A stretch of 64,000 nt of DNA from an uncultured Bacteroidales bacterium (lineage in GTDB: Bacteria; Bacteroidota; Bacteroidia; Bacteroidales; P3), in contig ONCC01000004.1 of assembly GCA_900316235.1 (NCBI GenBank), positions 62,001-126,000 of the forward strand, given 5' to 3'. This document shows positions 1 through 64,000 of the stretch, piece after piece (the first letter of the stretch is position 1; every line of letters starts with the position of its first letter). Made by a program: the position numbers and the translations under genes. The notes beneath the pieces are model-generated. The model was not told the DNA's origin, did not search any database, and saw nothing but the letters and a program-made list of their open reading frames with translations.

Positions 1-1
1 C

Positions 2-103
2 TTTGTCTTTTCCGAGCCTTTCTCTCCCCGCTTATTGCTCGGTATTGTGCTCATTCTCACTGCTGTTACGCTTGTTGTTCTTTCCAAGGCTCGCCGTTCC
101 TAA
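2..103 (+). CDS. C-terminal end of an integral membrane protein, possibly EamA/DMT-type transporter (partial)
   Basis: The window opens inside a reading frame that stays open from base 2 to a TAA at 101-103. The 33 visible residues contain one hydrophobic helix (about residues 11-28) ending in a basic tail (SKARRS). A short acidic FSEPF stretch before the last helix resembles the last-helix region of EamA-family drug/metabolite exporters, but too little is visible to name a substrate. The gene starts upstream of the window. Confidence 0.5.
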   Translation, partial: FVFSEPFSPRLLLGIVLILTAVTLVVLSKARRS

Positions 104-134
104 CGGCCTGTGGCACAAGAAAACCGACTCCTTT

Positions 135-166
135 TTTGGTCACGTCGAAAAAATTTCTTATCTTTG
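135..166 (+). promoter_or_regulatory. Bacteroidota-type promoter of the fimbrillin-like lipoprotein gene
   Basis: TTTG at 135-138 and TATCTTTG at 159-166 are 20 bp apart, matching the -33/-7 consensus of the Bacteroidota primary sigma factor. The implied transcript start (about 172) excludes an in-frame ATG at 136 and supports the start at 184. Confidence 0.7.
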
Positions 167-183
167 CAGTCGAAAAAACCAAC

Positions 184-1473
184 ATGGATATGAGTACTGC
201 AATTTTGAAAAAAATGCTGCCTTTTGTCGCTGCCTTAGCGATGGTCGCGTGCAGCAAGGATGATGTACAGGTGATGACTCCCAACGCTACCTTGCAGGTG
301 AAAACAGAAAGCAGCGGAAACGACCCCTCCGTCAGTTATCCCGTGCAGGTGTATGTTTTTCAGGGGAATGAGTGCTGCGCGTTGCAGACCCTCGGCGACG
401 CGGATCAGATGCTCAGCATAGCCCTTGTGGAGGGTACCTATACCCTTTACGCCATTGGCGGAGCTGCTTACACTGACTATGAGCTTCCTTCCCAAAGTGA
501 TGCCACTCCTGCCAGCGTCATCTCTCTCATCAGCGGTCACAGCCATGGCGACCTCATGACGGCCACAGCCACAGCTACCCTCGTCGACGGCGGCACCAAC
601 ACCGTCACCCTCGGTATGGTGCGCAAGGTAATGCTCCTTCAGGAGGTGACTATCAGTCAGGTGCCCACTGCCGCCACCGCCGTCAGCGTTACCATCGCTC
701 CGCTTTGGCAGAATATCACCCTCGACGGCAACTATGACGGCACTGAAGGATCCTCCACTTTCAATCTTGCTCGTCAGGGCAATAGCCGCACATGGACCTC
801 ATCTTCAGAGGTCTACCTCCTGCCTCCTAGTAATCAACCCGCCAGCATCAGCGTGAATATCACTGCTGACGGCATTACCCAGAGCTACACCTATAGTTCC
901 AGTGATGAGCTGGACGCCGGATACAAGATCACTATCGAAGGTACCTACAACGAGGCCATTGGGGTGACTCTCGCCGGTACCATCACCGGCGCTACCTGGC
1001 AGGGAGAGCGTACTATCAGTTTTGATTTCAATAGTAATGGCACTAGCGGTGGCGGTAGTGGTGGCAGCGGGACGAGCACCCTTCCCGCTGCGGGCGACAC
1101 CTATCTGGGGTGCTATGTGCTTTCTTCTGAGGAGGCTACCGACGGGCAGAGTGCAGTAGTAACGCTCCTCTCGCCGTCGGATCTCTATAGTCAACCCACA
1201 GAGACTGCGGTGACTGCCGCACTGGCCGGCTGCTCTGTCGACGGTGTTACCGGATGGGCAGTGCCGACCAAGGAGCAGACACAGCTGATCGAACCCCATC
1301 TGCTTGTGGCCGAACCTTCCTCCTGCGGGAAAAAGTATCTCTACCGCAAGACTGCCACAAGTTTTGGCTACCGCCAGTTCGGTTCTAGTGATGCAACTTC
1401 CTGGCCTGATGCACAATCCGGCACTACCTACCGCCTTCGTCCTGTCGCCGTGATGACAGTCACGGCCGAATGA
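184..1473 (+). CDS. Fimbrillin-like surface lipoprotein, function unknown
   Basis: 429 residues. The N-terminus has a type II signal peptide with a lipobox ending in VACSKDD, so the protein should be lipidated and exported. The body is rich in Thr/Ser/Gly and alternating hydrophobic residues, as expected of beta sandwiches. The segment after the lipobox (hydrophobic strand, EGTYTLYAIGG) resembles fimbrillin/Mfa-like lipoproteins. A Gly/Ser linker (GGGSGGSG, about residues 297-304) separates this from a C-terminal domain of about 120 residues with WAVPT and YRLRPV motifs, reminiscent of C-terminal domains of other Bacteroidales fimbrillin-like proteins. The start at 184 follows from the promoter at 135-166. 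It appears to be monocistronic, followed by a large palindrome. The fimbrillin assignment is by resemblance only. Confidence 0.65.
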   Translation: MDMSTAILKKMLPFVAALAMVACSKDDVQVMTPNATLQVKTESSGNDPSVSYPVQVYVFQGNECCALQTLGDADQMLSIALVEGTYTLYAIGGAAYTDYELPSQSDATPASVISLISGHSHGDLMTATATATLVDGGTNTVTLGMVRKVMLLQEVTISQVPTAATAVSVTIAPLWQNITLDGNYDGTEGSSTFNLARQGNSRTWTSSSEVYLLPPSNQPASISVNITADGITQSYTYSSSDELDAGYKITIEGTYNEAIGVTLAGTITGATWQGERTISFDFNSNGTSGGGSGGSGTSTLPAAGDTYLGCYVLSSEEATDGQSAVVTLLSPSDLYSQPTETAVTAALAGCSVDGVTGWAVPTKEQTQLIEPHLLVAEPSSCGKKYLYRKTATSFGYRQFGSSDATSWPDAQSGTTYRLRPVAVMTVTAE

Positions 1474-1521
1474 AAAAGACAATTTTTAACAGTTTTATAA
1501 CTTATTTATACTAAGTATCTT

Positions 1522-1603
1522 CTACCTACCATGTCCCTACCAACTCCTACCCAACTCCTACCGCGGTAGGAGTTGATAGGGTGATGGTAGGGTGGTGATA
1601 GGT
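1522..1603. repeat. Large intergenic palindrome, CTACC/GGTAG family, copy 1
   Basis: Two arms of about 40 bases meet at CTACC-GC-GGTAG (1559-1568). The left arm is a run of CTACC words about 10-11 bases apart; the right arm mirrors it with GGTAG words. It lies between the lipoprotein gene and aroE. Related copies are at 10037, 28414 and 35724. It could act as a terminator of the lipoprotein gene, but there is no clear T tract. Confidence 0.8.
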
Positions 1604-1668
1604 GCAAAAAAGATGGTTGTTGGTTTGTAAATGGATATAAATATATTGTTTTGATTTGATATAAAATA

Positions 1669-2418
1669 ATGGAAATAAAACATTTCGGGTTGATAGGCTG
1701 TCGGTTGGGGCACTCTTTTTCGCAGGAATGGTTCTCCCGCAAGTTTGCGGAGCTGGGCCTGAAAAAATACTCTTATGAGCTTTTCGAACTTCCCTCTGTC
1801 GATGGACTGAAGGAGTGGGCGTTACGGATGGGCCTCTCGGGGTTTAATGTGACGGTACCCTACAAGCTAGCGGTTATCCCGCAACTCGATGAACTTGATG
1901 AGGTGGCTGCTTCCGTTGGTGCTGTCAACTGCGTAACGATTGAAAACGAACGTCTTATTGGGCATAATACCGACGCTCCGGCCTTTCAACAGACGTTGGA
2001 TGAGGGGGAGAGGAAAGCATTTGTGATGGGGACGGGAGGAGCGGCTCGTGCGGTGGCTTATGCGTTGGAACAAAGGAATATAGACTATAAATTTGTCTCG
2101 CGTACTCCTGAGAAGCACCCCAGAGCTATCTCCTATGACGAGATGCGGCAGGAGGCATGGAAGCACCCCAGGTTGTTGATTGTGAATGCCACGCCGGTGG
2201 GCATGTACCCGGAGGTGGATTCTACGCCGCTGGGGCTACAGGCACCGGAAGGTGATGTGTTGGTTTACGACCTCATCTACAATCCGTCGCCGACGAGGTT
2301 GCTGCGCGAGGCGGCGGCACTGGGAATGAGGACGAAGGATGGCCTTGAGATGCTCCATCTGCAGGCTGACCTGAGTTGGAAAATTTGGGAGAATAAGGAA
2401 ATTGGAATTAAGAATTGA
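1669..2418 (+). CDS. aroE: Shikimate dehydrogenase
   Basis: 249 residues, close to the usual AroE length. It reduces 3-dehydroshikimate to shikimate with NADPH in cytoplasmic aromatic amino-acid biosynthesis. Visible motifs: substrate-binding GHSFSQ (14-19), NVTVPYK with the catalytic lysine K66, NTD with D102, the nucleotide-binding loop GTGGAARA (121-128), NATPVGM and a C-terminal DGLEMLHLQA. The residues after NTD (APAF) differ from the more common GxG form. The ATG at 1669 is preceded by an AT-rich leader. The next gene has its own promoter. Confidence 0.93.
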   Translation: MEIKHFGLIGCRLGHSFSQEWFSRKFAELGLKKYSYELFELPSVDGLKEWALRMGLSGFNVTVPYKLAVIPQLDELDEVAASVGAVNCVTIENERLIGHNTDAPAFQQTLDEGERKAFVMGTGGAARAVAYALEQRNIDYKFVSRTPEKHPRAISYDEMRQEAWKHPRLLIVNATPVGMYPEVDSTPLGLQAPEGDVLVYDLIYNPSPTRLLREAAALGMRTKDGLEMLHLQADLSWKIWENKEIGIKN

Positions 2419-2429
2419 GAATTTTTGAG

Positions 2430-2437
2430 TATTTTTG
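2430..2437 (+). promoter_or_regulatory. -7 promoter element before the endonuclease/exonuclease/phosphatase gene
   Basis: TATTTTTG at 2430-2437 matches the TAnnTTTG element. It lies between the aroE stop and the next gene and places the transcript start near 2443, so the ATG at 2450 rather than the in-frame ATG at 2435 is the likely start. Confidence 0.55.
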
Positions 2438-2449
2438 CATTTTGATGTT

Positions 2450-3517
2450 ATGAAGATAATACGCGTCATACTGCTGGTACTCAATATTCTTGCTGCTCTA
2501 GGTCTGGTGGCTACCACCCTAGCAGGTGTTGTCGCACCGTCGAAGAACATCCTTCCATCGGTGCTGGCTTATGGTTATCTGCCGATGTTGGGGGTGAATA
2601 TTCTCTTCCTGCTATTGTGGCTTTTTATGGGCAAATGGCAGTTCCTTGTCTCCACCGTTGCCATTGTGGCACGCTTCTCGTTCGTAGGACTTTTCTTCCA
2701 AATTGGTGGCACCTCTACCGTCCCGTCGGCAGAGGAGCATCCAGGCATGGTGACATTGATGACTTTCAACCTTCACAACTTCGGGGGTGATGGATTCGAG
2801 TCCACTCCGAAAGACAGTTGTGCATTGGCGTTCTTCGAACTGCTGAGGAAGGAACAGCCTATGGTACTATGTCTGCAGGAATATAGTGCAGTTGGTGGTC
2901 TTAATGTTACTGATACCCTGAAACTTATGGGGTATAACCATTTCTACGGAGCCCATGGCTCTAATGATAATCCCAGCGGCACGGTGGTTTTCTCGAAGTT
3001 ACCCATCACTTTTGTGAAGAGGGTCGACCAGCAGAAAGTCCTTGTGGAGATCATGAATGACGACAAGCCTTTCCGCCTGCTCTGCGTCCACATGGACAGC
3101 TACTCGTTCGACCTTGATGATCGCAATGACATCGAGCAGATGGCGTATCTGAAAATCGACTCCATGTCGCATCGAACGATGAGCAAAGCGAAAGAGACGG
3201 TAATCCGCCATGAGACGGAATGGGAGGAACAGTTGCGTCCGCTTATTAGCGACTGCAGCCTGCCGCTCGTGATGGCGGGCGACATGAACGATATCCCCGC
3301 TTCATTCCTCTACAGTCAGATTACCCGCTACCTGGAGGATACCTATCGAGACGAAGGTCTCGGCTTTGGCACGACTTACAACGGCAGTTTTCCCCGATTC
3401 CGCATCGATATGGTGTTCCGTTCGAAAGAGTTCACTACCCTCAGCTACCACCGTATAAAGAGTCCTATTTCAGACCATTACCCAGTGATGGTATCATTAG
3501 AAATGAAAGCCGAATGA
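2450..3517 (+). CDS. Membrane-anchored endonuclease/exonuclease/phosphatase family protein
   Basis: 355 residues. About 80 N-terminal residues form three hydrophobic segments, followed by an EEP (DNase I-like) phosphoesterase domain. Catalytic motifs are visible: MTFNLHNF, LCLQEYS with the metal-binding Glu, the CVHMDSY strand, AGDMND and the C-terminal SDHYPV with the active-site His. Family members hydrolyse phosphodiester or phosphate ester bonds; many Bacteroidota genomes carry this membrane-anchored form with unknown substrate. Its last four bases overlap the start of nth, so the two are probably co-transcribed. Confidence 0.85.
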   Translation: MKIIRVILLVLNILAALGLVATTLAGVVAPSKNILPSVLAYGYLPMLGVNILFLLLWLFMGKWQFLVSTVAIVARFSFVGLFFQIGGTSTVPSAEEHPGMVTLMTFNLHNFGGDGFESTPKDSCALAFFELLRKEQPMVLCLQEYSAVGGLNVTDTLKLMGYNHFYGAHGSNDNPSGTVVFSKLPITFVKRVDQQKVLVEIMNDDKPFRLLCVHMDSYSFDLDDRNDIEQMAYLKIDSMSHRTMSKAKETVIRHETEWEEQLRPLISDCSLPLVMAGDMNDIPASFLYSQITRYLEDTYRDEGLGFGTTYNGSFPRFRIDMVFRSKEFTTLSYHRIKSPISDHYPVMVSLEMKAE

Positions 3518-4161
3518 GAAAACAGGAACAATATGACCGTGTAATCGAGCGTTTCGAGGAGGCGATGCCGGTGGCGGAGACGGAATTACACTATGAGACT
3601 CCGTTTCAGCTGCTTGTTGCTGTCATTTTGTCGGCACAATGTACTGACAAGCGGGTGAATATGGTGACGCCATCCCTCTTCAAGGCTTATCCCAATGCTG
3701 AGGCTATGGCCAAAGCTACGCCTGAGGAGATCTTTGAGTACGTGCATTCTGTCTCATACCCTAACAACAAGAGCAAGCATCTTGCCGCGATGGCGCGCAT
3801 GCTGGAAAGTGAATTCGGTGGCGTGGTGCCCGAGAGCATTGATGAGTTGCAGCGTTTGCCTGGCGTGGGACGCAAGACTGCCAATGTCATCGCTGCTGTT
3901 GTTTTTGAACAGCCTGCCATGCCGGTGGATACCCATGTCTTCCGCGTCTCCAACCGCATCGGTCTCACCCACAATTCCAAGACGCCGCTTGAGACCGAGC
4001 GCGAATTGGTGAAACATATTCCTCCCAAGAAGATTCCTACTGCCCACCATTGGCTTATCCTTCATGGCCGTTATGTCTGTCAGGCGCGCAAACCGAAATG
4101 TGGCGAATGCTGTATCAGTGACCTATGTGACTATAATAAGAGGAAAGGAGGTTGCTCATGA
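3514..4161 (+). CDS. nth: Endonuclease III (DNA glycosylase/AP lyase)
   Basis: 215 residues, normal for Nth. It removes oxidised pyrimidines and cleaves the abasic site in base excision repair. The helix-hairpin-helix LPGVGRKTA carries the catalytic Lys (K121), VDTHVFRV carries the catalytic Asp (D139), and four cysteines (C189, C196, C199, C205) in the C-X6-C-X2-C-X5-C pattern bind the 4Fe-4S cluster. It overlaps the EEP gene upstream by 4 bases and the BatA-like gene downstream by 4 bases, so this is a tight operon. Confidence 0.95.
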   Translation: MRKQEQYDRVIERFEEAMPVAETELHYETPFQLLVAVILSAQCTDKRVNMVTPSLFKAYPNAEAMAKATPEEIFEYVHSVSYPNNKSKHLAAMARMLESEFGGVVPESIDELQRLPGVGRKTANVIAAVVFEQPAMPVDTHVFRVSNRIGLTHNSKTPLETERELVKHIPPKKIPTAHHWLILHGRYVCQARKPKCGECCISDLCDYNKRKGGCS

Positions 4162-6182
4162 TTTTTGCCAATCCGCTTTTCCTTTGGGGATTGCTAGCTT
4201 TGGCCATCCCCGTGGCGGTCCACCTTTTCCAGTTCCGTCGCTATAAGAAGGTATATTTTAGCAATGTGGATCGCTTGAGCGAGTTGCGTAGCGAGAGCCG
4301 CAGGCAGAGTGAGTTGCGACGCTGGCTGGTGCTTCTCATGCGCTGTCTAGCTATTATCTTTCTGGTGCTGGCCTTTGCCCAGCCCACCCTCCCCGGCAAG
4401 GGACAGTCCCTGCATTCGGGCGCCACGGTGATTAGCGTTTACCTCGACAACTCTTTCAGCATGGAGAACAGCAGCAGTGACGGAAACCAGTTGGAGATGG
4501 CCAAGGAGAAAGCACGTGAGATTGTTTCCGCATACCGTCAGGGAGATCGCTACCAGTTGCTGTCTAACACGATGAGTGGGGATGAATTTCGCTGGCTGAG
4601 CCGTGAAGAGTTTCTCGATGCTGTCGATGCGTTGTCTATAGCCCCCGCCAGTCGCCGCATCAGTGAGGTGGTCACGCGCCAAAGGGATTTCATGTGTCAA
4701 AGTGGTGCCGCCAACCGTCACGCTTACCTTGTCAGCGACTTCCAGCGTTCCGCTGCCGACTTGGCGGCGTTGCCGTCCGATAGCCTGATTCATTTCACAT
4801 TTGTTCCCCTTGAGGGTGTGGCTACTGATAATATCTATATCGACACGTTGCGCCTCGATGCCCCCGCCTATTTTGTCGGAGGCAGCGTCACCGTAGAGGC
4901 TGCGGTATATAATGGCGGCAGCGTGGATGTTGAGAAAATACCGATCCGCCTCATTGTGAATGGCAGGGAGCGCGCCCTCGCTACTTTGGATATTCCTGCC
5001 GGAAGCTCCGCAAAGGCCGCTATGCATTTTACTATTGATAGTGCCGGTTGGCTCGATGGAAGGGTGGAGTTGACCGATTATCCCATCACCTTCGATGACC
5101 ACTATTATTTCACACTGTTGGCTGGTAGCCGCATCAATGTGTTGCAGGTCGACGGAGGCGCTCCTAATGAAAACTTGCAAAAATTGTTCTCCGACGATTC
5201 CTCTGTGATGTATCGGCAGGGACCGCTGCCCTCCGACTTGTCGGACTTCAACTTTATTGTCCTGAATGAGCCAAGAGAGTTGTCGTCGGGGTTGGCACAG
5301 GCTATGTCTGTTTGGGTGGAACAAGGAGGTTCCTTGTTGCTTATTCCGCCTGCCGACGGCAAGACTGAGTTACTGAATACCTTGCTGTCACTTGTGCAGG
5401 CTCCACGTCTCGACCGCTGGGTGAAACAGCCAGTCAAGGCGTCGATGATTGACATTCATTGCAGTCTCTATCGTGGTGTCTTCAATGGCAGTAGTGACGA
5501 GATGGAGATGCCGCTCGTCCAAGGCCATTATTCTACGAATAGCCAAGGCGCTGTGAGACAGAACATCATTACGCTAGCTGACGGCACAAGCCTTCTCTCG
5601 TTGACTCCTTATGGAGACGGACGCCTCTATCTTGTCACCACCCCTCTCACCGTCGAGTGGACCGATTTTGTGGCACAGACGCTGTTTGTTCCTACATTAT
5701 ATAATATGGCGTTGTATAGCCGTCCGCAGTTAGATGTTGCCCATGTTCTTGGAGACGACAATCCTATCTTTCTTCAGGGTTCTTACAATCCATCGGGTAC
5801 ACCACAAGCACTCATAGAACCCCATTCGCGGTTTTCGATTCTGCCCGACATTCGCCGTCAGGGAAACCGCAATATCCTTCTGCCGCACGGTGAGCTCAAT
5901 GCCGACGGAATATATTTCCTTGGCGGCAATGAACATCTGGCATTCAATTATTCGCGTCAGGAGTCGCAACTGGATTTCCTTTCGCGGTCGGAGATAGAAG
6001 ACCTTCTTGACGGTCGTCAGGGATATACGTTGGTCCGCAATGCCGCCAAGCCTCTCGACCAGGAAATTCGTTCGCGTGAGGGAGGCACTTCCCTTTGGCG
6101 TTGGTGTCTTTTGATTGCCCTTGTGGCCCTGTTGACAGAGACAATATTGCTTAGATTATGCTCCTTCAAGTCGAAAAAATAG
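4158..6182 (+). CDS. BatA N-terminal domain / VWA-like membrane protein
   Basis: 674 residues. The N-terminus (IFANPLFLWGLLALAIPVAVHL, two membrane segments within residues 1-75) is the BatA/aerotolerance-type N-terminal domain common in Bacteroidota. It is followed by a von Willebrand factor A-like region with a metal-site motif DNSFS, a large soluble periplasmic part and a C-terminal membrane helix (about 650-670). Such proteins are conserved but poorly understood and are thought to take part in envelope complexes. The ATG at 4158 overlaps the nth stop (ATGA); an ATG six bases upstream is less likely. Its end overlaps the ABC ATPase gene by 25 bases, suggesting translational coupling. Confidence 0.8.
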   Translation: MIFANPLFLWGLLALAIPVAVHLFQFRRYKKVYFSNVDRLSELRSESRRQSELRRWLVLLMRCLAIIFLVLAFAQPTLPGKGQSLHSGATVISVYLDNSFSMENSSSDGNQLEMAKEKAREIVSAYRQGDRYQLLSNTMSGDEFRWLSREEFLDAVDALSIAPASRRISEVVTRQRDFMCQSGAANRHAYLVSDFQRSAADLAALPSDSLIHFTFVPLEGVATDNIYIDTLRLDAPAYFVGGSVTVEAAVYNGGSVDVEKIPIRLIVNGRERALATLDIPAGSSAKAAMHFTIDSAGWLDGRVELTDYPITFDDHYYFTLLAGSRINVLQVDGGAPNENLQKLFSDDSSVMYRQGPLPSDLSDFNFIVLNEPRELSSGLAQAMSVWVEQGGSLLLIPPADGKTELLNTLLSLVQAPRLDRWVKQPVKASMIDIHCSLYRGVFNGSSDEMEMPLVQGHYSTNSQGAVRQNIITLADGTSLLSLTPYGDGRLYLVTTPLTVEWTDFVAQTLFVPTLYNMALYSRPQLDVAHVLGDDNPIFLQGSYNPSGTPQALIEPHSRFSILPDIRRQGNRNILLPHGELNADGIYFLGGNEHLAFNYSRQESQLDFLSRSEIEDLLDGRQGYTLVRNAAKPLDQEIRSREGGTSLWRWCLLIALVALLTETILLRLCSFKSKK

Positions 6183-6769
6183 AAAAATCCTATGGCGACC
6201 ATTGCGTCCTTGATGGTCTGAGTTTCACCGTTGACAGGTGTGAAGTGGTGGGAATTATGGGGGCCAATGGTGCAGGGAAGACGACATTGCTGCGTATCAT
6301 CAACTGCCTTCTCGAGGCTGACGGAGGTCAGGTCCTCTTTGAAGGATATCCTATGACACGCAACGATTTGGAGGTGGTGGGCTATCTGCCCGAGGAGCGT
6401 GGACTCTACCGTCGCATGCGTGTGGGAGAACAGGTGCTATATTTGGCGCAACTCAAAGGTATGTCGAGGAAGGAGGCTGAGGAGTCGGCGCATGAATGGT
6501 TCCGGCGACTTGGAGCCGAGGATTGGTGGAAGAAACCGGCCTCAAAACTAAGTAAGGGCATGCAGCAAAAGGTACAGTTCATCGCGGCTGTCGTCCATCG
6601 ACCCCGATTGCTGATTCTCGATGAGCCGTTCTCGGGTTTCGATAGTGAGAATGCTACTATGCTGCGACGTGAGATTGAACGGCTCAGCGCCGAGGGCACA
6701 GCCATCTTGCTGTCTACCCACAATGCAGAAGCTGCCCGTGATCTCTGCACTAAAATTATCAAGCTATGA
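6158..6769 (+). CDS. ABC transporter ATP-binding protein
   Basis: 203 residues, a single nucleotide-binding domain. Walker A GANGAGKT (35-42, K41), signature LSKGMQQ, Walker B LLILDEPFSGFD and a switch His (LSTHN) are all present. Together with the next gene, which overlaps by 4 bases, it forms an exporter of the NatA/NatB (ABC-2) type; substrate unknown. Confidence 0.88.
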   Translation: MLLQVEKIEKSYGDHCVLDGLSFTVDRCEVVGIMGANGAGKTTLLRIINCLLEADGGQVLFEGYPMTRNDLEVVGYLPEERGLYRRMRVGEQVLYLAQLKGMSRKEAEESAHEWFRRLGAEDWWKKPASKLSKGMQQKVQFIAAVVHRPRLLILDEPFSGFDSENATMLRREIERLSAEGTAILLSTHNAEAARDLCTKIIKL

Positions 6770-8037
6770 AAAAGATTCTGCTCATCCTCGCCCGCGAATG
6801 CTGTCTGCGTCTCCGTCGCCCCTCCTTCTGGGTGCTCACCCTCTTGGTGCCCCTGCTGCTGGCTGCCCTCTATGCGTTGCCTGTCATCGCCGCCAACCGC
6901 AGTGCGGAGCAGGCAGAGGTGCTGGTGGTCGACGAGACAGGTCTTTTCGAGCACTCCATGAGGCCTACCGAAGAGGTTGCATTCCGTGCGATGCCCGATA
7001 TTGCCTATGCCCGTGGCCAGATGGAGAAGGACGACGCCATCGACGCCATACTCTTCATACCCATGCGCGAGACCACCATTCCTCGCGACGCTTTTTTATA
7101 CCATCGCAGCTCCACGCCGCCGCTGGCGTTGCAACAGTACATTGGCGGACAGCTTCAGATGTTGCTCCGCAATGCCATCCTTGAGGATGTCTATCAGCTT
7201 GATCCCGAGGTCTACCATTCCGTCTCTACCACCGACATACGTCTCCACACACAAGATGCCGCCACTGGACGCGAGAGTTTCGCCCACGTGAAGAGTGTTG
7301 TGGCTATCGTCTTGGCGGTGCTCATGGTGCTGGCACTTATCATCTTTGGTGTCCAGGTGATGCGCAGCGTGCAAGAGGAGAAGGCTACACGTGTAGCCGA
7401 GATTGTGGCTTCGTCGGTGCATCCGGTGCAACTGATGGTGGGCAAGGTGGGAGGTGTGGCACTGACGGCAGTGACTCAGCTGGTGCTGTGGGTGATGCTC
7501 ACCACCGCTGCCATCGGGGGTATTCAGGCTGCCCATCCCGACCTCTTCGCTCAAGCCCGCGAACAACAGTCGGTTCGTACTCTGGCCACCAAAGGCTCCG
7601 AGGCCACTGCGCAGTATAATACATCTGTTCAGCTTGTCGACGAGACGGTGCAAGGACTTACCGCCATCAACTTGCCGCTGGTGGCAGGCCTTTTCCTTCT
7701 CTTCTTCCTCCTGGGATACCTCCTCTACGGAGCCCTCCTCGCAGCCCTTGCGGCAAGGCTCGACAGCGATGCCGACGCTTTCCAGTGGGTGCTTCTCTTC
7801 CTGTCGCCATTGCTCTTGGTGCTGATGCTGATACCGCTGATTGTCCAGTCTCCCGACGGCCTCCTGGCCCAATGTCTCAGTGTCGTTCCCTTCACCGCTC
7901 CCGCAGCCATGCTGCTGCGCCTGCCGTTCGGCATCGCCGTCTGGCAGGTCATCCTCGCGGTCGTTCTGCTGGTGCTGACGTTCCTCATGGCCGCCACCCT
8001 CGCCGCCAGGGTCTACCGCCGCCATCTGGTGAAATAA
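6766..8037 (+). CDS. ABC-2 type permease (NatB-like)
   Basis: 423 residues. One N-terminal membrane helix (about 20-40), a large extracytoplasmic domain, then five or six helices in the C-terminal half (from about residue 178). This layout is typical of ABC-2 permeases of the NatB family that pair with a single ATPase. The ATGA overlap with the ATPase gene supports this partnership. Substrate not predictable. Confidence 0.85.
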   Translation: MKKILLILARECCLRLRRPSFWVLTLLVPLLLAALYALPVIAANRSAEQAEVLVVDETGLFEHSMRPTEEVAFRAMPDIAYARGQMEKDDAIDAILFIPMRETTIPRDAFLYHRSSTPPLALQQYIGGQLQMLLRNAILEDVYQLDPEVYHSVSTTDIRLHTQDAATGRESFAHVKSVVAIVLAVLMVLALIIFGVQVMRSVQEEKATRVAEIVASSVHPVQLMVGKVGGVALTAVTQLVLWVMLTTAAIGGIQAAHPDLFAQAREQQSVRTLATKGSEATAQYNTSVQLVDETVQGLTAINLPLVAGLFLLFFLLGYLLYGALLAALAARLDSDADAFQWVLLFLSPLLLVLMLIPLIVQSPDGLLAQCLSVVPFTAPAAMLLRLPFGIAVWQVILAVVLLVLTFLMAATLAARVYRRHLVK

Positions 8038-8090
8038 AAAAAAACACTTCCCCTGTCAGATTTCGCCTCAAAAAGGTGTATTATATTGGT

Positions 8091-9386
8091 ATGAGACGGA
8101 AATTGGAATATCTTTTGGTGACGCTGCTCCTGCTGCCGACCGCCGTATGGACGCAGGAGGTGATTGCTTTGCACGGCCGCGTGACCGCTGAAGGCAAGGG
8201 TGTGCCCTATGCGACCATCCAGCTACAGGGCACCTCTGTCGGCGTTTCCTGCAATGACAACGGCGACTACGACCTGAAGCTCCCACCTGGTCATGAGAGC
8301 GACACCTTGGTCATACGCTCGGTGGGCTACATCGGCCACAAAGCCACCGTCGCTCAGTTGCAGAAAAACGGCCATGTGCGTCTCAAAACTCAGGTAGTCG
8401 AACTTCAGGCTGTCGAGGTGACCAGCTTCCGCTCCTCGCGTCACCTGCTGAACGAGGTGGTGGCGCGTATCAAGGACAACTACCATCAGAGCACCGCATG
8501 GTCAACCTTCTTCTACCGCGACTGGCGCACCGTCGACGGCGAACTTTTCCTCTTTGACGAGGCGGTGATGAGCGTCCGTCGCAGCCCCTATTCTCAGTAC
8601 GCCGAAAAACGCGGTTACCGCCTCGACCCTAAGCAACGCGAGATGGAGAGCAACCTCAAGACGCTGCTCCGCCACCGCCTCCTCGTCTGCGACCGAAAGC
8701 TCCTTGAAACCAAGATTATCAAGCCTCTGGGATGCGATCAGATGCTTTCCTACGTCGACGATGAGGACTTCTTCGACCCCGTGGCTACGCCCCAGGCTAG
8801 CTTCGCCCTGGCCAAGCGTATGCTGCGAGAGCATGTTTTCGAGCCGTTGCAGGAATTTACCGCCGATGGCGAGGATTATTATTTTGTCCGTTCCATCGGC
8901 CCCAGCCGCCGGCCCAAGTCGCGCGTGCGCTACGAGTACACCATCCGCAAGCGCGACCTCGCCCTCGTGCGTCTCGTCACCTCGCAAATGCCCCTGCGCT
9001 GTCAGGCTCCCGACGATGCATGGGTCAACTGGTACTACAACACGATGGTCATGGAGGCCGACTCGTCGCTGTGGACCTACGAGGTGCGCGATGGTCACTA
9101 TACGCTGACGCGCTATTTCAACACCAAGAGCTATCACCTCGAGTCGCGCGGCCGCGGCCACGACGGACAGCCGCAGCACTGGCAGCAGTGCCTCGACTGG
9201 GTGCTCACCGATTTCTCTCTCAATCCTGTGCCCGTCGTGGAGCAACCCCTCTCTGTGTATCCGCAGACCCTCGCCGGGGCTTTCGGAAGCAGCGACTTCA
9301 GTCCCGATTTCTGGGGACATTACAACGCTGTTCCCATCGACACCTTGCCCCTGCGTCTCCTCAACGAAAAACTTTCAAAGCCATGA
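8091..9386 (+). CDS. Exported protein with carboxypeptidase-like regulatory domain
   Basis: 431 residues. A signal peptide (residues 1-21) precedes a carboxypeptidase D regulatory-like beta sandwich (LHGRVTAEGKGVPYATIQL, about 25-105), the module also found at the N-terminus of TonB-dependent receptors. The remaining 320 residues are mixed alpha/beta with no motif I recognise. A long frame is open upstream to 7785 inside the permease gene, but the signal peptide fixes the start at 8091. The stop overlaps the next gene as ATGA. Confidence 0.75.
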   Translation: MRRKLEYLLVTLLLLPTAVWTQEVIALHGRVTAEGKGVPYATIQLQGTSVGVSCNDNGDYDLKLPPGHESDTLVIRSVGYIGHKATVAQLQKNGHVRLKTQVVELQAVEVTSFRSSRHLLNEVVARIKDNYHQSTAWSTFFYRDWRTVDGELFLFDEAVMSVRRSPYSQYAEKRGYRLDPKQREMESNLKTLLRHRLLVCDRKLLETKIIKPLGCDQMLSYVDDEDFFDPVATPQASFALAKRMLREHVFEPLQEFTADGEDYYFVRSIGPSRRPKSRVRYEYTIRKRDLALVRLVTSQMPLRCQAPDDAWVNWYYNTMVMEADSSLWTYEVRDGHYTLTRYFNTKSYHLESRGRGHDGQPQHWQQCLDWVLTDFSLNPVPVVEQPLSVYPQTLAGAFGSSDFSPDFWGHYNAVPIDTLPLRLLNEKLSKP

Positions 9387-10039
9387 AAAAGATAATGAAG
9401 AAACTGGAATCTCTAGTATTTCTAGTATATCTAGTTGTACTAGGAGGAAGCCTGAATGCCCAGACCGATAGTGTGTGGGTGGAAGGTCGGGTGACCGACG
9501 CCGCTACCAGCCGTCCTCAAACCAGCTGTGAGGTGCAGCTGCTGCAGGAGGGTGCAGCCCGGGCTGTTGCCTTTTGCGATGACGAGGGCTACTACACCAT
9601 CGGCTGGATGCCCATGGGCGCCTATACGCTGTCTGTCCTCTCGGGAGGCACGTCGCTCTATTATGCCGAGTTGCAGCTCATGGAGAGTGCCATGGTCAAC
9701 ATCGCCTTGATGCCCGATACCGTCGACCTCCACGCCCTAGAGGCGGTCGAGGTGACTGGAATCAAACACAAGCTCGGGGGGGAGTTGATAACAAGTCCTG
9801 ACGATACGCGTCTGTGGAACTTCAACGGCATCTGGGAACTCATGTGCGCTGGCCCCGCCAGTGCCGACCTCTCCTGGAATACCCCTAATGGAAGGAATCC
9901 TCAGTGGGCTTCACACCACCTCCGCTCATGGCGACCCGCCTGGCTCGACGCCCCATGGCCCGAATCGTGGAAGAAAAAGAAGAAAGACAAGCCCGAGAAG
10001 GAAGAAGAAGAGCCCGAAAAAGGAACGGAAGACAAATAA
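9383..10039 (+). CDS. Small exported protein with carboxypeptidase-like regulatory domain
   Basis: 218 residues. The signal peptide has a repetitive core (LVF-LVY-LVV) encoded by three 9-bp tandem repeats (9412-9438). A carboxypeptidase D regulatory-like domain follows (about 35-115: VEGRVTDAATSRPQT, YYTIGWMPMGAYTL). The C-terminus is an extremely charged Lys/Glu/Pro tail (about the last 30 residues). It is translationally coupled to the preceding gene, so the two probably act together at the envelope; function unknown. Confidence 0.72.
   Translation: MKKIMKKLESLVFLVYLVVLGGSLNAQTDSVWVEGRVTDAATSRPQTSCEVQLLQEGAARAVAFCDDEGYYTIGWMPMGAYTLSVLSGGTSLYYAELQLMESAMVNIALMPDTVDLHALEAVEVTGIKHKLGGELITSPDDTRLWNFNGIWELMCAGPASADLSWNTPNGRNPQWASHHLRSWRPAWLDAPWPESWKKKKKDKPEKEEEEPEKGTEDK
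9412..9438 (+). repeat. Three 9-bp tandem repeats encoding a signal-peptide core
   Basis: TCTAGTATT, TCTAGTATA and TCTAGTTGT follow each other directly. A 9-bp unit keeps frame and adds three hydrophobic residues (L-V-F/Y/V) per copy. Confidence 0.8.
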
Positions 10040-10115
10040 CTCCCTATCATCTCTTACCATGGTGGGAGATGGGTAGGAGTTGGTAGGGAGATGGTGAAGA
10101 GTTGGGAAAGACTTG
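10037..10115. repeat. Large intergenic palindrome, CTACC/GGTAG family, copy 2
   Basis: Centre TTACC-AT-GGTGG at 10054-10065. The left arm begins at the stop codon of the preceding gene; the right arm is longer and contains GGTAGG/GGTGG words spaced 10-11 bases. It lies between convergent genes, so bidirectional termination is possible. Confidence 0.75.
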
Positions 10116-10174
10116 GTGGCTAGGAGACGTTGATTTATAGCTACTTGTAAATGGCTCGATTTTCCTGGGCTTTG

Positions 10175-12757
10175 CTACGACGAAAGTGTACGAAGCCACT
10201 GCTTCAGCCGATCGATGGGGTCGTCCGAATGGGTTTTGAAGGCTGTGAAATAGTGGAAGTTGCCGTCGAGGATGTACTCGATGCGGTAAAAGATGGAGTG
10301 GAAAGTAATAGGGTAGCCCACAGTGCCAGTGTAATGCTCCTCGTCGAGGGCGCGGAGGAGTAGCCGAAGGGAGTCTTTCTCTATGTCGGTCAGTGGCCGC
10401 TGGCGGACGACAAGGGTATCGGCGAAGGTGCTGTCCCGGAGGGTGGTGTCGAAGGGATCCTGAAGGTCTCCGAGGTTGTATAACTTCTTGTCATAGAGGG
10501 TATCGTTCTCGATGCGGAGGGAATATTGTTCGGTGAAGTGGGAGTCGAAGCTGAGAACTCTCAGCACGGGTCCCTGCCGCCGGGGTGTCAGGAGGGTGGG
10601 CTCGTCCATAGGTTTCAGGAAGTCGGCGTAGCGGCCCGACAGGTGGTCGGTTTCCTCGAGGCGGGTGAGGATGTCGTCGAAGGAGTAGTGCATGTGTTCG
10701 TGGATGGGCAGGGGGATGTAGGCGTTGCTGTCGGGCAGTGGAGGTTGGATGGTGGTGTCATAGGGGCGGTCGTGGCTGTCGTCAAGAAATTCCATCTGGC
10801 GGATGGGGTAGTAGAGGTAGTGGAGGTCGGGGCGGCTGCGGTAGGCACGGGTCAGGTAGCGGCGGGCCTCGGTGCAGGCGCTGTCGAAGGTGTACCAGGA
10901 GGGTATCACGCGCAGCAGGTGGTCGTAGTAGTATTCCCGGCCGACATCGTAGTCGGTATAGCCTTCGGAGTATTTCATGAACTGCACCTCGGTGCGCAGT
11001 GCGCTGTCTTTCTCGTGTTTGGAGCGGAAGGGACGGCGGCTGTGGTCGAGGGTCATGGTAATCTCGTCGGGGTGGTCGAGGGAGTCGCCGATGCGGAGCA
11101 GGTTGCTGTGGTAGTGGCCGCCGACGCGGCTGCGGTCCTCGACGAGGAAGCACCAGTTGCCCGCCGGCACACGGCGGAAGGTGGCGTGGTAGACGTCGGG
11201 CGAGATGCGCGGTGCGGGCTCTTTCTCGCAGATGGCGGTGTCAACACCGTTGACGTAGAGCAGCAGGGGCCCTTCTATCATGCCTCCGCCAGGCTGCTCG
11301 ATATCGACATGGAGGTCGATGGAGCGGTGCTCGAGGCGGACGGTGTCGAGGCGGAGGCTGTCGCGCAGGCGCACGGTGTATTCCTGCGGAACGAATCCTT
11401 CGTGCTCGATGCGCACGGTGTACTTGCCTTCGGGGAGGCGGAAGCGGTCACGGCCGGAATAGTGGCGCCACTCGGTGCGGATGTCTTTGCCCGTCACGAT
11501 GACGGTGGTGAAGTGGAGTATCTCATGGGTGGTGGCGTCGACGATGGCGGCTATGGAGAGGGGGCGGGTGTATCTCATCCATAGGCTGTCGAGGAACCTG
11601 TCGAACGGTATCGTCAAGGGGTGCTTGTCGGGGTTGTTGCATAGGTAGCAGCGGTAGCCGTCGGGGTCGGCGAGTTCTATCTCGATGTTGGGTGCGTCGA
11701 TGGCCATGCTGTTGTCGAGATTATATTGGTCGCCGCCCTTTCGAAGGGTGTCGAGGCAGCGGGCCAGGGTGTCGCGTTCGGCGCGTGTCAGTTTGACGCT
11801 CCAGCGAATGAATTCGCTCGGCGATGCGGTGTCCATCGCCCATGGACGATCGCAGGTGACGTAGTGGAAACGGCCGTCCTCGATGCGCATGGCGGTGGTG
11901 TTGCCCATGCCGCCATAGACGAGCATGCGCACGGCGGTCTTCTTGCGGCGCGGGTAGACGAGGCTCTTCTCGCCCAGGGGGGCGAAGTCCGAGCGGTAGA
12001 TTTCCGACCGGTATCGTGCGCTCTCGAAGAGGCTCATGTATGAGGTTATGGTGTCGGTGAGCCAGTCGGCCGTGGGTTCGGGCATGGGGACGAAGATGCG
12101 CTCGTCGGGAGCCTTGGGGGGTCGGATGGCTGGGTCGGCGGGGAGGCCGAGGAGGTGCTCCAGCTGGCGGATGGGGTAGTAGAGGTAGTCGTATCGCTCA
12201 GGGTTCTGGCGGTGGCAGTAGCGGAGGTAGTGCAGCGCGGTGTCGCGCGAGAAGGTGCGCCATTGTGGCAGCGGATAGTGCATGTCGTGGTCGTAGAGAT
12301 AGGCTAAGCGGTGGTAATTGTATTCGCGCTCCACCCATTCGGGCCAGGTGGTGTCGTAGTAGTGGAGGTCTGCTTTCAGCATCGCCTCATGTGCCCGCAG
12401 GACGCTGTCCTTGCGGTGGCGCGACTCCCATCTGTCGGTATCATAGTAGTAGTAGGCGTACTCCAGTTCTATCGGGTCGATGACGGTGTCGGCGACGATG
12501 TCCAGAAGGACGGAGGGAAAGTAGGGGACACAGAGCATGCAGCGGCCCGTGGGCAGGGTGGCGACGAAATGGCCCGAGGTGTCGAGTTCGACGGTCAGGG
12601 CGGAGTCGAGGGCGTCGCATATCAGCATGGCCGAGGAAGCGTAGGTACTCATCCCGCTGATTTTTTCCACTATCCGGCCTTCCACCCGCGCGGTCTGGCC
12701 CATGGCGGCCGTGGTTCCCGCCAATGCAAACAGAATATAGCAAAAAATGTTTTTCAT
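10175..12757 (-). CDS. Large exported protein with internal duplication, unknown function
   Basis: 860 residues with a signal peptide (about 1-21, ending in MGQ). The start is at 12757 because the signal peptide begins there; the frame upstream lacks protein-like sequence. Two halves are related: YLYYPIRQLEHL in the first and YLYYPIRQMEFL in the second, each followed by an acidic loop and then L-x-PRR-K/Q...VRMLVYGG or VLRVLSFDS. Between the halves is a beta-sandwich-like segment (TVRIEHEGFVPQEYTVRL) resembling regulatory-like domains. I recognise no enzyme motif. It converges on the gene pair at 8.1-10.0 kb. Confidence 0.7.
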   Translation of the reverse strand: MKNIFCYILFALAGTTAAMGQTARVEGRIVEKISGMSTYASSAMLICDALDSALTVELDTSGHFVATLPTGRCMLCVPYFPSVLLDIVADTVIDPIELEYAYYYYDTDRWESRHRKDSVLRAHEAMLKADLHYYDTTWPEWVEREYNYHRLAYLYDHDMHYPLPQWRTFSRDTALHYLRYCHRQNPERYDYLYYPIRQLEHLLGLPADPAIRPPKAPDERIFVPMPEPTADWLTDTITSYMSLFESARYRSEIYRSDFAPLGEKSLVYPRRKKTAVRMLVYGGMGNTTAMRIEDGRFHYVTCDRPWAMDTASPSEFIRWSVKLTRAERDTLARCLDTLRKGGDQYNLDNSMAIDAPNIEIELADPDGYRCYLCNNPDKHPLTIPFDRFLDSLWMRYTRPLSIAAIVDATTHEILHFTTVIVTGKDIRTEWRHYSGRDRFRLPEGKYTVRIEHEGFVPQEYTVRLRDSLRLDTVRLEHRSIDLHVDIEQPGGGMIEGPLLLYVNGVDTAICEKEPAPRISPDVYHATFRRVPAGNWCFLVEDRSRVGGHYHSNLLRIGDSLDHPDEITMTLDHSRRPFRSKHEKDSALRTEVQFMKYSEGYTDYDVGREYYYDHLLRVIPSWYTFDSACTEARRYLTRAYRSRPDLHYLYYPIRQMEFLDDSHDRPYDTTIQPPLPDSNAYIPLPIHEHMHYSFDDILTRLEETDHLSGRYADFLKPMDEPTLLTPRRQGPVLRVLSFDSHFTEQYSLRIENDTLYDKKLYNLGDLQDPFDTTLRDSTFADTLVVRQRPLTDIEKDSLRLLLRALDEEHYTGTVGYPITFHSIFYRIEYILDGNFHYFTAFKTHSDDPIDRLKQWLRTLSS

Positions 12758-12819
12758 ACTATATATATGTAATTCATTATTTGCCGATTCTCTGCAAGGA
12801 AGGCTATTTTTAAACTTTT

Positions 12820-13590
12820 TTATTTGTGGGTGACGGTGGAGACGTCGGATGTGGGGCAGTTGACTACTACGGGACGACCGATGTAGACTAGGTTGCTGGC
12901 ATTTTTGACCGGCACCACCATACGCTCGGTGCACCAGACGATGGCGTTGCTGGCACCGTCGAGGGAGCCCTCGATGCGACGCACTTCGAGTTTCTCAGCA
13001 TCAAGGCTTGAGGCTTCTATCATCTTGATATTCATTTTAAAGAAGACGCGTCCGCGTATCTCCATCGTTGAGGCGGCGGAGAGGTTGAGGAAAAGGTTCT
13101 CCACGGAGAGATGGCCGCGGTAGTCCGAGGCTCCCGCTTGTTCGATATGCACTTCCTTGGCGGCAATGTCGCCACGGAATTTTGCCTCACCTGTAAGGTA
13201 GATGTTCACCTGCTCGCACTCCAGTTTTCCAGCGGTGAGGATAGCAGTTCCTGTGAGTTCGATGTTGTTGAGGCGTTTGTTGCGCGGTAGCACCACGATG
13301 GGGCGTTTTTTTAACTTGGCTTTGCCGCGGAGGGCAATACGTAAAACATCCTTGTCGAGATCTACAACCAGTTGTTTTTGGAGATTCTCCGGCAGAGTGA
13401 TCATGGCGGATTTGACGCTGTCGCTGAATGATACGTCGAAGGCAGAATTGACGATGAGTTTATTGTATTCTCCCGCAATGGGGTAGGCAATGGCGCCGCC
13501 CTTAGGACCTCTGCCAGTGGCGGAGAGTAGGCAGGCAATGCCTAGTAATCCGAATAATCCGAGTAATCTGAATGATTTGTGGTTTTTCAT
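12820..13590 (-). CDS. DUF2807 (GIN domain) exported beta-solenoid protein
   Basis: 256 residues. The signal peptide core (LLGLFGLLGI) is partly encoded by 9-bp repeats. The rest is a DUF2807-type putative autotransporter adhesin head domain: repeated short strands such as NNIELTGTAILTA and VNIYLTGEAKFRG, with small residues at turns. Members are secreted or surface proteins of Bacteroidota with no defined biochemical function. The start at 13590 is the only one giving a signal peptide. It lies 5 bases behind the DUF4159 gene and is likely in the same operon. Confidence 0.8.
   Translation of the reverse strand: MKNHKSFRLLGLFGLLGIACLLSATGRGPKGGAIAYPIAGEYNKLIVNSAFDVSFSDSVKSAMITLPENLQKQLVVDLDKDVLRIALRGKAKLKKRPIVVLPRNKRLNNIELTGTAILTAGKLECEQVNIYLTGEAKFRGDIAAKEVHIEQAGASDYRGHLSVENLFLNLSAASTMEIRGRVFFKMNIKMIEASSLDAEKLEVRRIEGSLDGASNAIVWCTERMVVPVKNASNLVYIGRPVVVNCPTSDVSTVTHK
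13546..13572 (-). repeat. Three 9-bp tandem repeats encoding a signal-peptide core
   Basis: On the plus strand TAATCCGAA, TAATCCGAG and TAATCTGAA follow each other; a weaker unit precedes them. They encode part of the hydrophobic core of the DUF2807 protein. Confidence 0.75.
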
Positions 13591-13595
13591 ATTTT

Positions 13596-14252
13596 TTAAT
13601 TTGTAAATACATATCGCACAATATTCGATCCCATACGGAGGGCTTTCTGGCGTGTGGCCTGCGAGTCGTTGTGCACATCGGGGTCTTCCCATCCGTCGCC
13701 GAGATCGCACTCCCACGTGAAAAAGCAGACGAGTCGGCCTTCCCAGATGAGTCCGTAACCTTTGGGAGGCTTGTTGTCGTGCTCATGGATTTTTGGTAAT
13801 CCGTTGGGGAACTGATATTTCTGATGGTAGATGGGGTGGGAGAAGGGGAGCTCTACCCATTCCAATTCGGGAAATACCTTCTTCATCTGTGGCATGATGA
13901 AGTCCTTCATGCCGTAGTTGTCGTCGATGTGCAGGAATCCGCCGCCGATGAGGTAGGTACGGAGGTTCTGTGCCTCGCGGTCGCTGAAGACCACGTTCCC
14001 GTGGCCTGTCATGTGGAGGAAGGGATAGTTGAAGATTTCAGCACTGCCCACGTCCACAGTGGCATACTGCGGCTTGAGGCCCATCTGCTGGTCCTGGTTG
14101 CAGAAGGCTATGAGGTTGGTGAGCGATGTGGGATTGGCGTACCAGTCGCCGCCGCCGCCATATTTCAAGAGAGCGAGCTGCGGTTGGGCCAGCAAGGTGA
14201 GAGGTGAAAGGTGAAAGGTGAATAATATCAGTATGAGCAGTATTTTTTTCAT
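13596..14252 (-). CDS. DUF4159 exported protein
   Basis: 218 residues, beginning with a signal peptide (about 1-22) whose core is encoded by 7-bp tandem repeats. The mature part has DUF4159 hallmarks: KYGGGGDWYANPTSL, HMTGHGNVVF, GGGFLHIDDNYG and HPIYHQKYQFPNGLPKIHEHD. The fold is thought to be glutamine-amidotransferase-like, but the catalytic triad is uncertain and the role unknown. The ATG overlaps the rsmE stop codon (ATGA). Confidence 0.85.
   Translation of the reverse strand: MKKILLILILFTFHLSPLTLLAQPQLALLKYGGGGDWYANPTSLTNLIAFCNQDQQMGLKPQYATVDVGSAEIFNYPFLHMTGHGNVVFSDREAQNLRTYLIGGGFLHIDDNYGMKDFIMPQMKKVFPELEWVELPFSHPIYHQKYQFPNGLPKIHEHDNKPPKGYGLIWEGRLVCFFTWECDLGDGWEDPDVHNDSQATRQKALRMGSNIVRYVFTN
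14195..14222 (-). repeat. Four 7-bp tandem repeats (AGGTGAR) in the DUF4159 signal peptide
   Basis: AGGTGAG followed by three AGGTGAA units on the plus strand. On the coding strand they encode the FTFHLSPLTL stretch. A related array of five units lies 262 bases further on, inside rsmE. Confidence 0.85.
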
Positions 14253-14971
14253 CGGTCGTTAATTAGGTTAAAAGCGGTGACGGCATAGAGTGCTGCGGTC
14301 TCGGTGCGGAGACGGCTGGGACCCAGGCTCACTGGCTGAAAGCCGCAGTCGAGGGCCAGCGCTATCTCCTCTTCCGAGAAATCACCCTCAGGACCTATGA
14401 GCACCACGACATCGTGACCGGGTTGCAGGGCGGTGGTAAGAGGCGTACGGGGCTTGTCGGCCTCACAGTGGGCAATGAATTTTAGGTGAGAGGTGAAAGG
14501 TGAAAGGTGAGAGGTAAGCCAGTCGGAGAGTTTCACGGCGGGGTGTATCTCGGGCAGCACGGTGTGGAGGCTCTGCTTCATGGCGCTGATGGCCAACTTT
14601 TCCAGCCGGTCGGTCTTGAGGAACGAACGCTCGGAATGGTCACATTCGAGGAGGGTGATTTCGCCTACGCCTATCTCCACGGCCTTCTCTACCAGCCACT
14701 CCATGCGCGATGGATTTTTCGTTGGAGCCACGGCAAGGTGTATTCGAACCCTGTCTGTAGAGACGCGGCCTGCCGCGTCTCCGCAATTTATCACGCAGGC
14801 TTTGTCGTTGGCATCAACAATACGGCAGGTGTAGAGGTTCCCTCTGCCGTCGGTGACATGTATCTCGTCGCCTTCGCGTAGGCGCAGTACCCGCACAGCA
14901 TGACGGCTCTCCTCAATGTCGAGGGTACAGAAAGCATTGGGAGTTATATCTTTACAATAAAATAGTTGCAT
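14249..14971 (-). CDS. rsmE: 16S rRNA (uracil1498-N3)-methyltransferase
   Basis: 240 residues. RsmE methylates U1498 of 16S rRNA using S-adenosylmethionine. Visible features: an N-terminal PUA-like domain (HAVRVLRLREGD), the SPOUT knot with LIGPEGDFSEEE, and the C-terminal SLGPSRLRTETAAL. Two repeats interrupt it in frame: a palindrome at 14760-14781 (encoding AAGRVST) and a 7-bp array at 14484-14518 (encoding SHLSPFTSHL). Neither disrupts the catalytic knot, and both fall in loop-like positions. The start lies 2 bases after the mnmA stop; the end overlaps the DUF4159 gene. Confidence 0.92.
   Translation of the reverse strand: MQLFYCKDITPNAFCTLDIEESRHAVRVLRLREGDEIHVTDGRGNLYTCRIVDANDKACVINCGDAAGRVSTDRVRIHLAVAPTKNPSRMEWLVEKAVEIGVGEITLLECDHSERSFLKTDRLEKLAISAMKQSLHTVLPEIHPAVKLSDWLTSHLSPFTSHLKFIAHCEADKPRTPLTTALQPGHDVVVLIGPEGDFSEEEIALALDCGFQPVSLGPSRLRTETAALYAVTAFNLINDR
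14484..14518 (-). repeat. Five 7-bp tandem repeats (AGGTGAR) inside rsmE
   Basis: AGGTGAG, AGGTGAA, AGGTGAA, AGGTGAG and AGGTAAG follow directly on the plus strand. They add a low-complexity S/T-H-L-S-P stretch to the RsmE protein. Confidence 0.85.
14760..14781. repeat. Perfect 10-bp palindrome inside rsmE
   Basis: GAGACGCGGC, loop CT, GCCGCGTCTC, preceded by TGTA. It resembles the GTAGAGACGC-type interspersed palindromes seen between genes in other bacteria, but here sits within the coding sequence. Confidence 0.8.
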
Positions 14972-14973
14972 AA

Positions 14974-16038
14974 TTACACAATCATTCCGCTGGCCACCAC
15001 CAGGTGGGCGTCATTGTCGTAAATCGTTGCATATTGTCCGGCAGCGATACCCTGGATGGGGTCGTCACTGTCTATCTGCATCAGCCCGTCGGGGGTGGGG
15101 TGGAGGTGCCCCTGGTGAAACTCTGGGGTGTGGCGGATCTTGAATTTCACGTCCACCATCTCTTTCCCCTCCCAGAGAGGAGCACTGAGGTAGCGGAAGC
15201 CCATGAGCGGAATCTCCTTGCCGTGGGCCGCTGCGGGGTCGTAACCCTGCGACACATAGAGGATGTTCTCCTCGATATCCTTTCTTACTACGAACCATGG
15301 GCCACCGCTGAGATACAAACCTTTGCGCTGCCCTATGGTGTGGAACCAGTATCCTTTGTGGGTGCCGAGTATCTTCCCGGTCTCCAGTTCCACAATTTTC
15401 CCCTCTTTTTCCCCTAAATAGCGTTTGATAAAATCGTTGTAGTTGATTTTCCCCAAGAAGCAGATGCCCTGCGAGTCCTTGCGGTCGGCACTGGGCAGGT
15501 GGGCCTCGTGCGCTATCTCGCGCACTTCGCTCTTCATCATCCCCCCGATGGGGAACATGAGCTTACGTATCTGTCTGTATTCCAATTGTGACAGGAAGTC
15601 GGTCTGGTCTTTTATCGGGTCTACCGCTGTTGCCAGAAACATCGTGCCGTCGATGTCGGCGGTACGTGCATAATGCCCCGTGGCGATGCGGTCGTAGTCC
15701 TTGCCGCGACGCTCCTCGAAGGCACCGAACTTGATGAGCTTGTTACACATCACGTCGGGATTGGGCGTCAATCCTTTGCGCACACTCTCGATGGTGTAGC
15801 TCACCACGTTGTCCCAATATTCCTTGTGGAGGTTCACCTCCTCAAAGCGGCAGCCGTATTTCTTGGCAATCCACTGTGTAATCTCTATGTCCTCCTCGGC
15901 CGGACAGTCGATATAACCCTCCTCGTCCTCCATCCCGATACGGATGTAGAAGATGTCGGGCGTAACCCCCTGCTCCTTTAGCAGGTGGATCACCACCGAA
16001 CTGTCGACGCCTCCCGATACCAAAGCTGCGATATTCAT
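14974..16038 (-). CDS. mnmA: tRNA-specific 2-thiouridylase
   Basis: 354 residues, normal length. MnmA activates U34 of Lys, Glu and Gln tRNAs with ATP and installs sulfur delivered by a relay. Motifs: PP-loop SGGVDSSV (8-15), the first catalytic cysteine in [13 protein letters not shown], the second in [10 protein letters not shown], and the C-terminal domain HTIGQRKG. It heads an operon with rsmE and the DUF4159 and DUF2807 genes. It is divergent from recJ. Confidence 0.95.
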
Positions 16039-16132
16039 TAAAATAAATAACGTGGAAGATTTTTTTTTATTATAATTGATAATTTTTTTTCCGTGAATGA
16101 AAAAAAAGTCGTAATTTTACACCCAGAAAAAT

Positions 16133-17980
16133 ATGAAAGAAAAACGTTGGATAATTAGAGAAGATTATGATTTAGAGACTGTTGAGAAACTTGCGGCATC
16201 GTTGGGCGTTGACAAAATCATTGCCACTCTGCTGGTAGAGCGGGGTGTAACCACATTCGAAGAGGCACGGCGCTTTTTCCGTCCGGGACTGGATCAAATC
16301 CACGACCCGTTCTTGATGAAAGGTATGCGCGAAGCCATCAACCGCATTAACGAAGCGATTAAACGACAGGATCGTATCATGGTCTATGGCGACTACGACG
16401 TCGATGGCACGTCGGCTGTTGCTTTGGTCTATTCCTATCTTAAGGAATTGGACCGAAATATCGATTTTTACATTCCTGACCGTGAACGTGAAGGCTACGG
16501 TATCTCACAGCAGGGCGTCGACTATGCACGCGAGACAGGTGTCAAGCTCGTCATTGCCCTCGACTGTGGCATCAAAGCCATGGAGATGGTCGACTATGCC
16601 AAGCAATACGGCATCGACTTCATCATCGGCGACCACCACCTTCCTGGCGACGAGGTGCCGCGGGCTGTGGCTGTCCTCGACCCCAAGCAGGTTGACTGCC
16701 CCTATCCCTATAAGGAACTCAGTGGCTGTGGCATAGGATTCAAGATTGTCGAGGCTCACCTCGAGCAGCGCCTCGGTGTGCGTTTGTGTGACCTCCCCGA
16801 GCAGCTTGACAGCTCGCGCCGCCAGCGTCAGGAGGAGCTCAAACTCCACTTGTTGAAATACCTTGACTTGGTGGCTGTTTCTATCGCCAGCGATATTGTT
16901 CCCATTATGGGCGAGAATCGCGTGCTGGCCTTCTTCGGCCTCCGCGTACTCAACACCAAACCTCGCCCAGGCATCGAAGCTATCCTCAAATATGGACATG
17001 TCGATCGCCGTAAAGCCGACCAGCCTGATCAGTCGGACACCTCAGAGCAAACCGACAAAAACAAGACTGGCTACTTCGAGAAGGAGCTCACTATCACCGA
17101 CCTCGTTTTCCTCGTGGGACCGCGCATCAACGCCGCTGGCCGTATCCGCTCGGCTTTCGACTCCGTGCGTCTCATGCTCACCGAAGATCCCGCTATCGCG
17201 CGCCGGCTGGCTGAGGATATCAACACCTATAACTCCGAACGCAAGGATCTTGACACCGCTGCCACCGAGGAGGCCAAGCGTCGCATCGAATGCGACCCCT
17301 ACTACAAAGATCGCAAGTCACTGGTACTCTTCGATGAGGGGTGGCATCGCGGCGTCGTGGGCATCGTGGCCAGCCGTATCGTGGAGGCCTACTACAAGCC
17401 CACCATCGTCTTTACCCGTGGCAGTGACGACCTCATCACAGGTAGTGCGCGCTCCGTCAAGGAGTTTGATGTTCATGAGGCCCTCGAGAAATGTGCCGAC
17501 CTACTCGAACATTTTGGCGGTCACAAGTGTGCTGCCGGCGTCTCGCTGAGGGAGGAGAATATGGAAGCCTTCGTCGAGCGCTTCGAACAACTTGTCCGTG
17601 AGGGCATGGGTGCCGAAATGGCTGTGCCTGAGATGGAGGTCGACGCCGAGATAGGTTTCTCCCAAATCACCCCCAAGTTCCTCCGCATCCTCAAGCAGTT
17701 TGCTCCCTTCGGTCCCGACAACAATGTCCCTGTCTTCGTTACCCGCGAGGTCGTGGATACCGGCAACGCCCGCATTGTAGGTGTCAATCATCTTAAGTTC
17801 AATGCCATCTCAATCGCTGAACGCTCCATGCCCTATCCAGCCATCGCCTTCCAGATGGGCGAATGCTTGGGACGCATGCGTAGTGAACGCTTTGACCTCT
17901 GCTACCAGCTCGAAGAGAACTACTGGCGCGGACGCACCGAAATCCAGCTCAACGTCAAGGATATCAAATTCAATTATTGA
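16133..17980 (+). CDS. recJ: Single-stranded-DNA-specific exonuclease RecJ
   Basis: 615 residues. A 5'-3' ssDNA exonuclease of recombination and repair. The DHH domain is clear: VYGDYDVDGTSAV (motif I), DCG, GDHHLPGD and a later DP; the DHHA1 domain contains HRGVVGIVASR and EHFGGHKCAAG. An OB-like C-terminal domain ends the protein. A hydrophilic Asp/Gln/Lys-rich linker (about residues 298-312) is a local insertion. Followed by a strong terminator. Confidence 0.94.
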   Translation: MKEKRWIIREDYDLETVEKLAASLGVDKIIATLLVERGVTTFEEARRFFRPGLDQIHDPFLMKGMREAINRINEAIKRQDRIMVYGDYDVDGTSAVALVYSYLKELDRNIDFYIPDREREGYGISQQGVDYARETGVKLVIALDCGIKAMEMVDYAKQYGIDFIIGDHHLPGDEVPRAVAVLDPKQVDCPYPYKELSGCGIGFKIVEAHLEQRLGVRLCDLPEQLDSSRRQRQEELKLHLLKYLDLVAVSIASDIVPIMGENRVLAFFGLRVLNTKPRPGIEAILKYGHVDRRKADQPDQSDTSEQTDKNKTGYFEKELTITDLVFLVGPRINAAGRIRSAFDSVRLMLTEDPAIARRLAEDINTYNSERKDLDTAATEEAKRRIECDPYYKDRKSLVLFDEGWHRGVVGIVASRIVEAYYKPTIVFTRGSDDLITGSARSVKEFDVHEALEKCADLLEHFGGHKCAAGVSLREENMEAFVERFEQLVREGMGAEMAVPEMEVDAEIGFSQITPKFLRILKQFAPFGPDNNVPVFVTREVVDTGNARIVGVNHLKFNAISIAERSMPYPAIAFQMGECLGRMRSERFDLCYQLEENYWRGRTEIQLNVKDIKFNY

Positions 17981-17996
17981 ATATACAATTATTAAA

Positions 17997-18032
17997 GAAA
18001 AGGGATTGTCCTCCATGGAACAATCCCTTTTC
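17997..18032 (+). terminator. Rho-independent terminator of recJ
   Basis: A 13-bp stem GAAAAGGGATTGT / ACAATCCCTTTTC with a 10-base loop, ending in TTTTC. Confidence 0.85.
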
Positions 18033-18042
18033 TAGTATATAT

Positions 18043-18067
18043 AAAAAAAGACCTTCAAGGTCTTTTT
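18043..18067. terminator. Second hairpin, AAGACC/GGTCTT, bidirectional terminator
   Basis: A-tract, AAGACC-TTCAA-GGTCTT, T-tract. Symmetric A and T tracts allow it to act on both strands. It abuts the tRNA-Leu 3'-end fragment, on whose strand it would be the terminator. Confidence 0.7.
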
Positions 18068-18083
18068 GGTGCCCGGAACAGGA
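18061..18083 (-). repeat. tRNA-Leu 3'-end fragment (possible attachment-site remnant)
   Basis: 22 of 23 bases match 23281-23303, which holds the 3' end (with CCA) of tRNA-Leu(CAG), in the same orientation. Identity stops abruptly after GGA. Either the far junction of an element that integrated into the tRNA gene 5.2 kb away, or the tail of a deleted tRNA-Leu gene followed by its terminator. Confidence 0.6.
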
Positions 18084-18615
18084 ACGCCCCAGACACCTCA
18101 ACTTGTTAGTAACTATTTATTATTGAAGGTATTGTTATTTTTGACGTATCGGAGTCGAGCACCAATACTGAATGAATATTCAAAAAGGTGGCCAAAAGGT
18201 GGCCAAGGTTTCAATGAATATTCGGTAGTCCCAATCAACCATTTCCTCATCAGAATAAGCCATTCAATGTGTGGCGTTTCCCTCGCCATCGGGAAGTGAT
18301 GTGGCGTTAACGTTAAGAAAGGAAACACTCCGTAGCAGCAATTCATTGTCAAGATGGATAGGAGTACCACCAGAAGAAAACAATGCACCACGGGGCATAT
18401 TTTAAGGTTTTTAGTTCAACCATTTTGTTTGTTATTTTGTTTGTGTCATTGATCATTTCTTTCGCGTTTCTATATAGATTATATCCAAATCGACCTCCAT
18501 TTTGCACCCAGCGACGAAAAAAAAGATGAAGCAAGTATTGAAAAGGTTGTCTTCTTTTTGTCCCATTATAAGTTAGATTGTTGTTTCGGCGGCAAAGGGA
18601 ATGAAAAATTGGTAG
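18084..18615. other. Intergenic region without a supported gene
   Basis: About 530 AT-rich bases. It contains a short direct repeat (AAAGGTGGCC twice at 18183-18205) flanked by two GAATATTC palindromes. Short minus-strand frames (92 and 61 codons) lack ribosome-binding sites and protein-like features. Confidence 0.5.
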
Positions 18616-19686
18616 TTATATGACAAGTTTCACGCGGAAGCCGCGCTTGGTGGGTTCTTCCACTACCTGCTGGCACAGTTTAGCTAACTCGTTCCGTTGT
18701 TCGTCGGTCAGGGGCGTGGCGGTCATCTTCTCCACCATGAAATCCAAGGCGGTGACGCCCGATTGTTCGCTGTGAGTGATGCGGACGGTGATGGGGCGGT
18801 GGGCGGCCATCACGTCGTCGAGCATCTTGTCCACCAGCAGTTGCGCCGTTTCCTGCTTCTCGCTGATGCTGTATTTGTAGCAGAAGGCGTTGATGGCGGA
18901 GTGCATTCCGAGGAAGTCGAAGTCGGGGCCGCCGATCTCGAACACTTTCTTGCGGATGCGCTGCACGAAAGCTTTGGTGGCGCTGTGGACGGGCGCCTCG
19001 AAGATTTGTTGCGGGGTGCCGTCCTCGTGGATGTATCCGTCGTACATGAAGAAGATGCGTGTGCTCACGTCGTGGGCGAACTTCATCTCGTGCGTGACGA
19101 TGAGCATGGTGAGGCCTTCGCTGGCCAGCTGGCGGATGACGCTGAGCACCTCGCCGACCATCGTGGGATCGAGGGCCGACGTGGGCTCGTCGAAGAGGAT
19201 GACCTCGGGTTTCATGGCAAGGGCACGGGCAATGGCTACACGCTGTTTCTGGCCGCCGGAGAGGCTCGCGGGATAGACGTCGGCTTTCTCGGCCAGCCCC
19301 ACTTTGCGCAGCAGCGCCAATCCCTCCTCGCGGGCCTTCTCGGGATCTGCGTGGAGCAACTGACAGGGGGCCATCATCACGTTTTCGAGCACGGTCTTGT
19401 GCGGGAAGAGGTTGAAGCTCTGGAAGACCATGCCCATCTTCTGCCGCATCTTGTGGACGGGGTAGCCGCGGGCGAGGATGTTTTCGCCGTCGAAGATGAT
19501 CTCGCCGCCGGTGGGCGGGTCGAGCAGGTTGAGGGCGCGGAGGAAGGTGCTCTTGCCAGTGCCCGAAGGGCCGATGATGGAGATGACCTCGCCGCGGTGG
19601 ATGTCGGCGTTGATGTCCTTGAGGACCCTTAGGACCTTGCCGTCGGGCCCCGTGAATTGCTTGCTGAGGTGCTTTATCTGTATCAT
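18616..19686 (-). CDS. Polar amino-acid ABC transporter ATP-binding protein (GlnQ-like)
   Basis: 356 residues. Residues 1-245 are a GlnQ/HisP-type nucleotide-binding domain: Walker A GPSGTGKST, Q-loop VFQSFNLFPH, signature LSGGQKQRV, Walker B VILFDEPTSALDP. About 110 extra C-terminal residues form a separate domain not present in ordinary GlnQ; I do not recognise it and it may be regulatory. It follows the permease/binding-protein fusion, from which it is separated by a 23-bp tandem repeat array. Confidence 0.88.
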   Translation of the reverse strand: MIQIKHLSKQFTGPDGKVLRVLKDINADIHRGEVISIIGPSGTGKSTFLRALNLLDPPTGGEIIFDGENILARGYPVHKMRQKMGMVFQSFNLFPHKTVLENVMMAPCQLLHADPEKAREEGLALLRKVGLAEKADVYPASLSGGQKQRVAIARALAMKPEVILFDEPTSALDPTMVGEVLSVIRQLASEGLTMLIVTHEMKFAHDVSTRIFFMYDGYIHEDGTPQQIFEAPVHSATKAFVQRIRKKVFEIGGPDFDFLGMHSAINAFCYKYSISEKQETAQLLVDKMLDDVMAAHRPITVRITHSEQSGVTALDFMVEKMTATPLTDEQRNELAKLCQQVVEEPTKRGFRVKLVI

Positions 19687-19720
19687 GTTTGTGTCTGTGT
19701 TTTCTTGGTCTGTAATTCCA

Positions 19721-19812
19721 AGTATACTATCTTGGGTATTCTTAGTATACTATCTTTACCCAACTTAGTATACTATCTTTACCCAACTTAGTATACTAAC
19801 TTTTTGGGGCTT
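19721..19812. repeat. Four 23-bp tandem repeats with GTATAC core
   Basis: Units start at 19721, 19744, 19767 and 19790, each beginning AGTATACTAWC. The middle two are identical; the outer two diverge in the second half. The array fills most of the spacer between the permease and ATPase genes and runs into the permease stop codon. The GTATAC palindrome recurs every 23 bp, about two helical turns. Confidence 0.9.
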
Positions 19813-21337
19813 AGTTTCCCATCTGTTCCAGCACCTCCTGCCCGAAGACTTTCGCGGCCTCGCCCTTGCGGGTGAGAAGCATGATGTGCGACTCCAGGTA
19901 GCCCTCGGAGAAGAGTACCTGCTTCTGCCGTTCCTCGGTGATGCTGATGGAGCCCATGGCCATGTCGGCCTTGCCGGTCTGCACGGCGGGGATTTGCGAG
20001 GCAAAGTCCATGATGAGGAACTCCAGCTGCAGGTCGCGCCGGTTGGCCCACTCGGTGAGGAAGTCGATTTCCATTCCGGAGGGCTTGCCCGAACTGATGA
20101 AGCTGAAGGGCGGCATGGCGGGGTAGATAGTCACCCGCAACTTGCGTCCCTTGCCGTGTTGCCGGGGTACAGGCACCGCCGAGGGGTCGTCGGCCGTGCG
20201 CCAGCGTTCATAAATCTGCTGGTAGGTGCCGTCGGCGCGTATCTCGGCCAGGAAACTGTCGAACTCCTGCTTCAGTTCTCTATTGTTCAACTGAAAGCAG
20301 GCCCCGATGGGCATCGGTGGCAGTCCAGACTCCACGGCGTCCACCTTCGACTCAATCTCTCGGTTGAAAAACACCGTCAGGTTCTCGGCACCCGCCACAT
20401 CGACCTTGCCGCTCTCCAGGGCCGCCAGTTCGTCAGTGGTGTTGGACAGCCGCATGATGTCGGCGTCGGGCGCCATCTCGCTGATGGCGATGTCCTGTAT
20501 GCTGCCGATGACCACGCCCACACGCTTGCCGCTGAGGGCCTTGAAGACAACCGGGACATCCTTTTCGTTTTCGTTATCGTTTTCGTTGCTCAGCATCGCC
20601 GGCAGCCAGCACACCGTCCCGGCCACGGCCAGCGCCACCGCCGCCACCACGGCCTTCGTGCGCCGCCGCTCGACCAACGACCGCAGCAGCAGCCCGATGA
20701 GCCACGCCATGATGAAATAGATGATGGCCGTCACGATGAGGGGGAAGAAGGCATCGAAGGTGCGCGAGCGGATGAGGTCGGAGGCGCGCGTCATGTCGGC
20801 CACGGCGATGTAGCCCACGATACTGGTGCCTTTCAACAAACTGATGACTTCGCCTTGATAGACGGGCATAACGGCCTTGACAACCTGCGGAAGCACAATC
20901 CTCAAGAATGTCTGACGAGGTGTGTAACCCAAAGCCAGGCCAGCTTCGGTCTGTCCGCGGTCGATGCCCTCGATGGCGGTGCGCAGCATCTCGCTGACAT
21001 AGGCCGCCGTGTTCAAGGCGAAGGTGACGATGGCCACCACGATGCCTGTGGCGTTCACCGGTGCCATTACCACATAGTACATCAGCATGAGCAGCACTAG
21101 CACGGGCGTGCCGCGCATGATGTCGATATACACCTTGGCGGTGGTGCTTACCCACTTTCGGCGGCTCATGCGCATCCAGCACACCAGGCCGCCCAGCAGC
21201 GTCCCCAGCAAGGCGGCGCAGACGGTGATGAGCAGCGTCACCTGCAGGCCGTCGAGAATCATCCTGTAGCGGTCCTCGGTAATGAGGTTGTTCGTAAAAC
21301 TCTCGGCTATGCTTCCGATAATGTTCAATAATACCAT
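19811..21337 (-). CDS. Amino-acid ABC transporter permease fused to a solute-binding domain
   Basis: 508 residues. Residues 1-225 are a HisM/GlnP-type permease with the EAA loop EAGLALGYTPRQTFLRIVLPQ (131-151). A further helix (about 228-247) leads to a periplasmic region. That region has the parts of a family-3 solute-binding protein in unusual order: first the second lobe (ALSGKRVGVVIGS, 267-279, to DGTYQQIYERW, 369-379), then the first lobe (LRVTIYPAMPPFSF to SITEERQKQVLFSEGY, 400-480). It works with the downstream ATPase in importing polar amino acids; substrate unknown. Confidence 0.82.
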   Translation of the reverse strand: MVLLNIIGSIAESFTNNLITEDRYRMILDGLQVTLLITVCAALLGTLLGGLVCWMRMSRRKWVSTTAKVYIDIMRGTPVLVLLMLMYYVVMAPVNATGIVVAIVTFALNTAAYVSEMLRTAIEGIDRGQTEAGLALGYTPRQTFLRIVLPQVVKAVMPVYQGEVISLLKGTSIVGYIAVADMTRASDLIRSRTFDAFFPLIVTAIIYFIMAWLIGLLLRSLVERRRTKAVVAAVALAVAGTVCWLPAMLSNENDNENEKDVPVVFKALSGKRVGVVIGSIQDIAISEMAPDADIMRLSNTTDELAALESGKVDVAGAENLTVFFNREIESKVDAVESGLPPMPIGACFQLNNRELKQEFDSFLAEIRADGTYQQIYERWRTADDPSAVPVPRQHGKGRKLRVTIYPAMPPFSFISSGKPSGMEIDFLTEWANRRDLQLEFLIMDFASQIPAVQTGKADMAMGSISITEERQKQVLFSEGYLESHIMLLTRKGEAAKVFGQEVLEQMGN

Positions 21338-21352
21338 TGTTATTCTTGTGTT

Positions 21353-21560
21353 TTAGTTATTGATTTGTTTAAGCACTTCATCGAACACAAGTTCGTCGTC
21401 GAGCCAGGCCTTAACGCTGTCGCCGGCAACGGTTAGTTTCACGTCGTACCATTTCCCGGTCTCCACGCTGCCGGAGTGCGTAGCTGCCTGAAACCAGTTA
21501 TCGTCACTCATCTGCTCGAGGGCGTGCTGTGTGTTGCCGTTGGTGCCGAAGTTCAGTCGA
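21353..21560 (-). pseudogene. Fragment of an arabinofuranosidase-like glycoside hydrolase
   Basis: About 65 residues with LNFGTNGNTQHALEQ, GSVETGKWYDVKLTVAGDSVKAWLDDELV and a stop at 21353. This resembles the concanavalin-like module of Bacteroidota alpha-L-arabinofuranosidases. Nothing of a catalytic domain is present. It joins, in a different frame, the carbon starvation protein fragment directly upstream. Confidence 0.6.
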
Positions 21561-21572
21561 CAGTAATGCTGC

Positions 21573-21713
21573 GGGTACCATGAAGTCAACGTTGTCGCGC
21601 TTGGCAATGGCTGGCGTCACGCGGTCGTCGGGGCCAAATACCCGCTCCACGAAACGCCCGTAGAACAAGTAGCCCAGAATCAGGACGGCAAGGCTAATGA
21701 TTAAGGTAATCAT
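21573..21713 (-). pseudogene. N-terminal fragment of a carbon starvation protein (CstA-like)
   Basis: The first 45-47 residues match the CstA N-terminus: a hydrophobic helix (TLIISLAVLILGYLFYG), then ERVFGPDDRVTPA and DNVDF. Homology then stops and the sequence continues as the hydrolase fragment. The other membrane helices are missing. Confidence 0.65.
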
Positions 21714-21718
21714 AGTGG

Positions 21719-22351
21719 TCAGAGGGTTGCCATCTTGTGGTGGATTTGCTCGGCGAGGAAGTTAGCCACGACTTCGGGCTGGAGGCCTGTGATGTTGAGG
21801 CAGGCGTGGTAGTTGCGGGCATCGTGGCGCGAGGTCTCGGCAACGTTGGTCACGAAGTTGTCGCGGGCAGTGTCGACTTTGTCAACGACCTTGGCGGCCT
21901 CCTCTATAGTGAGGTTCTGCTTTCGTGCGATGCGTGCGATGCGTGCGTCGTGGTCGGCGATGAGGAGCAGGTGTATGGCGTTGGGGTAGTTGCGGAAAAT
22001 GTGGAATCCCGCACGGCCCACGATGATGCAGCTTCCCTTTTCGGCCAAGTCTTGCAGCAGTCGCTTTTCGGCGTAATAGACGCTTGTGGGCGTGGGGTCG
22101 GCAATGGCGCCGGTTTGATGGCTGACTGCGCCAAACTGCTGGTAGAAACGGCAGAAATCGCTCCACCAGTTGACTTTTTGGGCCTTGACGCGGTCCAATT
22201 CCTCGAGGGTGATGCCAAACTGCTGCGCCACGGCCTCAAGCATGGTGCGACCATAGACTTTAATTCCAAGTTTTTCTCCTAATAAACGGGCGATTTCGCC
22301 GCCGCCCGTGCCGCATTCGCGGTTGATGGTGATGATAGTGTTGTCATTCAT
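21719..22351 (-). CDS. Cytidylate kinase-like family protein
   Basis: 210 residues. A P-loop NTPase of the cytidylate-kinase-like family: N-terminal TINRECGTGGGEIARLLGEKLG, where the P-loop is replaced by a Gly-rich motif, CIIVGRAGFHIFRN, and R-rich lid segments. Members are abundant in Bacteroidota and their substrate is not established. The start at 22351 is chosen over an upstream TTG. Intact, with its own promoter, between the gene fragments. Confidence 0.85.
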   Translation of the reverse strand: MNDNTIITINRECGTGGGEIARLLGEKLGIKVYGRTMLEAVAQQFGITLEELDRVKAQKVNWWSDFCRFYQQFGAVSHQTGAIADPTPTSVYYAEKRLLQDLAEKGSCIIVGRAGFHIFRNYPNAIHLLLIADHDARIARIARKQNLTIEEAAKVVDKVDTARDNFVTNVAETSRHDARNYHACLNITGLQPEVVANFLAEQIHHKMATL

Positions 22352-22453
22352 AGTGTGAAACAATTTAAGTGGGTTCTATTAATTCACTTTTCTCAGCATT
22401 CGTAGCAGGCAGAACCCGCAAACCCACACGCATGCTTTGTCACTTTGACGGTG

Positions 22454-22488
22454 CAAAGTTACAACTTTATTCCGATAAGGCAATCAAA
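22454..22488 (-). promoter_or_regulatory. Promoter of the cytidylate kinase-like gene
   Basis: On the minus strand TTTG (22488-22485) and TAACTTTG (22461-22454), spacer 23 bp, slightly long for the Bacteroidota consensus. Confidence 0.5.
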
Positions 22489-22551
22489 TCTATGTCATTT
22501 TTAATTTTAATTTCGTGTGTTGGGGGGGGTATTTCGTTGGTTATCTTTGTT

Positions 22552-22935
22552 TTAGCAAACCATCCATTCTGCGTGATATTTCCTGATTTGCACCAGACGG
22601 CACATATTGTAGACCAGGTTGGTCAGCGCGATATTGGCTTTTGCCCTTATTATTCCCACTCCTCTGAACACAAGGCCGCCCATTGTCTGCTCCATAAAGC
22701 CGAAGACGTGCTCAACACGGCAGCGTGTCTTTGACTTCTGGCGATTGCTCTCTTTCTGCTCGTCTGTCAGCGGGTGGCCTTTGGTGCCTTTCTCGCAGAT
22801 GACTGGCTCCATCCCTCTCGCCTTGATTTCCGCCTCTGTCCCTGTATACCCGGCATCAGCCTCGAGTGCCTCTCCTTCCCTTTTGCTGCCTATGGCGTCA
22901 AGCACTTTGCCTGTCTCCTTCAAGTCGTGGCGGAT
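22552..22935 (-). pseudogene. C-terminal remnant of an IS5/IS4-superfamily transposase
   Basis: About 125 residues with EADAGYTGTE (second catalytic Asp region), EKGTKGHPLTDEQKESNR, KTRCRVEHVFGFMEQTMGG (catalytic Glu) and a hydrophobic C-terminus, typical of DDE transposases of the IS5 group. The N-terminal half, including the first catalytic Asp, is absent. I did not find terminal inverted repeats, so the element is dead. Confidence 0.75.
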
Positions 22936-22957
22936 GCTAGGGTTGAGCCGAGTTTCC

Positions 22958-23230
22958 TCACAATTCTTTACCGGCTTTATAGGCCGCCATGAAGGCCGGG
23001 GTGTTCTGTATCTCGCCTTTCTTCTCGGCACCGTCGCCGTAGATGCGGGCGCGGACGTGCATGTCGTCGAAACAGTCTACGAAACCCTGCAAGGCGTCGA
23101 TGGCATGGTCCAATTGGGCCCGACTTTCATCCATGGCGGTGACCATATAAATCACCTCTTTGCTGTGCAGGTGGCCGTAGAGCGGATTGAGTCGGTCGAG
23201 AAAGGTCTTCATCTGGCCAAAACTGGGATA
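22958..23230 (-). pseudogene. C-terminal fragment of a flavodoxin-type NAD(P)H-dependent oxidoreductase
   Basis: About 90 residues from FGQMKTFLDRLNP through VTAMDESRAQLDHAIDALQGF and a natural stop after KAGKEL. This matches the C-terminal half of flavodoxin-like FMN reductases. The FMN-binding N-terminus is missing; upstream comes only the tRNA-Leu terminator. Confidence 0.65.
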
Positions 23231-23282
23231 TAAAAGAAAAAGGATTTTGCATTTTCACTCATATTGAGTTACTTGCAAAATC
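23229..23282 (-). terminator. Terminator of the tRNA-Leu transcript
   Basis: On the minus strand GATTTTGCA (23282-23274) pairs with TGCAAAATC (23251-23243), followed by CTTTTTCTTTT. Confidence 0.75.
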
Positions 23283-23286
23283 TCTT

Positions 23287-23371
<85 letters not shown>

Positions 23372-23412
23372 TGGTAGCATTCCATCTCTTTGGAATGAAT
23401 CTTTTAAATTTG

Positions 23413-23495
23413 TGCCCAGGACAAGACTTGAACTTGCACCGCCTATGGCGACTACCCCCTCAAAGTAGCGTGTCTACCAATTCCACCACCTGGGC
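23413..23495 (-). tRNA. tRNA-Leu (anticodon GAG)
   Basis: 83 bases without encoded CCA. Acceptor GCCCAGG/CCTGGGC, anticodon stem CTACT/GGTAG around TTGAGGG (GAG at 34-36), a variable arm closed by CGCC/GGCG, and T arm with GTTCAAGTC. It lies upstream of tRNA-Leu(CAG) in the same transcript. Confidence 0.95.
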
Positions 23496-23539
23496 GATTA
23501 CCTCTTATTGAAGTAAACTTTCTCTCTTGAAAGCGGGTG

Positions 23540-23570
23540 CAAAAGTATGAACTTTTTCCGATATGGCAAA
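23540..23570 (-). promoter_or_regulatory. Promoter of the tRNA-Leu pair
   Basis: On the minus strand TTTG (23570-23567) and TACTTTTG (23547-23540) are separated by 19 bp, an exact fit to the Bacteroidota promoter spacing. Confidence 0.8.
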
Positions 23571-23639
23571 ATAATTTTTGTTTTTTTCTTTTAATTTACT
23601 GGTTGTAAGTGTGATAATTTTTCTTTGATGGCAAGAATT

Positions 23640-23681
23640 AACCCCGCAAAATGCATCCTGGGGGAGCTGTTCTGCGGGGTT
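23640..23681 (-). terminator. Hairpin downstream of the 1517-residue protein gene
   Basis: AACCCCGCA (23640-23648) pairs with TGCGGGGTT (23673-23681). A weak T-rich tract follows on the minus strand. Confidence 0.55.
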
Positions 23682-23707
23682 TGGGGGTATGATGGAAAGA
23701 GAGAGTT

Positions 23708-26700
23708 TTAGTCGTCAAGGTCATCGGGGTGGGCCGCGCGGCTGAACATCTGAAGCCAGTTGGGAACGTAGTTCTGCACGTTGCCCACATGATAGTAGAA
23801 AGTGCCGAGGCCGTCTTTTTCCACTTTGCGCTGGTCGATGGAGAGGGATTTGATCTGGTCGTCCCAAGTACCGACGGAACTGTAGAGGGTGAGGTCCTGT
23901 GTCTGGCTGTCGTAGTAGAAGAAGTACCAGTGGTCCTTGGCTGCTTCGACATAGAACTTCATCTTCTGGTGGCCTTTCTCCATGTAAATCTGTCCTCTGA
24001 CGGTGACGGTGACACCGAGGGGTTTGTCCCCGACGCCCACGAGGCCGACCTTGCCCTCGCAGTAGAGTCCGAGGGTGGGGGCATACTGCCAGCGGATATT
24101 GTCGAAGAGTAGGGTGGAGCGCATGACGGTAGGTATTTTTTCGAATTCGCCGGTGGCACTATAGGCGGCATAGACGGCACCGCCTTGGTCGGAACCGAGG
24201 TGGTACATGAGAGCGTGACGCATTTCTGCGTTTGTGGTGATGCCGATGGGGGTGAGGCGCAACTCGTTCTTGAAGTTGTCGGCTAGGGCGTTGACGATGT
24301 CGGTGGCTAAGGGGAAGGTGAATCCGAAGACGGTGGTGAGCTGGTCCTCGTTGTCGTTGCTGATGCCCACGGAGGCCGAGCCATAGGAGTAGAAGGTGGC
24401 TTGGGTGCGCTTGCGTGCGAAGTTGACGGGACCTTCTCCCTCGACGATACAATCGGTGGTAGAGAGGGCGAGATAGGGCGAGACGAAACCGTCGGGGTCG
24501 TTGACTTTCTCTTCCGAGCCTATTATGTATTGCTTGCGGTCGCCGAGGTAGGTGAGGATGCCGTGGGCCGAGAGGAGTTCGTTGTCAGCCACCTTCTCGT
24601 TGGTGAGGAACGCGGCATGGGGTCGCAGGGTGTTTTTGTCCATGAGGATGGAAGCGGTGATGCGGTGGCCTTTCCAGTCGGTGGGCTGCTCAGGGACGGT
24701 GATATGTACATGGTCGGGATCGGTGTAGTCGGCATAGGCCAGGAGGCCGAGTTGAGCCTCGGGAATGCAGGGTTGGATGAGGCGTACGCCGCCCTCGAAG
24801 AAGGGCCAGCGGTGGTCGCCCTCGAGGCGCACCTTGCCAGCGAAGCCAAAGGCGGAGCTGAGGGTGAAGGAGGCTTCGTCGGCAATCTTGCCGCGGGCTA
24901 CAGTGATGCCGTTCTGCACGGCTATCTCATCGAAGAAGAGTTTCTGTACCTTCTGCTGGTCATTATGGAACTCATAGTGGCCTTTGCCACTGTAACTGTC
25001 GCCGGCAGTGACGATGAGGTCGGCATCGGTGAGCCAGTGGTAGGCGCTGTCGCGGTTGAAGACCACCTGGGCCTTGTTAAGGACGCGCATTTCGCCACCT
25101 TTGTTGACGTGCAGGGTGTCGCTGGCCGGGGCGATGGCGGCGTCGGCCACGTTGATGAGGAAGACTCCCTTGCTGGTAAGTTCGCCGGCATCATATTGAT
25201 AGAAACTCAGCAACGAGTTGTAGGAGAGTTGGTGACGTGCCGGGTCGGTGCTGGTGAAGCGCACACCGGGCATGTCGCCGCGTTTGCCAAGCCGTTGATG
25301 GATGTCCATGGCGTCGAGCCCCTCGGAGGTGCCGCGGGTGGAGTTGGCAAGGGAGAGCTCTTTGCGGTCCATCTCCCAGGCAAAGCGGTCGGCCCAGGCC
25401 TCATAGCGTGCCAGTGGCAGCTCGCTCTGCACGGGTCCCTGCTTGGCCTGCAGGTCGGCATGGCGGGTGTCGTAGTTGACACTCGATGTGACGTTCCGGG
25501 CGCTGAAGGCCACGGTGTTGAAGCGTTTGCTTCGGAGGGTGAAGTCGCTGACCTCGGCGTCCATCTGGCGTGCTGCCAAGGCGAAATGCTGAGAGGTGAA
25601 GGAGGCCTCGCGCACGTCGGCTGTGCCGGCGGCGGCAGCGCCTTTAGGCATCAAGTCCACGCGTCCGCGCAGGCGGGCATCGCCGCGATACATCTTAAAT
25701 GGACGGCCATTCTCAAGGGAGGCCACGGCCATGGAGTCTTGGTAGGGCAGCCAGTGGAGGTTGGTCTTGCCGTTGGCAATCTGCGGGAAGCCTTGCTCCT
25801 CACGCACGTTAAAGGTGTCGGTGACGGCTACCATGGAGTCGAGGAGGAAGAGGTAGTCTTTGGAGCGCGAGGTGGAGGTCAGGTAGTCGAGTGTACCGCT
25901 GCCGCGGAGGCCCGAGTGGTCGAGCTTGAGCTTCTTGGTGTAGGTGCCTTTGCCGCCATAGGCAGGATAGCCGCCGGCGGGAGTCTGTATGTTGAATCCC
26001 AGATAGTAGTCTTTTTGCACACGCAGGGGTTCCTCGATGTCAGGGAAGATGCCGCCCGAGGTGAGGACGCCCGTGAATTTCAGGCTGTCGGCGGTGATGT
26101 CCACGATGCTGTTGAGGGTGAAGGGCAGGAGGGTGTAGTAGAAGCGGTCGCGCACATACTGGCCATCCTGGATGTCTTTGGCGTCATAGAAGACGCTGCT
26201 GTTCTCGAGACTTTTGAAGATGGGGTATTCCTTGTTCTTCACTAGACCGCAGTGGTTGTCAGGCTTGTCGACCTCAAGGGTGCCCACGAGGTTGCTCAGG
26301 GGCGTGCGCACCAGTTGCTCGTATTTGTCGGGGGTGACAAAGTCGGGCACATAGAACTCCATGCGCACAATCTTGGGCATGTTGAAACTGAAGGTCTCGT
26401 AGTTGAAGTCGCAGTCCTTGACGGTGAACATGAATTTGCCCACGTCGATGCGGCCGCTGAAATGGAGGGCGCGGTCACGACCCACGGTGACCTGGTAGCC
26501 GGTGGCAGAGTCGGGATGGACGACGACAGCCTGGCTATCGGAAACCACGAACTTTTCAATGCCGCGGATGAGTAGCTTGGAGTCGTCGAAGCTCAGTCGC
26601 GCATTGGTACCGGAGGTCTGCGACTCCAGCGCCAGGGCATCGTAGTCGAATCCCTTGCGACGGGAGAAGGCATTCTGATAGTCCACCAGCTTGTCCTTCA

Positions 26701-28261
26701 CTTTCACCGTGCCGGTGATTTCGTTGTATGACACCAGTCCGTGTTTCGACAGCGTGTGTATCATCAGCATCGTCTGGCTGATGTCCAAACCGATGTAGTT
26801 GGAGAAATCCTGGAGTGAGAATTCCGAACTCTGGATACGGGAGTAGTCGTAGACGCGTTCCACGGGGCTTTGCTCGTCGATGCCCTTGATTTCGTGATAT
26901 TTTTTGAAGGTATAGTAGTTGCTCGATTCGAAGCTGGTGCTGCTCAGGGCACCGCCCGAGGCGAGGTTGGAGAAGAGCAGATCGTCGTTTTCCAGACGCC
27001 AGACGATGGACTCGCTGTAGATGTCGAGGTTGTGGTAGGTGTCGATATAGGGGCTGTAGAAGTTGCGCTTGGAGTCGTTGACGAGCACCACCTGTTTGTC
27101 GGCGGGCACATAGCGGACGAGGATGCCTGTATTGGTGATGGAGTCTTCCTCGCCTACATAGAGCGCTACGCTCGCATTCTCGGATTTCATGCGGTCGGGG
27201 GTGATGGTGAACTTCATCGACGATACCGTCAGTCTCGGTTTGCCGTTGTGGTTGAAAACCAACTTGGCAGGGTGCTTGCTCGAGGCGGTGATGAATTTCG
27301 AACCGTTCATCATGAAGCTGCCGCTGTAGTCCACTCCCGGCATGATGTCTTTGATGACGAAGTCGCGCTGGTGGGAGCGGAAGCGGGGGTAGCTGTATTT
27401 CTCGGGTTCTTTAGGGTTGTCGAGTTGCTCCTCGATGCGGCCACGGATGGGGGTGGTGAAGTAGGTGGCGTGGACGAACTCCACCGAGTCGGCCTTGAAT
27501 TTGGGAAATTTAGTCTCAGCTTTGTAGCGATTCAGGTCGGCATAGCAGACATCAGCCGCCAGGCCTGTGCGGGTCCATTCCACTCGGCCTCCTTCACCGC
27601 GCCATTCGTTCTCCTTATAGTTGTAGACGCCCGTGGTGCCCTTGATGACACCTTCATCCTTGGCCGAGGAATAATGCAGGTCGGCAGGGGTGTCGAACCA
27701 CACCAGCGGCACGCCTTCCTTCACGCCCAGACGGAAGGGGGTGCGTGGCGCGAACTTCCATTCGCAACTGCCTGAACGGTAGAGCACACGGTCGGAGAAG
27801 AGCCCTTCGCAGAAGCTGACATACTCTGTCACAGCCTTCGCTTTCGCGCCTCGCTTGGCAAAGGCCTCCAGCGAAGCCACGAATCCCTCGAGGTTGGGGG
27901 CGTTGCTGTAGGCATCGGCCACGCCGTCGCCACCCGAGGGGGTGGTGGCGATGGTGGTGAGCATCTGTGTCAACCCGCTCATCTCGGGATTGCCCTTCAT
28001 CTTGGCTTTCACCGTGTAGCTGTAGATGCCGACGAGGCGCTCCTGCAACCGACTGTCGAAATTGTTGTAGGCTGTCTTGAAGTCCTTGAGAATCTTGGTG
28101 TTCTCCTTCTGGCGGTCTTTGTCATTCGTCGAGTTGTTCATGTACTCAAGCAACTCGTCGGGCAGTCCCTCGGCGGTGAACTGTACGTTCTTGGGTTTCT
28201 GTGCCATCAGTGTGGTGGTCAGCACCAGCGACAGCAGCAGGGCGATATATTTGTACTTCAT
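23708..28261 (-). CDS. Very large exported beta-rich protein, unknown function
   Basis: 1517 residues. The start at 28261 gives a clean signal peptide (KYKYIALLLSLVL...LMAQ). The first 110 residues are helical and charged. The rest alternates strands and turns over its length, with phrases such as RLRGRVDLMPKGA, DYSGSFMMNGSKF and HFSGRIDVGKFMF that recall repeated envelope beta domains. No enzymatic motif, no C-terminal sorting domain and no outer-membrane barrel signature are apparent. It seems to be one of the long conserved periplasmic proteins of Bacteroidales. A TATTTTTG promoter element lies at 28302-28295. Confidence 0.75.
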   Translation of the reverse strand: MKYKYIALLLSLVLTTTLMAQKPKNVQFTAEGLPDELLEYMNNSTNDKDRQKENTKILKDFKTAYNNFDSRLQERLVGIYSYTVKAKMKGNPEMSGLTQMLTTIATTPSGGDGVADAYSNAPNLEGFVASLEAFAKRGAKAKAVTEYVSFCEGLFSDRVLYRSGSCEWKFAPRTPFRLGVKEGVPLVWFDTPADLHYSSAKDEGVIKGTTGVYNYKENEWRGEGGRVEWTRTGLAADVCYADLNRYKAETKFPKFKADSVEFVHATYFTTPIRGRIEEQLDNPKEPEKYSYPRFRSHQRDFVIKDIMPGVDYSGSFMMNGSKFITASSKHPAKLVFNHNGKPRLTVSSMKFTITPDRMKSENASVALYVGEEDSITNTGILVRYVPADKQVVLVNDSKRNFYSPYIDTYHNLDIYSESIVWRLENDDLLFSNLASGGALSSTSFESSNYYTFKKYHEIKGIDEQSPVERVYDYSRIQSSEFSLQDFSNYIGLDISQTMLMIHTLSKHGLVSYNEITGTVKVKDKLVDYQNAFSRRKGFDYDALALESQTSGTNARLSFDDSKLLIRGIEKFVVSDSQAVVVHPDSATGYQVTVGRDRALHFSGRIDVGKFMFTVKDCDFNYETFSFNMPKIVRMEFYVPDFVTPDKYEQLVRTPLSNLVGTLEVDKPDNHCGLVKNKEYPIFKSLENSSVFYDAKDIQDGQYVRDRFYYTLLPFTLNSIVDITADSLKFTGVLTSGGIFPDIEEPLRVQKDYYLGFNIQTPAGGYPAYGGKGTYTKKLKLDHSGLRGSGTLDYLTSTSRSKDYLFLLDSMVAVTDTFNVREEQGFPQIANGKTNLHWLPYQDSMAVASLENGRPFKMYRGDARLRGRVDLMPKGAAAAGTADVREASFTSQHFALAARQMDAEVSDFTLRSKRFNTVAFSARNVTSSVNYDTRHADLQAKQGPVQSELPLARYEAWADRFAWEMDRKELSLANSTRGTSEGLDAMDIHQRLGKRGDMPGVRFTSTDPARHQLSYNSLLSFYQYDAGELTSKGVFLINVADAAIAPASDTLHVNKGGEMRVLNKAQVVFNRDSAYHWLTDADLIVTAGDSYSGKGHYEFHNDQQKVQKLFFDEIAVQNGITVARGKIADEASFTLSSAFGFAGKVRLEGDHRWPFFEGGVRLIQPCIPEAQLGLLAYADYTDPDHVHITVPEQPTDWKGHRITASILMDKNTLRPHAAFLTNEKVADNELLSAHGILTYLGDRKQYIIGSEEKVNDPDGFVSPYLALSTTDCIVEGEGPVNFARKRTQATFYSYGSASVGISNDNEDQLTTVFGFTFPLATDIVNALADNFKNELRLTPIGITTNAEMRHALMYHLGSDQGGAVYAAYSATGEFEKIPTVMRSTLLFDNIRWQYAPTLGLYCEGKVGLVGVGDKPLGVTVTVRGQIYMEKGHQKMKFYVEAAKDHWYFFYYDSQTQDLTLYSSVGTWDDQIKSLSIDQRKVEKDGLGTFYYHVGNVQNYVPNWLQMFSRAAHPDDLDD

Positions 28262-28413
28262 AACGATATGTTTTTTACACAATAATTCAAAATGCAAAAA
28301 TACGGCAATTCCACCACACGGATACCGTCACCCCCGAAAAGTTATCACAAGCCGATTGTTTATTAACTGACGTTGTCTTTACCTGAAATGTTAACAAATC
28401 TTAAGTATAAAAA

Positions 28414-28484
28414 CCCTACCACAACCCTATCAACACCTACCGTGGTAGGAGTTGGTTAGGAGTTGGTAAGGAGATGGTAGGTGG
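28414..28484. repeat. Large intergenic palindrome, CTACC/GGTAG family, copy 3
   Basis: Centre CCTACC-GT-GGTAGG (28436-28449). The left arm carries CTACC words and the right arm GGTAG, GGTTAG, GGTAAG and GGTAGG, each followed by GAGTT or GAGAT, a period of 10-11 bases. Confidence 0.8.
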
Positions 28485-28522
28485 TTCATCGCTATCAGGT
28501 ACAGTGTATTATATACAAAAAC

Positions 28523-28549
28523 GGGCACCTGTCACGAAAATAGGTGCCC
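28523..28549 (-). terminator. Terminator of the truncated exported-protein gene
   Basis: Stem GGGCACCT/AGGTGCCC with an 11-base loop, followed on the minus strand by GTTTTTG. Confidence 0.75.
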
Positions 28550-28604
28550 ATAGGGATTATTGATATCGAAAAATTAACTTAACAAATGTTAAATTACGTG
28601 CTTG

Positions 28605-29516
28605 CTAGTTGAGGCGGACCATGGTGGATATGACCTGTCCGGCGGTCTGCTGGCCGTCGAGGAGGACGTGCATGTGGCCGCGGTTGGCGCCTTCGAGTTC
28701 GCCGTAGAAGCCGAGGCTACGGCCGTCGAGGAGGCGGCAGAAGCCGGTGATGGTCTGGCTGAAGGCGTCGGTATGAAATTCAAGAGTGCTCATGACCATC
28801 TGCGACTGCCAGGGTTGTAGTTCGGCGGTGTTCCAGACGAGGGGCACCTGCTCGGCGGCCTCGGCACTGAGGTCGCAGCGCCAGTAGTGGGTGGGGAGGA
28901 CTCCGGTCATCTGGTCCAGGCTGTAGCCCACGTTGTTATAGTACCAGTTGATGTCGTTGGGGTATTGGTCGGGGAGCATGCGGTAGGTCACGGTGCCCTG
29001 CGCGGGGTTGAAGGTGTACATGAAGAACCGGGTGTTGTATGCTTCACTGGTGCGCCTGGCGAGCCACTGCATGGTGGGGGTGTGGTAGACGCGGTCGCGG
29101 AGGGGGTGCTCCTGGTCGGGGTTCCAGCCCGTCCATTCGTGGGACTCGACCTCTTCGTCATCAATCCATGAGGCTGCCACCTGGGTGGCCTGGGCGGTGC
29201 CGCCGTTGACCTCGACGCGGAGGAACTGCAGCATGCCGGGGTTGCCCGAGTTGCCGTTGAGGGTGCGGCCAAGGAAAAGCTGCCCGTCGACGGTGACCAT
29301 GAAGGGGTTCTGATGCCCGTCATTGGAATAGATTTCTTCGAGGCTGTAGCCCTCGGGGACTGGCGCCACGGTGAGGGGGAGGACCTGTGCCGCGTCGGGC
29401 AGCACGACATAAAGTTCGCCGTCGGCGTCGCTGTTGTTGCTGTAGTTGATGCGTGCGCCAACGAAGCTGCCGTCGGAGGGCAGCACGTTCTTATTTTTTT
29501 GACTATTTGACTATTT
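28605..29516 (-). pseudogene. 5'-truncated hypothetical protein
   Basis: About 300 residues, open from an in-frame stop near 29517 to 28605. No ATG start, no ribosome-binding site and no signal peptide; the first possible start is a GTG at 29486. The protein has the look of a secreted beta-rich domain (Asn/Asp/Gly/Trp-rich: NYSNNSDADGELYVVLPD, ESHEWTGWNPD) and ends naturally. It follows directly on a duplicated prfA end, so its 5' part was probably lost in a rearrangement. The family is not recognised. Confidence 0.5.
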
Positions 29517-29518
29517 TT

Positions 29519-29581
29519 TCAACCCACCGACGCCTTGAAAGGCCAGCGTTGGTGGCTTACTTCTCAACCCACCGACGCCTT
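29519..29581 (-). repeat. Duplicated 3' end of prfA
   Basis: The last 18 bases of prfA (29564-29581, encoding LKASVG and the stop) recur exactly at 29519-29536, 45 bases downstream. The sequence between contains a partial inverted copy (GGTGG...CCACC). Confidence 0.8.
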
Positions 29582-30634
29582 CAGTTTTTCAGCATTTTCG
29601 GCGAGCTGGAGGGCTTCGATGCAATCCTCGATGTCGCCGTCCATGAAGGCGGGGAGATTGTGCATGCTCCAGCCAATGCGGTGGTCGGTAACACGGCTCT
29701 GCGGATAGTTATAGGTGCGCACCTTCTCGCTACGGTCGCCCGTGGCTACCATGGTCTTGCGCTTGGAGGAGAGCTCCTCCATATATTTGTTGTACTCGCG
29801 CTCGTAGAGGCGGGTACGCAGGATGCTGATGGCTTTCTCCTTGTTCTTGATCTGGGACTTCTGGTCCTGCATGGAGACCACGATGCCGGTGGGGATATGT
29901 GTCAGACGCACAGCGCTGTAGGTGGTGTTGACGCACTGGCCGCCGGGGCCGGAGGCGCAGAAGGTGTCGATGCGCACGTCGCTCATGTTCAGTTCCACGT
30001 CGAACTCCTCGGCCTCGGGGAGCACCACCACGCCGGCGGCGGAGGTGTGGATGCGGCCCTGGGTCTCGGTGGCGGGGACGCGCTGTACGCGGTGCACGCC
30101 GCTTTCGTACTTCAGCAGACCGTAGGCGCCGTCGCCGGTGACGGAGAAGGAGATGTCCTTGTAGCCGCCCGAGGTGCCTTCGTTGAAGTCATTGATCTCT
30201 ATCTTCCAGTGCTTCTTCTCGCAGAAGCGGGTGTACATGCGGAAGAGGTCGCCGGCGAAGATGCAGGCCTCGTCACCGCCCGTGCCGCCGCGAATCTCCA
30301 CCACAGCATTTTTCGAGTCGGTGGGATCAGCGGGGATGAGCAGCAGGCGGATGTTCTCCTCCATGGGCTCGCGACGCTCCTGAGCGGCGGTGAGCTCCTC
30401 CTTGGCCATCTCGCGCAGTTCGGGGTCTTTCTCGCTCTCGAGCAGTTCCTTGCACTCGGCGATGGTGTCGAGCAAGGCTTTATATTCGTGGTAGGCTTTC
30501 ACCACGGGTTGCAGGTCCTTGTAGTCCTTCGACAGTTTTACATAGCGTTTCATGTCCGCAGTGACCTGCGGGTCGTTCATCTGTTGCTCAATCTCTTGGT
30601 AACGAGCGTATATGGCTTCTAATTTATCTAACAT
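29564..30634 (-). CDS. prfA: Peptide chain release factor 1
   Basis: 356 residues. RF1 reads UAA and UAG and triggers peptide release. The peptide anticodon region VPATETQGRIHTS and the catalytic loop GPGGQCVNTT are present; the residue after GGQ is Cys, where His or Asn is common. The start MLDKLEAIYARY at 30634 fits the family; the longer frame upstream is not protein-like. A -7 element (TAATTTTG, 30650-30643) lies just before the start, giving a very short leader. Confidence 0.94.
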   Translation of the reverse strand: MLDKLEAIYARYQEIEQQMNDPQVTADMKRYVKLSKDYKDLQPVVKAYHEYKALLDTIAECKELLESEKDPELREMAKEELTAAQERREPMEENIRLLLIPADPTDSKNAVVEIRGGTGGDEACIFAGDLFRMYTRFCEKKHWKIEINDFNEGTSGGYKDISFSVTGDGAYGLLKYESGVHRVQRVPATETQGRIHTSAAGVVVLPEAEEFDVELNMSDVRIDTFCASGPGGQCVNTTYSAVRLTHIPTGIVVSMQDQKSQIKNKEKAISILRTRLYEREYNKYMEELSSKRKTMVATGDRSEKVRTYNYPQSRVTDHRIGWSMHNLPAFMDGDIEDCIEALQLAENAEKLKASVG

Positions 30635-30647
30635 AGCGGATGCAAAA

Positions 30648-32138
30648 TTACAATTTTTTTTTGAATTTGAGGAGGATTTGATTGACGGTGGGGGAGACGT
30701 TCCATAGGATGACGGCGGCGGCAGCGATGCTGCCAAGGACGGCTGTCTTGAGGATAGCACCGACAATGATATTCAGGTTCATGGCAGGCGTAAGCCACTG
30801 GCTCCAAGCCCAGTCGAGTCCCAGCAGGATGGTGATAATCACCACGGTCTTCAACTGCCCCATGGAGAAGATGTTGACTTTGAGCCGCCACCACAGATAG
30901 CTATGCAACAGTGTGAAATAGAGCAGATAGGAACAGAGAGTGGCGTAGGCGGCGCCGTTGATGCCCATGGTTTCGATAAAGAGGTTGTTGAAGATGATGG
31001 CCGTGAGGGTAAGCACAGCGATAAGTGGCAGTCCACGAGAGTAGTATCGTGAGAAATTCAGTATGTCGGAACCTACCGAGAGAGAGGAATTGATAATCTT
31101 GGCCATGCCCAAGATGAACACCACGCCCACGCCGCCGACATAGTCTTTACCGTTGGGGATAACGGCGAAGAGAGGGTCGACATTAATCCATATCACATAG
31201 AAAATCAGCATGCTGACGAGGAACTGATGCAGGCTCACCTGACGTGCGAGGCGGTTGACCTCACCCCAGTTGTTCTCTTTGACGGCGGTGGCGATGACCG
31301 GCCGCGAGATGGCACCCAGCGAGCGGTAGGGCACCTCAACCACGTTGGCGATGTAGGAAGCTATGGTATAGACTCCCGTCAAAGCAAGTCCCACTTTAGC
31401 TCCTAGGAAGAGCGAGTTGAAGAGCGGTATATTGCCCGCCAGCGCTACGGCGGTCATATATAGCGTATAGCGACCAATCTCTTTCAGGCGGTCGCGCGTG
31501 AGGAAATGGCGGTCGATGCGGAATGAGATATGCCCTAGGCTAAAGAGATAGAAAAGGTTGAGCAACATAGCAAGGCCGTAACTACCGCAGAACATCCAGA
31601 CAAAGGTGTCGATGGAGATGAGGTCGAAGCCGTAGAGCAGGTAGGCCACCAGATTGAAGAGGCGGATGCCCACCTCGCGCACCAATTTGGGTACCGTGAT
31701 GCGCATCAGCACCGACGCATTGGTCTCGAACACACCCATATAGAGTGCGAAGAAGGTCAGCATCGGCAGCAGGTAGAAGTAGTCGGCCAGCAGGGGGGCG
31801 TTCTTTGAATAGACCGCCAGCAGGGGCTCCCTGAAAATCAGGAACGCCAATGCAAACAGCGTGAATCCCGCCAGCGGCAAGAGCAGGCTTAATCCGAAGA
31901 TGCCATGATTATCATGGTCGTCTTTGAACCACGGGAAAAACTTGACAATTGACGAGCCGGTGCCCAGAGCGGCCAGCGACGAAAAGAGCATGGCGGCGTC
32001 AACCATCACGCGGGTTAAGCCAATCTCCTCTTGCGTCAGGTATTTGGTCAGTACGAAGAATGACACAAAGAACCCTATCGCCACGCCAAGATAGTTGGCG
32101 ATGGCTCCCTTGATGCTTTGTCGTGCGATAACTCCCAT
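30648..32138 (-). CDS. Polysaccharide/oligosaccharide flippase (Wzx/MATE-like)
   Basis: 496 residues with about 12-14 hydrophobic segments over the full length and few charged loops. The N-terminus (SIKGAIANYLGVAIGFFVSFFVLTKYLT) resembles lipopolysaccharide O-antigen flippases and other MOP-superfamily exporters. Predicted role: flipping lipid-linked sugars across the inner membrane. No glycosyltransferases are adjacent, so the substrate is unknown. It sits 13 bases from prfA and shares strand with the DUF4421 and patatin genes. Confidence 0.82.
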   Translation of the reverse strand: MGVIARQSIKGAIANYLGVAIGFFVSFFVLTKYLTQEEIGLTRVMVDAAMLFSSLAALGTGSSIVKFFPWFKDDHDNHGIFGLSLLLPLAGFTLFALAFLIFREPLLAVYSKNAPLLADYFYLLPMLTFFALYMGVFETNASVLMRITVPKLVREVGIRLFNLVAYLLYGFDLISIDTFVWMFCGSYGLAMLLNLFYLFSLGHISFRIDRHFLTRDRLKEIGRYTLYMTAVALAGNIPLFNSLFLGAKVGLALTGVYTIASYIANVVEVPYRSLGAISRPVIATAVKENNWGEVNRLARQVSLHQFLVSMLIFYVIWINVDPLFAVIPNGKDYVGGVGVVFILGMAKIINSSLSVGSDILNFSRYYSRGLPLIAVLTLTAIIFNNLFIETMGINGAAYATLCSYLLYFTLLHSYLWWRLKVNIFSMGQLKTVVIITILLGLDWAWSQWLTPAMNLNIIVGAILKTAVLGSIAAAAVILWNVSPTVNQILLKFKKKL

Positions 32139-32153
32139 GATGTTGTAACTAGT

Positions 32154-33302
32154 TTAAAAACAGGCTTGAAGTTTAAGACCGAGGTTCCACTCGTAGAGCA
32201 CGCCCATGGTTTCGATACCCGATTCCTGGAGAGTGCCGGTGCTGGAGATGGCATTGCGGGTGTTGAAGTGGAACACATTATAGTTGAATTGGGCACCCAG
32301 ATAGAACTTGCTCCATGAAAAACCCACCGTGGCGTTGGCCAGGATATTGGGTGTTGGCCAGCAGAGAGAGTTTTTCTCGTCAGTGTTTATCAGGCCGTCT
32401 AGGTCGTTGTAGGGTTTGACAGATAGGAAGTTGACCACCGTGAGCATGGGAATGAGGGTGCCGTTGATGAAGAAGGTGCACATGCCTTTACCGTTGGGAT
32501 GCGGATGGCGGCTCCAGGGAACCCATGTGTAGGAGTAGCCACATCCAAGCGAGACCTGTAGCATGCCGAACCCAGCTATAGCGTAGTCGGGATTCATGTC
32601 TATTGTGCTCTGTAAATAGCGTGCTGCCAGCATCCACGAGCCAGCCGACTTGAGCTGTACCATATTGCCTGCGATGCCGGGAGGGTAGGCAAAACGTCGC
32701 GTGTTGATGATGAAGTATCCGTCCATCGTCAGCCGCCGTACCCGATTGCCTGTTGTGCTCTCGTAGTGATTGTCGAAGAGGGGAGAAGAGGGGTCGCTGT
32801 AAAATCCCTCTATCAGTTTTTGTCTGAAACTCAGATAATTGATGTTCAGGCCGAATTTATTTCCCCGGAAGGAGAAGAGGAAGGAGGAACTTTTTTGGCT
32901 CGAGTCGGGCGAGATCTCAAAACTCCATCCGGCCCCCAGCCGGCCGAGGCCCAGAATTACACCTGCCCGTCTGGATGGGCTCTCTTCCAGTCTGTCGATA
33001 GAGGCAATAAGGATATCGGCATACGTCGCATTCCCATTCTCGTCCAAAACGGGATTAAAGGAGGCATCCAGCACCGGGAAGTCTTCTATTTCCAAAGTGG
33101 TGGTCATCTTCACACTCTGGCGGCTGAAGTTAGAAGTAAGACTCGGTGTGAAGCCCATGCTCTGCTGGTAGATATAGGTCGAGTCGACGTTGCGTGGTTT
33201 GATGAGCCATCCGTCGTAGAACTTCTTCCACAAACTCTGCCCCTCGACCTGCAATCCACTGACCAAGGTGGTGATTAAGAGTATGATATGGCGTATCTTC
33301 AT
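32154..33302 (-). CDS. DUF4421 family exported protein
   Basis: 382 residues with an N-terminal signal peptide (about 1-21, ending in VEGQ). The sequence is Tyr/Phe/Asn-rich with amphipathic strands (FRGNKFGLNINYLSF, YLGAQFNYNVF) and ends in a Phe (QACF), as expected for an outer-membrane beta-barrel. KPRNVDSTYIY near the N-terminus fits the DUF4421 family of Bacteroidota. Function unknown; lies 14 bases downstream of the patatin-barrel gene, suggesting a shared envelope role. Confidence 0.75.
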   Translation of the reverse strand: MKIRHIILLITTLVSGLQVEGQSLWKKFYDGWLIKPRNVDSTYIYQQSMGFTPSLTSNFSRQSVKMTTTLEIEDFPVLDASFNPVLDENGNATYADILIASIDRLEESPSRRAGVILGLGRLGAGWSFEISPDSSQKSSSFLFSFRGNKFGLNINYLSFRQKLIEGFYSDPSSPLFDNHYESTTGNRVRRLTMDGYFIINTRRFAYPPGIAGNMVQLKSAGSWMLAARYLQSTIDMNPDYAIAGFGMLQVSLGCGYSYTWVPWSRHPHPNGKGMCTFFINGTLIPMLTVVNFLSVKPYNDLDGLINTDEKNSLCWPTPNILANATVGFSWSKFYLGAQFNYNVFHFNTRNAISSTGTLQESGIETMGVLYEWNLGLKLQACF

Positions 33303-33316
33303 GGCTTCCTGTTTTG

Positions 33317-35596
33317 TTAAAAGACGAACCCGATATTAAGGTATCCGTGTGCTGAGCGGTCGTAGGAGTTGGTGCCGAGCATCAATGTGATGGGACCTAG
33401 GAACGAGCGATAGCCGAGGCTGGCGGCGAGACCCAGATAGTTGGTGGCAACATAGCCGTCGGTGGTGATACGATCCATCTCCCTGCGACTGCTGTGGGAA
33501 AGCATCGTGGCGTGCAGGCTGAGGTAAGTCTTTGTAAAGATACGGTAGCGTGCCTCGAGGGCATAGACAATGGCCGCGGGACCGAGCTCGATGGTGTTGG
33601 TCATCCCCACGAAGGGCAGCTGGTGCTCCAAATAGCGCCCGCGCATGGTACCTCCCGCAAGGTTGTTGTACCACAACTCGTCGCCGTCGTGCCCCCACAT
33701 CATACGGAAGTGCAGGCCGGGGATGAAAGTGAGACGGCTACCCGACGAGATGTATCCTTCAATGGAGAATCCTACGTCGGTGATGGGTTTGATATTGCCT
33801 TTGATGAGTTCCTTGCTTTCATTGCGTAGGCTGGCGTCGATGTCAAGCACATAGCCGTCGGTGGCAAAGGCATCGGCATCCTTGGTGTCGACATGGGTTT
33901 TGAAGAAGACTCCCGAGGTGGGGTGGAACTCTGTGGAGTTGCTGTAGTCCGACTTCCTAGAGTTGAAATCTTGCAAAAGACCCAGGGAAAGTTCGACTTG
34001 CGGGATGTGCACCGTCGTAAGGCCAAATCGCAGGCGGCGCTCCACCATGTCCATGGCCGACTGGTTGCGGTTGTAGCAGCGGAAGGTGGCCTTGTGGGCG
34101 CGGTAGTCAAAGCCTAGATCGCCTAGCCCTCTCACAAACCAGCCCACGTGGGCTTTGACCCAGAGGTTGTATTTCAGCCCCATGTCGATGATGGCGTTCC
34201 AACCTGAGAGTTTCATGGCATTCCATGAGCCGTGCAACAGCAGGGTGGCACTCTCCTCCGAGTCGTAGCGGAGACCCACACCGATACGGTAGGGGAGCTC
34301 GGGCGTAACATGGAAGTCCAAGTCGTAGTGCTCCTCTTCGCCAGTGGGTATGACTTTGAAATTCACCGATTGGTACATGCCGGAGCCTTGCAGTGTGTGA
34401 ACCACGTCCTCCACATCGCGGAGGGTGATTTTCTCTTTGTTGATGTCTCTCAGGATTTTAGAGATGAATCGGTTCTCGTCCTCCTCCATGCCGTGGAAGA
34501 AGACATCGTCGACAAACAGCGAGTCAGTATCTCTCAGGGCATAGGCACGTTTCTCATTGGCCACTTTCTGCCTCACGCTCTCCGTTTCGCCCAACTCGGC
34601 TTTAAGCTTCAGGAATTCCTCTTCGTGGGCTTTGGCGGCGTCGTATCCGCGACGGACTAAATCGGCGATGGCTTCGGCATTGAAGTCTATCATATCGATG
34701 CCTGACACATCGGGGTTGATATAGATTTGGCAGGCTTTGCGGTGCTCCTCAAGGCCGCGGTTGGTCATAATACTCAGGTACTGCTGCAGCTGGCGTCCGA
34801 TGGAACGCAGGTCGTCGGGGTTGGTGGCCAGGTCGGTAGCCACTTCCAAACCGATGATGATGTCTGCCCCCATCTCTTTGCAGATGTCCACCGGTAGGTT
34901 GTTGGTGATGCCGCCGTCGGCCAGCAGGTGCCCTTCCCACTCCACGGGGGTGAAGAAAATGGGGATGGACATGCTGGAGCGCAATGCGCGTCCGAATTCG
35001 CCGCCACGCAGCACCTTGGGCTTGCCGGTCATCAGGTCGGTGGCCACGCAGGCAAACGGGATAGGTAGAGAGTCGAAACTTATGGAGTCCTGGAAACCAA
35101 TGCTTAAGCAGTTGAACAGGTTCAGCAGGTTGTCGCCCTCGACGGCTCCCGTCGGCATCGCCGACATGCTCATCTCGTCGCGACGGGTGTATTTCCCATA
35201 GGGGATGTTCAGCAGCAATTCACCACCCTCTTTGCGCTTGCGCTGAGAGAGATAACGGCGCTCCATCTTACCTGTGATATACATGGGCCAGTCGATGTCG
35301 GAAATGAGTGCCTCCAGCTCCATCGGGCTGTACCCCAGGGCGTAGAGGCCGCCGAGGATGGATCCCATACTCGTGCCAGTCACGTAACTCACTGGAATTC
35401 CAATCTCTTCCATATACTTCAGCACGCCGATATGGGCTGCACCCTTCGCACCACCACCACTCAGCACCAGACCCACCTTGGGATGACCCGTTGGGGTGTC
35501 TGCACGCTGTGCCTGCACGCCGCCTGCCGTCGTAACAAGCATCGCACAAATAGTAGATATTATATATATGTATTTGATAAAAAGTGTTTTATACAT
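33317..35596 (-). CDS. Patatin-like phospholipase with POTRA and outer-membrane barrel
   Basis: 759 residues. Signal peptide (1-30); patatin domain with oxyanion loop SGGGAKGAAH (46-55), nucleophile in GTSMG (S76) and the dyad Asp in ADGGITNNLPV; a linker with a POTRA-like part (about 360-430); and a C-terminal BamA/TamA-like surface-antigen barrel ending in Phe. This is the PlpD-like (type Vd) layout, in which the lipase may be displayed or act in the periplasm. The start at 35596 gives the signal peptide. The DUF4421 gene follows. Confidence 0.88.
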   Translation of the reverse strand: MYKTLFIKYIYIISTICAMLVTTAGGVQAQRADTPTGHPKVGLVLSGGGAKGAAHIGVLKYMEEIGIPVSYVTGTSMGSILGGLYALGYSPMELEALISDIDWPMYITGKMERRYLSQRKRKEGGELLLNIPYGKYTRRDEMSMSAMPTGAVEGDNLLNLFNCLSIGFQDSISFDSLPIPFACVATDLMTGKPKVLRGGEFGRALRSSMSIPIFFTPVEWEGHLLADGGITNNLPVDICKEMGADIIIGLEVATDLATNPDDLRSIGRQLQQYLSIMTNRGLEEHRKACQIYINPDVSGIDMIDFNAEAIADLVRRGYDAAKAHEEEFLKLKAELGETESVRQKVANEKRAYALRDTDSLFVDDVFFHGMEEDENRFISKILRDINKEKITLRDVEDVVHTLQGSGMYQSVNFKVIPTGEEEHYDLDFHVTPELPYRIGVGLRYDSEESATLLLHGSWNAMKLSGWNAIIDMGLKYNLWVKAHVGWFVRGLGDLGFDYRAHKATFRCYNRNQSAMDMVERRLRFGLTTVHIPQVELSLGLLQDFNSRKSDYSNSTEFHPTSGVFFKTHVDTKDADAFATDGYVLDIDASLRNESKELIKGNIKPITDVGFSIEGYISSGSRLTFIPGLHFRMMWGHDGDELWYNNLAGGTMRGRYLEHQLPFVGMTNTIELGPAAIVYALEARYRIFTKTYLSLHATMLSHSSRREMDRITTDGYVATNYLGLAASLGYRSFLGPITLMLGTNSYDRSAHGYLNIGFVF

Positions 35597-35723
35597 ATTG
35601 TCCCACAGTGGTTTAATCTGCAAAGATACAACTTTTTTCCAACCCTTGCGCGAACTTTTTCATTCTAAAAAAAACGCTCTTTTTTCTGCAATTACAACTC
35701 CTTGATTCTTAATCCCATCAGCC

Positions 35724-35821
35724 TTCCCCCTCTTACTCCCCTCTTACTCTCCTCCTACTCTCCCCCTACTCCTCCCTTACAATAGTAGGAGATGACAAGG
35801 AGGAGGTGGGTCGGGGATAGG
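35724..35821. repeat. Large intergenic palindrome, CTACC/GGTAG family, copy 4
   Basis: The left arm has five CTTAC/CTACT words at 10-12 base spacing; the centre is CTTAC-AATA-GTAGG (35776-35789); the right arm has AGGAGG/GGTGGG words. The most degenerate copy. Confidence 0.65.
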
Positions 35822-35870
35822 CTGAAAGAATTATTTTTAAATAATCTGTCCGTGATTCAAAAAAAGTTTG

Positions 35871-35914
35871 TATCTTTGCCGCCACGTTGCACGTCGCCGA
35901 AAAGCCTTCGGCGA
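35871..35914 (+). promoter_or_regulatory. Promoter element and leader hairpin of the EF-G-like gene
   Basis: TATCTTTG at 35871-35878 is a good -7 element; I see no TTTG at the right distance upstream. The leader contains a stem TCGCCGAA/TTCGGCGA (35894-35914). Confidence 0.5.
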
Positions 35915-35969
35915 GGTGTAATTTTCTAACGGTCAAGAAAATAAAAATAAATAAAATAAACAATAAACA

Positions 35970-37983
35970 ATGAAAATTTATCAGACTCAGGACATCCGTA
36001 ACATCGCCCTCGTGGGCGGCGCCAAATCGGGCAAGACTTCCATGGCTGAGGCTATGGCCTTCTGCGGCGGCCTCATCAACCGTCGTGGCAGCGTGGACAG
36101 CAAGAACACCATCAGCGACTATCGCGACATCGAGCACGACCGCGGCTACTCCGTGGAAAACACCCTCATGTACACCGAGTTCGGTGGCAAGAAGGTGAAC
36201 ATCCTCGATGTGCCCGGCTTCGCCGACTACCAGGGTGAGCTCGACAGCGCCCTCAACGTGGTCGAGGCCGCCGTCGTCGTGGTCAACGCCCAGAGCGGCG
36301 TCGAGGTCGGCACCGAAATCGCCAACCGCGCTGCAGTTCCCCACCAACGCCGGTCTCGGTTTCAACCAGGTGGTCGACATCGTGGCCAACAAGATGTACA
36401 CCTTCACCGACGGTAAGTACACCGAGGCCGACATCCCCGCCGAGTACGCCGACAAGGCCGAGGAGATGCGCATGGCCCTCGTCGAGGAAGCCGCCGCTGC
36501 CGACGACGCCCTCATGGAGAAATATTTCGAGAATGGCGACCTCACCGCCGAGGAACTCACCAAGGCCCTCAAACTCGCCATCGACAAGCGCGACCTCTTC
36601 CCCATCCTCTGCACCAGCGCCAAGGAGAACTTCGGCGTCAACCGTCTGCTCGAGTTCATCTGCCAGAACGTCCCCGCCCCCTGCGAGGTGGCCGATGCCA
36701 AGAAGACCAAAGGCGGCAAGGAGCTGAAGTGCAACAACGCCAACCCCACCGTCGCCTTCGCCTTCAAGAGCGCTAAGGATAAGAACCTCGGTGAAATCAC
36801 CTACCTCCGCATCTACGACGGCGAGCTGGCCGAGGCTCAGGATGTGATCAACGCCTGCAACCAGAGCAAGGAGCGCGTCAGCCAGGTGCTCGTCTGCAGC
36901 GGCTCCAACCGCCAGCGCGTCGAGAAGGCTTGCGCCGGCGACATCGTCTGCACCATCAAGCTGAAAGACGTCAAGATCAACCATACCCTCACCACCCCGA
37001 AGAACACCGACGACGCCGTTTGCGAGATCGAGTTCCCGACTCCCATCTACACCGTCGCCGTGAAGGCCGCCAACAGCAACGACGACGAGAAGGTCGGCGC
37101 CGCGCTGAAGGACCTCGTCACCTACGACCGCTCGCTGACCCTCGAGAACAGCCGCGAGCTGCGCCAGGTCATCCTCGGCTGCCAGGGTGAGCTCCACCTC
37201 AACACCGTGAAGTGGTACTTCGAGAACCAGTACAAGCTGGCCGTCAACTTCACCGCCCCCAACATCCCCTACCGCGAGACCATCACCAAGAGCGCCGAAG
37301 CCATGTACCGCCACAAGAAACAGTCCGGTGGTAGCGGCCAGTTCGGCGAGGTGCACATGCTCATCGAGCCCTACTTCGACGGCATGCCCAACCAGACCAA
37401 GTACCCCATCCGCGACACCCAGGAGTATCCTCTCGAGTGGGGCGGCAAGCTGGTCTTCAACAACTGCATCGTGGGCGGCTCGATCGACGCCCGCTTCATG
37501 CCCGCCATCCTCAAGGGTATCATGGAGAAGATGGAGCAAGGTCCCCTCACCGGTTCCTACGCCCGCGACATCGTCGTCAACATCTACGACGGTAAGATGC
37601 ACCCCGTGGACTCCAACGAAACGGCCTTCAAGATTGCCGGCCGTACCGCCTTCCGCGAGGCCTTCAAGCAGGCTAACCCCAAGATTAAAGAGCCTATCTA
37701 CGATATCGCTGTCACCGTGCCCACCGAGGCACAGGGTGGTGTGATGACCGACCTGCAGGGTCGCCGCGCCATCGTCATGGGCATGGATGCCGAAGGCAAG
37801 TACACCACCCTCAAGGCTAAGGCCCCCTTGGCCGAGATGAACCGCTACTGCACCGCCCTGAGCTCCCTCACCAGCGGCCGCGGTACCTTCACCATGACCT
37901 TCAGCAGCTACGAGCTCGTCCCCGCCGACGTCCAGCAGGCCCTCCTCAAGGCCTACGAGGAAGCCGCCGCCGAGGAAGAGTAG
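35970..37983 (+). pseudogene. EF-G-like translational GTPase with internal deletion and frameshift
   Basis: The first frame (35970-36329) has P-loop GGAKSGKTS (16-24) and G3 DVPGFAD (80-86). At 36330-36336 it breaks, and the second frame continues from QFPTNAGLGFNQVVDI to a stop at 37981. The missing piece corresponds to about 40 residues, including the G4 NKxD motif that gives GTP specificity; the loss is not a multiple of three. The rest has EF-G domains II-V (KQSGGSGQFGEVHM, GGSIDARFMPAILKG). This is the Bacteroidota EF-G-like paralogue rather than the main FusA. Codon use is still that of a highly expressed gene, so the damage is recent or an assembly error. Confidence 0.75.
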
Positions 37984-38051
37984 TTTCTTGCTCCGCGTGG
38001 TGCAGGTTGCGCTTAATGCTGCAACTCCCAACGCCCCGCATCAACGACATC

Positions 38052-38086
38052 AAAGGGTGTCCCCATCGGGATGCCCTTTTTCTTTA
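38052..38086 (+). terminator. Terminator of the EF-G-like gene
   Basis: AAAGGGTGTCCC pairs imperfectly with GGGATGCCCTTT, followed by TTTCTTT. Confidence 0.75.
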
Positions 38087-38173
38087 CGCCATTTTTTTAT
38101 AACGCCATTTTTCTTTTTCAATAGGAATCATTATTCTTTATAATAACGCCATTTTTTCTGTTCTGATAGATAG

Positions 38174-38203
38174 CCCATTTCACCCATCCAGCCCATTTGC
38201 CCC
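38174..38203 (-). repeat. G-quadruplex-capable array A1 (minus strand)
   Basis: CCC runs at 38174, 38183, 38192 and 38200-38203 with loops of 6, 6 and 5 bases. The minus strand fits the G3+N1-7 quadruplex pattern. Confidence 0.6.
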
Positions 38204-38350
38204 AATTTTCAATTCCAACAGCCTCCCTTCTGTCTCCCTTCTATGTGGGTTCTATGTGCCTTCTTTGAAATCACCATAACCGCCATGAAATCAGCGCCTT
38301 GATTGTTTTGTATAAAAACCACTGAAAATCAACTATCTAACACTAGATGG

Positions 38351-38380
38351 CCCATTATCCCCACCTCGCCCATTCACCCC
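38351..38380 (-). repeat. G-quadruplex-capable array A2 (minus strand)
   Basis: CCC(C) runs at 38351, 38359, 38369 and 38377 with loops of 5, 6 and 5 bases; same pattern as A1, about 180 bases closer to the sigma gene. Confidence 0.6.
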
Positions 38381-38549
38381 ATCATTTTGTTCTGTAAGTT
38401 GCCTTGTCATGGCAACTCACGTCATGTGTGATGAACTTCAAAATGGCTGTCCGGTGCAAAGGACTTCAGCCCTGCCCCATGAAAAATAATCACCAACATT
38501 CTGATAATCAAACCATTTCAATTCTCCGCAAAAATATTTTCATTTCTCA

Positions 38550-38577
38550 TGTTACTTTTTCGTATTTTTGCGACTAA
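38550..38577 (+). promoter_or_regulatory. Candidate ECF sigma-dependent promoter of operon A
   Basis: TGTTAC (38550-38555), 15 bp, CGACTAA (38571-38577). The arrangement matches ECF-type -35/-10 elements and recurs at operon B. An overlapping TATTTTTG (38563-38570) could serve the housekeeping sigma factor. Either implies a transcript start after 38568, favouring the sigma start at 38649. Confidence 0.55.
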
Positions 38578-38648
38578 ATAGAAAGGGACGAAAACTGCCC
38601 GACCCATACCGTCCGCAGTCCGTCCTCGGGAAACGACGAGAAGAACAT

Positions 38649-39227
38649 ATGAAACACCGTGCCGGATCGAAACACGCTTCCAAAGCAGGTCATACCTTAT
38701 TTGACCTGTTTAGGCTTGATTTGGTCCGCGCCGGCGACACCGCCGAGTTCCTTGAAATGCTCTCACGCTCCCAGCGCACCATCTTCCAAATCTGCCTCCA
38801 CTACACCGACCGCTCCCCCGATGCAATCCGCGACCTCTACCAGGAAATCGTCTGCAACCTCTGGGAGTCGTGGCCCAACTTCCGGGGCGACAGTTCCACC
38901 GACACATGGGTGCGCCGTGTGTCCCTCAATGTTGCCGTCACCGAGATACGCCGCCACGCCAGGCAACCCCGATTCGTACCCCTCGAAGACTGGATGTACG
39001 ACACCATCTCCGAGGAGATAGACAAGGCACCACCCGACTACTTCCGCCTCATCTCCGCCCTCGAACCCGACGAACGCGCACTTCTCTACTTGCGACTCGA
39101 ACACCTCTCCATACGCGACATCGCCGAAACCCTCTCCACCACCGAAGCAGCCGTCAAGCAACGCCTCTACCGCCTCCGCCAACACATCGAAAAACTCAAA
39201 CAACAATATAATTATAATGAAGAATAA
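38649..39227 (+). CDS. ECF-type RNA polymerase sigma factor (operon A)
   Basis: 192 residues. Region 2 is seen in DLYQEIVCNLWESWPNFRG...TWVRRVSLN and region 4 in DERALLYLRLEHLSIRDIAETLSTTEAAVKQRLYRLR. It should direct RNA polymerase to a small regulon, probably including its own operon. The N-terminal 30 residues are basic and absent from the paralogue at 49065. It is translationally coupled to the next gene (11-base overlap), the usual place for an anti-sigma factor. Confidence 0.88.
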   Translation: MKHRAGSKHASKAGHTLFDLFRLDLVRAGDTAEFLEMLSRSQRTIFQICLHYTDRSPDAIRDLYQEIVCNLWESWPNFRGDSSTDTWVRRVSLNVAVTEIRRHARQPRFVPLEDWMYDTISEEIDKAPPDYFRLISALEPDERALLYLRLEHLSIRDIAETLSTTEAAVKQRLYRLRQHIEKLKQQYNYNEE

Positions 39228-39912
39228 TTTACATGATTTACAAGATTTCGCAGGCGTCAGCGAGCAGGAGATTGTCTTCGATGACCTCCAGCCTCTCTTT
39301 GATGATCACTCCCGTCGCCTCGACGACCTCCTCCATCGCCCCGAGGCCCGTCCCACCTTCCTCAACATCTCCGACGCCTGTAGCTTCCGCATCCGTATGG
39401 TCCGCGCCTGGGGCATCTTAGCCCTCCTTTGTCTCGTGGCCACCATCAGTTGGGGTATCGCCCTTTGGCACTACAATTACGACATTTACTACCGACTCTT
39501 CACCCTCTTCATCGAATTTGTCTACATCCTCATTACCGTAGAGTCCATCGCCACAACCTTCGCCATCCTTCGCCACGACCCCGCCCATGTCAGCCTCGAC
39601 TGTATGCTGCAATACGCCCGCCGTTCCGGTATGCACCCACTCTATATGCCACAGAAAAAATCGCGCCTCACCGCATACATCGTCCGTCACCGCAACTGTC
39701 GCCCATCTCCGCGCACACTATCCAATACCTTCAACTCCCAGTTCATTATTGGCAATCTAAAACGTACCGCAACTATTGGCATCGCCGCATCCTTCACCCT
39801 CGTCCTAATCGCTTGCACCACCACCGTCGGTGATGGGCATAACATTACACAAGACCATCCAGACCGTAGTGCCTCTGTAGAGAAGGCCACCATGATTATA
39901 ACCAAGATATGA
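39217..39912 (+). CDS. Membrane protein, candidate anti-sigma factor (operon A)
   Basis: 231 residues. A cytoplasmic N-terminus of about 65 residues with an acidic EQEIVFDDLQPLFDDHSRRLDDLL stretch, two membrane helices (about 68-85 and 93-115), a His-rich HDPAHVSLDCML motif, and a third helix ending in IACTTTVGDGH. The paralogue at 49564 shares DDLQ-like, HHPAHV and ACTPVGDGH motifs. Topology and position suggest control of the sigma factor; no known anti-sigma zinc motif is evident, so this is inference. Confidence 0.7.
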   Translation: MKNNLHDLQDFAGVSEQEIVFDDLQPLFDDHSRRLDDLLHRPEARPTFLNISDACSFRIRMVRAWGILALLCLVATISWGIALWHYNYDIYYRLFTLFIEFVYILITVESIATTFAILRHDPAHVSLDCMLQYARRSGMHPLYMPQKKSRLTAYIVRHRNCRPSPRTLSNTFNSQFIIGNLKRTATIGIAASFTLVLIACTTTVGDGHNITQDHPDRSASVEKATMIITKI

Positions 39913-40412
39913 ATACTCAAAGGCTTATATACAGGCTAACATCATGGCCAGTAACTCTGGCCATCTGTCTGTTGATAGTCTTAGGCACTGTGGCGATTAG
40001 ACTATGTCCACGTACCGTACCCTTCGAACAATGTAGCAAACTATACCAAAAATATGCTGGCCATCCTGGTCTTCAATCCGCATTCATCAAGGATTATCAA
40101 ATTGACGACACCATTCTCGTTGATGTGACCCTGATTGTTGCCACCGATTCCATTAGTTGGGATTCATTGAGAATAGATTTATCCATTCCCGAATTAGACT
40201 CAGAGACACAAGAGCAAATTACTGATGATGCAGTATTTACAAGACAAGTCAGTAAGCATGATAACTCGCAAACCATTGAAGGTGATACCTCTGATGTAGA
40301 ACTGATGGCTATCTCATATAGCAAAAAAACAATTTGTGTTCTGCATGTTAAAAACGAGAAAGAAAAACATGCAATAATTTACCATAATTTGAAAAAAAAT
40401 TTTAATAAATAA
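39909..40412 (+). CDS. Single-pass exported protein of the sigma operon (operon A)
   Basis: 167 residues with one N-terminal membrane helix (about 15-32) and a soluble domain (PFEQCSKLYQKY, FIKDYQIDDTILVDVTL). The paralogue at 50295 has PFSQCSDLYKQY and YIKDYKVNDTVFVDVTL, showing a conserved domain with a single Cys. Overlaps the preceding gene by 4 bases. No recognised family. Confidence 0.7.
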   Translation: MNTQRLIYRLTSWPVTLAICLLIVLGTVAIRLCPRTVPFEQCSKLYQKYAGHPGLQSAFIKDYQIDDTILVDVTLIVATDSISWDSLRIDLSIPELDSETQEQITDDAVFTRQVSKHDNSQTIEGDTSDVELMAISYSKKTICVLHVKNEKEKHAIIYHNLKKNFNK

Positions 40413-40417
40413 CAACT

Positions 40418-40831
40418 ATGAGCAAAACACTAACAACCATTGCACTCTTTGCAGTGCTCGGAACTCTGGCCGTCAGCTGCCAGAAAGAAAACATTATTGA
40501 CGAGACCAACATCGTCGCGGAAAACGATACCGTGTACAAGGTGAGTTACACCGTTGACGGAGTAACCCACCAGCTCACTCTTGTCGGCGATGAGGCTTGG
40601 CACGATTTCTTGAACCGCATGGTGGCCCTAGCAGAAGAAGGACATGAGGTCAGTTTCCGTAACGAAGAAGCATCTTTGCGAGCTGTTTCCACAAAAGAGA
40701 AGGTTACGTATACCACAACCAATCAAGATGAGGCATTAGTATGGTCTGAGATGATGATTAAGGATGGGTATACTGTCACCATTAGCTATGATAAAGCATC
40801 GGGGATATACACCTGCATCGCAATCAAATAG
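40418..40831 (+). CDS. Small lipoprotein of the sigma operon (operon A)
   Basis: 137 residues with a lipobox LAVSC (Cys21) followed by QKENIIDE. The mature part has a repeat-like VSYTVDGVTHQLTLVGDEAWHDFLNRM. The paralogue at 50782 is the same length and, by eye, nearly 90% identical in DNA over the first 240 bases, so the duplication is recent or kept uniform. Function unknown; may be the envelope sensor of the circuit. Confidence 0.78.
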   Translation: MSKTLTTIALFAVLGTLAVSCQKENIIDETNIVAENDTVYKVSYTVDGVTHQLTLVGDEAWHDFLNRMVALAEEGHEVSFRNEEASLRAVSTKEKVTYTTTNQDEALVWSEMMIKDGYTVTISYDKASGIYTCIAIK

Positions 40832-40855
40832 CAATAACCCTAGGTGTAACAGGCC

Positions 40856-40893
40856 GAGAATCGGGACTGCACTATCCTTGCAGTCCCATTCTC
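40856..40893 (+). terminator. Long hairpin after operon A
   Basis: GAGAATCGGGACTGCA pairs with TGCAGTCCCATTCTC (one bulge). There is no T tract, so it may be a terminator or an RNA-stabilising structure. Confidence 0.6.
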
Positions 40894-41029
40894 TCCCCAT
40901 GGCCATACCAAACAGCAATTACTCCAGTAGCCTATTCCCGATATACATCCTGAAGACACTGGAAGTAGTTGGTTTTTGGTACATGACTGGGCTTTAATGC
41001 TGTAATTCATACAATCAAAATCAATCATC

Positions 41030-41590
41030 ATGAAAAAGATTAAGCTCTATATCATGTCTTTGCTGATGGTACTCCCATTGGCAATTGTCGCATCTCTGGA
41101 CATCTTCTCCGAATGGCTACAATTTCGCCCCCTTGGCGATATGCTGAACACAGGAAACATCGTGGCTCTTTTCTGCATCATAATGATAATACTCGCGTTT
41201 TGCTTCCACCTGGAATTCAACAACAAGAGCAAGGATGCCTTCGATAGTCTCCCGGTTTCCATAACCGCCATCGAGAATGTCAATTCCGAGTTCATCTCAT
41301 TTTTCATGACACTGCTGGCTGTTCTCGCCTTCGACCTGACCTCCGTCAGGGGCGCCATTCTGTTCATCATGGTATTGGTCCTGTTTGGCTGCCTTTTCGT
41401 GAAGACCGAGTTGTTCTACTCCAACCCATGCTTTGCCATTCTCAAATACCACATCTACCGAGTCAACACAAAAAACAATACGATTCCAGAGAAATCCATC
41501 GTCATTTGTCGCGACAAACTCTCCGAAGGTGATTACATCAGCACAATCAAACTCTCCGAACACGTTTTCTTCTGCAAAAAAGCTAATTAA
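41030..41590 (+). CDS. kwaA: Kiwa defence membrane protein KwaA
   Basis: 186 residues with four membrane helices (about 5-22, 43-61, 87-104, 107-124) and a cytoplasmic tail. Family hallmarks are SITAIENVNSEFISF and FYSNPCFAILKYHIY between and after the helices. In Kiwa, KwaA is a membrane assembly thought to sense phage injection and work with the DNA-binding KwaB. The next gene starts 2 bases later and encodes the DUF4868 partner, which makes the assignment firm. A SLATT-type RADAR accessory protein was considered, but the four-helix layout and partner argue for KwaA. Confidence 0.85.
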   Translation: MKKIKLYIMSLLMVLPLAIVASLDIFSEWLQFRPLGDMLNTGNIVALFCIIMIILAFCFHLEFNNKSKDAFDSLPVSITAIENVNSEFISFFMTLLAVLAFDLTSVRGAILFIMVLVLFGCLFVKTELFYSNPCFAILKYHIYRVNTKNNTIPEKSIVICRDKLSEGDYISTIKLSEHVFFCKKAN

Positions 41591-41592
41591 CA

Positions 41593-42573
41593 ATGAATAA
41601 AACCGAGGAATTAAAAGCAAGACTGCAAACCATTGTCAAGCAAAAAGGCACCAACATCGATGTCTTCTTCATTATGAAAGGTGATGACGGCGGCGTGGTC
41701 AAGAAAGCCAATATCGCAAATGGCGCCACCGATGGACTCCGAAAGGCTCATCTGGACAATATCGGCCAACTGGTCTCGATGATGGAGGAGGGCCTTGACG
41801 AACTTACCGTTCTCAATCTGTCGGCTGCCGACGACAGAAAATCCGCCATCTATCGCTATGACCTGGAAGACAGGCCACAATTCTTTGATGCTTTCAAAGA
41901 AATCGCAGATCATCAGTACGACGACTATTTCTCCGAAGAAAATGGACGTTACTTCGATTTTTCCAAAGACGACCTCTCGCAGATTGACGCTTTCGTCATC
42001 CATATTGGGAATGCCGACAATTCTTTGATGATTTACCGAAAGAACTATTCTGTCAATCTCTTTAAACGTGACAAGATTTTCCTTGTCAAGAAGGACGACA
42101 CCCGCTTCGACACGATGAAGGATGACTTCATCCGGCTGGATGCAAAGATAGACTTTCTCTATGTCAATGACGAGGTGTACATTTACAATCTTGACGTCCT
42201 TGAACGCTTCGGCGATTTCCATCAGATTATAACCAAGGAGGCAACCGCTTCGTTAGAGGATATAGACACGCTCGGCTTAGTGTTTAATATTGACATTCTG
42301 TCAGGTAGGGTTGATGACCTCCGCTTTGCCCGCAAACTCGCCAAGATTTCCAAAGACTCTCCCGTTTTCAAAGTACCCCAAGCAGACATCATCGAATTCA
42401 CCAAGAAACATCCATTCTTGAAAGACAAATTCAAATACACCGCAGATGGCAGTCAAATCGAGCTGAGCAGCAAGCTCTCGCAAGACAACTTCATCAAGTT
42501 GCTCAACGACGACTTCCTGCGTTCCGAACTGACCAAAATAGACTACGAATCCCCCGCCAAAAACCGCCTGTAA
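41593..42573 (+). CDS. kwaB: Kiwa defence protein KwaB (DUF4868)
   Basis: 326 residues. A DUF4868 domain covers about residues 110-300: IHIGNADNSLMIYRKNYSVNLF, KDDTRFDTMKDDFIRLDAKIDFLYVNDEVYIYNLDVLERFG. KwaB is the cytoplasmic effector of Kiwa, reported to bind DNA and block late phage replication. The gene is 2 bases behind kwaA. The RADAR genes follow after 86 bases on the same strand. Confidence 0.88.
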   Translation: MNKTEELKARLQTIVKQKGTNIDVFFIMKGDDGGVVKKANIANGATDGLRKAHLDNIGQLVSMMEEGLDELTVLNLSAADDRKSAIYRYDLEDRPQFFDAFKEIADHQYDDYFSEENGRYFDFSKDDLSQIDAFVIHIGNADNSLMIYRKNYSVNLFKRDKIFLVKKDDTRFDTMKDDFIRLDAKIDFLYVNDEVYIYNLDVLERFGDFHQIITKEATASLEDIDTLGLVFNIDILSGRVDDLRFARKLAKISKDSPVFKVPQADIIEFTKKHPFLKDKFKYTADGSQIELSSKLSQDNFIKLLNDDFLRSELTKIDYESPAKNRL

Positions 42574-42659
42574 CTAAACTTTATTATTAATTTCGGACAT
42601 ATAGACCAAAGGAATACATCAAATATCGAATTTTAAACCATAAAAAAAACAATAGAAAA

Positions 42660-45600
42660 ATGCAACTGAATTATACAAAAGCAGCTTCTCAAGGTGTCGT
42701 TATCGAAACAATTGAAAAAAACAATAACATTTTTTTCGAAGTGGAGTATGAAAAGGCGAAGAAGGCAATAAATGACATCATATTCCAGCAAAAACAAGCA
42801 GGAGGCTCAACAAAGGGCAAGGAAACAATCCGAGTGAATAATCGAATAATATTTACAGGACAGAGAGGGTCCGGTAAGACTTCAGCACTTCTTTCACTAA
42901 AGCAAGATCTGTGGTTAAATGGTATAGTTGGAGAACACGATAAAACAAGTTTTTATTGTCTTCCCACTGTTGATCCGAGTTATTTTGATGGAAAGAATAA
43001 CATCCTAACAACAGTACTATCATCCATGTTCTCCAACGCAAAACACACAATGAAAGAGTATGAAAACCATGGAGAACAGAAAAGAAATGAATATGAGGCT
43101 TTGTTAAAAGACTTTTCTAAAGTCTACAAAGCCTTGGGGCAAATAGAGCTATCCGAAAACAACCAATCATATACCATTGAAAAGCTGAATGATATAAGCA
43201 ATGCATCAGATGTCCATTCTTTAATGAACATATTGCTCAAAGACTTTAAAATATTTCTAGGTGATGAGAAAACCAAATTTATACTCGTGATTGATGACCT
43301 TGACATGAATGTGGCATGTGCAGCAGATATGATGGAGCAATTGAGGAAATTCCTATCCCTGAATGATATGGTAATTTTGATGTCTGCCAATATCGATCAA
43401 CTGCATTACGAAATGTGTGAACATTACAGCAAGGCATTTGTCAATACAATGAATGACAAAGAACAGTCTCGCTTTATTGAAATCGAAGATATGGCATCAA
43501 GATATCTTCTCAAGCTTTTCCCAACGTCAAGAAGAATAAACGTAGAACATCCCATTAGCCAATTGCTGAATGCAGATCTGGCGTTCCCTGAATTAGATGA
43601 GAACGGCGAAGTTGTAAGGATAGATAAGAACGGCAATGTTATAAAAGATGGTAAAGGTATTGTAAAGTATAAAAAGAAGGGCAATCTCCAATCAACAATT
43701 TTATCACTTATATGGGAGAAAACGAGACTTCTATTTGTTCCTGAAAAAAATGAGTTGCATCCAATTATCCCAAAAAATCTTAGAGAATTGGTACAATTTA
43801 TTGATGTATTGGAGGATATGGGAGAGGTGGAATATAATGAGCATAATCTATTTAAAACGATTGATGACTATCGGATATGTGAGAGCAATGTAAGTAAATT
43901 TAAAGAATATTTTCTCAAAACATGGGTTCCAACTAATTTGTCAATCGAGGCGGAAAACATTTTCTATAGCATACCTGAAAAAGTAGATGAAATCAACAAA
44001 TACCTGATTAACGCAATCAATGTAGTTGGGTCGAATAATAAAAAAAGGCTCATGTCAAGGGAGGTGGACTTGGATATCATTGAGAAAAACGCAGAAGGAG
44101 TCAGGATCGACCGTGATATTTATACGATGGTTAGTCCCAACGACCCTAGATTTGTTAAAGCCAATAAGATATCTGACATTTTCAACCAACCCTCCAACTA
44201 TTCTTATGGTGATTTGTTGCTCATGCTTGACAAATATGAGACTTATTTTGAGTCAGAACATGACCGGAAATTTTCAAATGCCATTAAGATATTCTACAGC
44301 ATTCTCCTTTTTGAAACCATGTTTTACCGTAGTAATAGCATTAATTATAGTGTAAAAAAAGATGATACAGAGGATATAAATAAAATAGATGAGCACGAAT
44401 TGGAACAACGTGTCAAAAAACGTGTCAATGATATAATCCCCATACAAAGACTAATCGGCGGTACAATATACTACCCTAATTATTTTGAGATTATTACGAG
44501 CAAATACTTCAAGCAAAAAGGCCCTTCCTATGATGCAAAGCGAGCCTTCTATCACAAAGTCAAAGAGGATGAAACTGACGACATGCCACTTTTTTCTGTA
44601 TTATATTATGGTGACATACGTCCCGATAGATACGATACTAAGCATGTATATGATACCACATTTGAACATGACTCGGTAGTGGATAGCGAAAGATATAAAA
44701 CTTTCGATATATTGTCAATAATTAACAATATGCTTAATCCTTGGCAAACAATTGCTAGAGCGGATATAAATGAAATAGATATAGGGAAATGGCATGATCA
44801 AATAAATATGTGGAGGGAATATTGCAAACCGGGTGAAAGTCAAGAGGAGATTATTTCATTTCCCAATTCAATCCTACCTTTTTATTCTGTAGACATGATG
44901 CTTAAGTATATTCGAAAACAATACGATGTTCAAGAAATTGAAGAAAACGATAATGATAAAAGAGACAATGAATATAAAAAAGAAGAAATCGTTTCCAATT
45001 GGTTGGGATTAATGGAGTACGACAACGTCAGGATAAGTTTCAGTACAGTAAAAAGATTCATGAAAGAGAAACATCGTATAAATATTTCTTTTAATAGCAA
45101 GAAGGAATACAATGTACACTACGAGAATCCTAAAATCACTGATCTTTTAATGCAGATGGGGATTATTCTCTGTGACTTAAGTTTGAACCCACAAAAAGTA
45201 AATGAGATCAAAAACAATCTCATAGAAGATCTAATAAAAGACAAAGTTGTCATAGAAAAGGAGGGAAAATATTATCTTAGCAAATATGATAACTCATATA
45301 TAATAAAAGCTTTATTAAGTAAAAAAATAATCCAGTTGTTACCTTATGAAAAGGAATACATAGTTGACCTCCAATCAATCACACAACCTTCTGCAAAAGG
45401 TTTACTGAAGAAATTGATTTCTATTAGGGTTGTGACAACTGGAAACAAAATAGTTGTATATAACGATTCTGATTACAAATTGTCCAAAGGTATAGAAATT
45501 ATTACGGAAGCAAAAAAGTACATTAAAAAGTTGACGAATGATGATGAAGTAAATATTAGAGGGGGTGCTGGCAAAGAATACATGATAAACAAAAAACAAT

Positions 45601-45995
45601 TGGCCAATAAAGAACATTTGACCAGTAAAGAAGGTGTATGCTGTTTCCGTGATTACGCTATTTCCCAAATTATGAAGTTGTATTCTGGAGGACAGAGAGA
45701 ACAAGATATGCTCATAAAAAACCTGTATCGATACAATAGTATCACTGAGATGTATCGTTACTTGGTTGATGTGCTATGGAAAGATGCAATTATTGAATAT
45801 GGCATCCGGCAAGACATCCAAGAGACAGTTCATTCGAAAGATTTCGTTGTAAAATACTATAAAGAATTGTTTAATGTTACCGAAAGAAATCTAAAAGAAA
45901 TATTTGGAGAAGGTAAGCAATTTACGAATATTTACAAAAATATTTTCGACCAAGCAGTAATATCATTCATAGATGAGATCGCCCAAAAATCCTGA
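42660..45995 (+). CDS. rdrA: RADAR defence ATPase RdrA
   Basis: 1111 residues. The N-terminal P-loop ATPase has Walker A GQRGSGKTS (67-75) and Walker B FILVIDDLD (207-215), followed by a long helical region with many Lys/Asn/Ile, and DNA much more AT-rich than the flanks. RdrA is the large AAA+-type ATPase of RADAR that works with the deaminase RdrB. It is identified mainly by its partner: the next gene, overlapping by 23 bases, is a large adenosine deaminase. Without RdrB it would only be called a KAP/AAA-type ATPase. Confidence 0.85.
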   Translation: MQLNYTKAASQGVVIETIEKNNNIFFEVEYEKAKKAINDIIFQQKQAGGSTKGKETIRVNNRIIFTGQRGSGKTSALLSLKQDLWLNGIVGEHDKTSFYCLPTVDPSYFDGKNNILTTVLSSMFSNAKHTMKEYENHGEQKRNEYEALLKDFSKVYKALGQIELSENNQSYTIEKLNDISNASDVHSLMNILLKDFKIFLGDEKTKFILVIDDLDMNVACAADMMEQLRKFLSLNDMVILMSANIDQLHYEMCEHYSKAFVNTMNDKEQSRFIEIEDMASRYLLKLFPTSRRINVEHPISQLLNADLAFPELDENGEVVRIDKNGNVIKDGKGIVKYKKKGNLQSTILSLIWEKTRLLFVPEKNELHPIIPKNLRELVQFIDVLEDMGEVEYNEHNLFKTIDDYRICESNVSKFKEYFLKTWVPTNLSIEAENIFYSIPEKVDEINKYLINAINVVGSNNKKRLMSREVDLDIIEKNAEGVRIDRDIYTMVSPNDPRFVKANKISDIFNQPSNYSYGDLLLMLDKYETYFESEHDRKFSNAIKIFYSILLFETMFYRSNSINYSVKKDDTEDINKIDEHELEQRVKKRVNDIIPIQRLIGGTIYYPNYFEIITSKYFKQKGPSYDAKRAFYHKVKEDETDDMPLFSVLYYGDIRPDRYDTKHVYDTTFEHDSVVDSERYKTFDILSIINNMLNPWQTIARADINEIDIGKWHDQINMWREYCKPGESQEEIISFPNSILPFYSVDMMLKYIRKQYDVQEIEENDNDKRDNEYKKEEIVSNWLGLMEYDNVRISFSTVKRFMKEKHRINISFNSKKEYNVHYENPKITDLLMQMGIILCDLSLNPQKVNEIKNNLIEDLIKDKVVIEKEGKYYLSKYDNSYIIKALLSKKIIQLLPYEKEYIVDLQSITQPSAKGLLKKLISIRVVTTGNKIVVYNDSDYKLSKGIEIITEAKKYIKKLTNDDEVNIRGGAGKEYMINKKQLANKEHLTSKEGVCCFRDYAISQIMKLYSGGQREQDMLIKNLYRYNSITEMYRYLVDVLWKDAIIEYGIRQDIQETVHSKDFVVKYYKELFNVTERNLKEIFGEGKQFTNIYKNIFDQAVISFIDEIAQKS

Positions 45996-48582
45996 ACTGT
46001 CATTTTTAATAGAGGCACTTAGCATTGATCCCGACGTCTTTTTCAACCGTGTTTTTATCGACAGGGAGAGATGCCAGTCCTTGCATAACCGCATGAACGA
46101 GGTTGTTGCTGATATCACCACCAATACCGTGAGTAATATAGAGTTGCGAAACTATACACCGGAAATTGTTGATGCATGGAGCCGCCAAGTTCAAAGCCAA
46201 GGATGGATGTCAATTGATAGCGAGAATACAAATGTATCTGTTTTTGAGCATGTAAGGAAGTTGGCCAAGAAATGCCTTTCAATCCGTGACGGCAATCCTT
46301 GTTTCAAGATGGAGAAACTATACCCTTGGCAACTTGCATCGTTTGGGTGTGGTGAGGATTTGTTTGTTGCCACCCTCTTGGCTGATAGGTCAATCAATAT
46401 AGGAATTGATCCCGTGAATTTCCAATGGGACTATATCCTGAAATCAGATTTCCTCCCTCTCAATGATACGATTTCGCGTCGAGGTTTGACCGAGAATCAT
46501 GCCCATCTGGGAGGGGCACAGCCTTTGGTGGATATATCGTGGATCTACCTGATGAATTATCCGTTCAACCAAACGGATAAATATACCAAGATTGAAAATC
46601 GACATCATTCGTTTTACACTATTGCCAGAGGTATGGGCCCCTATCGGCGTAGCAAACTGGAATACCTGATACATGCTGCAGCACGAATAAGACTATGGCT
46701 CTACTGTAAACTATATGGAAATACGGTTTCTTTTACAGAAAACCCATTAGAAGATATCATGCAGCTGGTTGAAGGTCGATTCAGTCTTATTAAGGACAAA
46801 ATGGAAGATTGCATTGATGTGTATCGTTTCCTAAGTCCATTATCAGCTTATGGTATAAAAGTGGACTATGCCATTTCAACAAATCCCAACATGAATGTCG
46901 GTAATGGTTATTTATCGGGTGAACGAGAATTGTTATATCATAGCCTAAAACATATTTTGCAAACACCAGATGATGCCTACACTTGCGCTATATTCTACCT
47001 ATACCTATTGATAAAACGTAGATTCAACCAATTGTTCATTCAGCAGAACAACAAGACTGGTTTCCAGAATTTCAAAGACTACAACGACAGAAAAAGTGAT
47101 TTTATTGCCGGTACTCCGTACTACAATCTGGCGCAAAACATGGCTATTCAATGGAATATCACCGAGAACAAAATAAAGCAGCTTGAACTTAGAACGCTTC
47201 CCTATGATAGCATAGATAATATGAGGAAAATCTATGCAGATATTGACAGAAAAGCTTTTCTCCGTCCACCAGAAACCACCTTTTTCGATAGGGTGTTCAA
47301 TGAGCATGGATACAGGATATACTCTGGCACAGATAAGTTTTTCTTTGTCATGCATTTCACCAAACAAAAAAGCCCTTCATGGAATGAAGAGGAAGAAAAT
47401 TTGCTCCTATGCAGAGAAGATAAAAAGAGAAAAGAATACAAAAAGCAAGCTCAAATTCTCAGGAAACTGCGCGATAATAGGGAGTACTTTTCCAAAAGAA
47501 TACTCGGCATTGATGGTGCCAGCAACGAGGTGAACTTTCGTCCCGAAAATTTTGGTCCCGTATTCCGATACCTCTCTGCATCGAATATAGGACCCGATGC
47601 ATCTGGATATATTGAGGGTATTCCTGATTTGAAACGAACGTTTCACGTGGGAGAAGACTTTTACGATGTTGTAGATGGTCTTCGGGCAATTGAAGAAGCT
47701 GTTTTGTTTCTCGAACTTCGTCAGGGCGACCGTATAGGACACGGTGTGGCTTTGGGCATAGATGTGGACAAGTGGTATTATGTGCACAACAATGCCGTAG
47801 CAATGCCGAAACAAAACAAGTTGGATAATCTTGTTTGGATGCTTAGCAAAGCGAGAGAATGGAGAATAGATATTTCCACAACAACTTATGAGAGAATTCA
47901 CACACGGATAGAACGTCTTTTCCAGGAACTTCACGGACAAGTGTTCCCTGGTTTGCTTACATACATGGATGCATGGGCCTTGAGAGGTGACGATCCTGAA
48001 GTTTACGAGTCACCATCTTGGGATGGACAGGGGCTTGCAAGGAATGATGATTGGGGAAAGATTCGTGTGCGAGACATTGAAAAATACAGAAAATTTAAGA
48101 AGGAACCGAGACAAGCAGTTTCTGTCTATCAATTATACCACGATTATCATTTCGACAGGAAATTGAAGAAACGTGCAAAAGAAGTTGAAAAAATGGAGTT
48201 TTGGCCAGAATATATAAAATTGGCTAAGCAATTGCAAATACACATGAAGGCCCTGATTCTTGACAAAGGGATTGGTGTGGAAAGTTGCCCATCATCTAAT
48301 TTCTTGATAAGTAACCTTGATGAATTTAGGGAAGTTCCAACATTCAACTTATTCCCGATTAGGGAAGAGTGTAATGATTTCGTCAGGCTTAACGTCTGCA
48401 TAAACACCGACGATCAAGGGGTTTTCTACACCTCTCTATCTAAAGAATATGCCTTACTGATTGGTGCATTGCGAAAAGACATGAAAAACGGATATCGTGA
48501 GCACTCTGACGATAAAATCATGGAATGGGTGGAGAAATTAATAAGCAACGGGGAATTGCTATGTTTCCGACATATGGCATGA
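45973..48582 (+). CDS. rdrB: RADAR adenosine deaminase RdrB
   Basis: 869 residues, far longer than housekeeping adenosine deaminases (about 340). Zinc and catalytic motifs are complete: HAHLGG (H176, H178), HVGE (H558, catalytic E561), GHG (H590), CPSSN (772-776) and TDD (D813, D814). Insertions between the motifs build the large RADAR-specific protein. RdrB deaminates adenosine-containing substrates on infection and assembles with RdrA. It shares strand and an overlap with rdrA and is followed by a terminator. Confidence 0.9.
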   Translation: MRSPKNPELSFLIEALSIDPDVFFNRVFIDRERCQSLHNRMNEVVADITTNTVSNIELRNYTPEIVDAWSRQVQSQGWMSIDSENTNVSVFEHVRKLAKKCLSIRDGNPCFKMEKLYPWQLASFGCGEDLFVATLLADRSINIGIDPVNFQWDYILKSDFLPLNDTISRRGLTENHAHLGGAQPLVDISWIYLMNYPFNQTDKYTKIENRHHSFYTIARGMGPYRRSKLEYLIHAAARIRLWLYCKLYGNTVSFTENPLEDIMQLVEGRFSLIKDKMEDCIDVYRFLSPLSAYGIKVDYAISTNPNMNVGNGYLSGERELLYHSLKHILQTPDDAYTCAIFYLYLLIKRRFNQLFIQQNNKTGFQNFKDYNDRKSDFIAGTPYYNLAQNMAIQWNITENKIKQLELRTLPYDSIDNMRKIYADIDRKAFLRPPETTFFDRVFNEHGYRIYSGTDKFFFVMHFTKQKSPSWNEEEENLLLCREDKKRKEYKKQAQILRKLRDNREYFSKRILGIDGASNEVNFRPENFGPVFRYLSASNIGPDASGYIEGIPDLKRTFHVGEDFYDVVDGLRAIEEAVLFLELRQGDRIGHGVALGIDVDKWYYVHNNAVAMPKQNKLDNLVWMLSKAREWRIDISTTTYERIHTRIERLFQELHGQVFPGLLTYMDAWALRGDDPEVYESPSWDGQGLARNDDWGKIRVRDIEKYRKFKKEPRQAVSVYQLYHDYHFDRKLKKRAKEVEKMEFWPEYIKLAKQLQIHMKALILDKGIGVESCPSSNFLISNLDEFREVPTFNLFPIREECNDFVRLNVCINTDDQGVFYTSLSKEYALLIGALRKDMKNGYREHSDDKIMEWVEKLISNGELLCFRHMA

Positions 48583-48669
48583 TTTCTACAGATTATTAGC
48601 CGCCGTCAATAGGCTGTTTTCGTACCTTGATTCGGCGCTGTTTGTTAACACTCCGTTATACTCTACGCT

Positions 48670-48693
48670 AAAAGGCAATTCCTGCCTTTTTTT
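48670..48693 (+). terminator. Terminator of the RADAR operon
   Basis: AAAAGGCA-ATTCC-TGCCTTTTTTT: short G/C stem inside an A/T stem with a full T tract. Confidence 0.85.
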
Positions 48694-48925
48694 AGTATGC
48701 TGCAATATCATTGTAGCTCTAAAATCATCACATCTGGGCCATCCGCCCCCCTCCCCCACTCCATGCATCCCAGCGGCCCTTCTGCCGCCGCCATTCCCCA
48801 TTCCGCCCATCCCCGCTCATTCGCCCCACCCAAACCCTCTCCTTTATCTACTGTAAGCGGCTTTAGCCGCCATCTCTTTCCAGTGTATGTCGCGATTCAA
48901 TCGCGACAAAAATTTTCAATTCCCG
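48694..48925. other. Intergenic region before the second ECF sigma operon
   Basis: No gene. Contains a C-rich stretch (48739-48837) whose minus strand has many G3+ runs, and two palindromes: GCGGCTTTAGCCGC (48857-48870) and TGTCGCGATT-C-AATCGCGACA (48888-48908). Resembles the layout before operon A. Confidence 0.55.
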
Positions 48926-48954
48926 TGTTACTTTTTCACTGTTTTTGCAACTAA
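48926..48954 (+). promoter_or_regulatory. Candidate ECF sigma-dependent promoter of operon B
   Basis: TGTTAC (48926-48931), 16 bp, CAACTAA (48948-48954). Here the overlapping housekeeping -7 element found at operon A is absent (GTTTTTG), which argues that the shared TGTTAC/ACTAA pair is what is conserved. Confidence 0.6.
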
Positions 48955-49064
48955 TTATATAGAGGGCGACCGAAGTGGAGCCAACTCACCCAAAACAGAG
49001 GCCTCCCAAAACGGGCGGGCAACAAACATAAGATGAAAGGACAAAGAATGGGTTGATGACCTGA

Positions 49065-49571
49065 ATGAAAGTAGACGCGCGCCAACATACTGAATTCCTG
49101 AAGATGCTCCGCCGCTGCGAGGGCACCTTGATGAAGGTATGCCTCTACTTCACCGACCGCCGCCGCGACGACTTCCGCGACCTCTATCAGGAAATCGCCT
49201 GTACCCTCTGGGAGGCGTGGCCCACCTTCCGCGGCGAAAGCGACCTCAACACATGGGTCACCCGCATCGCCCTCAATGTCGCCGGACAGGAAATCCGCAA
49301 GCGGAAACGGCTGCCCCAGTTCGTAGAACTCGACGAATCCTTCTACGAAACCCTCGCCGACGAAGCCACCGACCTACGCTACCACCGCCTCTACGACCTC
49401 ATCGACCGCCTCGATGACGACGACGAACGGAAACTGCTCTTCCTCTACCTCGACCGCAAACGCCTCCGAGAAATCGCCGAGATAACAGGCACTACCGAAA
49501 CCGCCGTGAAACAGAAACTCTACCGCATAAAACAAAAGTTAAACGACCTCAAAACAGCAGAAGATGAATAA
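49065..49571 (+). CDS. ECF-type RNA polymerase sigma factor (operon B)
   Basis: 168 residues, paralogue of the sigma factor at 38649 without its basic N-terminal extension. Region 2: DLYQEIACTLWEAWPTFRG...TWVTRIALN; region 4: DERKLLFLYLDRKRLREIAEITGTTETAVKQKLYRIK. The start ATG follows the promoter at 48926-48954 by about 110 bases; I see no better upstream start. Overlaps the next gene by 8 bases. Confidence 0.88.
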   Translation: MKVDARQHTEFLKMLRRCEGTLMKVCLYFTDRRRDDFRDLYQEIACTLWEAWPTFRGESDLNTWVTRIALNVAGQEIRKRKRLPQFVELDESFYETLADEATDLRYHRLYDLIDRLDDDDERKLLFLYLDRKRLREIAEITGTTETAVKQKLYRIKQKLNDLKTAEDE

Positions 49572-50298
49572 TAATACAGACATCCCCACCAACACATTCA
49601 CGCCTGCCCGACCGCAGGGAGCGGCCTTGAGCACCGCTGAAATAAATCAAATTAGCGAAAAATCACACATTGACGCATTTGAGGAAGACGATATCTTCTC
49701 CGAACTCCAGTCCCTCTGGGACGAGCAGAGCCGCCGCGTTGAGAAGGTCCTTGCCGAGCACCCCGCCTTGCAACCCCGCGCCCTTAACTTCCGGCGTTAC
49801 AAGCCCTGGCGGCGTCGTGTCATGGCCGAATGTCTCGCCCTCGCCCTCCTCAATATCGCCGCCGGTCTCTACACCCTTGCCTCTTTCCTCCCCGACCCCT
49901 ACATCCTCATCCGCGTCACCGGCTATGTCCTCGCCTCCACCAACGCCCTCATGGCGTTCCACAGCCTCTACATCCTCCTCTCCTTCCATCGCCACCATCC
50001 CGCCCATGTTGCCACCTCCCGCATGTCGCGCTTCATCCGCCGCATGCATATGGAGCCCCACTATGCGCCGCGTCCCGACAGACGCAGGCCGCGTGTCATC
50101 CACGTTGATTTCCGCAATGCCGTCGCCACGGCTTTCTCTTCCGCCCGACAGGTCGCCGCCGTCAGCGCCGCCGCCATGGTAGTCTTTTTCTTTGTCGCCT
50201 GCACCCCCGTGGGCGACGGACACGTCATGTCGAAGTCCGACCGCGCCGACCGCGCTGCTGCCATCGTGAATGTTGACGAAATGGTTGCTCAGATATGA
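49564..50298 (+). CDS. Membrane protein, candidate anti-sigma factor (operon B)
   Basis: 244 residues, paralogue of the protein at 39217. Cytoplasmic N-terminus (about 1-90) with an acidic EEDDIFSELQSLWDEQSRRVEKVL stretch, helices at about 92-110 and 117-138, the HHHPAHVATSRM motif, and a last helix ending in FVACTPVGDGH. Shared motifs between copies outline the functional parts. Confidence 0.7.
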   Translation: MNNNTDIPTNTFTPARPQGAALSTAEINQISEKSHIDAFEEDDIFSELQSLWDEQSRRVEKVLAEHPALQPRALNFRRYKPWRRRVMAECLALALLNIAAGLYTLASFLPDPYILIRVTGYVLASTNALMAFHSLYILLSFHRHHPAHVATSRMSRFIRRMHMEPHYAPRPDRRRPRVIHVDFRNAVATAFSSARQVAAVSAAAMVVFFFVACTPVGDGHVMSKSDRADRAAAIVNVDEMVAQI

Positions 50299-50768
50299 AA
50301 CGCTCCTGGCTCATCACCATCCTTTTCTGCCTGCTCCTCTTGGGGGGTGGCGGAGCTGTTCTGCTTCTGCCTCAGGTCGTCCCCTTCTCCCAGTGCAGCG
50401 ACCTCTATAAGCAGTATGTAGCCGTGGAGGGTATAAACGCTACATATATAAAGGACTATAAAGTCAATGACACCGTCTTTGTCGATGTCACCCTTCTGGA
50501 AGCCATCGATTCTACAGGGTGGGACATCCTCAAAAAGGATTTTGAAGTGGCCTCCCTCCCCCCCGAACTCCAACAAATCGTCGACAATGGGGAGGACTTG
50601 GTTTTTACAAAATCAATATCCAAATCCAAGATAGACACATCTGATTTTCCAAACGACTTACTGGCTATCTCCCACATGACACACATTGTGACGGTGTTCC
50701 ACATCAATAGCGAAATTGAGAAATATGCAGTATTAAATCACAACTATAAAGAAGAGATTATTAACTAA
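50295..50768 (+). CDS. Single-pass exported protein of the sigma operon (operon B)
   Basis: 157 residues, paralogue of the protein at 39909. N-terminal helix (about 5-24) and a soluble domain with PFSQCSDLYKQY and YIKDYKVNDTVFVDVTLLEA. Overlaps the preceding gene by 4 bases. No recognised family. Confidence 0.7.
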   Translation: MKRSWLITILFCLLLLGGGGAVLLLPQVVPFSQCSDLYKQYVAVEGINATYIKDYKVNDTVFVDVTLLEAIDSTGWDILKKDFEVASLPPELQQIVDNGEDLVFTKSISKSKIDTSDFPNDLLAISHMTHIVTVFHINSEIEKYAVLNHNYKEEIIN

Positions 50769-50781
50769 AAACAATATTATT

Positions 50782-51195
50782 ATGCACAAGACATTCACCA
50801 CCATTGCGCTCTTTGCAGTGCTCGGAACCCTGGCCGTCAGCTGCCAGAAAGAAAACATTATCGACGAAACCCCTGTTGTTGCGGAAAACGGCACCGTGTA
50901 CACGGTGAGTTACGCCGTTGACGGCGTAACTCACCAGATTACGCTTGTCGGCGACGAGGCCTGGCACGATTTCTTGAATCGCATGATGGCCTTGGCAGAA
51001 GAAGGACACGAGGTCACTTTCCGCAACGAGGAAGCAGCCTCGCGTGTTGTTTCTACCAAAGAGGTTGTCACCTATTCTACACCAGATCACGACGATGCTA
51101 TCAACTGGGCGGCAAAGATGTTGGATGACGGCTACACCGTAACCATCCACTTCGACAAGGAAAAGAAAGTCTACAACTGCTATGCCATCAAGTAG
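50782..51195 (+). CDS. Small lipoprotein of the sigma operon (operon B)
   Basis: 137 residues, close paralogue of the lipoprotein at 40418 (same length, identical QKENIIDE after the lipobox Cys21). Main differences lie in the last 45 residues. 13 bases behind the preceding gene. Confidence 0.78.
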   Translation: MHKTFTTIALFAVLGTLAVSCQKENIIDETPVVAENGTVYTVSYAVDGVTHQITLVGDEAWHDFLNRMMALAEEGHEVTFRNEEAASRVVSTKEVVTYSTPDHDDAINWAAKMLDDGYTVTIHFDKEKKVYNCYAIK

Positions 51196-51265
51196 AATCA
51201 ACCACCACAAATCTCGCCCGCCTATGAACAAAACAGACACATAAAACTCGAAAACAATCAAAATT

Positions 51266-53233
51266 ATGACAATCAGAAAAACAATATGGCTCACAGCCTT
51301 AATCATTTTACCAATTTTTTCCACCCAGGCCCAGCGGTTTGACTGGGTGAAATCCTACTCCGGCACCGACCGCGCGGGGCAGGTCGACAACTGGATAGTC
51401 GGTTCGGTGACCGACAACGACGGCAACCTCTACGTCCTCGGCCAGTGCGCACACGACGCACAGTTGAATGGAATCTCCCTCGTTCCCATCAATCACCCGA
51501 ACCGAAACTGCATACTGATTGCAAAATTCACACCGAATGGCGATGTGGCATGGCACAAGGAAATTGCAAGTCCGGGAATCAATCAGGCATGTGGTATCAC
51601 AATGGCGGGCGACACGTCTTTGATTTGCATGGTCAATATCACGCTAAAAGGAATGTTGTACTACCTTGACACCTTGTATAGCAATGCGCAAACGGAGATT
51701 ATGCCCTCCGACTTGCTGGACACTCGCAGTGTCACCGCATTCATCACATTGGGATTAAACGGAGAATTGCAAGAAGACCATTTCCTGCAAGTAGCCTATA
51801 TTGACTCCTCTGACAGCCTGATTACAACTGACATGCAGACAGGCAATCATGCAGATGCAAAAACCGTTTCACCCGACATCTTCAGTAGTTGTGATTTTTG
51901 CGTGGATAACCAAGGAAATATCATTGTGGCAAGAAGAGCATCGGATGAAGTTAGCATTGGTGGTGTGCAAAACTATTCCATAGAAAATGGTTTGTTGTCG
52001 GGATACCAGATTTGGGTTGATGGACATAGCCGATTTAACATATACCCGACAAACACGCCCACAACGGGAAACATTGCTTTGGTAAAGTTCTCCCCACACT
52101 TCTTAGACATGTCCCAAGTCAATTATCTCTTCGAAAACGAATCAGGCAGTTCCTATATCGAAATACGGTCGATGGCATGCGACAACAACAATAACATATA
52201 TTTCGTAGGCACCACATCCCCGTCTCTGACCGACAGCGCAACACGAAATGTGCAGGGGCTACCGATAACGTTTACAACCTACAAAATAGGGACTGTAAGT
52301 TTTCTTGCCAAATGTAACCAATCGCTCCAACCTGAATATTTCAAATACCTCAAAAAAGATGACGAGCCTCAGCATTTTACGTTCCTTGAGTTTTCATCCT
52401 TTGCTTTCGGGGACACCTGCGAGTCAGTCTTTGTTTCGGGTTCGACTGACGGAATGGTGTTAAGCAATATCGTTACATCAGACGGAGACTCCCTTGACGT
52501 ATGCAAAAAAGCTTTTTTTATGCAATTGAACACTGGGACAGGGCAAATGCTCACGTATGGCAAACCGCCAACAACAGAAGAAGGATTCTCTCAAATCCTC
52601 TGTGGGCACAACTCCCAAATGAGACACACTATTGTCGCCAAAAACAACCGTGTCATTATGCCTGTCCAGTTTAACAAATCCATTGCATGGAACGACACGG
52701 CAATACTGCTCGAAGAAAACCAAAAGGGCTTTGGCCTATATATGTGGGATTACGAAGGCCACCCCATCAATTTCATTCATGTCGAAACCTCACCTACCAC
52801 ACAGCATCTATTCGGTTCATTTGTCAACCTGCATGATAGCATTCTGTATTTCTCCGGCCATTTCGAATACCCTGTAAATGCCTCTTTTGGCATTGATGAT
52901 GTAACATGTTCCGGCAACAGCATCGCCTTTATCGCCAAATATGTCAATTCGAGTTTTTCTACACCATATGAAACGCCAAATAACGTTGGAATAATAGAGA
53001 TTGTTTCTGAGAACATTCTAATATATCCCAATCCTACAACCGCCACTATTCAAATTGAATTGCCAGAGCGCGAAAACATTGTTAGTTGTTTTGTAATTTC
53101 CGTATCGGGTTCCTTCCATCAGGAACCCATCAACAACAGAACATTAAATCTTAAGAATTATCCTGCCGGAATTTATTACATTGAAATCATAACAAATAAC
53201 AATCTTTATAAACAAAAAATTATAAAACTATGA
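51266..53233 (+). CDS. Type IX secretion cargo protein of 655 residues
   Basis: Signal peptide (1-22, ending in TQA) followed by beta-rich sequence with repeated short units containing DNDGNLYVLG, DNQGNIIVA and DNNNNIYFVG, which look like the blades of a beta-propeller (SBBP-like). The last 75 residues have the type IX sorting domain: IYPNPTTATIQIELP...LKNYPAGIYYIEI...KQKIIKL. Predicted to be surface-anchored or secreted. Overlaps the next gene as ATGA and follows the sigma operon by 70 bases, so likely part of its regulon. Confidence 0.82.
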   Translation: MTIRKTIWLTALIILPIFSTQAQRFDWVKSYSGTDRAGQVDNWIVGSVTDNDGNLYVLGQCAHDAQLNGISLVPINHPNRNCILIAKFTPNGDVAWHKEIASPGINQACGITMAGDTSLICMVNITLKGMLYYLDTLYSNAQTEIMPSDLLDTRSVTAFITLGLNGELQEDHFLQVAYIDSSDSLITTDMQTGNHADAKTVSPDIFSSCDFCVDNQGNIIVARRASDEVSIGGVQNYSIENGLLSGYQIWVDGHSRFNIYPTNTPTTGNIALVKFSPHFLDMSQVNYLFENESGSSYIEIRSMACDNNNNIYFVGTTSPSLTDSATRNVQGLPITFTTYKIGTVSFLAKCNQSLQPEYFKYLKKDDEPQHFTFLEFSSFAFGDTCESVFVSGSTDGMVLSNIVTSDGDSLDVCKKAFFMQLNTGTGQMLTYGKPPTTEEGFSQILCGHNSQMRHTIVAKNNRVIMPVQFNKSIAWNDTAILLEENQKGFGLYMWDYEGHPINFIHVETSPTTQHLFGSFVNLHDSILYFSGHFEYPVNASFGIDDVTCSGNSIAFIAKYVNSSFSTPYETPNNVGIIEIVSENILIYPNPTTATIQIELPERENIVSCFVISVSGSFHQEPINNRTLNLKNYPAGIYYIEIITNNNLYKQKIIKL

Positions 53234-56200
53234 CACAGAAGATATTCTTCAGATGCTGCCATGTTTTGATATTGGCAGCCTTTTGCCTGCTATCGCCAAA
53301 AGCCAATGCAGGCGAGATTCTCCACAGAGATGTTGTAACAACTTCTCCTGAGGAATTCACTTGTAACATAACCATTGTTGGCAATGTTGAACCAGAATGT
53401 ATCCTTCCCTTGGAAAAGGACTGGTATTACAACGAAGAGCCCAACATATTAATTGCCTGTCAAGGAATGACCGTCACCTATACCGCTTATGCAGACATGG
53501 GTGGCAACAGCCCCGACAGTTGGACTTGGGAGGTAGCTGGCGCAGTTTCGTATTCTGACCATGGAAACGGTTCCATTACGGTTACTTGGGGAGAAGGCTC
53601 CATAGGACAGTTGACGGTAACAGTCTATGGCCCCAATGGTATCTCTTGCACAAAGACTGTCAATGTCCGTCTGATTGAGAAGCCGCACATCAATGTGGTT
53701 ACTACCCCGGCTTATGTTGAATCGCCTGGAGGCCCCAAAATCATCTACGTCTGTCAGGGCGAGACGGTGGAATTTACCGAACTCTCTTCCACTACCAATA
53801 CCGATATAGTGGGTTATTACTGGGAAAGCATGATGGGCGGCACATCCTCCACTCCCAACTACAGAATAGAGAACGTCTGGGCCAACGATCAGGTCATTCA
53901 CCGTGTCTACAACAACTGCGGTTGCTACGACGAAGAGGTGTACGAAATTCAGGTGTTGACTGGTGACATTCTCGACCTCGGCTGCTATGGCACAGTCTGC
54001 GAGGGCGCAAGGGTTACCTATACGGCCAACAGCCCCTCTTGCAACCAGTTCTTCTGGTATGTGGAGGGTGGCACTATCGTTGACGGCCAGAGCACACCGC
54101 AAGTCACCGTACAGTGGGACAACCCACAGAATGGCTACGGCGTAATTGCCATTGATGGCAACCTCTGTGGCAATACTGCATGCCCTGCAATGTTGAGCAA
54201 GAAAATCCCTATCATCGAGAACAATCTCTCCATCAAAGGGCAGACCACGGCCTGTGTCGACGAGGCGGTCATCTACAGCATCCCCCTCTTTGGCTCTACC
54301 AAATATCATTGGAGCATTACTCCGAGTAGCGGCGTGAGTCAGGTGGCGGTCAACGGTGCCAACGAGCAGATGTATATCTTCACCACCCCAGGTACCTACC
54401 AAATCACTGTTTCCTACAAATGTGATTTCCTCGAATGTGGCGAGTTCCAGTCTGAACCGCTTACGGTGGTGGTCAAGCCGAAATTCTCCATCACTGGCGA
54501 AGACCGTATCTGTATCACAAACCTCTGCAATCTTTCCACCTCCCCTGTAGTTGTCGCCAATTGGAATGTCTACGATATGGACAACGGCAATCAGTTTGTG
54601 GCCTCCTATTCTTCTTTGTCCAATCTTTCTGTTTCATACCCTCATCCGGGCAAATATCTCATCACCGCCGAAAACAATAATTTCTGCCGCGCGGCCGAGT
54701 TTATCCTCAACGTTCAGGATGCCCCTCCGGCACCGTCTCTAAGCGACCTTGACCCGAATAATCCGCACACCGCCTGTCCATACGATGGTGTCAGGTTGCA
54801 AGCACACCCGCAAAATCCCAATTACACTATCGTGTGGCAACCTACCTGTACCGATGCGACCCCCAACCAAAGATCGGGCAATGATGTTACAATAAACTAT
54901 GGGGCAACTGTTTGTAATATCAATGCATACACTTATGACAAAATGCTTAATTGTATGTCGGCTACCGCATACATACAACAAATTGCCAAACTGGAACCAG
55001 CCCTGCTTGACACCGCAAGACACAAAAGCGTTTGTCCCGGCACAACATTGCCTTTGTCTGCGCCCTATCAGGATGGGGTGTTATATGAATGGACTATCCA
55101 AGATAATATGCAGCGTTGCGCTTCAGTCCAAGGCAGTCATTTGGAAAACAGCATTGATTTAACAGTTCATGAACTAACGTCAGGTATCTATGGATATGAT
55201 TTTTATGTTGTCCTCAAACGTACAGTATGCCATGTGGATTACTACGACACGTTTTATATTCATGTCAATGACCACTCTCCGACCAATTTAAGCCTCAGTG
55301 CCAATCCTCTAACAGCATGTCCCAATGAAATATTCACTTTTACAGGAACAGGTGGTGACCCCACAACTTATCGATGGCGTGTTGACGGAAGATTGGTTTC
55401 TTTTATCGGGAATCCGTACACTTGTTCATTCTCTACACCAGGTCCCCACTATGTCACGCTTTTGTATAACGAGATGGACGAATGTACCAATCTCAATTAT
55501 TACGACAGTGCTACAGTTTCTGTTTTGGTACATCCTGCACCTGTTATAAATGGCATTGATTATGATGCTCCCACGCAGACCGTAAGTGTTGACATGGCTT
55601 CAGGAACCTACACATATCAATGGTACTACAATGGAGTGCTGCTAGTAGGCGAAACCAACTCATACATGACGACAATCGGTAATGGCACATACCAATGTGA
55701 GGTTACAAATTCTTGGGGATGCAAATCGTCAGAATCTAAATATATAGGCCCGTCAACACCAAGCAATGTATGCGACCTGCTTGCTGAAATGGACACAACA
55801 TACGATTTTTGCAACTCTGAATTACATTTGATTTCTCCCGTTTCAACACCACCAACCATTAATTGGAGTTGTTCTGGAAGCAGTTCTCAGCGGACATTGA
55901 CTGTCAACACAAGCGATAGACATTATGCAACGGTAAAATTTCATGATGTCGGAATATACTATATAAAGTCCTACACCAGTGGTAGCGGTTGTGAAGTGAG
56001 CAAAATCACCCATATAGAACGTTTTATCCCGGATTTCTCATTTGAGAAACAATGCGATAAAATTATTATCCACAACAACTCCCGTAGCCTTTCGGGAATA
56101 GAGCATATTTATTTCACGGTTGCAGGACATAATTCGTGTGATTTTGACTTTTCAACAAAGACTTATGAATACCCTATATCATCAAATGGGACATACACTT

Positions 56201-58524
56201 TTACACTGAGTATTTATGTAGATGGCAAACATTATAGTTGCGTCTATCCTAGCATTGTCTTTAATACAATTAACAATACTACACTGACTATCAATTCTGC
56301 AAATACCATTAACCCCCATCTAACATGCAACAATACTCCAATCGAATTGACAGTAACGCCAACTCCGTATTTTCCGATAACCGCCACAACATGGATTTTT
56401 GGTGACGGGTCAAGATTCACAGAGGTGGGAAATTCTATAAGTCATACTTTTGGAGTGGGGTCCAATTATCCAGTTAGTGCAACAGTTATTGACCCCAATG
56501 GTTGCCCAGTGACATCATCTTCGTTTATCTTACAATCAAATACCTATTCCCTGAATAATGCATATCTCGATACACTTGGTTCGATGGTTTGTCCTAATAC
56601 AGCACGTTTAATTGAGTATAAGCAAACCCCAACAAGTATATACTATTGGAATGGTTCTTTATCATCATCAAGTAATTCTCTGTATTCAACTTTTAATACT
56701 GGACTATATTCTGCAATAGCAGTGAATAATTCTTATTGCCATGCACAGGATAACATCAATGTAAAATTTAAAAACAAACCTACTGCAATTATTGTTACCG
56801 AAAAGCAGAAATATTGTTTAGGAGAAAAAGTAATGTTGTACGGTGCAACTGGACCCGACTCAAATGATTGTACCTATCAATGGGATGTTACTAATTTGAA
56901 CAATAATAGTATTACTCATTTCTATACCGCAACAGCTTCATTCGTTCCATCAGCAGCAGGAAACTACCAAATTGATCTCTGTATTACTAACACTTCTTCT
57001 GGATGTTTCGATTGCGCCAATCCGGCAACTATTACAGTCTATTCGACACCCGTAGCACCCTCCATTGGTTTTGGCTCCCGTCTCTGCATGGATGACCCGC
57101 CTGTGGAATTGGTCGGCAGTAGTCCCGTAACCACCGATTTGCATTGGAGCAACGGAAGCATGGGCACCACCGCCTACTATTTCACTCCTGGCGTGGCTAC
57201 GTCGTGGTACTACGATCCCACCTCGGGCTGCAAATCTAACGAAGCTCATATCACCATCGAAGCACAGCCCAATTTCGATGCTATGTTGACTGGTTGCTAT
57301 GAGAAATGCCCTGAATATTTCAGAAACAATCCGCATTTACCTGTATGGGGATTGACCACTTGGATGCAGGACATTGATTGGAAATGGTACCTTGATGGAA
57401 GTAGCATCGATGCAGGTTCTGGCAATTATACTTACAACCCTTTAATGTTGCCTCTTGTATGGTTCGGGAAATATAACCTTGACGTGGATTACAACAACAA
57501 TAACTGCCATGTTAGCTCACCACTTCTTACCATCACCGAAAAAGAAGCCTGCGACTGCGAGAATGTCGACATCACAACCAAAACAAGTTGGTATGTGAAG
57601 GAATGTCATATATTCTACGACATCAATGTGACTGTCTGCAACAATTCTGATTTAGAAGACTGCTTCAAAGATTTGAAACCGCTCTTCGAATCGGAGTACA
57701 TGAATGTTGTATGGACTGATTTCGGCGGCGCCACCCTTGCCCCTGGCGACTGCTTCTCTTTCAACATCCTGTTGGAGGTGTCGCAGTTCATCCCGTCACA
57801 AACAGCGGTGTTCCAACTTTTCGACGAGTGCAACAACTGCACAACTGATTTCAGTATCGACCTGATGCCGGAGAAAATTGAGTGCGAAATGGAGATGCAA
57901 CTTGAATGGTTCGAAATCCGTCCCGATTTGTCAAGCAATGTCGCAGCTTATTTCGATTTCAAACTGGATGTCTCTCCCTGCCAAAACCTTATTGCATTCT
58001 GGACTGAGCCGCCTATGGTCATCAACTATTGGTATGATGGTGCAGCAACAGTGTATGGCCTCGGCATGGTGGATTTCGCCACACTCACACAACTGATGGC
58101 AGAAAGTGGTGAAATCTGCTTCTATGCCATCACCTGCGAGGGTGACAAACTCTGTAAGCGAAGGGTCTGCATCTCCGCAGAGGAGGTATACAATATCCTG
58201 CACGATATGGGGCTTGCTAAGACTAACACATCTGGCGGTAGCAAAGGTGGCAACACCAAGCGAATGCCCAACCCCGACCTTGGTAACGACACCGACCCGC
58301 GCCTGATGCCCAATCCCACCACTGGCGAGGTCAACGTCATAGGCACAACTGACGAGGTTGTCGAAGTTCTGGTAATGGACATGAACGGCCGCCAAATGGC
58401 CACCTTCGACAATACCTCCAACTTCAACATCTCCACTCTCTCCTCCGGCATCTACATTGTCCGTGTCAAGACCCATCGCGACAACACCGAAAAAGTCACA
58501 TACCTCAAACTCGTGAAGAAATAG
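53230..58524 (+). CDS. Giant type IX secretion cargo protein with PKD-like repeats
   Basis: 1764 residues. Signal peptide (about 1-27, ending in ANA). The body is a tandem row of Ig/PKD-like domains of 80-100 residues, recognisable by recurring W/Y-x-W, GTYQ or GNYQ, TxTVYGPNG and paired cysteines (for example CQGMTVTYTAY, CPNEIFTFTG). The C-terminus has a Gly/Lys linker and a sorting domain: LMPNPTTGEVNVIG...LSSGIYIVRV...TYLKLVKK. Such proteins act as adhesins or structural surface fibres. Codon use and composition drift to AT-rich in the centre (about 55.6-57.0 kb), suggesting mixed ancestry of repeats. Confidence 0.83.
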   Translation: MTQKIFFRCCHVLILAAFCLLSPKANAGEILHRDVVTTSPEEFTCNITIVGNVEPECILPLEKDWYYNEEPNILIACQGMTVTYTAYADMGGNSPDSWTWEVAGAVSYSDHGNGSITVTWGEGSIGQLTVTVYGPNGISCTKTVNVRLIEKPHINVVTTPAYVESPGGPKIIYVCQGETVEFTELSSTTNTDIVGYYWESMMGGTSSTPNYRIENVWANDQVIHRVYNNCGCYDEEVYEIQVLTGDILDLGCYGTVCEGARVTYTANSPSCNQFFWYVEGGTIVDGQSTPQVTVQWDNPQNGYGVIAIDGNLCGNTACPAMLSKKIPIIENNLSIKGQTTACVDEAVIYSIPLFGSTKYHWSITPSSGVSQVAVNGANEQMYIFTTPGTYQITVSYKCDFLECGEFQSEPLTVVVKPKFSITGEDRICITNLCNLSTSPVVVANWNVYDMDNGNQFVASYSSLSNLSVSYPHPGKYLITAENNNFCRAAEFILNVQDAPPAPSLSDLDPNNPHTACPYDGVRLQAHPQNPNYTIVWQPTCTDATPNQRSGNDVTINYGATVCNINAYTYDKMLNCMSATAYIQQIAKLEPALLDTARHKSVCPGTTLPLSAPYQDGVLYEWTIQDNMQRCASVQGSHLENSIDLTVHELTSGIYGYDFYVVLKRTVCHVDYYDTFYIHVNDHSPTNLSLSANPLTACPNEIFTFTGTGGDPTTYRWRVDGRLVSFIGNPYTCSFSTPGPHYVTLLYNEMDECTNLNYYDSATVSVLVHPAPVINGIDYDAPTQTVSVDMASGTYTYQWYYNGVLLVGETNSYMTTIGNGTYQCEVTNSWGCKSSESKYIGPSTPSNVCDLLAEMDTTYDFCNSELHLISPVSTPPTINWSCSGSSSQRTLTVNTSDRHYATVKFHDVGIYYIKSYTSGSGCEVSKITHIERFIPDFSFEKQCDKIIIHNNSRSLSGIEHIYFTVAGHNSCDFDFSTKTYEYPISSNGTYTFTLSIYVDGKHYSCVYPSIVFNTINNTTLTINSANTINPHLTCNNTPIELTVTPTPYFPITATTWIFGDGSRFTEVGNSISHTFGVGSNYPVSATVIDPNGCPVTSSSFILQSNTYSLNNAYLDTLGSMVCPNTARLIEYKQTPTSIYYWNGSLSSSSNSLYSTFNTGLYSAIAVNNSYCHAQDNINVKFKNKPTAIIVTEKQKYCLGEKVMLYGATGPDSNDCTYQWDVTNLNNNSITHFYTATASFVPSAAGNYQIDLCITNTSSGCFDCANPATITVYSTPVAPSIGFGSRLCMDDPPVELVGSSPVTTDLHWSNGSMGTTAYYFTPGVATSWYYDPTSGCKSNEAHITIEAQPNFDAMLTGCYEKCPEYFRNNPHLPVWGLTTWMQDIDWKWYLDGSSIDAGSGNYTYNPLMLPLVWFGKYNLDVDYNNNNCHVSSPLLTITEKEACDCENVDITTKTSWYVKECHIFYDINVTVCNNSDLEDCFKDLKPLFESEYMNVVWTDFGGATLAPGDCFSFNILLEVSQFIPSQTAVFQLFDECNNCTTDFSIDLMPEKIECEMEMQLEWFEIRPDLSSNVAAYFDFKLDVSPCQNLIAFWTEPPMVINYWYDGAATVYGLGMVDFATLTQLMAESGEICFYAITCEGDKLCKRRVCISAEEVYNILHDMGLAKTNTSGGSKGGNTKRMPNPDLGNDTDPRLMPNPTTGEVNVIGTTDEVVEVLVMDMNGRQMATFDNTSNFNISTLSSGIYIVRVKTHRDNTEKVTYLKLVKK

Positions 58525-58536
58525 CCAAAACAATCC

Positions 58537-58568
58537 GTGGTTAGTGGGCACCCACGCCCACTAACCAC
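58537..58568 (+). terminator. Hairpin terminator after the giant surface protein
   Basis: A perfect 13-bp stem GTGGTTAGTGGGC/GCCCACTAACCAC with a 6-base loop. Confidence 0.8.
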
Positions 58569-58608
58569 TTAAATCTACAAATGTATAATCTTTTAAAAAC
58601 ACATAGCA

Positions 58609-59679
58609 ATGAGGAAGAAAGCAGAGTATAAGATTTTTATTAGTTGGTCTGGTGAGCATGGGAAAGCTATCGCTAAAAAACTTAAACAGAGTATAGAAAA
58701 CGATATTTTCTCTGGAAAAGTGAAGTGTTTCGTTTCTGACGTCAATATCACTTGTGGTGAAGATTGGAAAAACAAAATCAATAATGTTCTGAAAGGATCT
58801 CAGTTTGGTATCGTGTGCGTCACAAAAGACACTGTGGGATCCCCTTGGATTCACTACGAGGCTGGTGCCTTGGCAGGAAACGACATTTTGACCATACCAT
58901 TGCTTTTCAATTGTAGTGAAAAGGCGATACAAGGGACTCCGTTGCAAGACAAGCAATGTGTACATTTTCATGATAAAGACCAACCCGGCGACAAATCATG
59001 GACACGCAATGGTGTACAGTTCCATGATAGGGTAAAGTTTTGCAAAATGATCTCCGACATCAATGATGAATTAAAACTGGTCGACATTGATAAAACGCAA
59101 CTGGATATAATCTCGAAAAGGGCCTATGCAAAACTTCAGAGAGATTTTAAAAAGGTCTTTGGTAAATTAAAAGGGGAAGGATTCTATAATACCGAATATA
59201 TCTACCCTAAGGAAATTAGTACCATTAGAAGAAATACTGTTTTTGTCAGCGCACCAATGAGCACATTGTTATCTGATCAATATCAGGTGCAACGCAAGGA
59301 ATTAAAAGAAGTAGTCGGGGCATTATCCGCAATCGGTTTCTCGGAAGTGACCTGTCCTGCTGCTGAAATCGAGGACAAATCACATTTTGAAGGGAAAGAT
59401 GTTGCTGTGCAGAATAACTTTAGAAAACTCAAACAAGTTGATAGTTTTGTCCTAATCGTTGACAAACCACGCCCATCAAGTTCTCTCGTGGAATTGGGTT
59501 ATGCTATTGCTTTGTGCAAAAGAACCGTCATCTTTTACAAAAAAGACCTTCCCTATTTAATCAAGAATGCTGGTGACAATATTCCGCACGTACGTGTTCG
59601 GCAATATTCAACATTCGCTGACCTTAAGAAAGAAATACTTGCCAACAAAATGCTTCTTTTTAATGAGGATAATGACTAA
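58609..59679 (+). CDS. TIR-domain protein with C-terminal nucleoside deoxyribosyltransferase-like domain
   Basis: 356 residues. Residues 6-125 are a TIR domain: KIFISWSGEHGKA, BB-loop CFVSDVNITCGEDW and SPWIHYEAGAL with the catalytic-type Glu E84. Residues 209-350 have the Rossmann-like fold of nucleoside deoxyribosyltransferases: NTVFVSAPMS at the start and SSLVELGYA with a conserved Glu (E295). TIR domains in phage defence cleave NAD+ or make cyclic ADP-ribose signals. A homologue of the C-terminal domain is encoded by the next gene, overlapping by 8 bases. AT-rich, following a strong terminator. Confidence 0.85.
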   Translation: MRKKAEYKIFISWSGEHGKAIAKKLKQSIENDIFSGKVKCFVSDVNITCGEDWKNKINNVLKGSQFGIVCVTKDTVGSPWIHYEAGALAGNDILTIPLLFNCSEKAIQGTPLQDKQCVHFHDKDQPGDKSWTRNGVQFHDRVKFCKMISDINDELKLVDIDKTQLDIISKRAYAKLQRDFKKVFGKLKGEGFYNTEYIYPKEISTIRRNTVFVSAPMSTLLSDQYQVQRKELKEVVGALSAIGFSEVTCPAAEIEDKSHFEGKDVAVQNNFRKLKQVDSFVLIVDKPRPSSSLVELGYAIALCKRTVIFYKKDLPYLIKNAGDNIPHVRVRQYSTFADLKKEILANKMLLFNEDND

Positions 59680-60109
59680 AACAATTTTTGTTTCAACGCC
59701 AATTACTGGGTTCGGCAACATGCAAGACTTTTTGTCTTTTAAGGAATGTGCAGTGTCTGTTATTGATTTGCTTAAAAGTCAGGGGTATATTGTTTATAAC
59801 GAATTTGAACACATTGAAAGTGAAAATTGTTTTGATAGCCCAAGCAAATCAGTTGATGAAGACTTTATGAAAATCGAAAAGTCAGATGTTTTTATTTTGA
59901 TTCATCCTCGAAGAATGCAAACGAGTTCGTTGATTGAATTGGGCTATGCCTGTGCCTTGCAAAAGAGGATAATCATCATAGGTAACTTTAATGACCTCCC
60001 TTTTTTGGCAAAAGGATTAAGAGATTCTCGCTTTAATGCCCTCATACTAGATCATGACAGCAACATTTGTGAAACACTGTTCGGCGTCTTGCCTTTGATT
60101 GATAAATAA
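59672..60109 (+). CDS. Stand-alone nucleoside deoxyribosyltransferase-like protein
   Basis: 145 residues. KTIFVSTPITG (3-13) and TSSLIELGYACAL with E89 match the C-terminal domain of the preceding TIR protein (NTVFVSAPMS; SSSLVELGYAIAL), and DLPFLAKGL matches DLPYLIKNA. Members of the fold transfer or bind (deoxy)ribose-containing nucleosides. The start at 59672 (overlap with the TIR stop) is preferred over ATG 59663. Predicted partner of the TIR protein. Confidence 0.8.
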   Translation: MTKTIFVSTPITGFGNMQDFLSFKECAVSVIDLLKSQGYIVYNEFEHIESENCFDSPSKSVDEDFMKIEKSDVFILIHPRRMQTSSLIELGYACALQKRIIIIGNFNDLPFLAKGLRDSRFNALILDHDSNICETLFGVLPLIDK

Positions 60110-60422
60110 TATTCGTGTAAAAAAGATAATGAAGAAATGACAAGCAATAATCATTTTGCTTTCAAAACCATATACAACGCTGTTCGTACAATCTCATTGC
60201 CAATATTATTCTTTGGACACACTATAGGTTGCTGGGAAAATCCCAACCTAATGTTTCCTTCTTTGTAGCACCTGTTTTTCATTTTATGGTGACCACGGCA
60301 AGCATGGGTCTTCCGTGGCTTTCTTTTTCTGGTCTTGCTGGCGACTCGATGCATAATATGAATCTTTCCTTGATTCTAATTCCGGCCCCCGGGCCTATTG
60401 TTTCATTTAAATTTTCATTATT
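60110..60422. other. Intergenic region between the TIR pair and DUF4248
   Basis: About 310 bases; the only candidate gene is the weak minus-strand frame at 60151. No promoter or terminator was convincing. Confidence 0.4.
60151..60354 (-). CDS. Possible small basic protein (weak call)
   Basis: 67 residues with a basic N-terminus (TRKRKPRK), THACRGHH and a further Cys pair. An AAGGAAAG stretch precedes the ATG at a suitable distance. No known family; may be a chance frame or a gene remnant. Confidence 0.25.
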   Translation of the reverse strand: MHRVASKTRKRKPRKTHACRGHHKMKNRCYKEGNIRLGFSQQPIVCPKNNIGNEIVRTALYMVLKAK

Positions 60423-60626
60423 ATGCATTACCAATCAAAGCAAGATCTTGCTATGGCATATTTCCCCGACAACAGCAAGGAAACAGCAAGCAAACGCTTC
60501 GCCAACGAAATCCATTCCAACAAACCCCTCCTCGCCGCCCTCCAAGCCACCGGCTACTCCCGCCCCCGCAAACTCCTCTCCCCCAAACAAATCCAAATCA
60601 TCTTCTCCTTTTTAGGTGAACCCTAA
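60423..60626 (+). CDS. DUF4248 family small protein
   Basis: 67 residues. MAYFPDNSKETASKRFANEI, a helix with Leu spacing and the C-terminal LLSPKQIQIIFSFLGEP match DUF4248 proteins, which are common in Bacteroidales genomic islands, often near HU-like genes and phage-related genes. Function unknown. A high-GC gene in an AT-rich stretch. Confidence 0.8.
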   Translation: MHYQSKQDLAMAYFPDNSKETASKRFANEIHSNKPLLAALQATGYSRPRKLLSPKQIQIIFSFLGEP

Positions 60627-60654
60627 CACCATCAACAACACCCCAAAAACAACA

Positions 60655-60679
60655 AGGGCGAGACCTCCGGCCTCGCCCT
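60655..60679. terminator. Bidirectional terminator between DUF4248 and MNT genes
   Basis: AGGGCGAG/CTCGCCCT stem followed by TCTTTCTTTT on the plus strand and preceded by an A-rich run on the other side, serving two convergent genes. Confidence 0.8.
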
Positions 60680-60708
60680 CTCTTTCTTTTATCAGCGTCT
60701 ACTTATGA

Positions 60709-61026
60709 TTATACAGCAATACCCGTCCGCATCACATCGTCATATAACGGCGACGGGTGCTCTGGTGACATCAATACCGGCTCAATCAAGAGACTGACCT
60801 TATCGACATCATGCCACAACGATTTAGAGAGTTCCAACCAGTTGTCTCCAATAGTTGGGACAATGACGGCGACATCTATATCGCTGTCTCTGTTTGCACC
60901 TCCTTTTGAGTAGGAACCGAACATCAGCACTTTAGGCTCCTGCGAGAAATGTCGTGCAATGATATGTTTGTACTGTCGCACAAGCTCTATTGCTTCGTTG
61001 CGGCTGAGAGCTTCTCCTTTATCCAT
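60709..61026 (-). CDS. MNT-type nucleotidyltransferase antitoxin
   Basis: 105 residues. Minimal nucleotidyltransferase: GSYSKGG (37-43) and SDIDVAV with D49 and D51. In HEPN/MNT toxin-antitoxin pairs the MNT protein neutralises the HEPN RNase by adding AMP units to it. The start at 61026 (MDKGEALS) is favoured; it overlaps the HEPN gene by 40 bases, a typical order (HEPN first). Confidence 0.85.
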   Translation of the reverse strand: MDKGEALSRNEAIELVRQYKHIIARHFSQEPKVLMFGSYSKGGANRDSDIDVAVIVPTIGDNWLELSKSLWHDVDKVSLLIEPVLMSPEHPSPLYDDVMRTGIAV

Positions 61027-61397
61027 ATCTGCATTGTTTTGGTTTTTTCTATAATATATTGACAAGCATCCTTATCAAGTTTGCGGGCAAGTGCATCCTT
61101 TGTTTCGGGGTAGCGAGCCTCAATGTTGTATGTGACAACCGTATTGAGGAAGTCTTTTTGCTCATCGCTCATCGAGGCATATAAACCGCTGCCATCGGCA
61201 AGACGCTTGTGGCTATGTATGTAAGGAGGTTCCTCCTCCATGGTGGCGCACCAATAAGCTTTCAACATCTTCTCAATGACTTGGTGGCACATGAAAGCCA
61301 CATAGAGCCATCTTCCCGTGGAATACATTGCTTCTGCCGTTTCAAGGTCATATTCGGCCACGCTCACCCAATATTCTATCCGTTCTTCCTTGTCCAT
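60987..61397 (-). CDS. HEPN domain toxin
   Basis: 136 residues, all helical. The domain shows YDLETAEAMYSTGRW, CHQVIEKMLKAYW and EARYPE (R95), typical of HEPN proteins associated with MNT. HEPN toxins are RNases. Works with the overlapping MNT gene. In anti-phage islands these pairs act as abortive infection modules. Confidence 0.85.
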   Translation of the reverse strand: MDKEERIEYWVSVAEYDLETAEAMYSTGRWLYVAFMCHQVIEKMLKAYWCATMEEEPPYIHSHKRLADGSGLYASMSDEQKDFLNTVVTYNIEARYPETKDALARKLDKDACQYIIEKTKTMQIWIKEKLSAATKQ

Positions 61398-61509
61398 AAT
61401 ACTTCATTAACGCAACTCTTTTTTATTTATTGTGTGGATACTCCTATAGGGCTTTTTTTATACAATAAAAACGGATAAAATACGTTAATAGATATAAAAA
61501 AATTGAATA

Positions 61510-62487
61510 ATGAACATTTTGCATATCATTGGAAACGGATTTGATAAGGCAATGGGAATGAAGACCAGTTACCCCGAGTTCTATGAATACATAAAGTCAT
61601 TGCCGGAAAAGGGTAGTCCCTTGCTTGAGTTGATGAAAAAAGAGATTGGCGCAAACAAGAAATACTGGTCGGATATGGAGGCGGCTCTGGGGAAATTCAC
61701 GTCGCATACAAGAAACGAGCAGGAGTTTATTGACTTTTATTTTGAGCTTAGTGATAAGTTACGGGAATATCTTTCATCTGAAATATCGAAGTTTTCACCA
61801 GTAGATGCCACTAAAAACAAGATTCGTAATGACATTGTATTTCCAAGCCGTTATTTAGGTCAAACGGACAGAACCACCTTCGCAAAATTTTCCAACACAC
61901 TTCCTAAAACAATAACTGCTCACGTAATGAGCTTGAATTATACTAATACACTTGAAAAAACTTTGATGTATGATAATAACGGGACGCTATCCTTGGGTAA
62001 TACTAACTCACTACAACCCATTGTGCATGTGCATGGCTTACTTGATGATTCTATAATAATTGGCGTTGATAATGAATCGCAAATTGCAAACGAGGCCTTC
62101 CAGAAAAATGATGATGTGAAAGATATCTTGGTGAAGATTCAATCGAACCAAGCAATGAAATTTAATCGGCATACTGAGTGTGAACGGTTGATTACAAGTG
62201 CCGATCTTATTGTCCTTTTTGGTGTATCCATGGGCGAAACTGATACTAGATGGTGGAAACTTATTGGAGAGCAGATGTTAAAGAAGAAGACATTGCGTCT
62301 CATTCATTTCTTGTACTCGCCAAACGCAATAACCCCAACAAGGCGGCAGTTGACGGGTGCTGTGGAACGAAGGCAACGGTCTGATTTGAAAAAGAAACTA
62401 AACATAAGTGAGAAAGAATGGTCCGAAGAGCTGGACAATAGAATTTTTATTTCCGTCAACTCCAAAATGTTCAAGCCTGAAGAGTAA
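61510..62487 (+). CDS. AbiH family abortive-infection protein
   Basis: 325 residues. The N-terminus NILHIIGNGFDKAMGMKTSY is the AbiH signature, followed by SLNYTNTLE, VHVHG (H173, H175) and LIVLFGVSMGETDTRWW near the C-terminus. The fold is likely SIR2-like and NAD-binding. AbiH aborts phage infection in Lactococcus by an unresolved mechanism; the motifs suggest nucleotide use. Single gene, divergent from the HEPN/MNT pair. Confidence 0.88.
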   Translation: MNILHIIGNGFDKAMGMKTSYPEFYEYIKSLPEKGSPLLELMKKEIGANKKYWSDMEAALGKFTSHTRNEQEFIDFYFELSDKLREYLSSEISKFSPVDATKNKIRNDIVFPSRYLGQTDRTTFAKFSNTLPKTITAHVMSLNYTNTLEKTLMYDNNGTLSLGNTNSLQPIVHVHGLLDDSIIIGVDNESQIANEAFQKNDDVKDILVKIQSNQAMKFNRHTECERLITSADLIVLFGVSMGETDTRWWKLIGEQMLKKKTLRLIHFLYSPNAITPTRRQLTGAVERRQRSDLKKKLNISEKEWSEELDNRIFISVNSKMFKPEE

Positions 62488-62528
62488 AAAGACGCCTATG
62501 CGAAACTACCAACTTAATGAAAATAATT

Positions 62529-62559
62529 TTTGTCAATTTCATTTTTATATGTATTTTTG
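62529..62559 (+). promoter_or_regulatory. Consensus promoter of the Ntn-hydrolase-like gene
   Basis: TTTG (62529-62532) and TATTTTTG (62552-62559) with a 19-bp spacer, an exact match to the Bacteroidota promoter, separating this pair from abiH. Confidence 0.85.
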
Positions 62560-62580
62560 CAAAATAAAAGGTAATAAGAT

Positions 62581-63798
62581 ATGACGGCGATAATTGGTGT
62601 AATGAACAAGCATGCAGTTGCTATTGCGGCTGATAGTGCAGTAACACTTGGTGGGGGCAGAAAGGTATTAAATAGTGCAAATAAACTATTCACTCTGTCC
62701 AAACACCATCCGGTAGCTGTCGCCATATATGGAAATGCCGAACTTGTAGGTACTCCGTGGGAGATAATCATCAAGGAATATAGGAAAAATTTGAAGGAAA
62801 AATCATTCCCTAAAGTGAATGATTATGTTAATGACTTTTTAGAGTTTCTTAAACAAAAACAATACTATTGTCAAGACACCAACGATGCGTTAAATCACAT
62901 AAAGCAATTCTTACTAGGATTTTGTAAGGATTTGTGTCAAAATTTTGGTAACAATCCATCACAATTAACACAAGTTTTTATAAGTTTTTGTAATAATATT
63001 CATCCGAATTATTTAGATGGTTTTTCTGACGATACAGTAGATTTCTTACACAAGAATTTATCTCACGAGTTGGATACTTGTATACAGGGACTAAAAAAAT
63101 CTGGACTAACCATCGATTATGATAAAGCAAAACAAATGCTAGTGAATTCCCTCACCAACGGGATTCCGTTATTTGTTTCTTCCGGTTTGGTTTTTACAGG
63201 TTATGGGGAAGATGAGATATATCCATCTGTTTTTTCTTGTGAAGTGGGATTCGTTATAAATGGTGTATTATCAATTATCCGAAAAAATCCCGTTCAAATA
63301 AGCAATGCAAATAATGCGTCCATCTGTCCTTTTGCACAAACTGATGTGATGCATACTATACTAAGTGGCATTTCTCCGCAAGTTCAGTCTATATATGCTG
63401 AAAGTCTCGCAAAAACAATACAATCGTTTACTAATCAGCTCGCAAATACAATAAATACCAATAATTCTCAACTTGCGCAACAAATACGTGGAATATCTGT
63501 TGAACCTTTTATTCAAACCTTTATTAACCTAAGCCAACAAGCACAGGCAAATCATTATACAGCACCTTTCGTCAATTCTGTTGCGAGTTTGGAGAAAGAA
63601 GATTTGTCTGATTTTGCAGAAAGTTTGATTACACTTACTTCATTGAAACGAAAGGTAAGTCCCGACCAAGAAACCGTAGGTGGTCCTGTTGATGTAATGG
63701 TCATCTCAAAAGGAGATGGAATTATATGGATGAAGAGAAAACACTATTTTGATGCAGAGAAAAACCATCATTTCTTTAGTAATTATTTTGAAAACTAA
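62581..63798 (+). CDS. Proteasome-like Ntn hydrolase, unknown system
   Basis: 405 residues. The N-terminus MTAIIGVMNKHAVAIAADS matches the start of proteasome beta/HslV chains once the initiator Met is removed: Thr as nucleophile (T1), Asp in AADS at position 17 and a Lys at position 34 (position 33 in HslV). Then comes a strand GNAELVG, a long central helical insertion (about 90-330) and a C-terminal VGGPVDVMVIS...GIIWMKRK recalling the last proteasome strands. It is about twice the size of HslV. No unfoldase gene is adjacent within the window. It probably acts as a peptidase or amidase; target unknown. Confidence 0.7.
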   Translation: MTAIIGVMNKHAVAIAADSAVTLGGGRKVLNSANKLFTLSKHHPVAVAIYGNAELVGTPWEIIIKEYRKNLKEKSFPKVNDYVNDFLEFLKQKQYYCQDTNDALNHIKQFLLGFCKDLCQNFGNNPSQLTQVFISFCNNIHPNYLDGFSDDTVDFLHKNLSHELDTCIQGLKKSGLTIDYDKAKQMLVNSLTNGIPLFVSSGLVFTGYGEDEIYPSVFSCEVGFVINGVLSIIRKNPVQISNANNASICPFAQTDVMHTILSGISPQVQSIYAESLAKTIQSFTNQLANTINTNNSQLAQQIRGISVEPFIQTFINLSQQAQANHYTAPFVNSVASLEKEDLSDFAESLITLTSLKRKVSPDQETVGGPVDVMVISKGDGIIWMKRKHYFDAEKNHHFFSNYFEN

Positions 63799-63804
63799 TA
63801 TCTC

Positions 63805-63999
63805 ATGGTAACATATTGCATTTCACAATTAGAGGTAGACTCTCCAATACAAGAAATACCCGTTATGGAGTTATCTTCTCGTGAGAAAGAAGCTGCCGAA
63901 AAAATACATATGGCGACTTCCGAAGATGAAGTTGTTGAAATAATCTCCGATGAACTCGTCCGTTCTTTAATGGAACAAATATCAATAGAGACTCATTAA
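63805..63999 (+). CDS. Small acidic partner of the Ntn-hydrolase-like protein
   Basis: 64 residues, complete, starting 6 bases after the preceding stop. Acidic, with a predicted helical C-terminal half (SSREKEAAEKIHMATSEDEVVEI). No family recognised. The spacing suggests co-expression with, and a role as a partner or inhibitor of, the larger protein. It lacks the C-terminal Gly-Gly-Gln/Glu of Pup. Confidence 0.65.
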   Translation: MVTYCISQLEVDSPIQEIPVMELSSREKEAAEKIHMATSEDEVVEIISDELVRSLMEQISIETH

Positions 64000-64000
64000 T

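Follow-up and report, generated by a model that had tools for sequence, protein, structure and literature searches.

The locus considered in this study raises the question of what a bacterium gains from a proteasome-like hydrolase that is followed directly by a very small gene, has no ATPase partner gene at its side, and sits among genes of phage defence. The window (the whole stretch of 64,000 nt that was analysed) lies on contig 39 of a source genome of 2.43 Mb in 56 contigs, which its relatives place in the Bacteroidota. I will refer to the hydrolase as gene 1, to the small gene as gene 2, and to the two together as the module. The answer developed here is that the module is a real, under-described two-gene unit from a known but uncharacterised enzyme family, and that the evidence connecting it with defence is good but circumstantial. 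The features discussed are collected in Table 1.

Table 1 Features of the module and of its upstream neighbours in the window, in order of position.
Feature	Position	Strand	Basis
TIR + nucleoside deoxyribosyltransferase-like protein, then a second such protein	58609..60109	+	Pfam, PADLOC
Minimal nucleotidyltransferase/HEPN pair (context)	60709..61397	-	HEPN E 2.7e-19; NTP_transf_2 E 1.2e-7
AbiH-family abortive infection protein (upstream neighbour)	61510..62487	+	Pfam AbiH E 8.2e-41; PADLOC AbiH 1.3e-6
Bacteroidetes-type promoter match, TTTG-N19-TAnnTTTG, exact	62529..62559	+	22 nt upstream of the gene 1 ATG
Gene 1, proteasome-like Ntn hydrolase (PMI-4 type), 405 aa	62581..63798	+	ORF, family alignment, AlphaFold model, structure comparison
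Thr2 codon (mature Thr1, expected nucleophile)	62584..62586	+	Thr 139/142, Ser 3/142 relatives
Asp18 codon (equivalent of proteasome Asp17)	62632..62634	+	Invariant
Lys35 codon (equivalent of proteasome Lys33)	62683..62685	+	Invariant
First helical insertion, residues about 93-199, after the first helix pair (H1/H2)	62857..63177	+	Model secondary structure
Second helical insertion, residues about 264-336, between H3 and H4	63370..63588	+	Model secondary structure
Gene 2, 64-aa partner, C-terminal amphipathic helix (xxEVVEIISDELVRSLMEQI)	63805..63999	+	ORF, linkage, selection, co-inheritance

The original prediction had the reading frames right: 405 and 64 amino acids, 6 bases apart, with Thr1, Asp17 and Lys34 in the translated gene 1 protein once Met is removed. 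It had also made conservation of these residues a check on the idea of a proteasome-type active site. Of 142 distinct full-length members of the family, 139 have Thr at position 2 and three have Ser, and none lacks Asp18 or Lys35. Equally invariant in the family alignment (142/142 each) are Ser19, Lys28, Gly207, Gly209, Gly263, Asp371, Asp379-Gly380, Trp383, Lys387, Tyr389, Phe390 and Asn395. A Thr or Ser immediately follows the start codon at every locus except L023, where the reading starts four residues earlier than that position. The segment from 383 to 395 (W-x-K-R-K-H-Y-F-x4-N), downstream of the core strands, is conserved as strictly as the active site. I know of no counterpart to it in proteasome subunits, and it is a candidate binding site for the partner or a substrate.

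Searches with the single sequence of gene 1 reach the proteasome family only below threshold. The Pfam Proteasome model matches residues 2-48 of gene 1 with 14.9 bits, below its curated cut-off of 22.4, and the membership of gene 1 among proteasome-like proteins is therefore based on structure and active site and not on that model. A search of gene 1 by phmmer against PDB sequences gave no meaningful match, NCBIfam gave sub-threshold noise only, and the HslV models reached 12 bits where their cut-off is 137, with no full-length match. A match over the whole length is to phrog_5990 (E 1.5e-101), whose annotated function is unknown and which represents the phage branch of the same family. When a profile built from 117 family members was searched against PDB sequences, archaeal proteasome beta subunits came out on top (E 0.005), and the alignment of that profile sets the N-terminal Thr on Thr1, Lys35 on Lys33, and ETVGGPVDVAVISKGDG on SASGGMIDVAVITRKDG. 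The alignment to the Thermoplasma beta subunit pairs K35 with K33 and puts D18 at position 17. HslV has the N-terminal TTxxG...AxDxxxT motif in common with gene 1 but differs in requiring HslU, and the similarity of its profile to that of the family is limited to the N-terminal strand pair (E 0.0012, probability 20%, 24 columns).

The predicted structure is more informative. The AlphaFold model of gene 1, for which 117 sequences served as input, has a pLDDT of 92.4 and a pTM of 0.88, and it shows the strand and helix order of a beta subunit plus two helical insertions (helices within 100-192 and 266-334). Foldseek found 18 PDB chains at E ≤ 1e-3, every one from a 20S proteasome. By VIA-align the best match is Anbu (5nyw; Z 16.9, rmsd 3.1 over 194 residues) and many 20S beta subunits stand at Z of about 16.5, which is to be read as a tie, since rows less than 1 Z apart count as such. 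The register of these alignments places residue 2 of the model on residue 1 of the Anbu and beta chains. In a viral structure library the best matches are two phage proteins, one of them named proteasome beta-like. The fold of the proteasome/HslV type that had been predicted, Ntn alpha-beta-beta-alpha, is thus seen in the model and by both methods of comparison. That fold in the model and the conservation of Thr2, Asp18 and Lys35 in the alignment are the opposite of the two outcomes that would have refuted the original prediction, and gene 1 encodes an Ntn hydrolase whose catalytic residues are all in place. The "large unique insertion" of the original prediction consists of two helical insertions, both of them features of the family.

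Relative to the 20S beta subunit, gene 1 has a similar fold (Z 16-17), equivalents of Thr1/Asp17/Lys33, and the C-terminal strand motif GG-x-[IV]DVAV-[IL][ST]-x-x-DG; unlike it, gene 1 has no propeptide, alpha subunit or unfoldase, contains two large helical insertions, and is double the length. Anbu, the closest structural match, is also without a known unfoldase. It differs in having no helical insertions, in being chromosomal, and in its extended last helix, and it shows no directly detectable sequence similarity to gene 1.

In a survey by sequence analysis, Fuchs, Alva and Lupas (2021) added 22 families to the known relatives of the proteasome, all without function (PMC8665760). One of these, PMI-4 (Proteasome homolog with Multiple Insertions 4; representative HDY66466.1), comprises 501 sequences at 90% identity, is widely distributed in bacteria and includes phage members, and has its insertions after H1/H2 and between H3/H4 (PMC8665760). 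Both insertion sites are present in the gene 1 model, the relatives of gene 1 are spread in the same way over many bacterial phyla and phages, and the proteasome-like core and catalytic Thr/Asp/Lys are common to both. From this match to the published description (insertion sites, family size, and distribution including phages), I infer that the family of gene 1 is PMI-4. The 2021 survey reported no genomic context or co-occurrence suggestive of function, and no partner, for PMI-4 (PMC8665760), and the small partner gene and the cargo and defence settings described below are new here. The literature searched, which included papers citing the 2021 survey, contains no functional study, defence role or partner for the family.

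The partner was sought across the family as any open reading frame of 40-95 codons starting no more than 60 nt from the stop of gene 1. Such an ORF lies directly 3' of gene 1 at all but four of the 151 loci (147; 96% when counted over 82 groups formed at 60% identity), as compared to 492 of 1693 control genes taken from elsewhere in these loci (29%, or 28% by group). Comparison of gene 2 with its two counterparts at L016 and L017 gives dN of 0.07-0.10 and dS of 0.7-1.8 (dN/dS about 0.07-0.09), and gene 2 is under purifying selection. Over 123 pairs, the similarities of gene 1 and of gene 2 are correlated with a Mantel r of 0.82, the maximum in 1000 permutations being 0.057, so that the two constitute a co-inherited module. 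Where gene 1 falls below about 35% identity, the partners resemble one another no more than shuffled sequences do, and for this reason the common origin of distant partners is argued from their position and gradual change.

Gene 2 had been described as a small acidic partner. A dedicated partner it is, but acidity is not a trait of the family, whose median length is 61 residues and median pI 9.6; gene 2 of the window, with a pI of 4.2, is an acidic extreme, and only 24 of 118 partners have a pI below 6. Large branches of partners share the C-terminal amphipathic helix as well as a short motif of aromatic residues and proline, for example EEYxKxFFPK, and one phage branch corresponds to phrog_26281, of unknown function. 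No charge complementarity was found between partners and the insertions of gene 1. Against the core of gene 1 there is a weak correlation of charge (-0.23), a single uncorrected value among multiple tests.

Since the two genes share a reading frame, both could be modelled as a single read-through chain, the stop codon of gene 1 being taken as Gly. In this model (pTM 0.82) the first half of the partner is disordered, and its helices at 433-444 and 448-471 have pLDDT values of about 85-87. By my estimate, a pTM of about 0.78 would be expected if the partner helices were not placed, and the value hints that they may be docked on the gene 1 protein. At L118 (8001-9395), gene 1 extends about 20 residues into partner-like sequence, which continues in another frame, and no ORF follows. 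I considered this as a fusion that would prove contact and rejected it, since it is probably a frameshift in a metagenomic contig.

The single consensus promoter that had been proposed for the two genes did not survive in its sigma-70 form, for matches to the E. coli type occur at chance level (6 found, 6.6 expected), and the candidate before the module was rejected. The exact match listed in Table 1 is to TTTG-N19-TAnnTTTG, which I take to be the consensus of Bacteroidetes-type promoters; there are three such matches in 64 kb, where 0.4 are expected. This promoter probably serves both gene 1 and gene 2.

HslV and proteasomes depend on an ATPase partner, and the lack of one next to the module, noted from the outset, extends to the family: when neighbours were clustered, no gene for an AAA+ unfoldase recurred beside the relatives of gene 1. 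Within the module's own genome, Pfam (PF00227) recognises no HslV or proteasome, and no HslU scores above cut-off. The best HslU matches are far below it, as would be expected of other Clp-type ATPases.

Relatives of gene 1 occur in many phyla, in no fewer than 515 species genomes out of 84,980. They are found in genomes of Bacteroidota, on plasmids, in phages and phage satellites, and on 166 viral contigs of IMG/VR. Close to home the family is rare, being carried by 3 of 59 genomes in the same genus (the two other copies at 31-45% identity) and by 5 of 295 in the same class, and its distribution is sporadic and horizontally scattered. Streptococcus satellites and a prophage have the gene at the end of the element. 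An E. coli prophage has it immediately after the gene for an HTH repressor, the slot that rex occupies in lambda, and the same position after an HTH repressor gene recurs in 11 viral contigs from 4 groups. The likeness to lysogenic conversion genes of the lambda RexAB type is one of gene position only, the proteins being unrelated. In phages of E. coli and Stenotrophomonas the gene is antisense to adjacent lysis or late genes. Opposition to the strand of phage genes is frequent in raw counts (20 of 70 versus 72 of 902) but shrinks to 14% versus 8% by group at 60% identity, and I have dropped it as a main argument for that reason. In phages and prophages the module behaves like cargo.

The setting of the window itself is rich in defence genes, as the original prediction had it. 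Upstream, in order, are the TIR-deoxyribosyltransferase protein, the second protein of that kind, the nucleotidyltransferase/HEPN pair and AbiH, and then comes the module. About 5-12 kb past the module are a phosphoesterase of endonuclease-effector-like type, an AlbA protein and, matching the candidate system PDC-S49 (E 1.3e-163), a KAP-like NTPase. The PADLOC 2.0.0 models match neither gene 1 nor gene 2. The first of the upstream genes (58609-59679) encodes a TIR domain fused to a nucleoside 2-deoxyribosyltransferase-like domain, and the second deoxyribosyltransferase-like gene overlaps it; the region matches TIR_2 (E 1.7e-13), Nuc_deoxyrib_tr (E 3.7e-6 and 6.3e-5) and PADLOC TIR-TM (1.4e-24), and the two genes look like a candidate NAD-linked defence pair. 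Past the window on contig 39 (L187, 3393-7336), a set of three genes is perhaps another defence unit. One product resembles an ATP-binding kinase-like domain, one is like phosphoribosyltransferases, and one is a calcineurin-like phosphoesterase similar to PDC-S60/endonuclease-effector.

A survey of neighbourhoods had been proposed as a check on the defence reading, and the outcome is mixed. Around the relatives of gene 1, 117 and 146 proteins match 187 and 298 PADLOC models, respectively (E ≤ 1e-5); redundancy among the models makes their counts overstate the numbers of proteins. Among the matches are BrxC, at the best E value of 1e-245, PDC-S04 (1e-149) and PDC-S01, as well as restriction systems of types I and IIG, SoFic, and PtuA of Septu. 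A control of 143 proteins from 20 arbitrary places, drawn only from five Bacteroidota genomes, matches 20 models, at best with E 1e-29. Defence models are thus enriched, but the association is not universal: many copies stand singly among housekeeping genes, such as hemB in flavobacteria, DNA polymerase I (polA) and citrate synthase. All-against-all clustering of neighbours revealed no constant third gene, the commonest neighbours being phage repressor-like HTH proteins, integrases and type I restriction subunits. Several marine flavobacteria (L045, L046, L048 and L038) have the module at one shared place adjoining hemB, which suggests a stable insertion hot spot.

The reading that I prefer, and to which I would give about an even chance, is that the module is a mobile pair, a Thr hydrolase with its dedicated partner, that protects the host or the carrying element against phage. 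The steps that this would require are less certain as one proceeds from an active amide-bond hydrolase, through binding by the partner and the restraint or aiming of the enzyme, to a phage trigger and protection of the carrier. A Met aminopeptidase would expose the Thr (sometimes Ser) nucleophile of gene 1, which would need no propeptide, and the equivalents of Asp17 and Lys33 would flank it; the nucleophile of HslV is likewise exposed by removal of Met. The partner, presumably produced from the transcript of gene 1, would most likely bind the gene 1 protein through its C-terminal helix and, once bound, most likely hold the hydrolase inactive or direct its choice of substrate. Because the module brings no unfoldase gene, the enzyme, set off by infection, would probably cut a specific exposed target, or otherwise act at an amide bond of it, and not attack unfolded chains. 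The pair would most likely shield the host cell, or a resident prophage, satellite or plasmid, from other phages. The larger claim, that these modules form a widespread new class of anti-phage immunity in which an ATPase-free proteasome-like Thr hydrolase with a variable partner of 50-70 residues cleaves a specific phage or host protein upon infection, I put forward tentatively, at somewhat below even chances.

Two other readings assign gene 2 a different part. It may be a dedicated substrate, trimmed or ligated to yield an active or signalling species, and its shortness, fast evolution and tight linkage would suit that role. Connectase, a relative of proteasomes, shows that the fold can serve as a specific ligase (PMC8665760). 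I consider this unlikely, as no conserved cleavage-like motif was found across the partners, nor does a transporter or receptor gene recur beside the pair. Alternatively, the hydrolase might be a toxin and gene 2 its antitoxin, maintaining mobile elements rather than defending cells. A pair of genes whose second product is small, found on plasmids, satellites and prophages, is what such an addiction module would look like, but gene 2 has no recognisable DNA-binding domain among the families searched, and the many chromosomal copies amid housekeeping genes speak against it as well; it seems to me distinctly unlikely. The distinction from the defence reading is in any case not sharp, many modules of the toxin-antitoxin type also being defensive.

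The enzyme might instead work for the phage, acting on proteins of the host or a helper phage in counter-defence, host takeover or interference with the helper. Copies inside the structural and lysis regions of phages and at the ends of satellites are consistent with this, but the wide presence of the family in defence-rich regions of chromosomes, the window included, and its many non-phage loci make it very unlikely. Least probable, to the point of being hard to credit, is a self-standing accessory peptidase that deals with damaged proteins, its assembly factor being gene 2. The copies alone amid housekeeping genes would fit such a role in quality control, and uncapped proteasomes do degrade unfolded proteins (PMC8665760), but the distribution is sporadic and horizontally scattered, and the family is spread by phages and plasmids.

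What matters beyond the window is that one of the largest among the 22 function-less families gains a partner gene that constantly accompanies it, together with a clear mobile and defence setting, which makes its function testable. Should the defence reading be true, it would mean proteasome-type catalysis in bacterial immunity without an unfoldase, and it would bear on the origin of proteasomes from simpler, self-contained hydrolases. Should the broader anti-phage class be real, it would be, within the literature searched, the first defence role for such an enzyme of the proteasome family.

One group of relatives lies near an operon of a different sort. On four rhizobial plasmids (L176, 8128-11437; L178, 5267-10443; L179, 10001-15187; L180, 10001-15174) the proteasome-like gene has an operon for ubiquitin-like conjugation close by: no more than a few kb away are genes for a multiubiquitin-domain protein and for an E1 of the ThiF type. 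A ClpP-like subunit is also encoded on three of the four, and there are two different arrangements overall.
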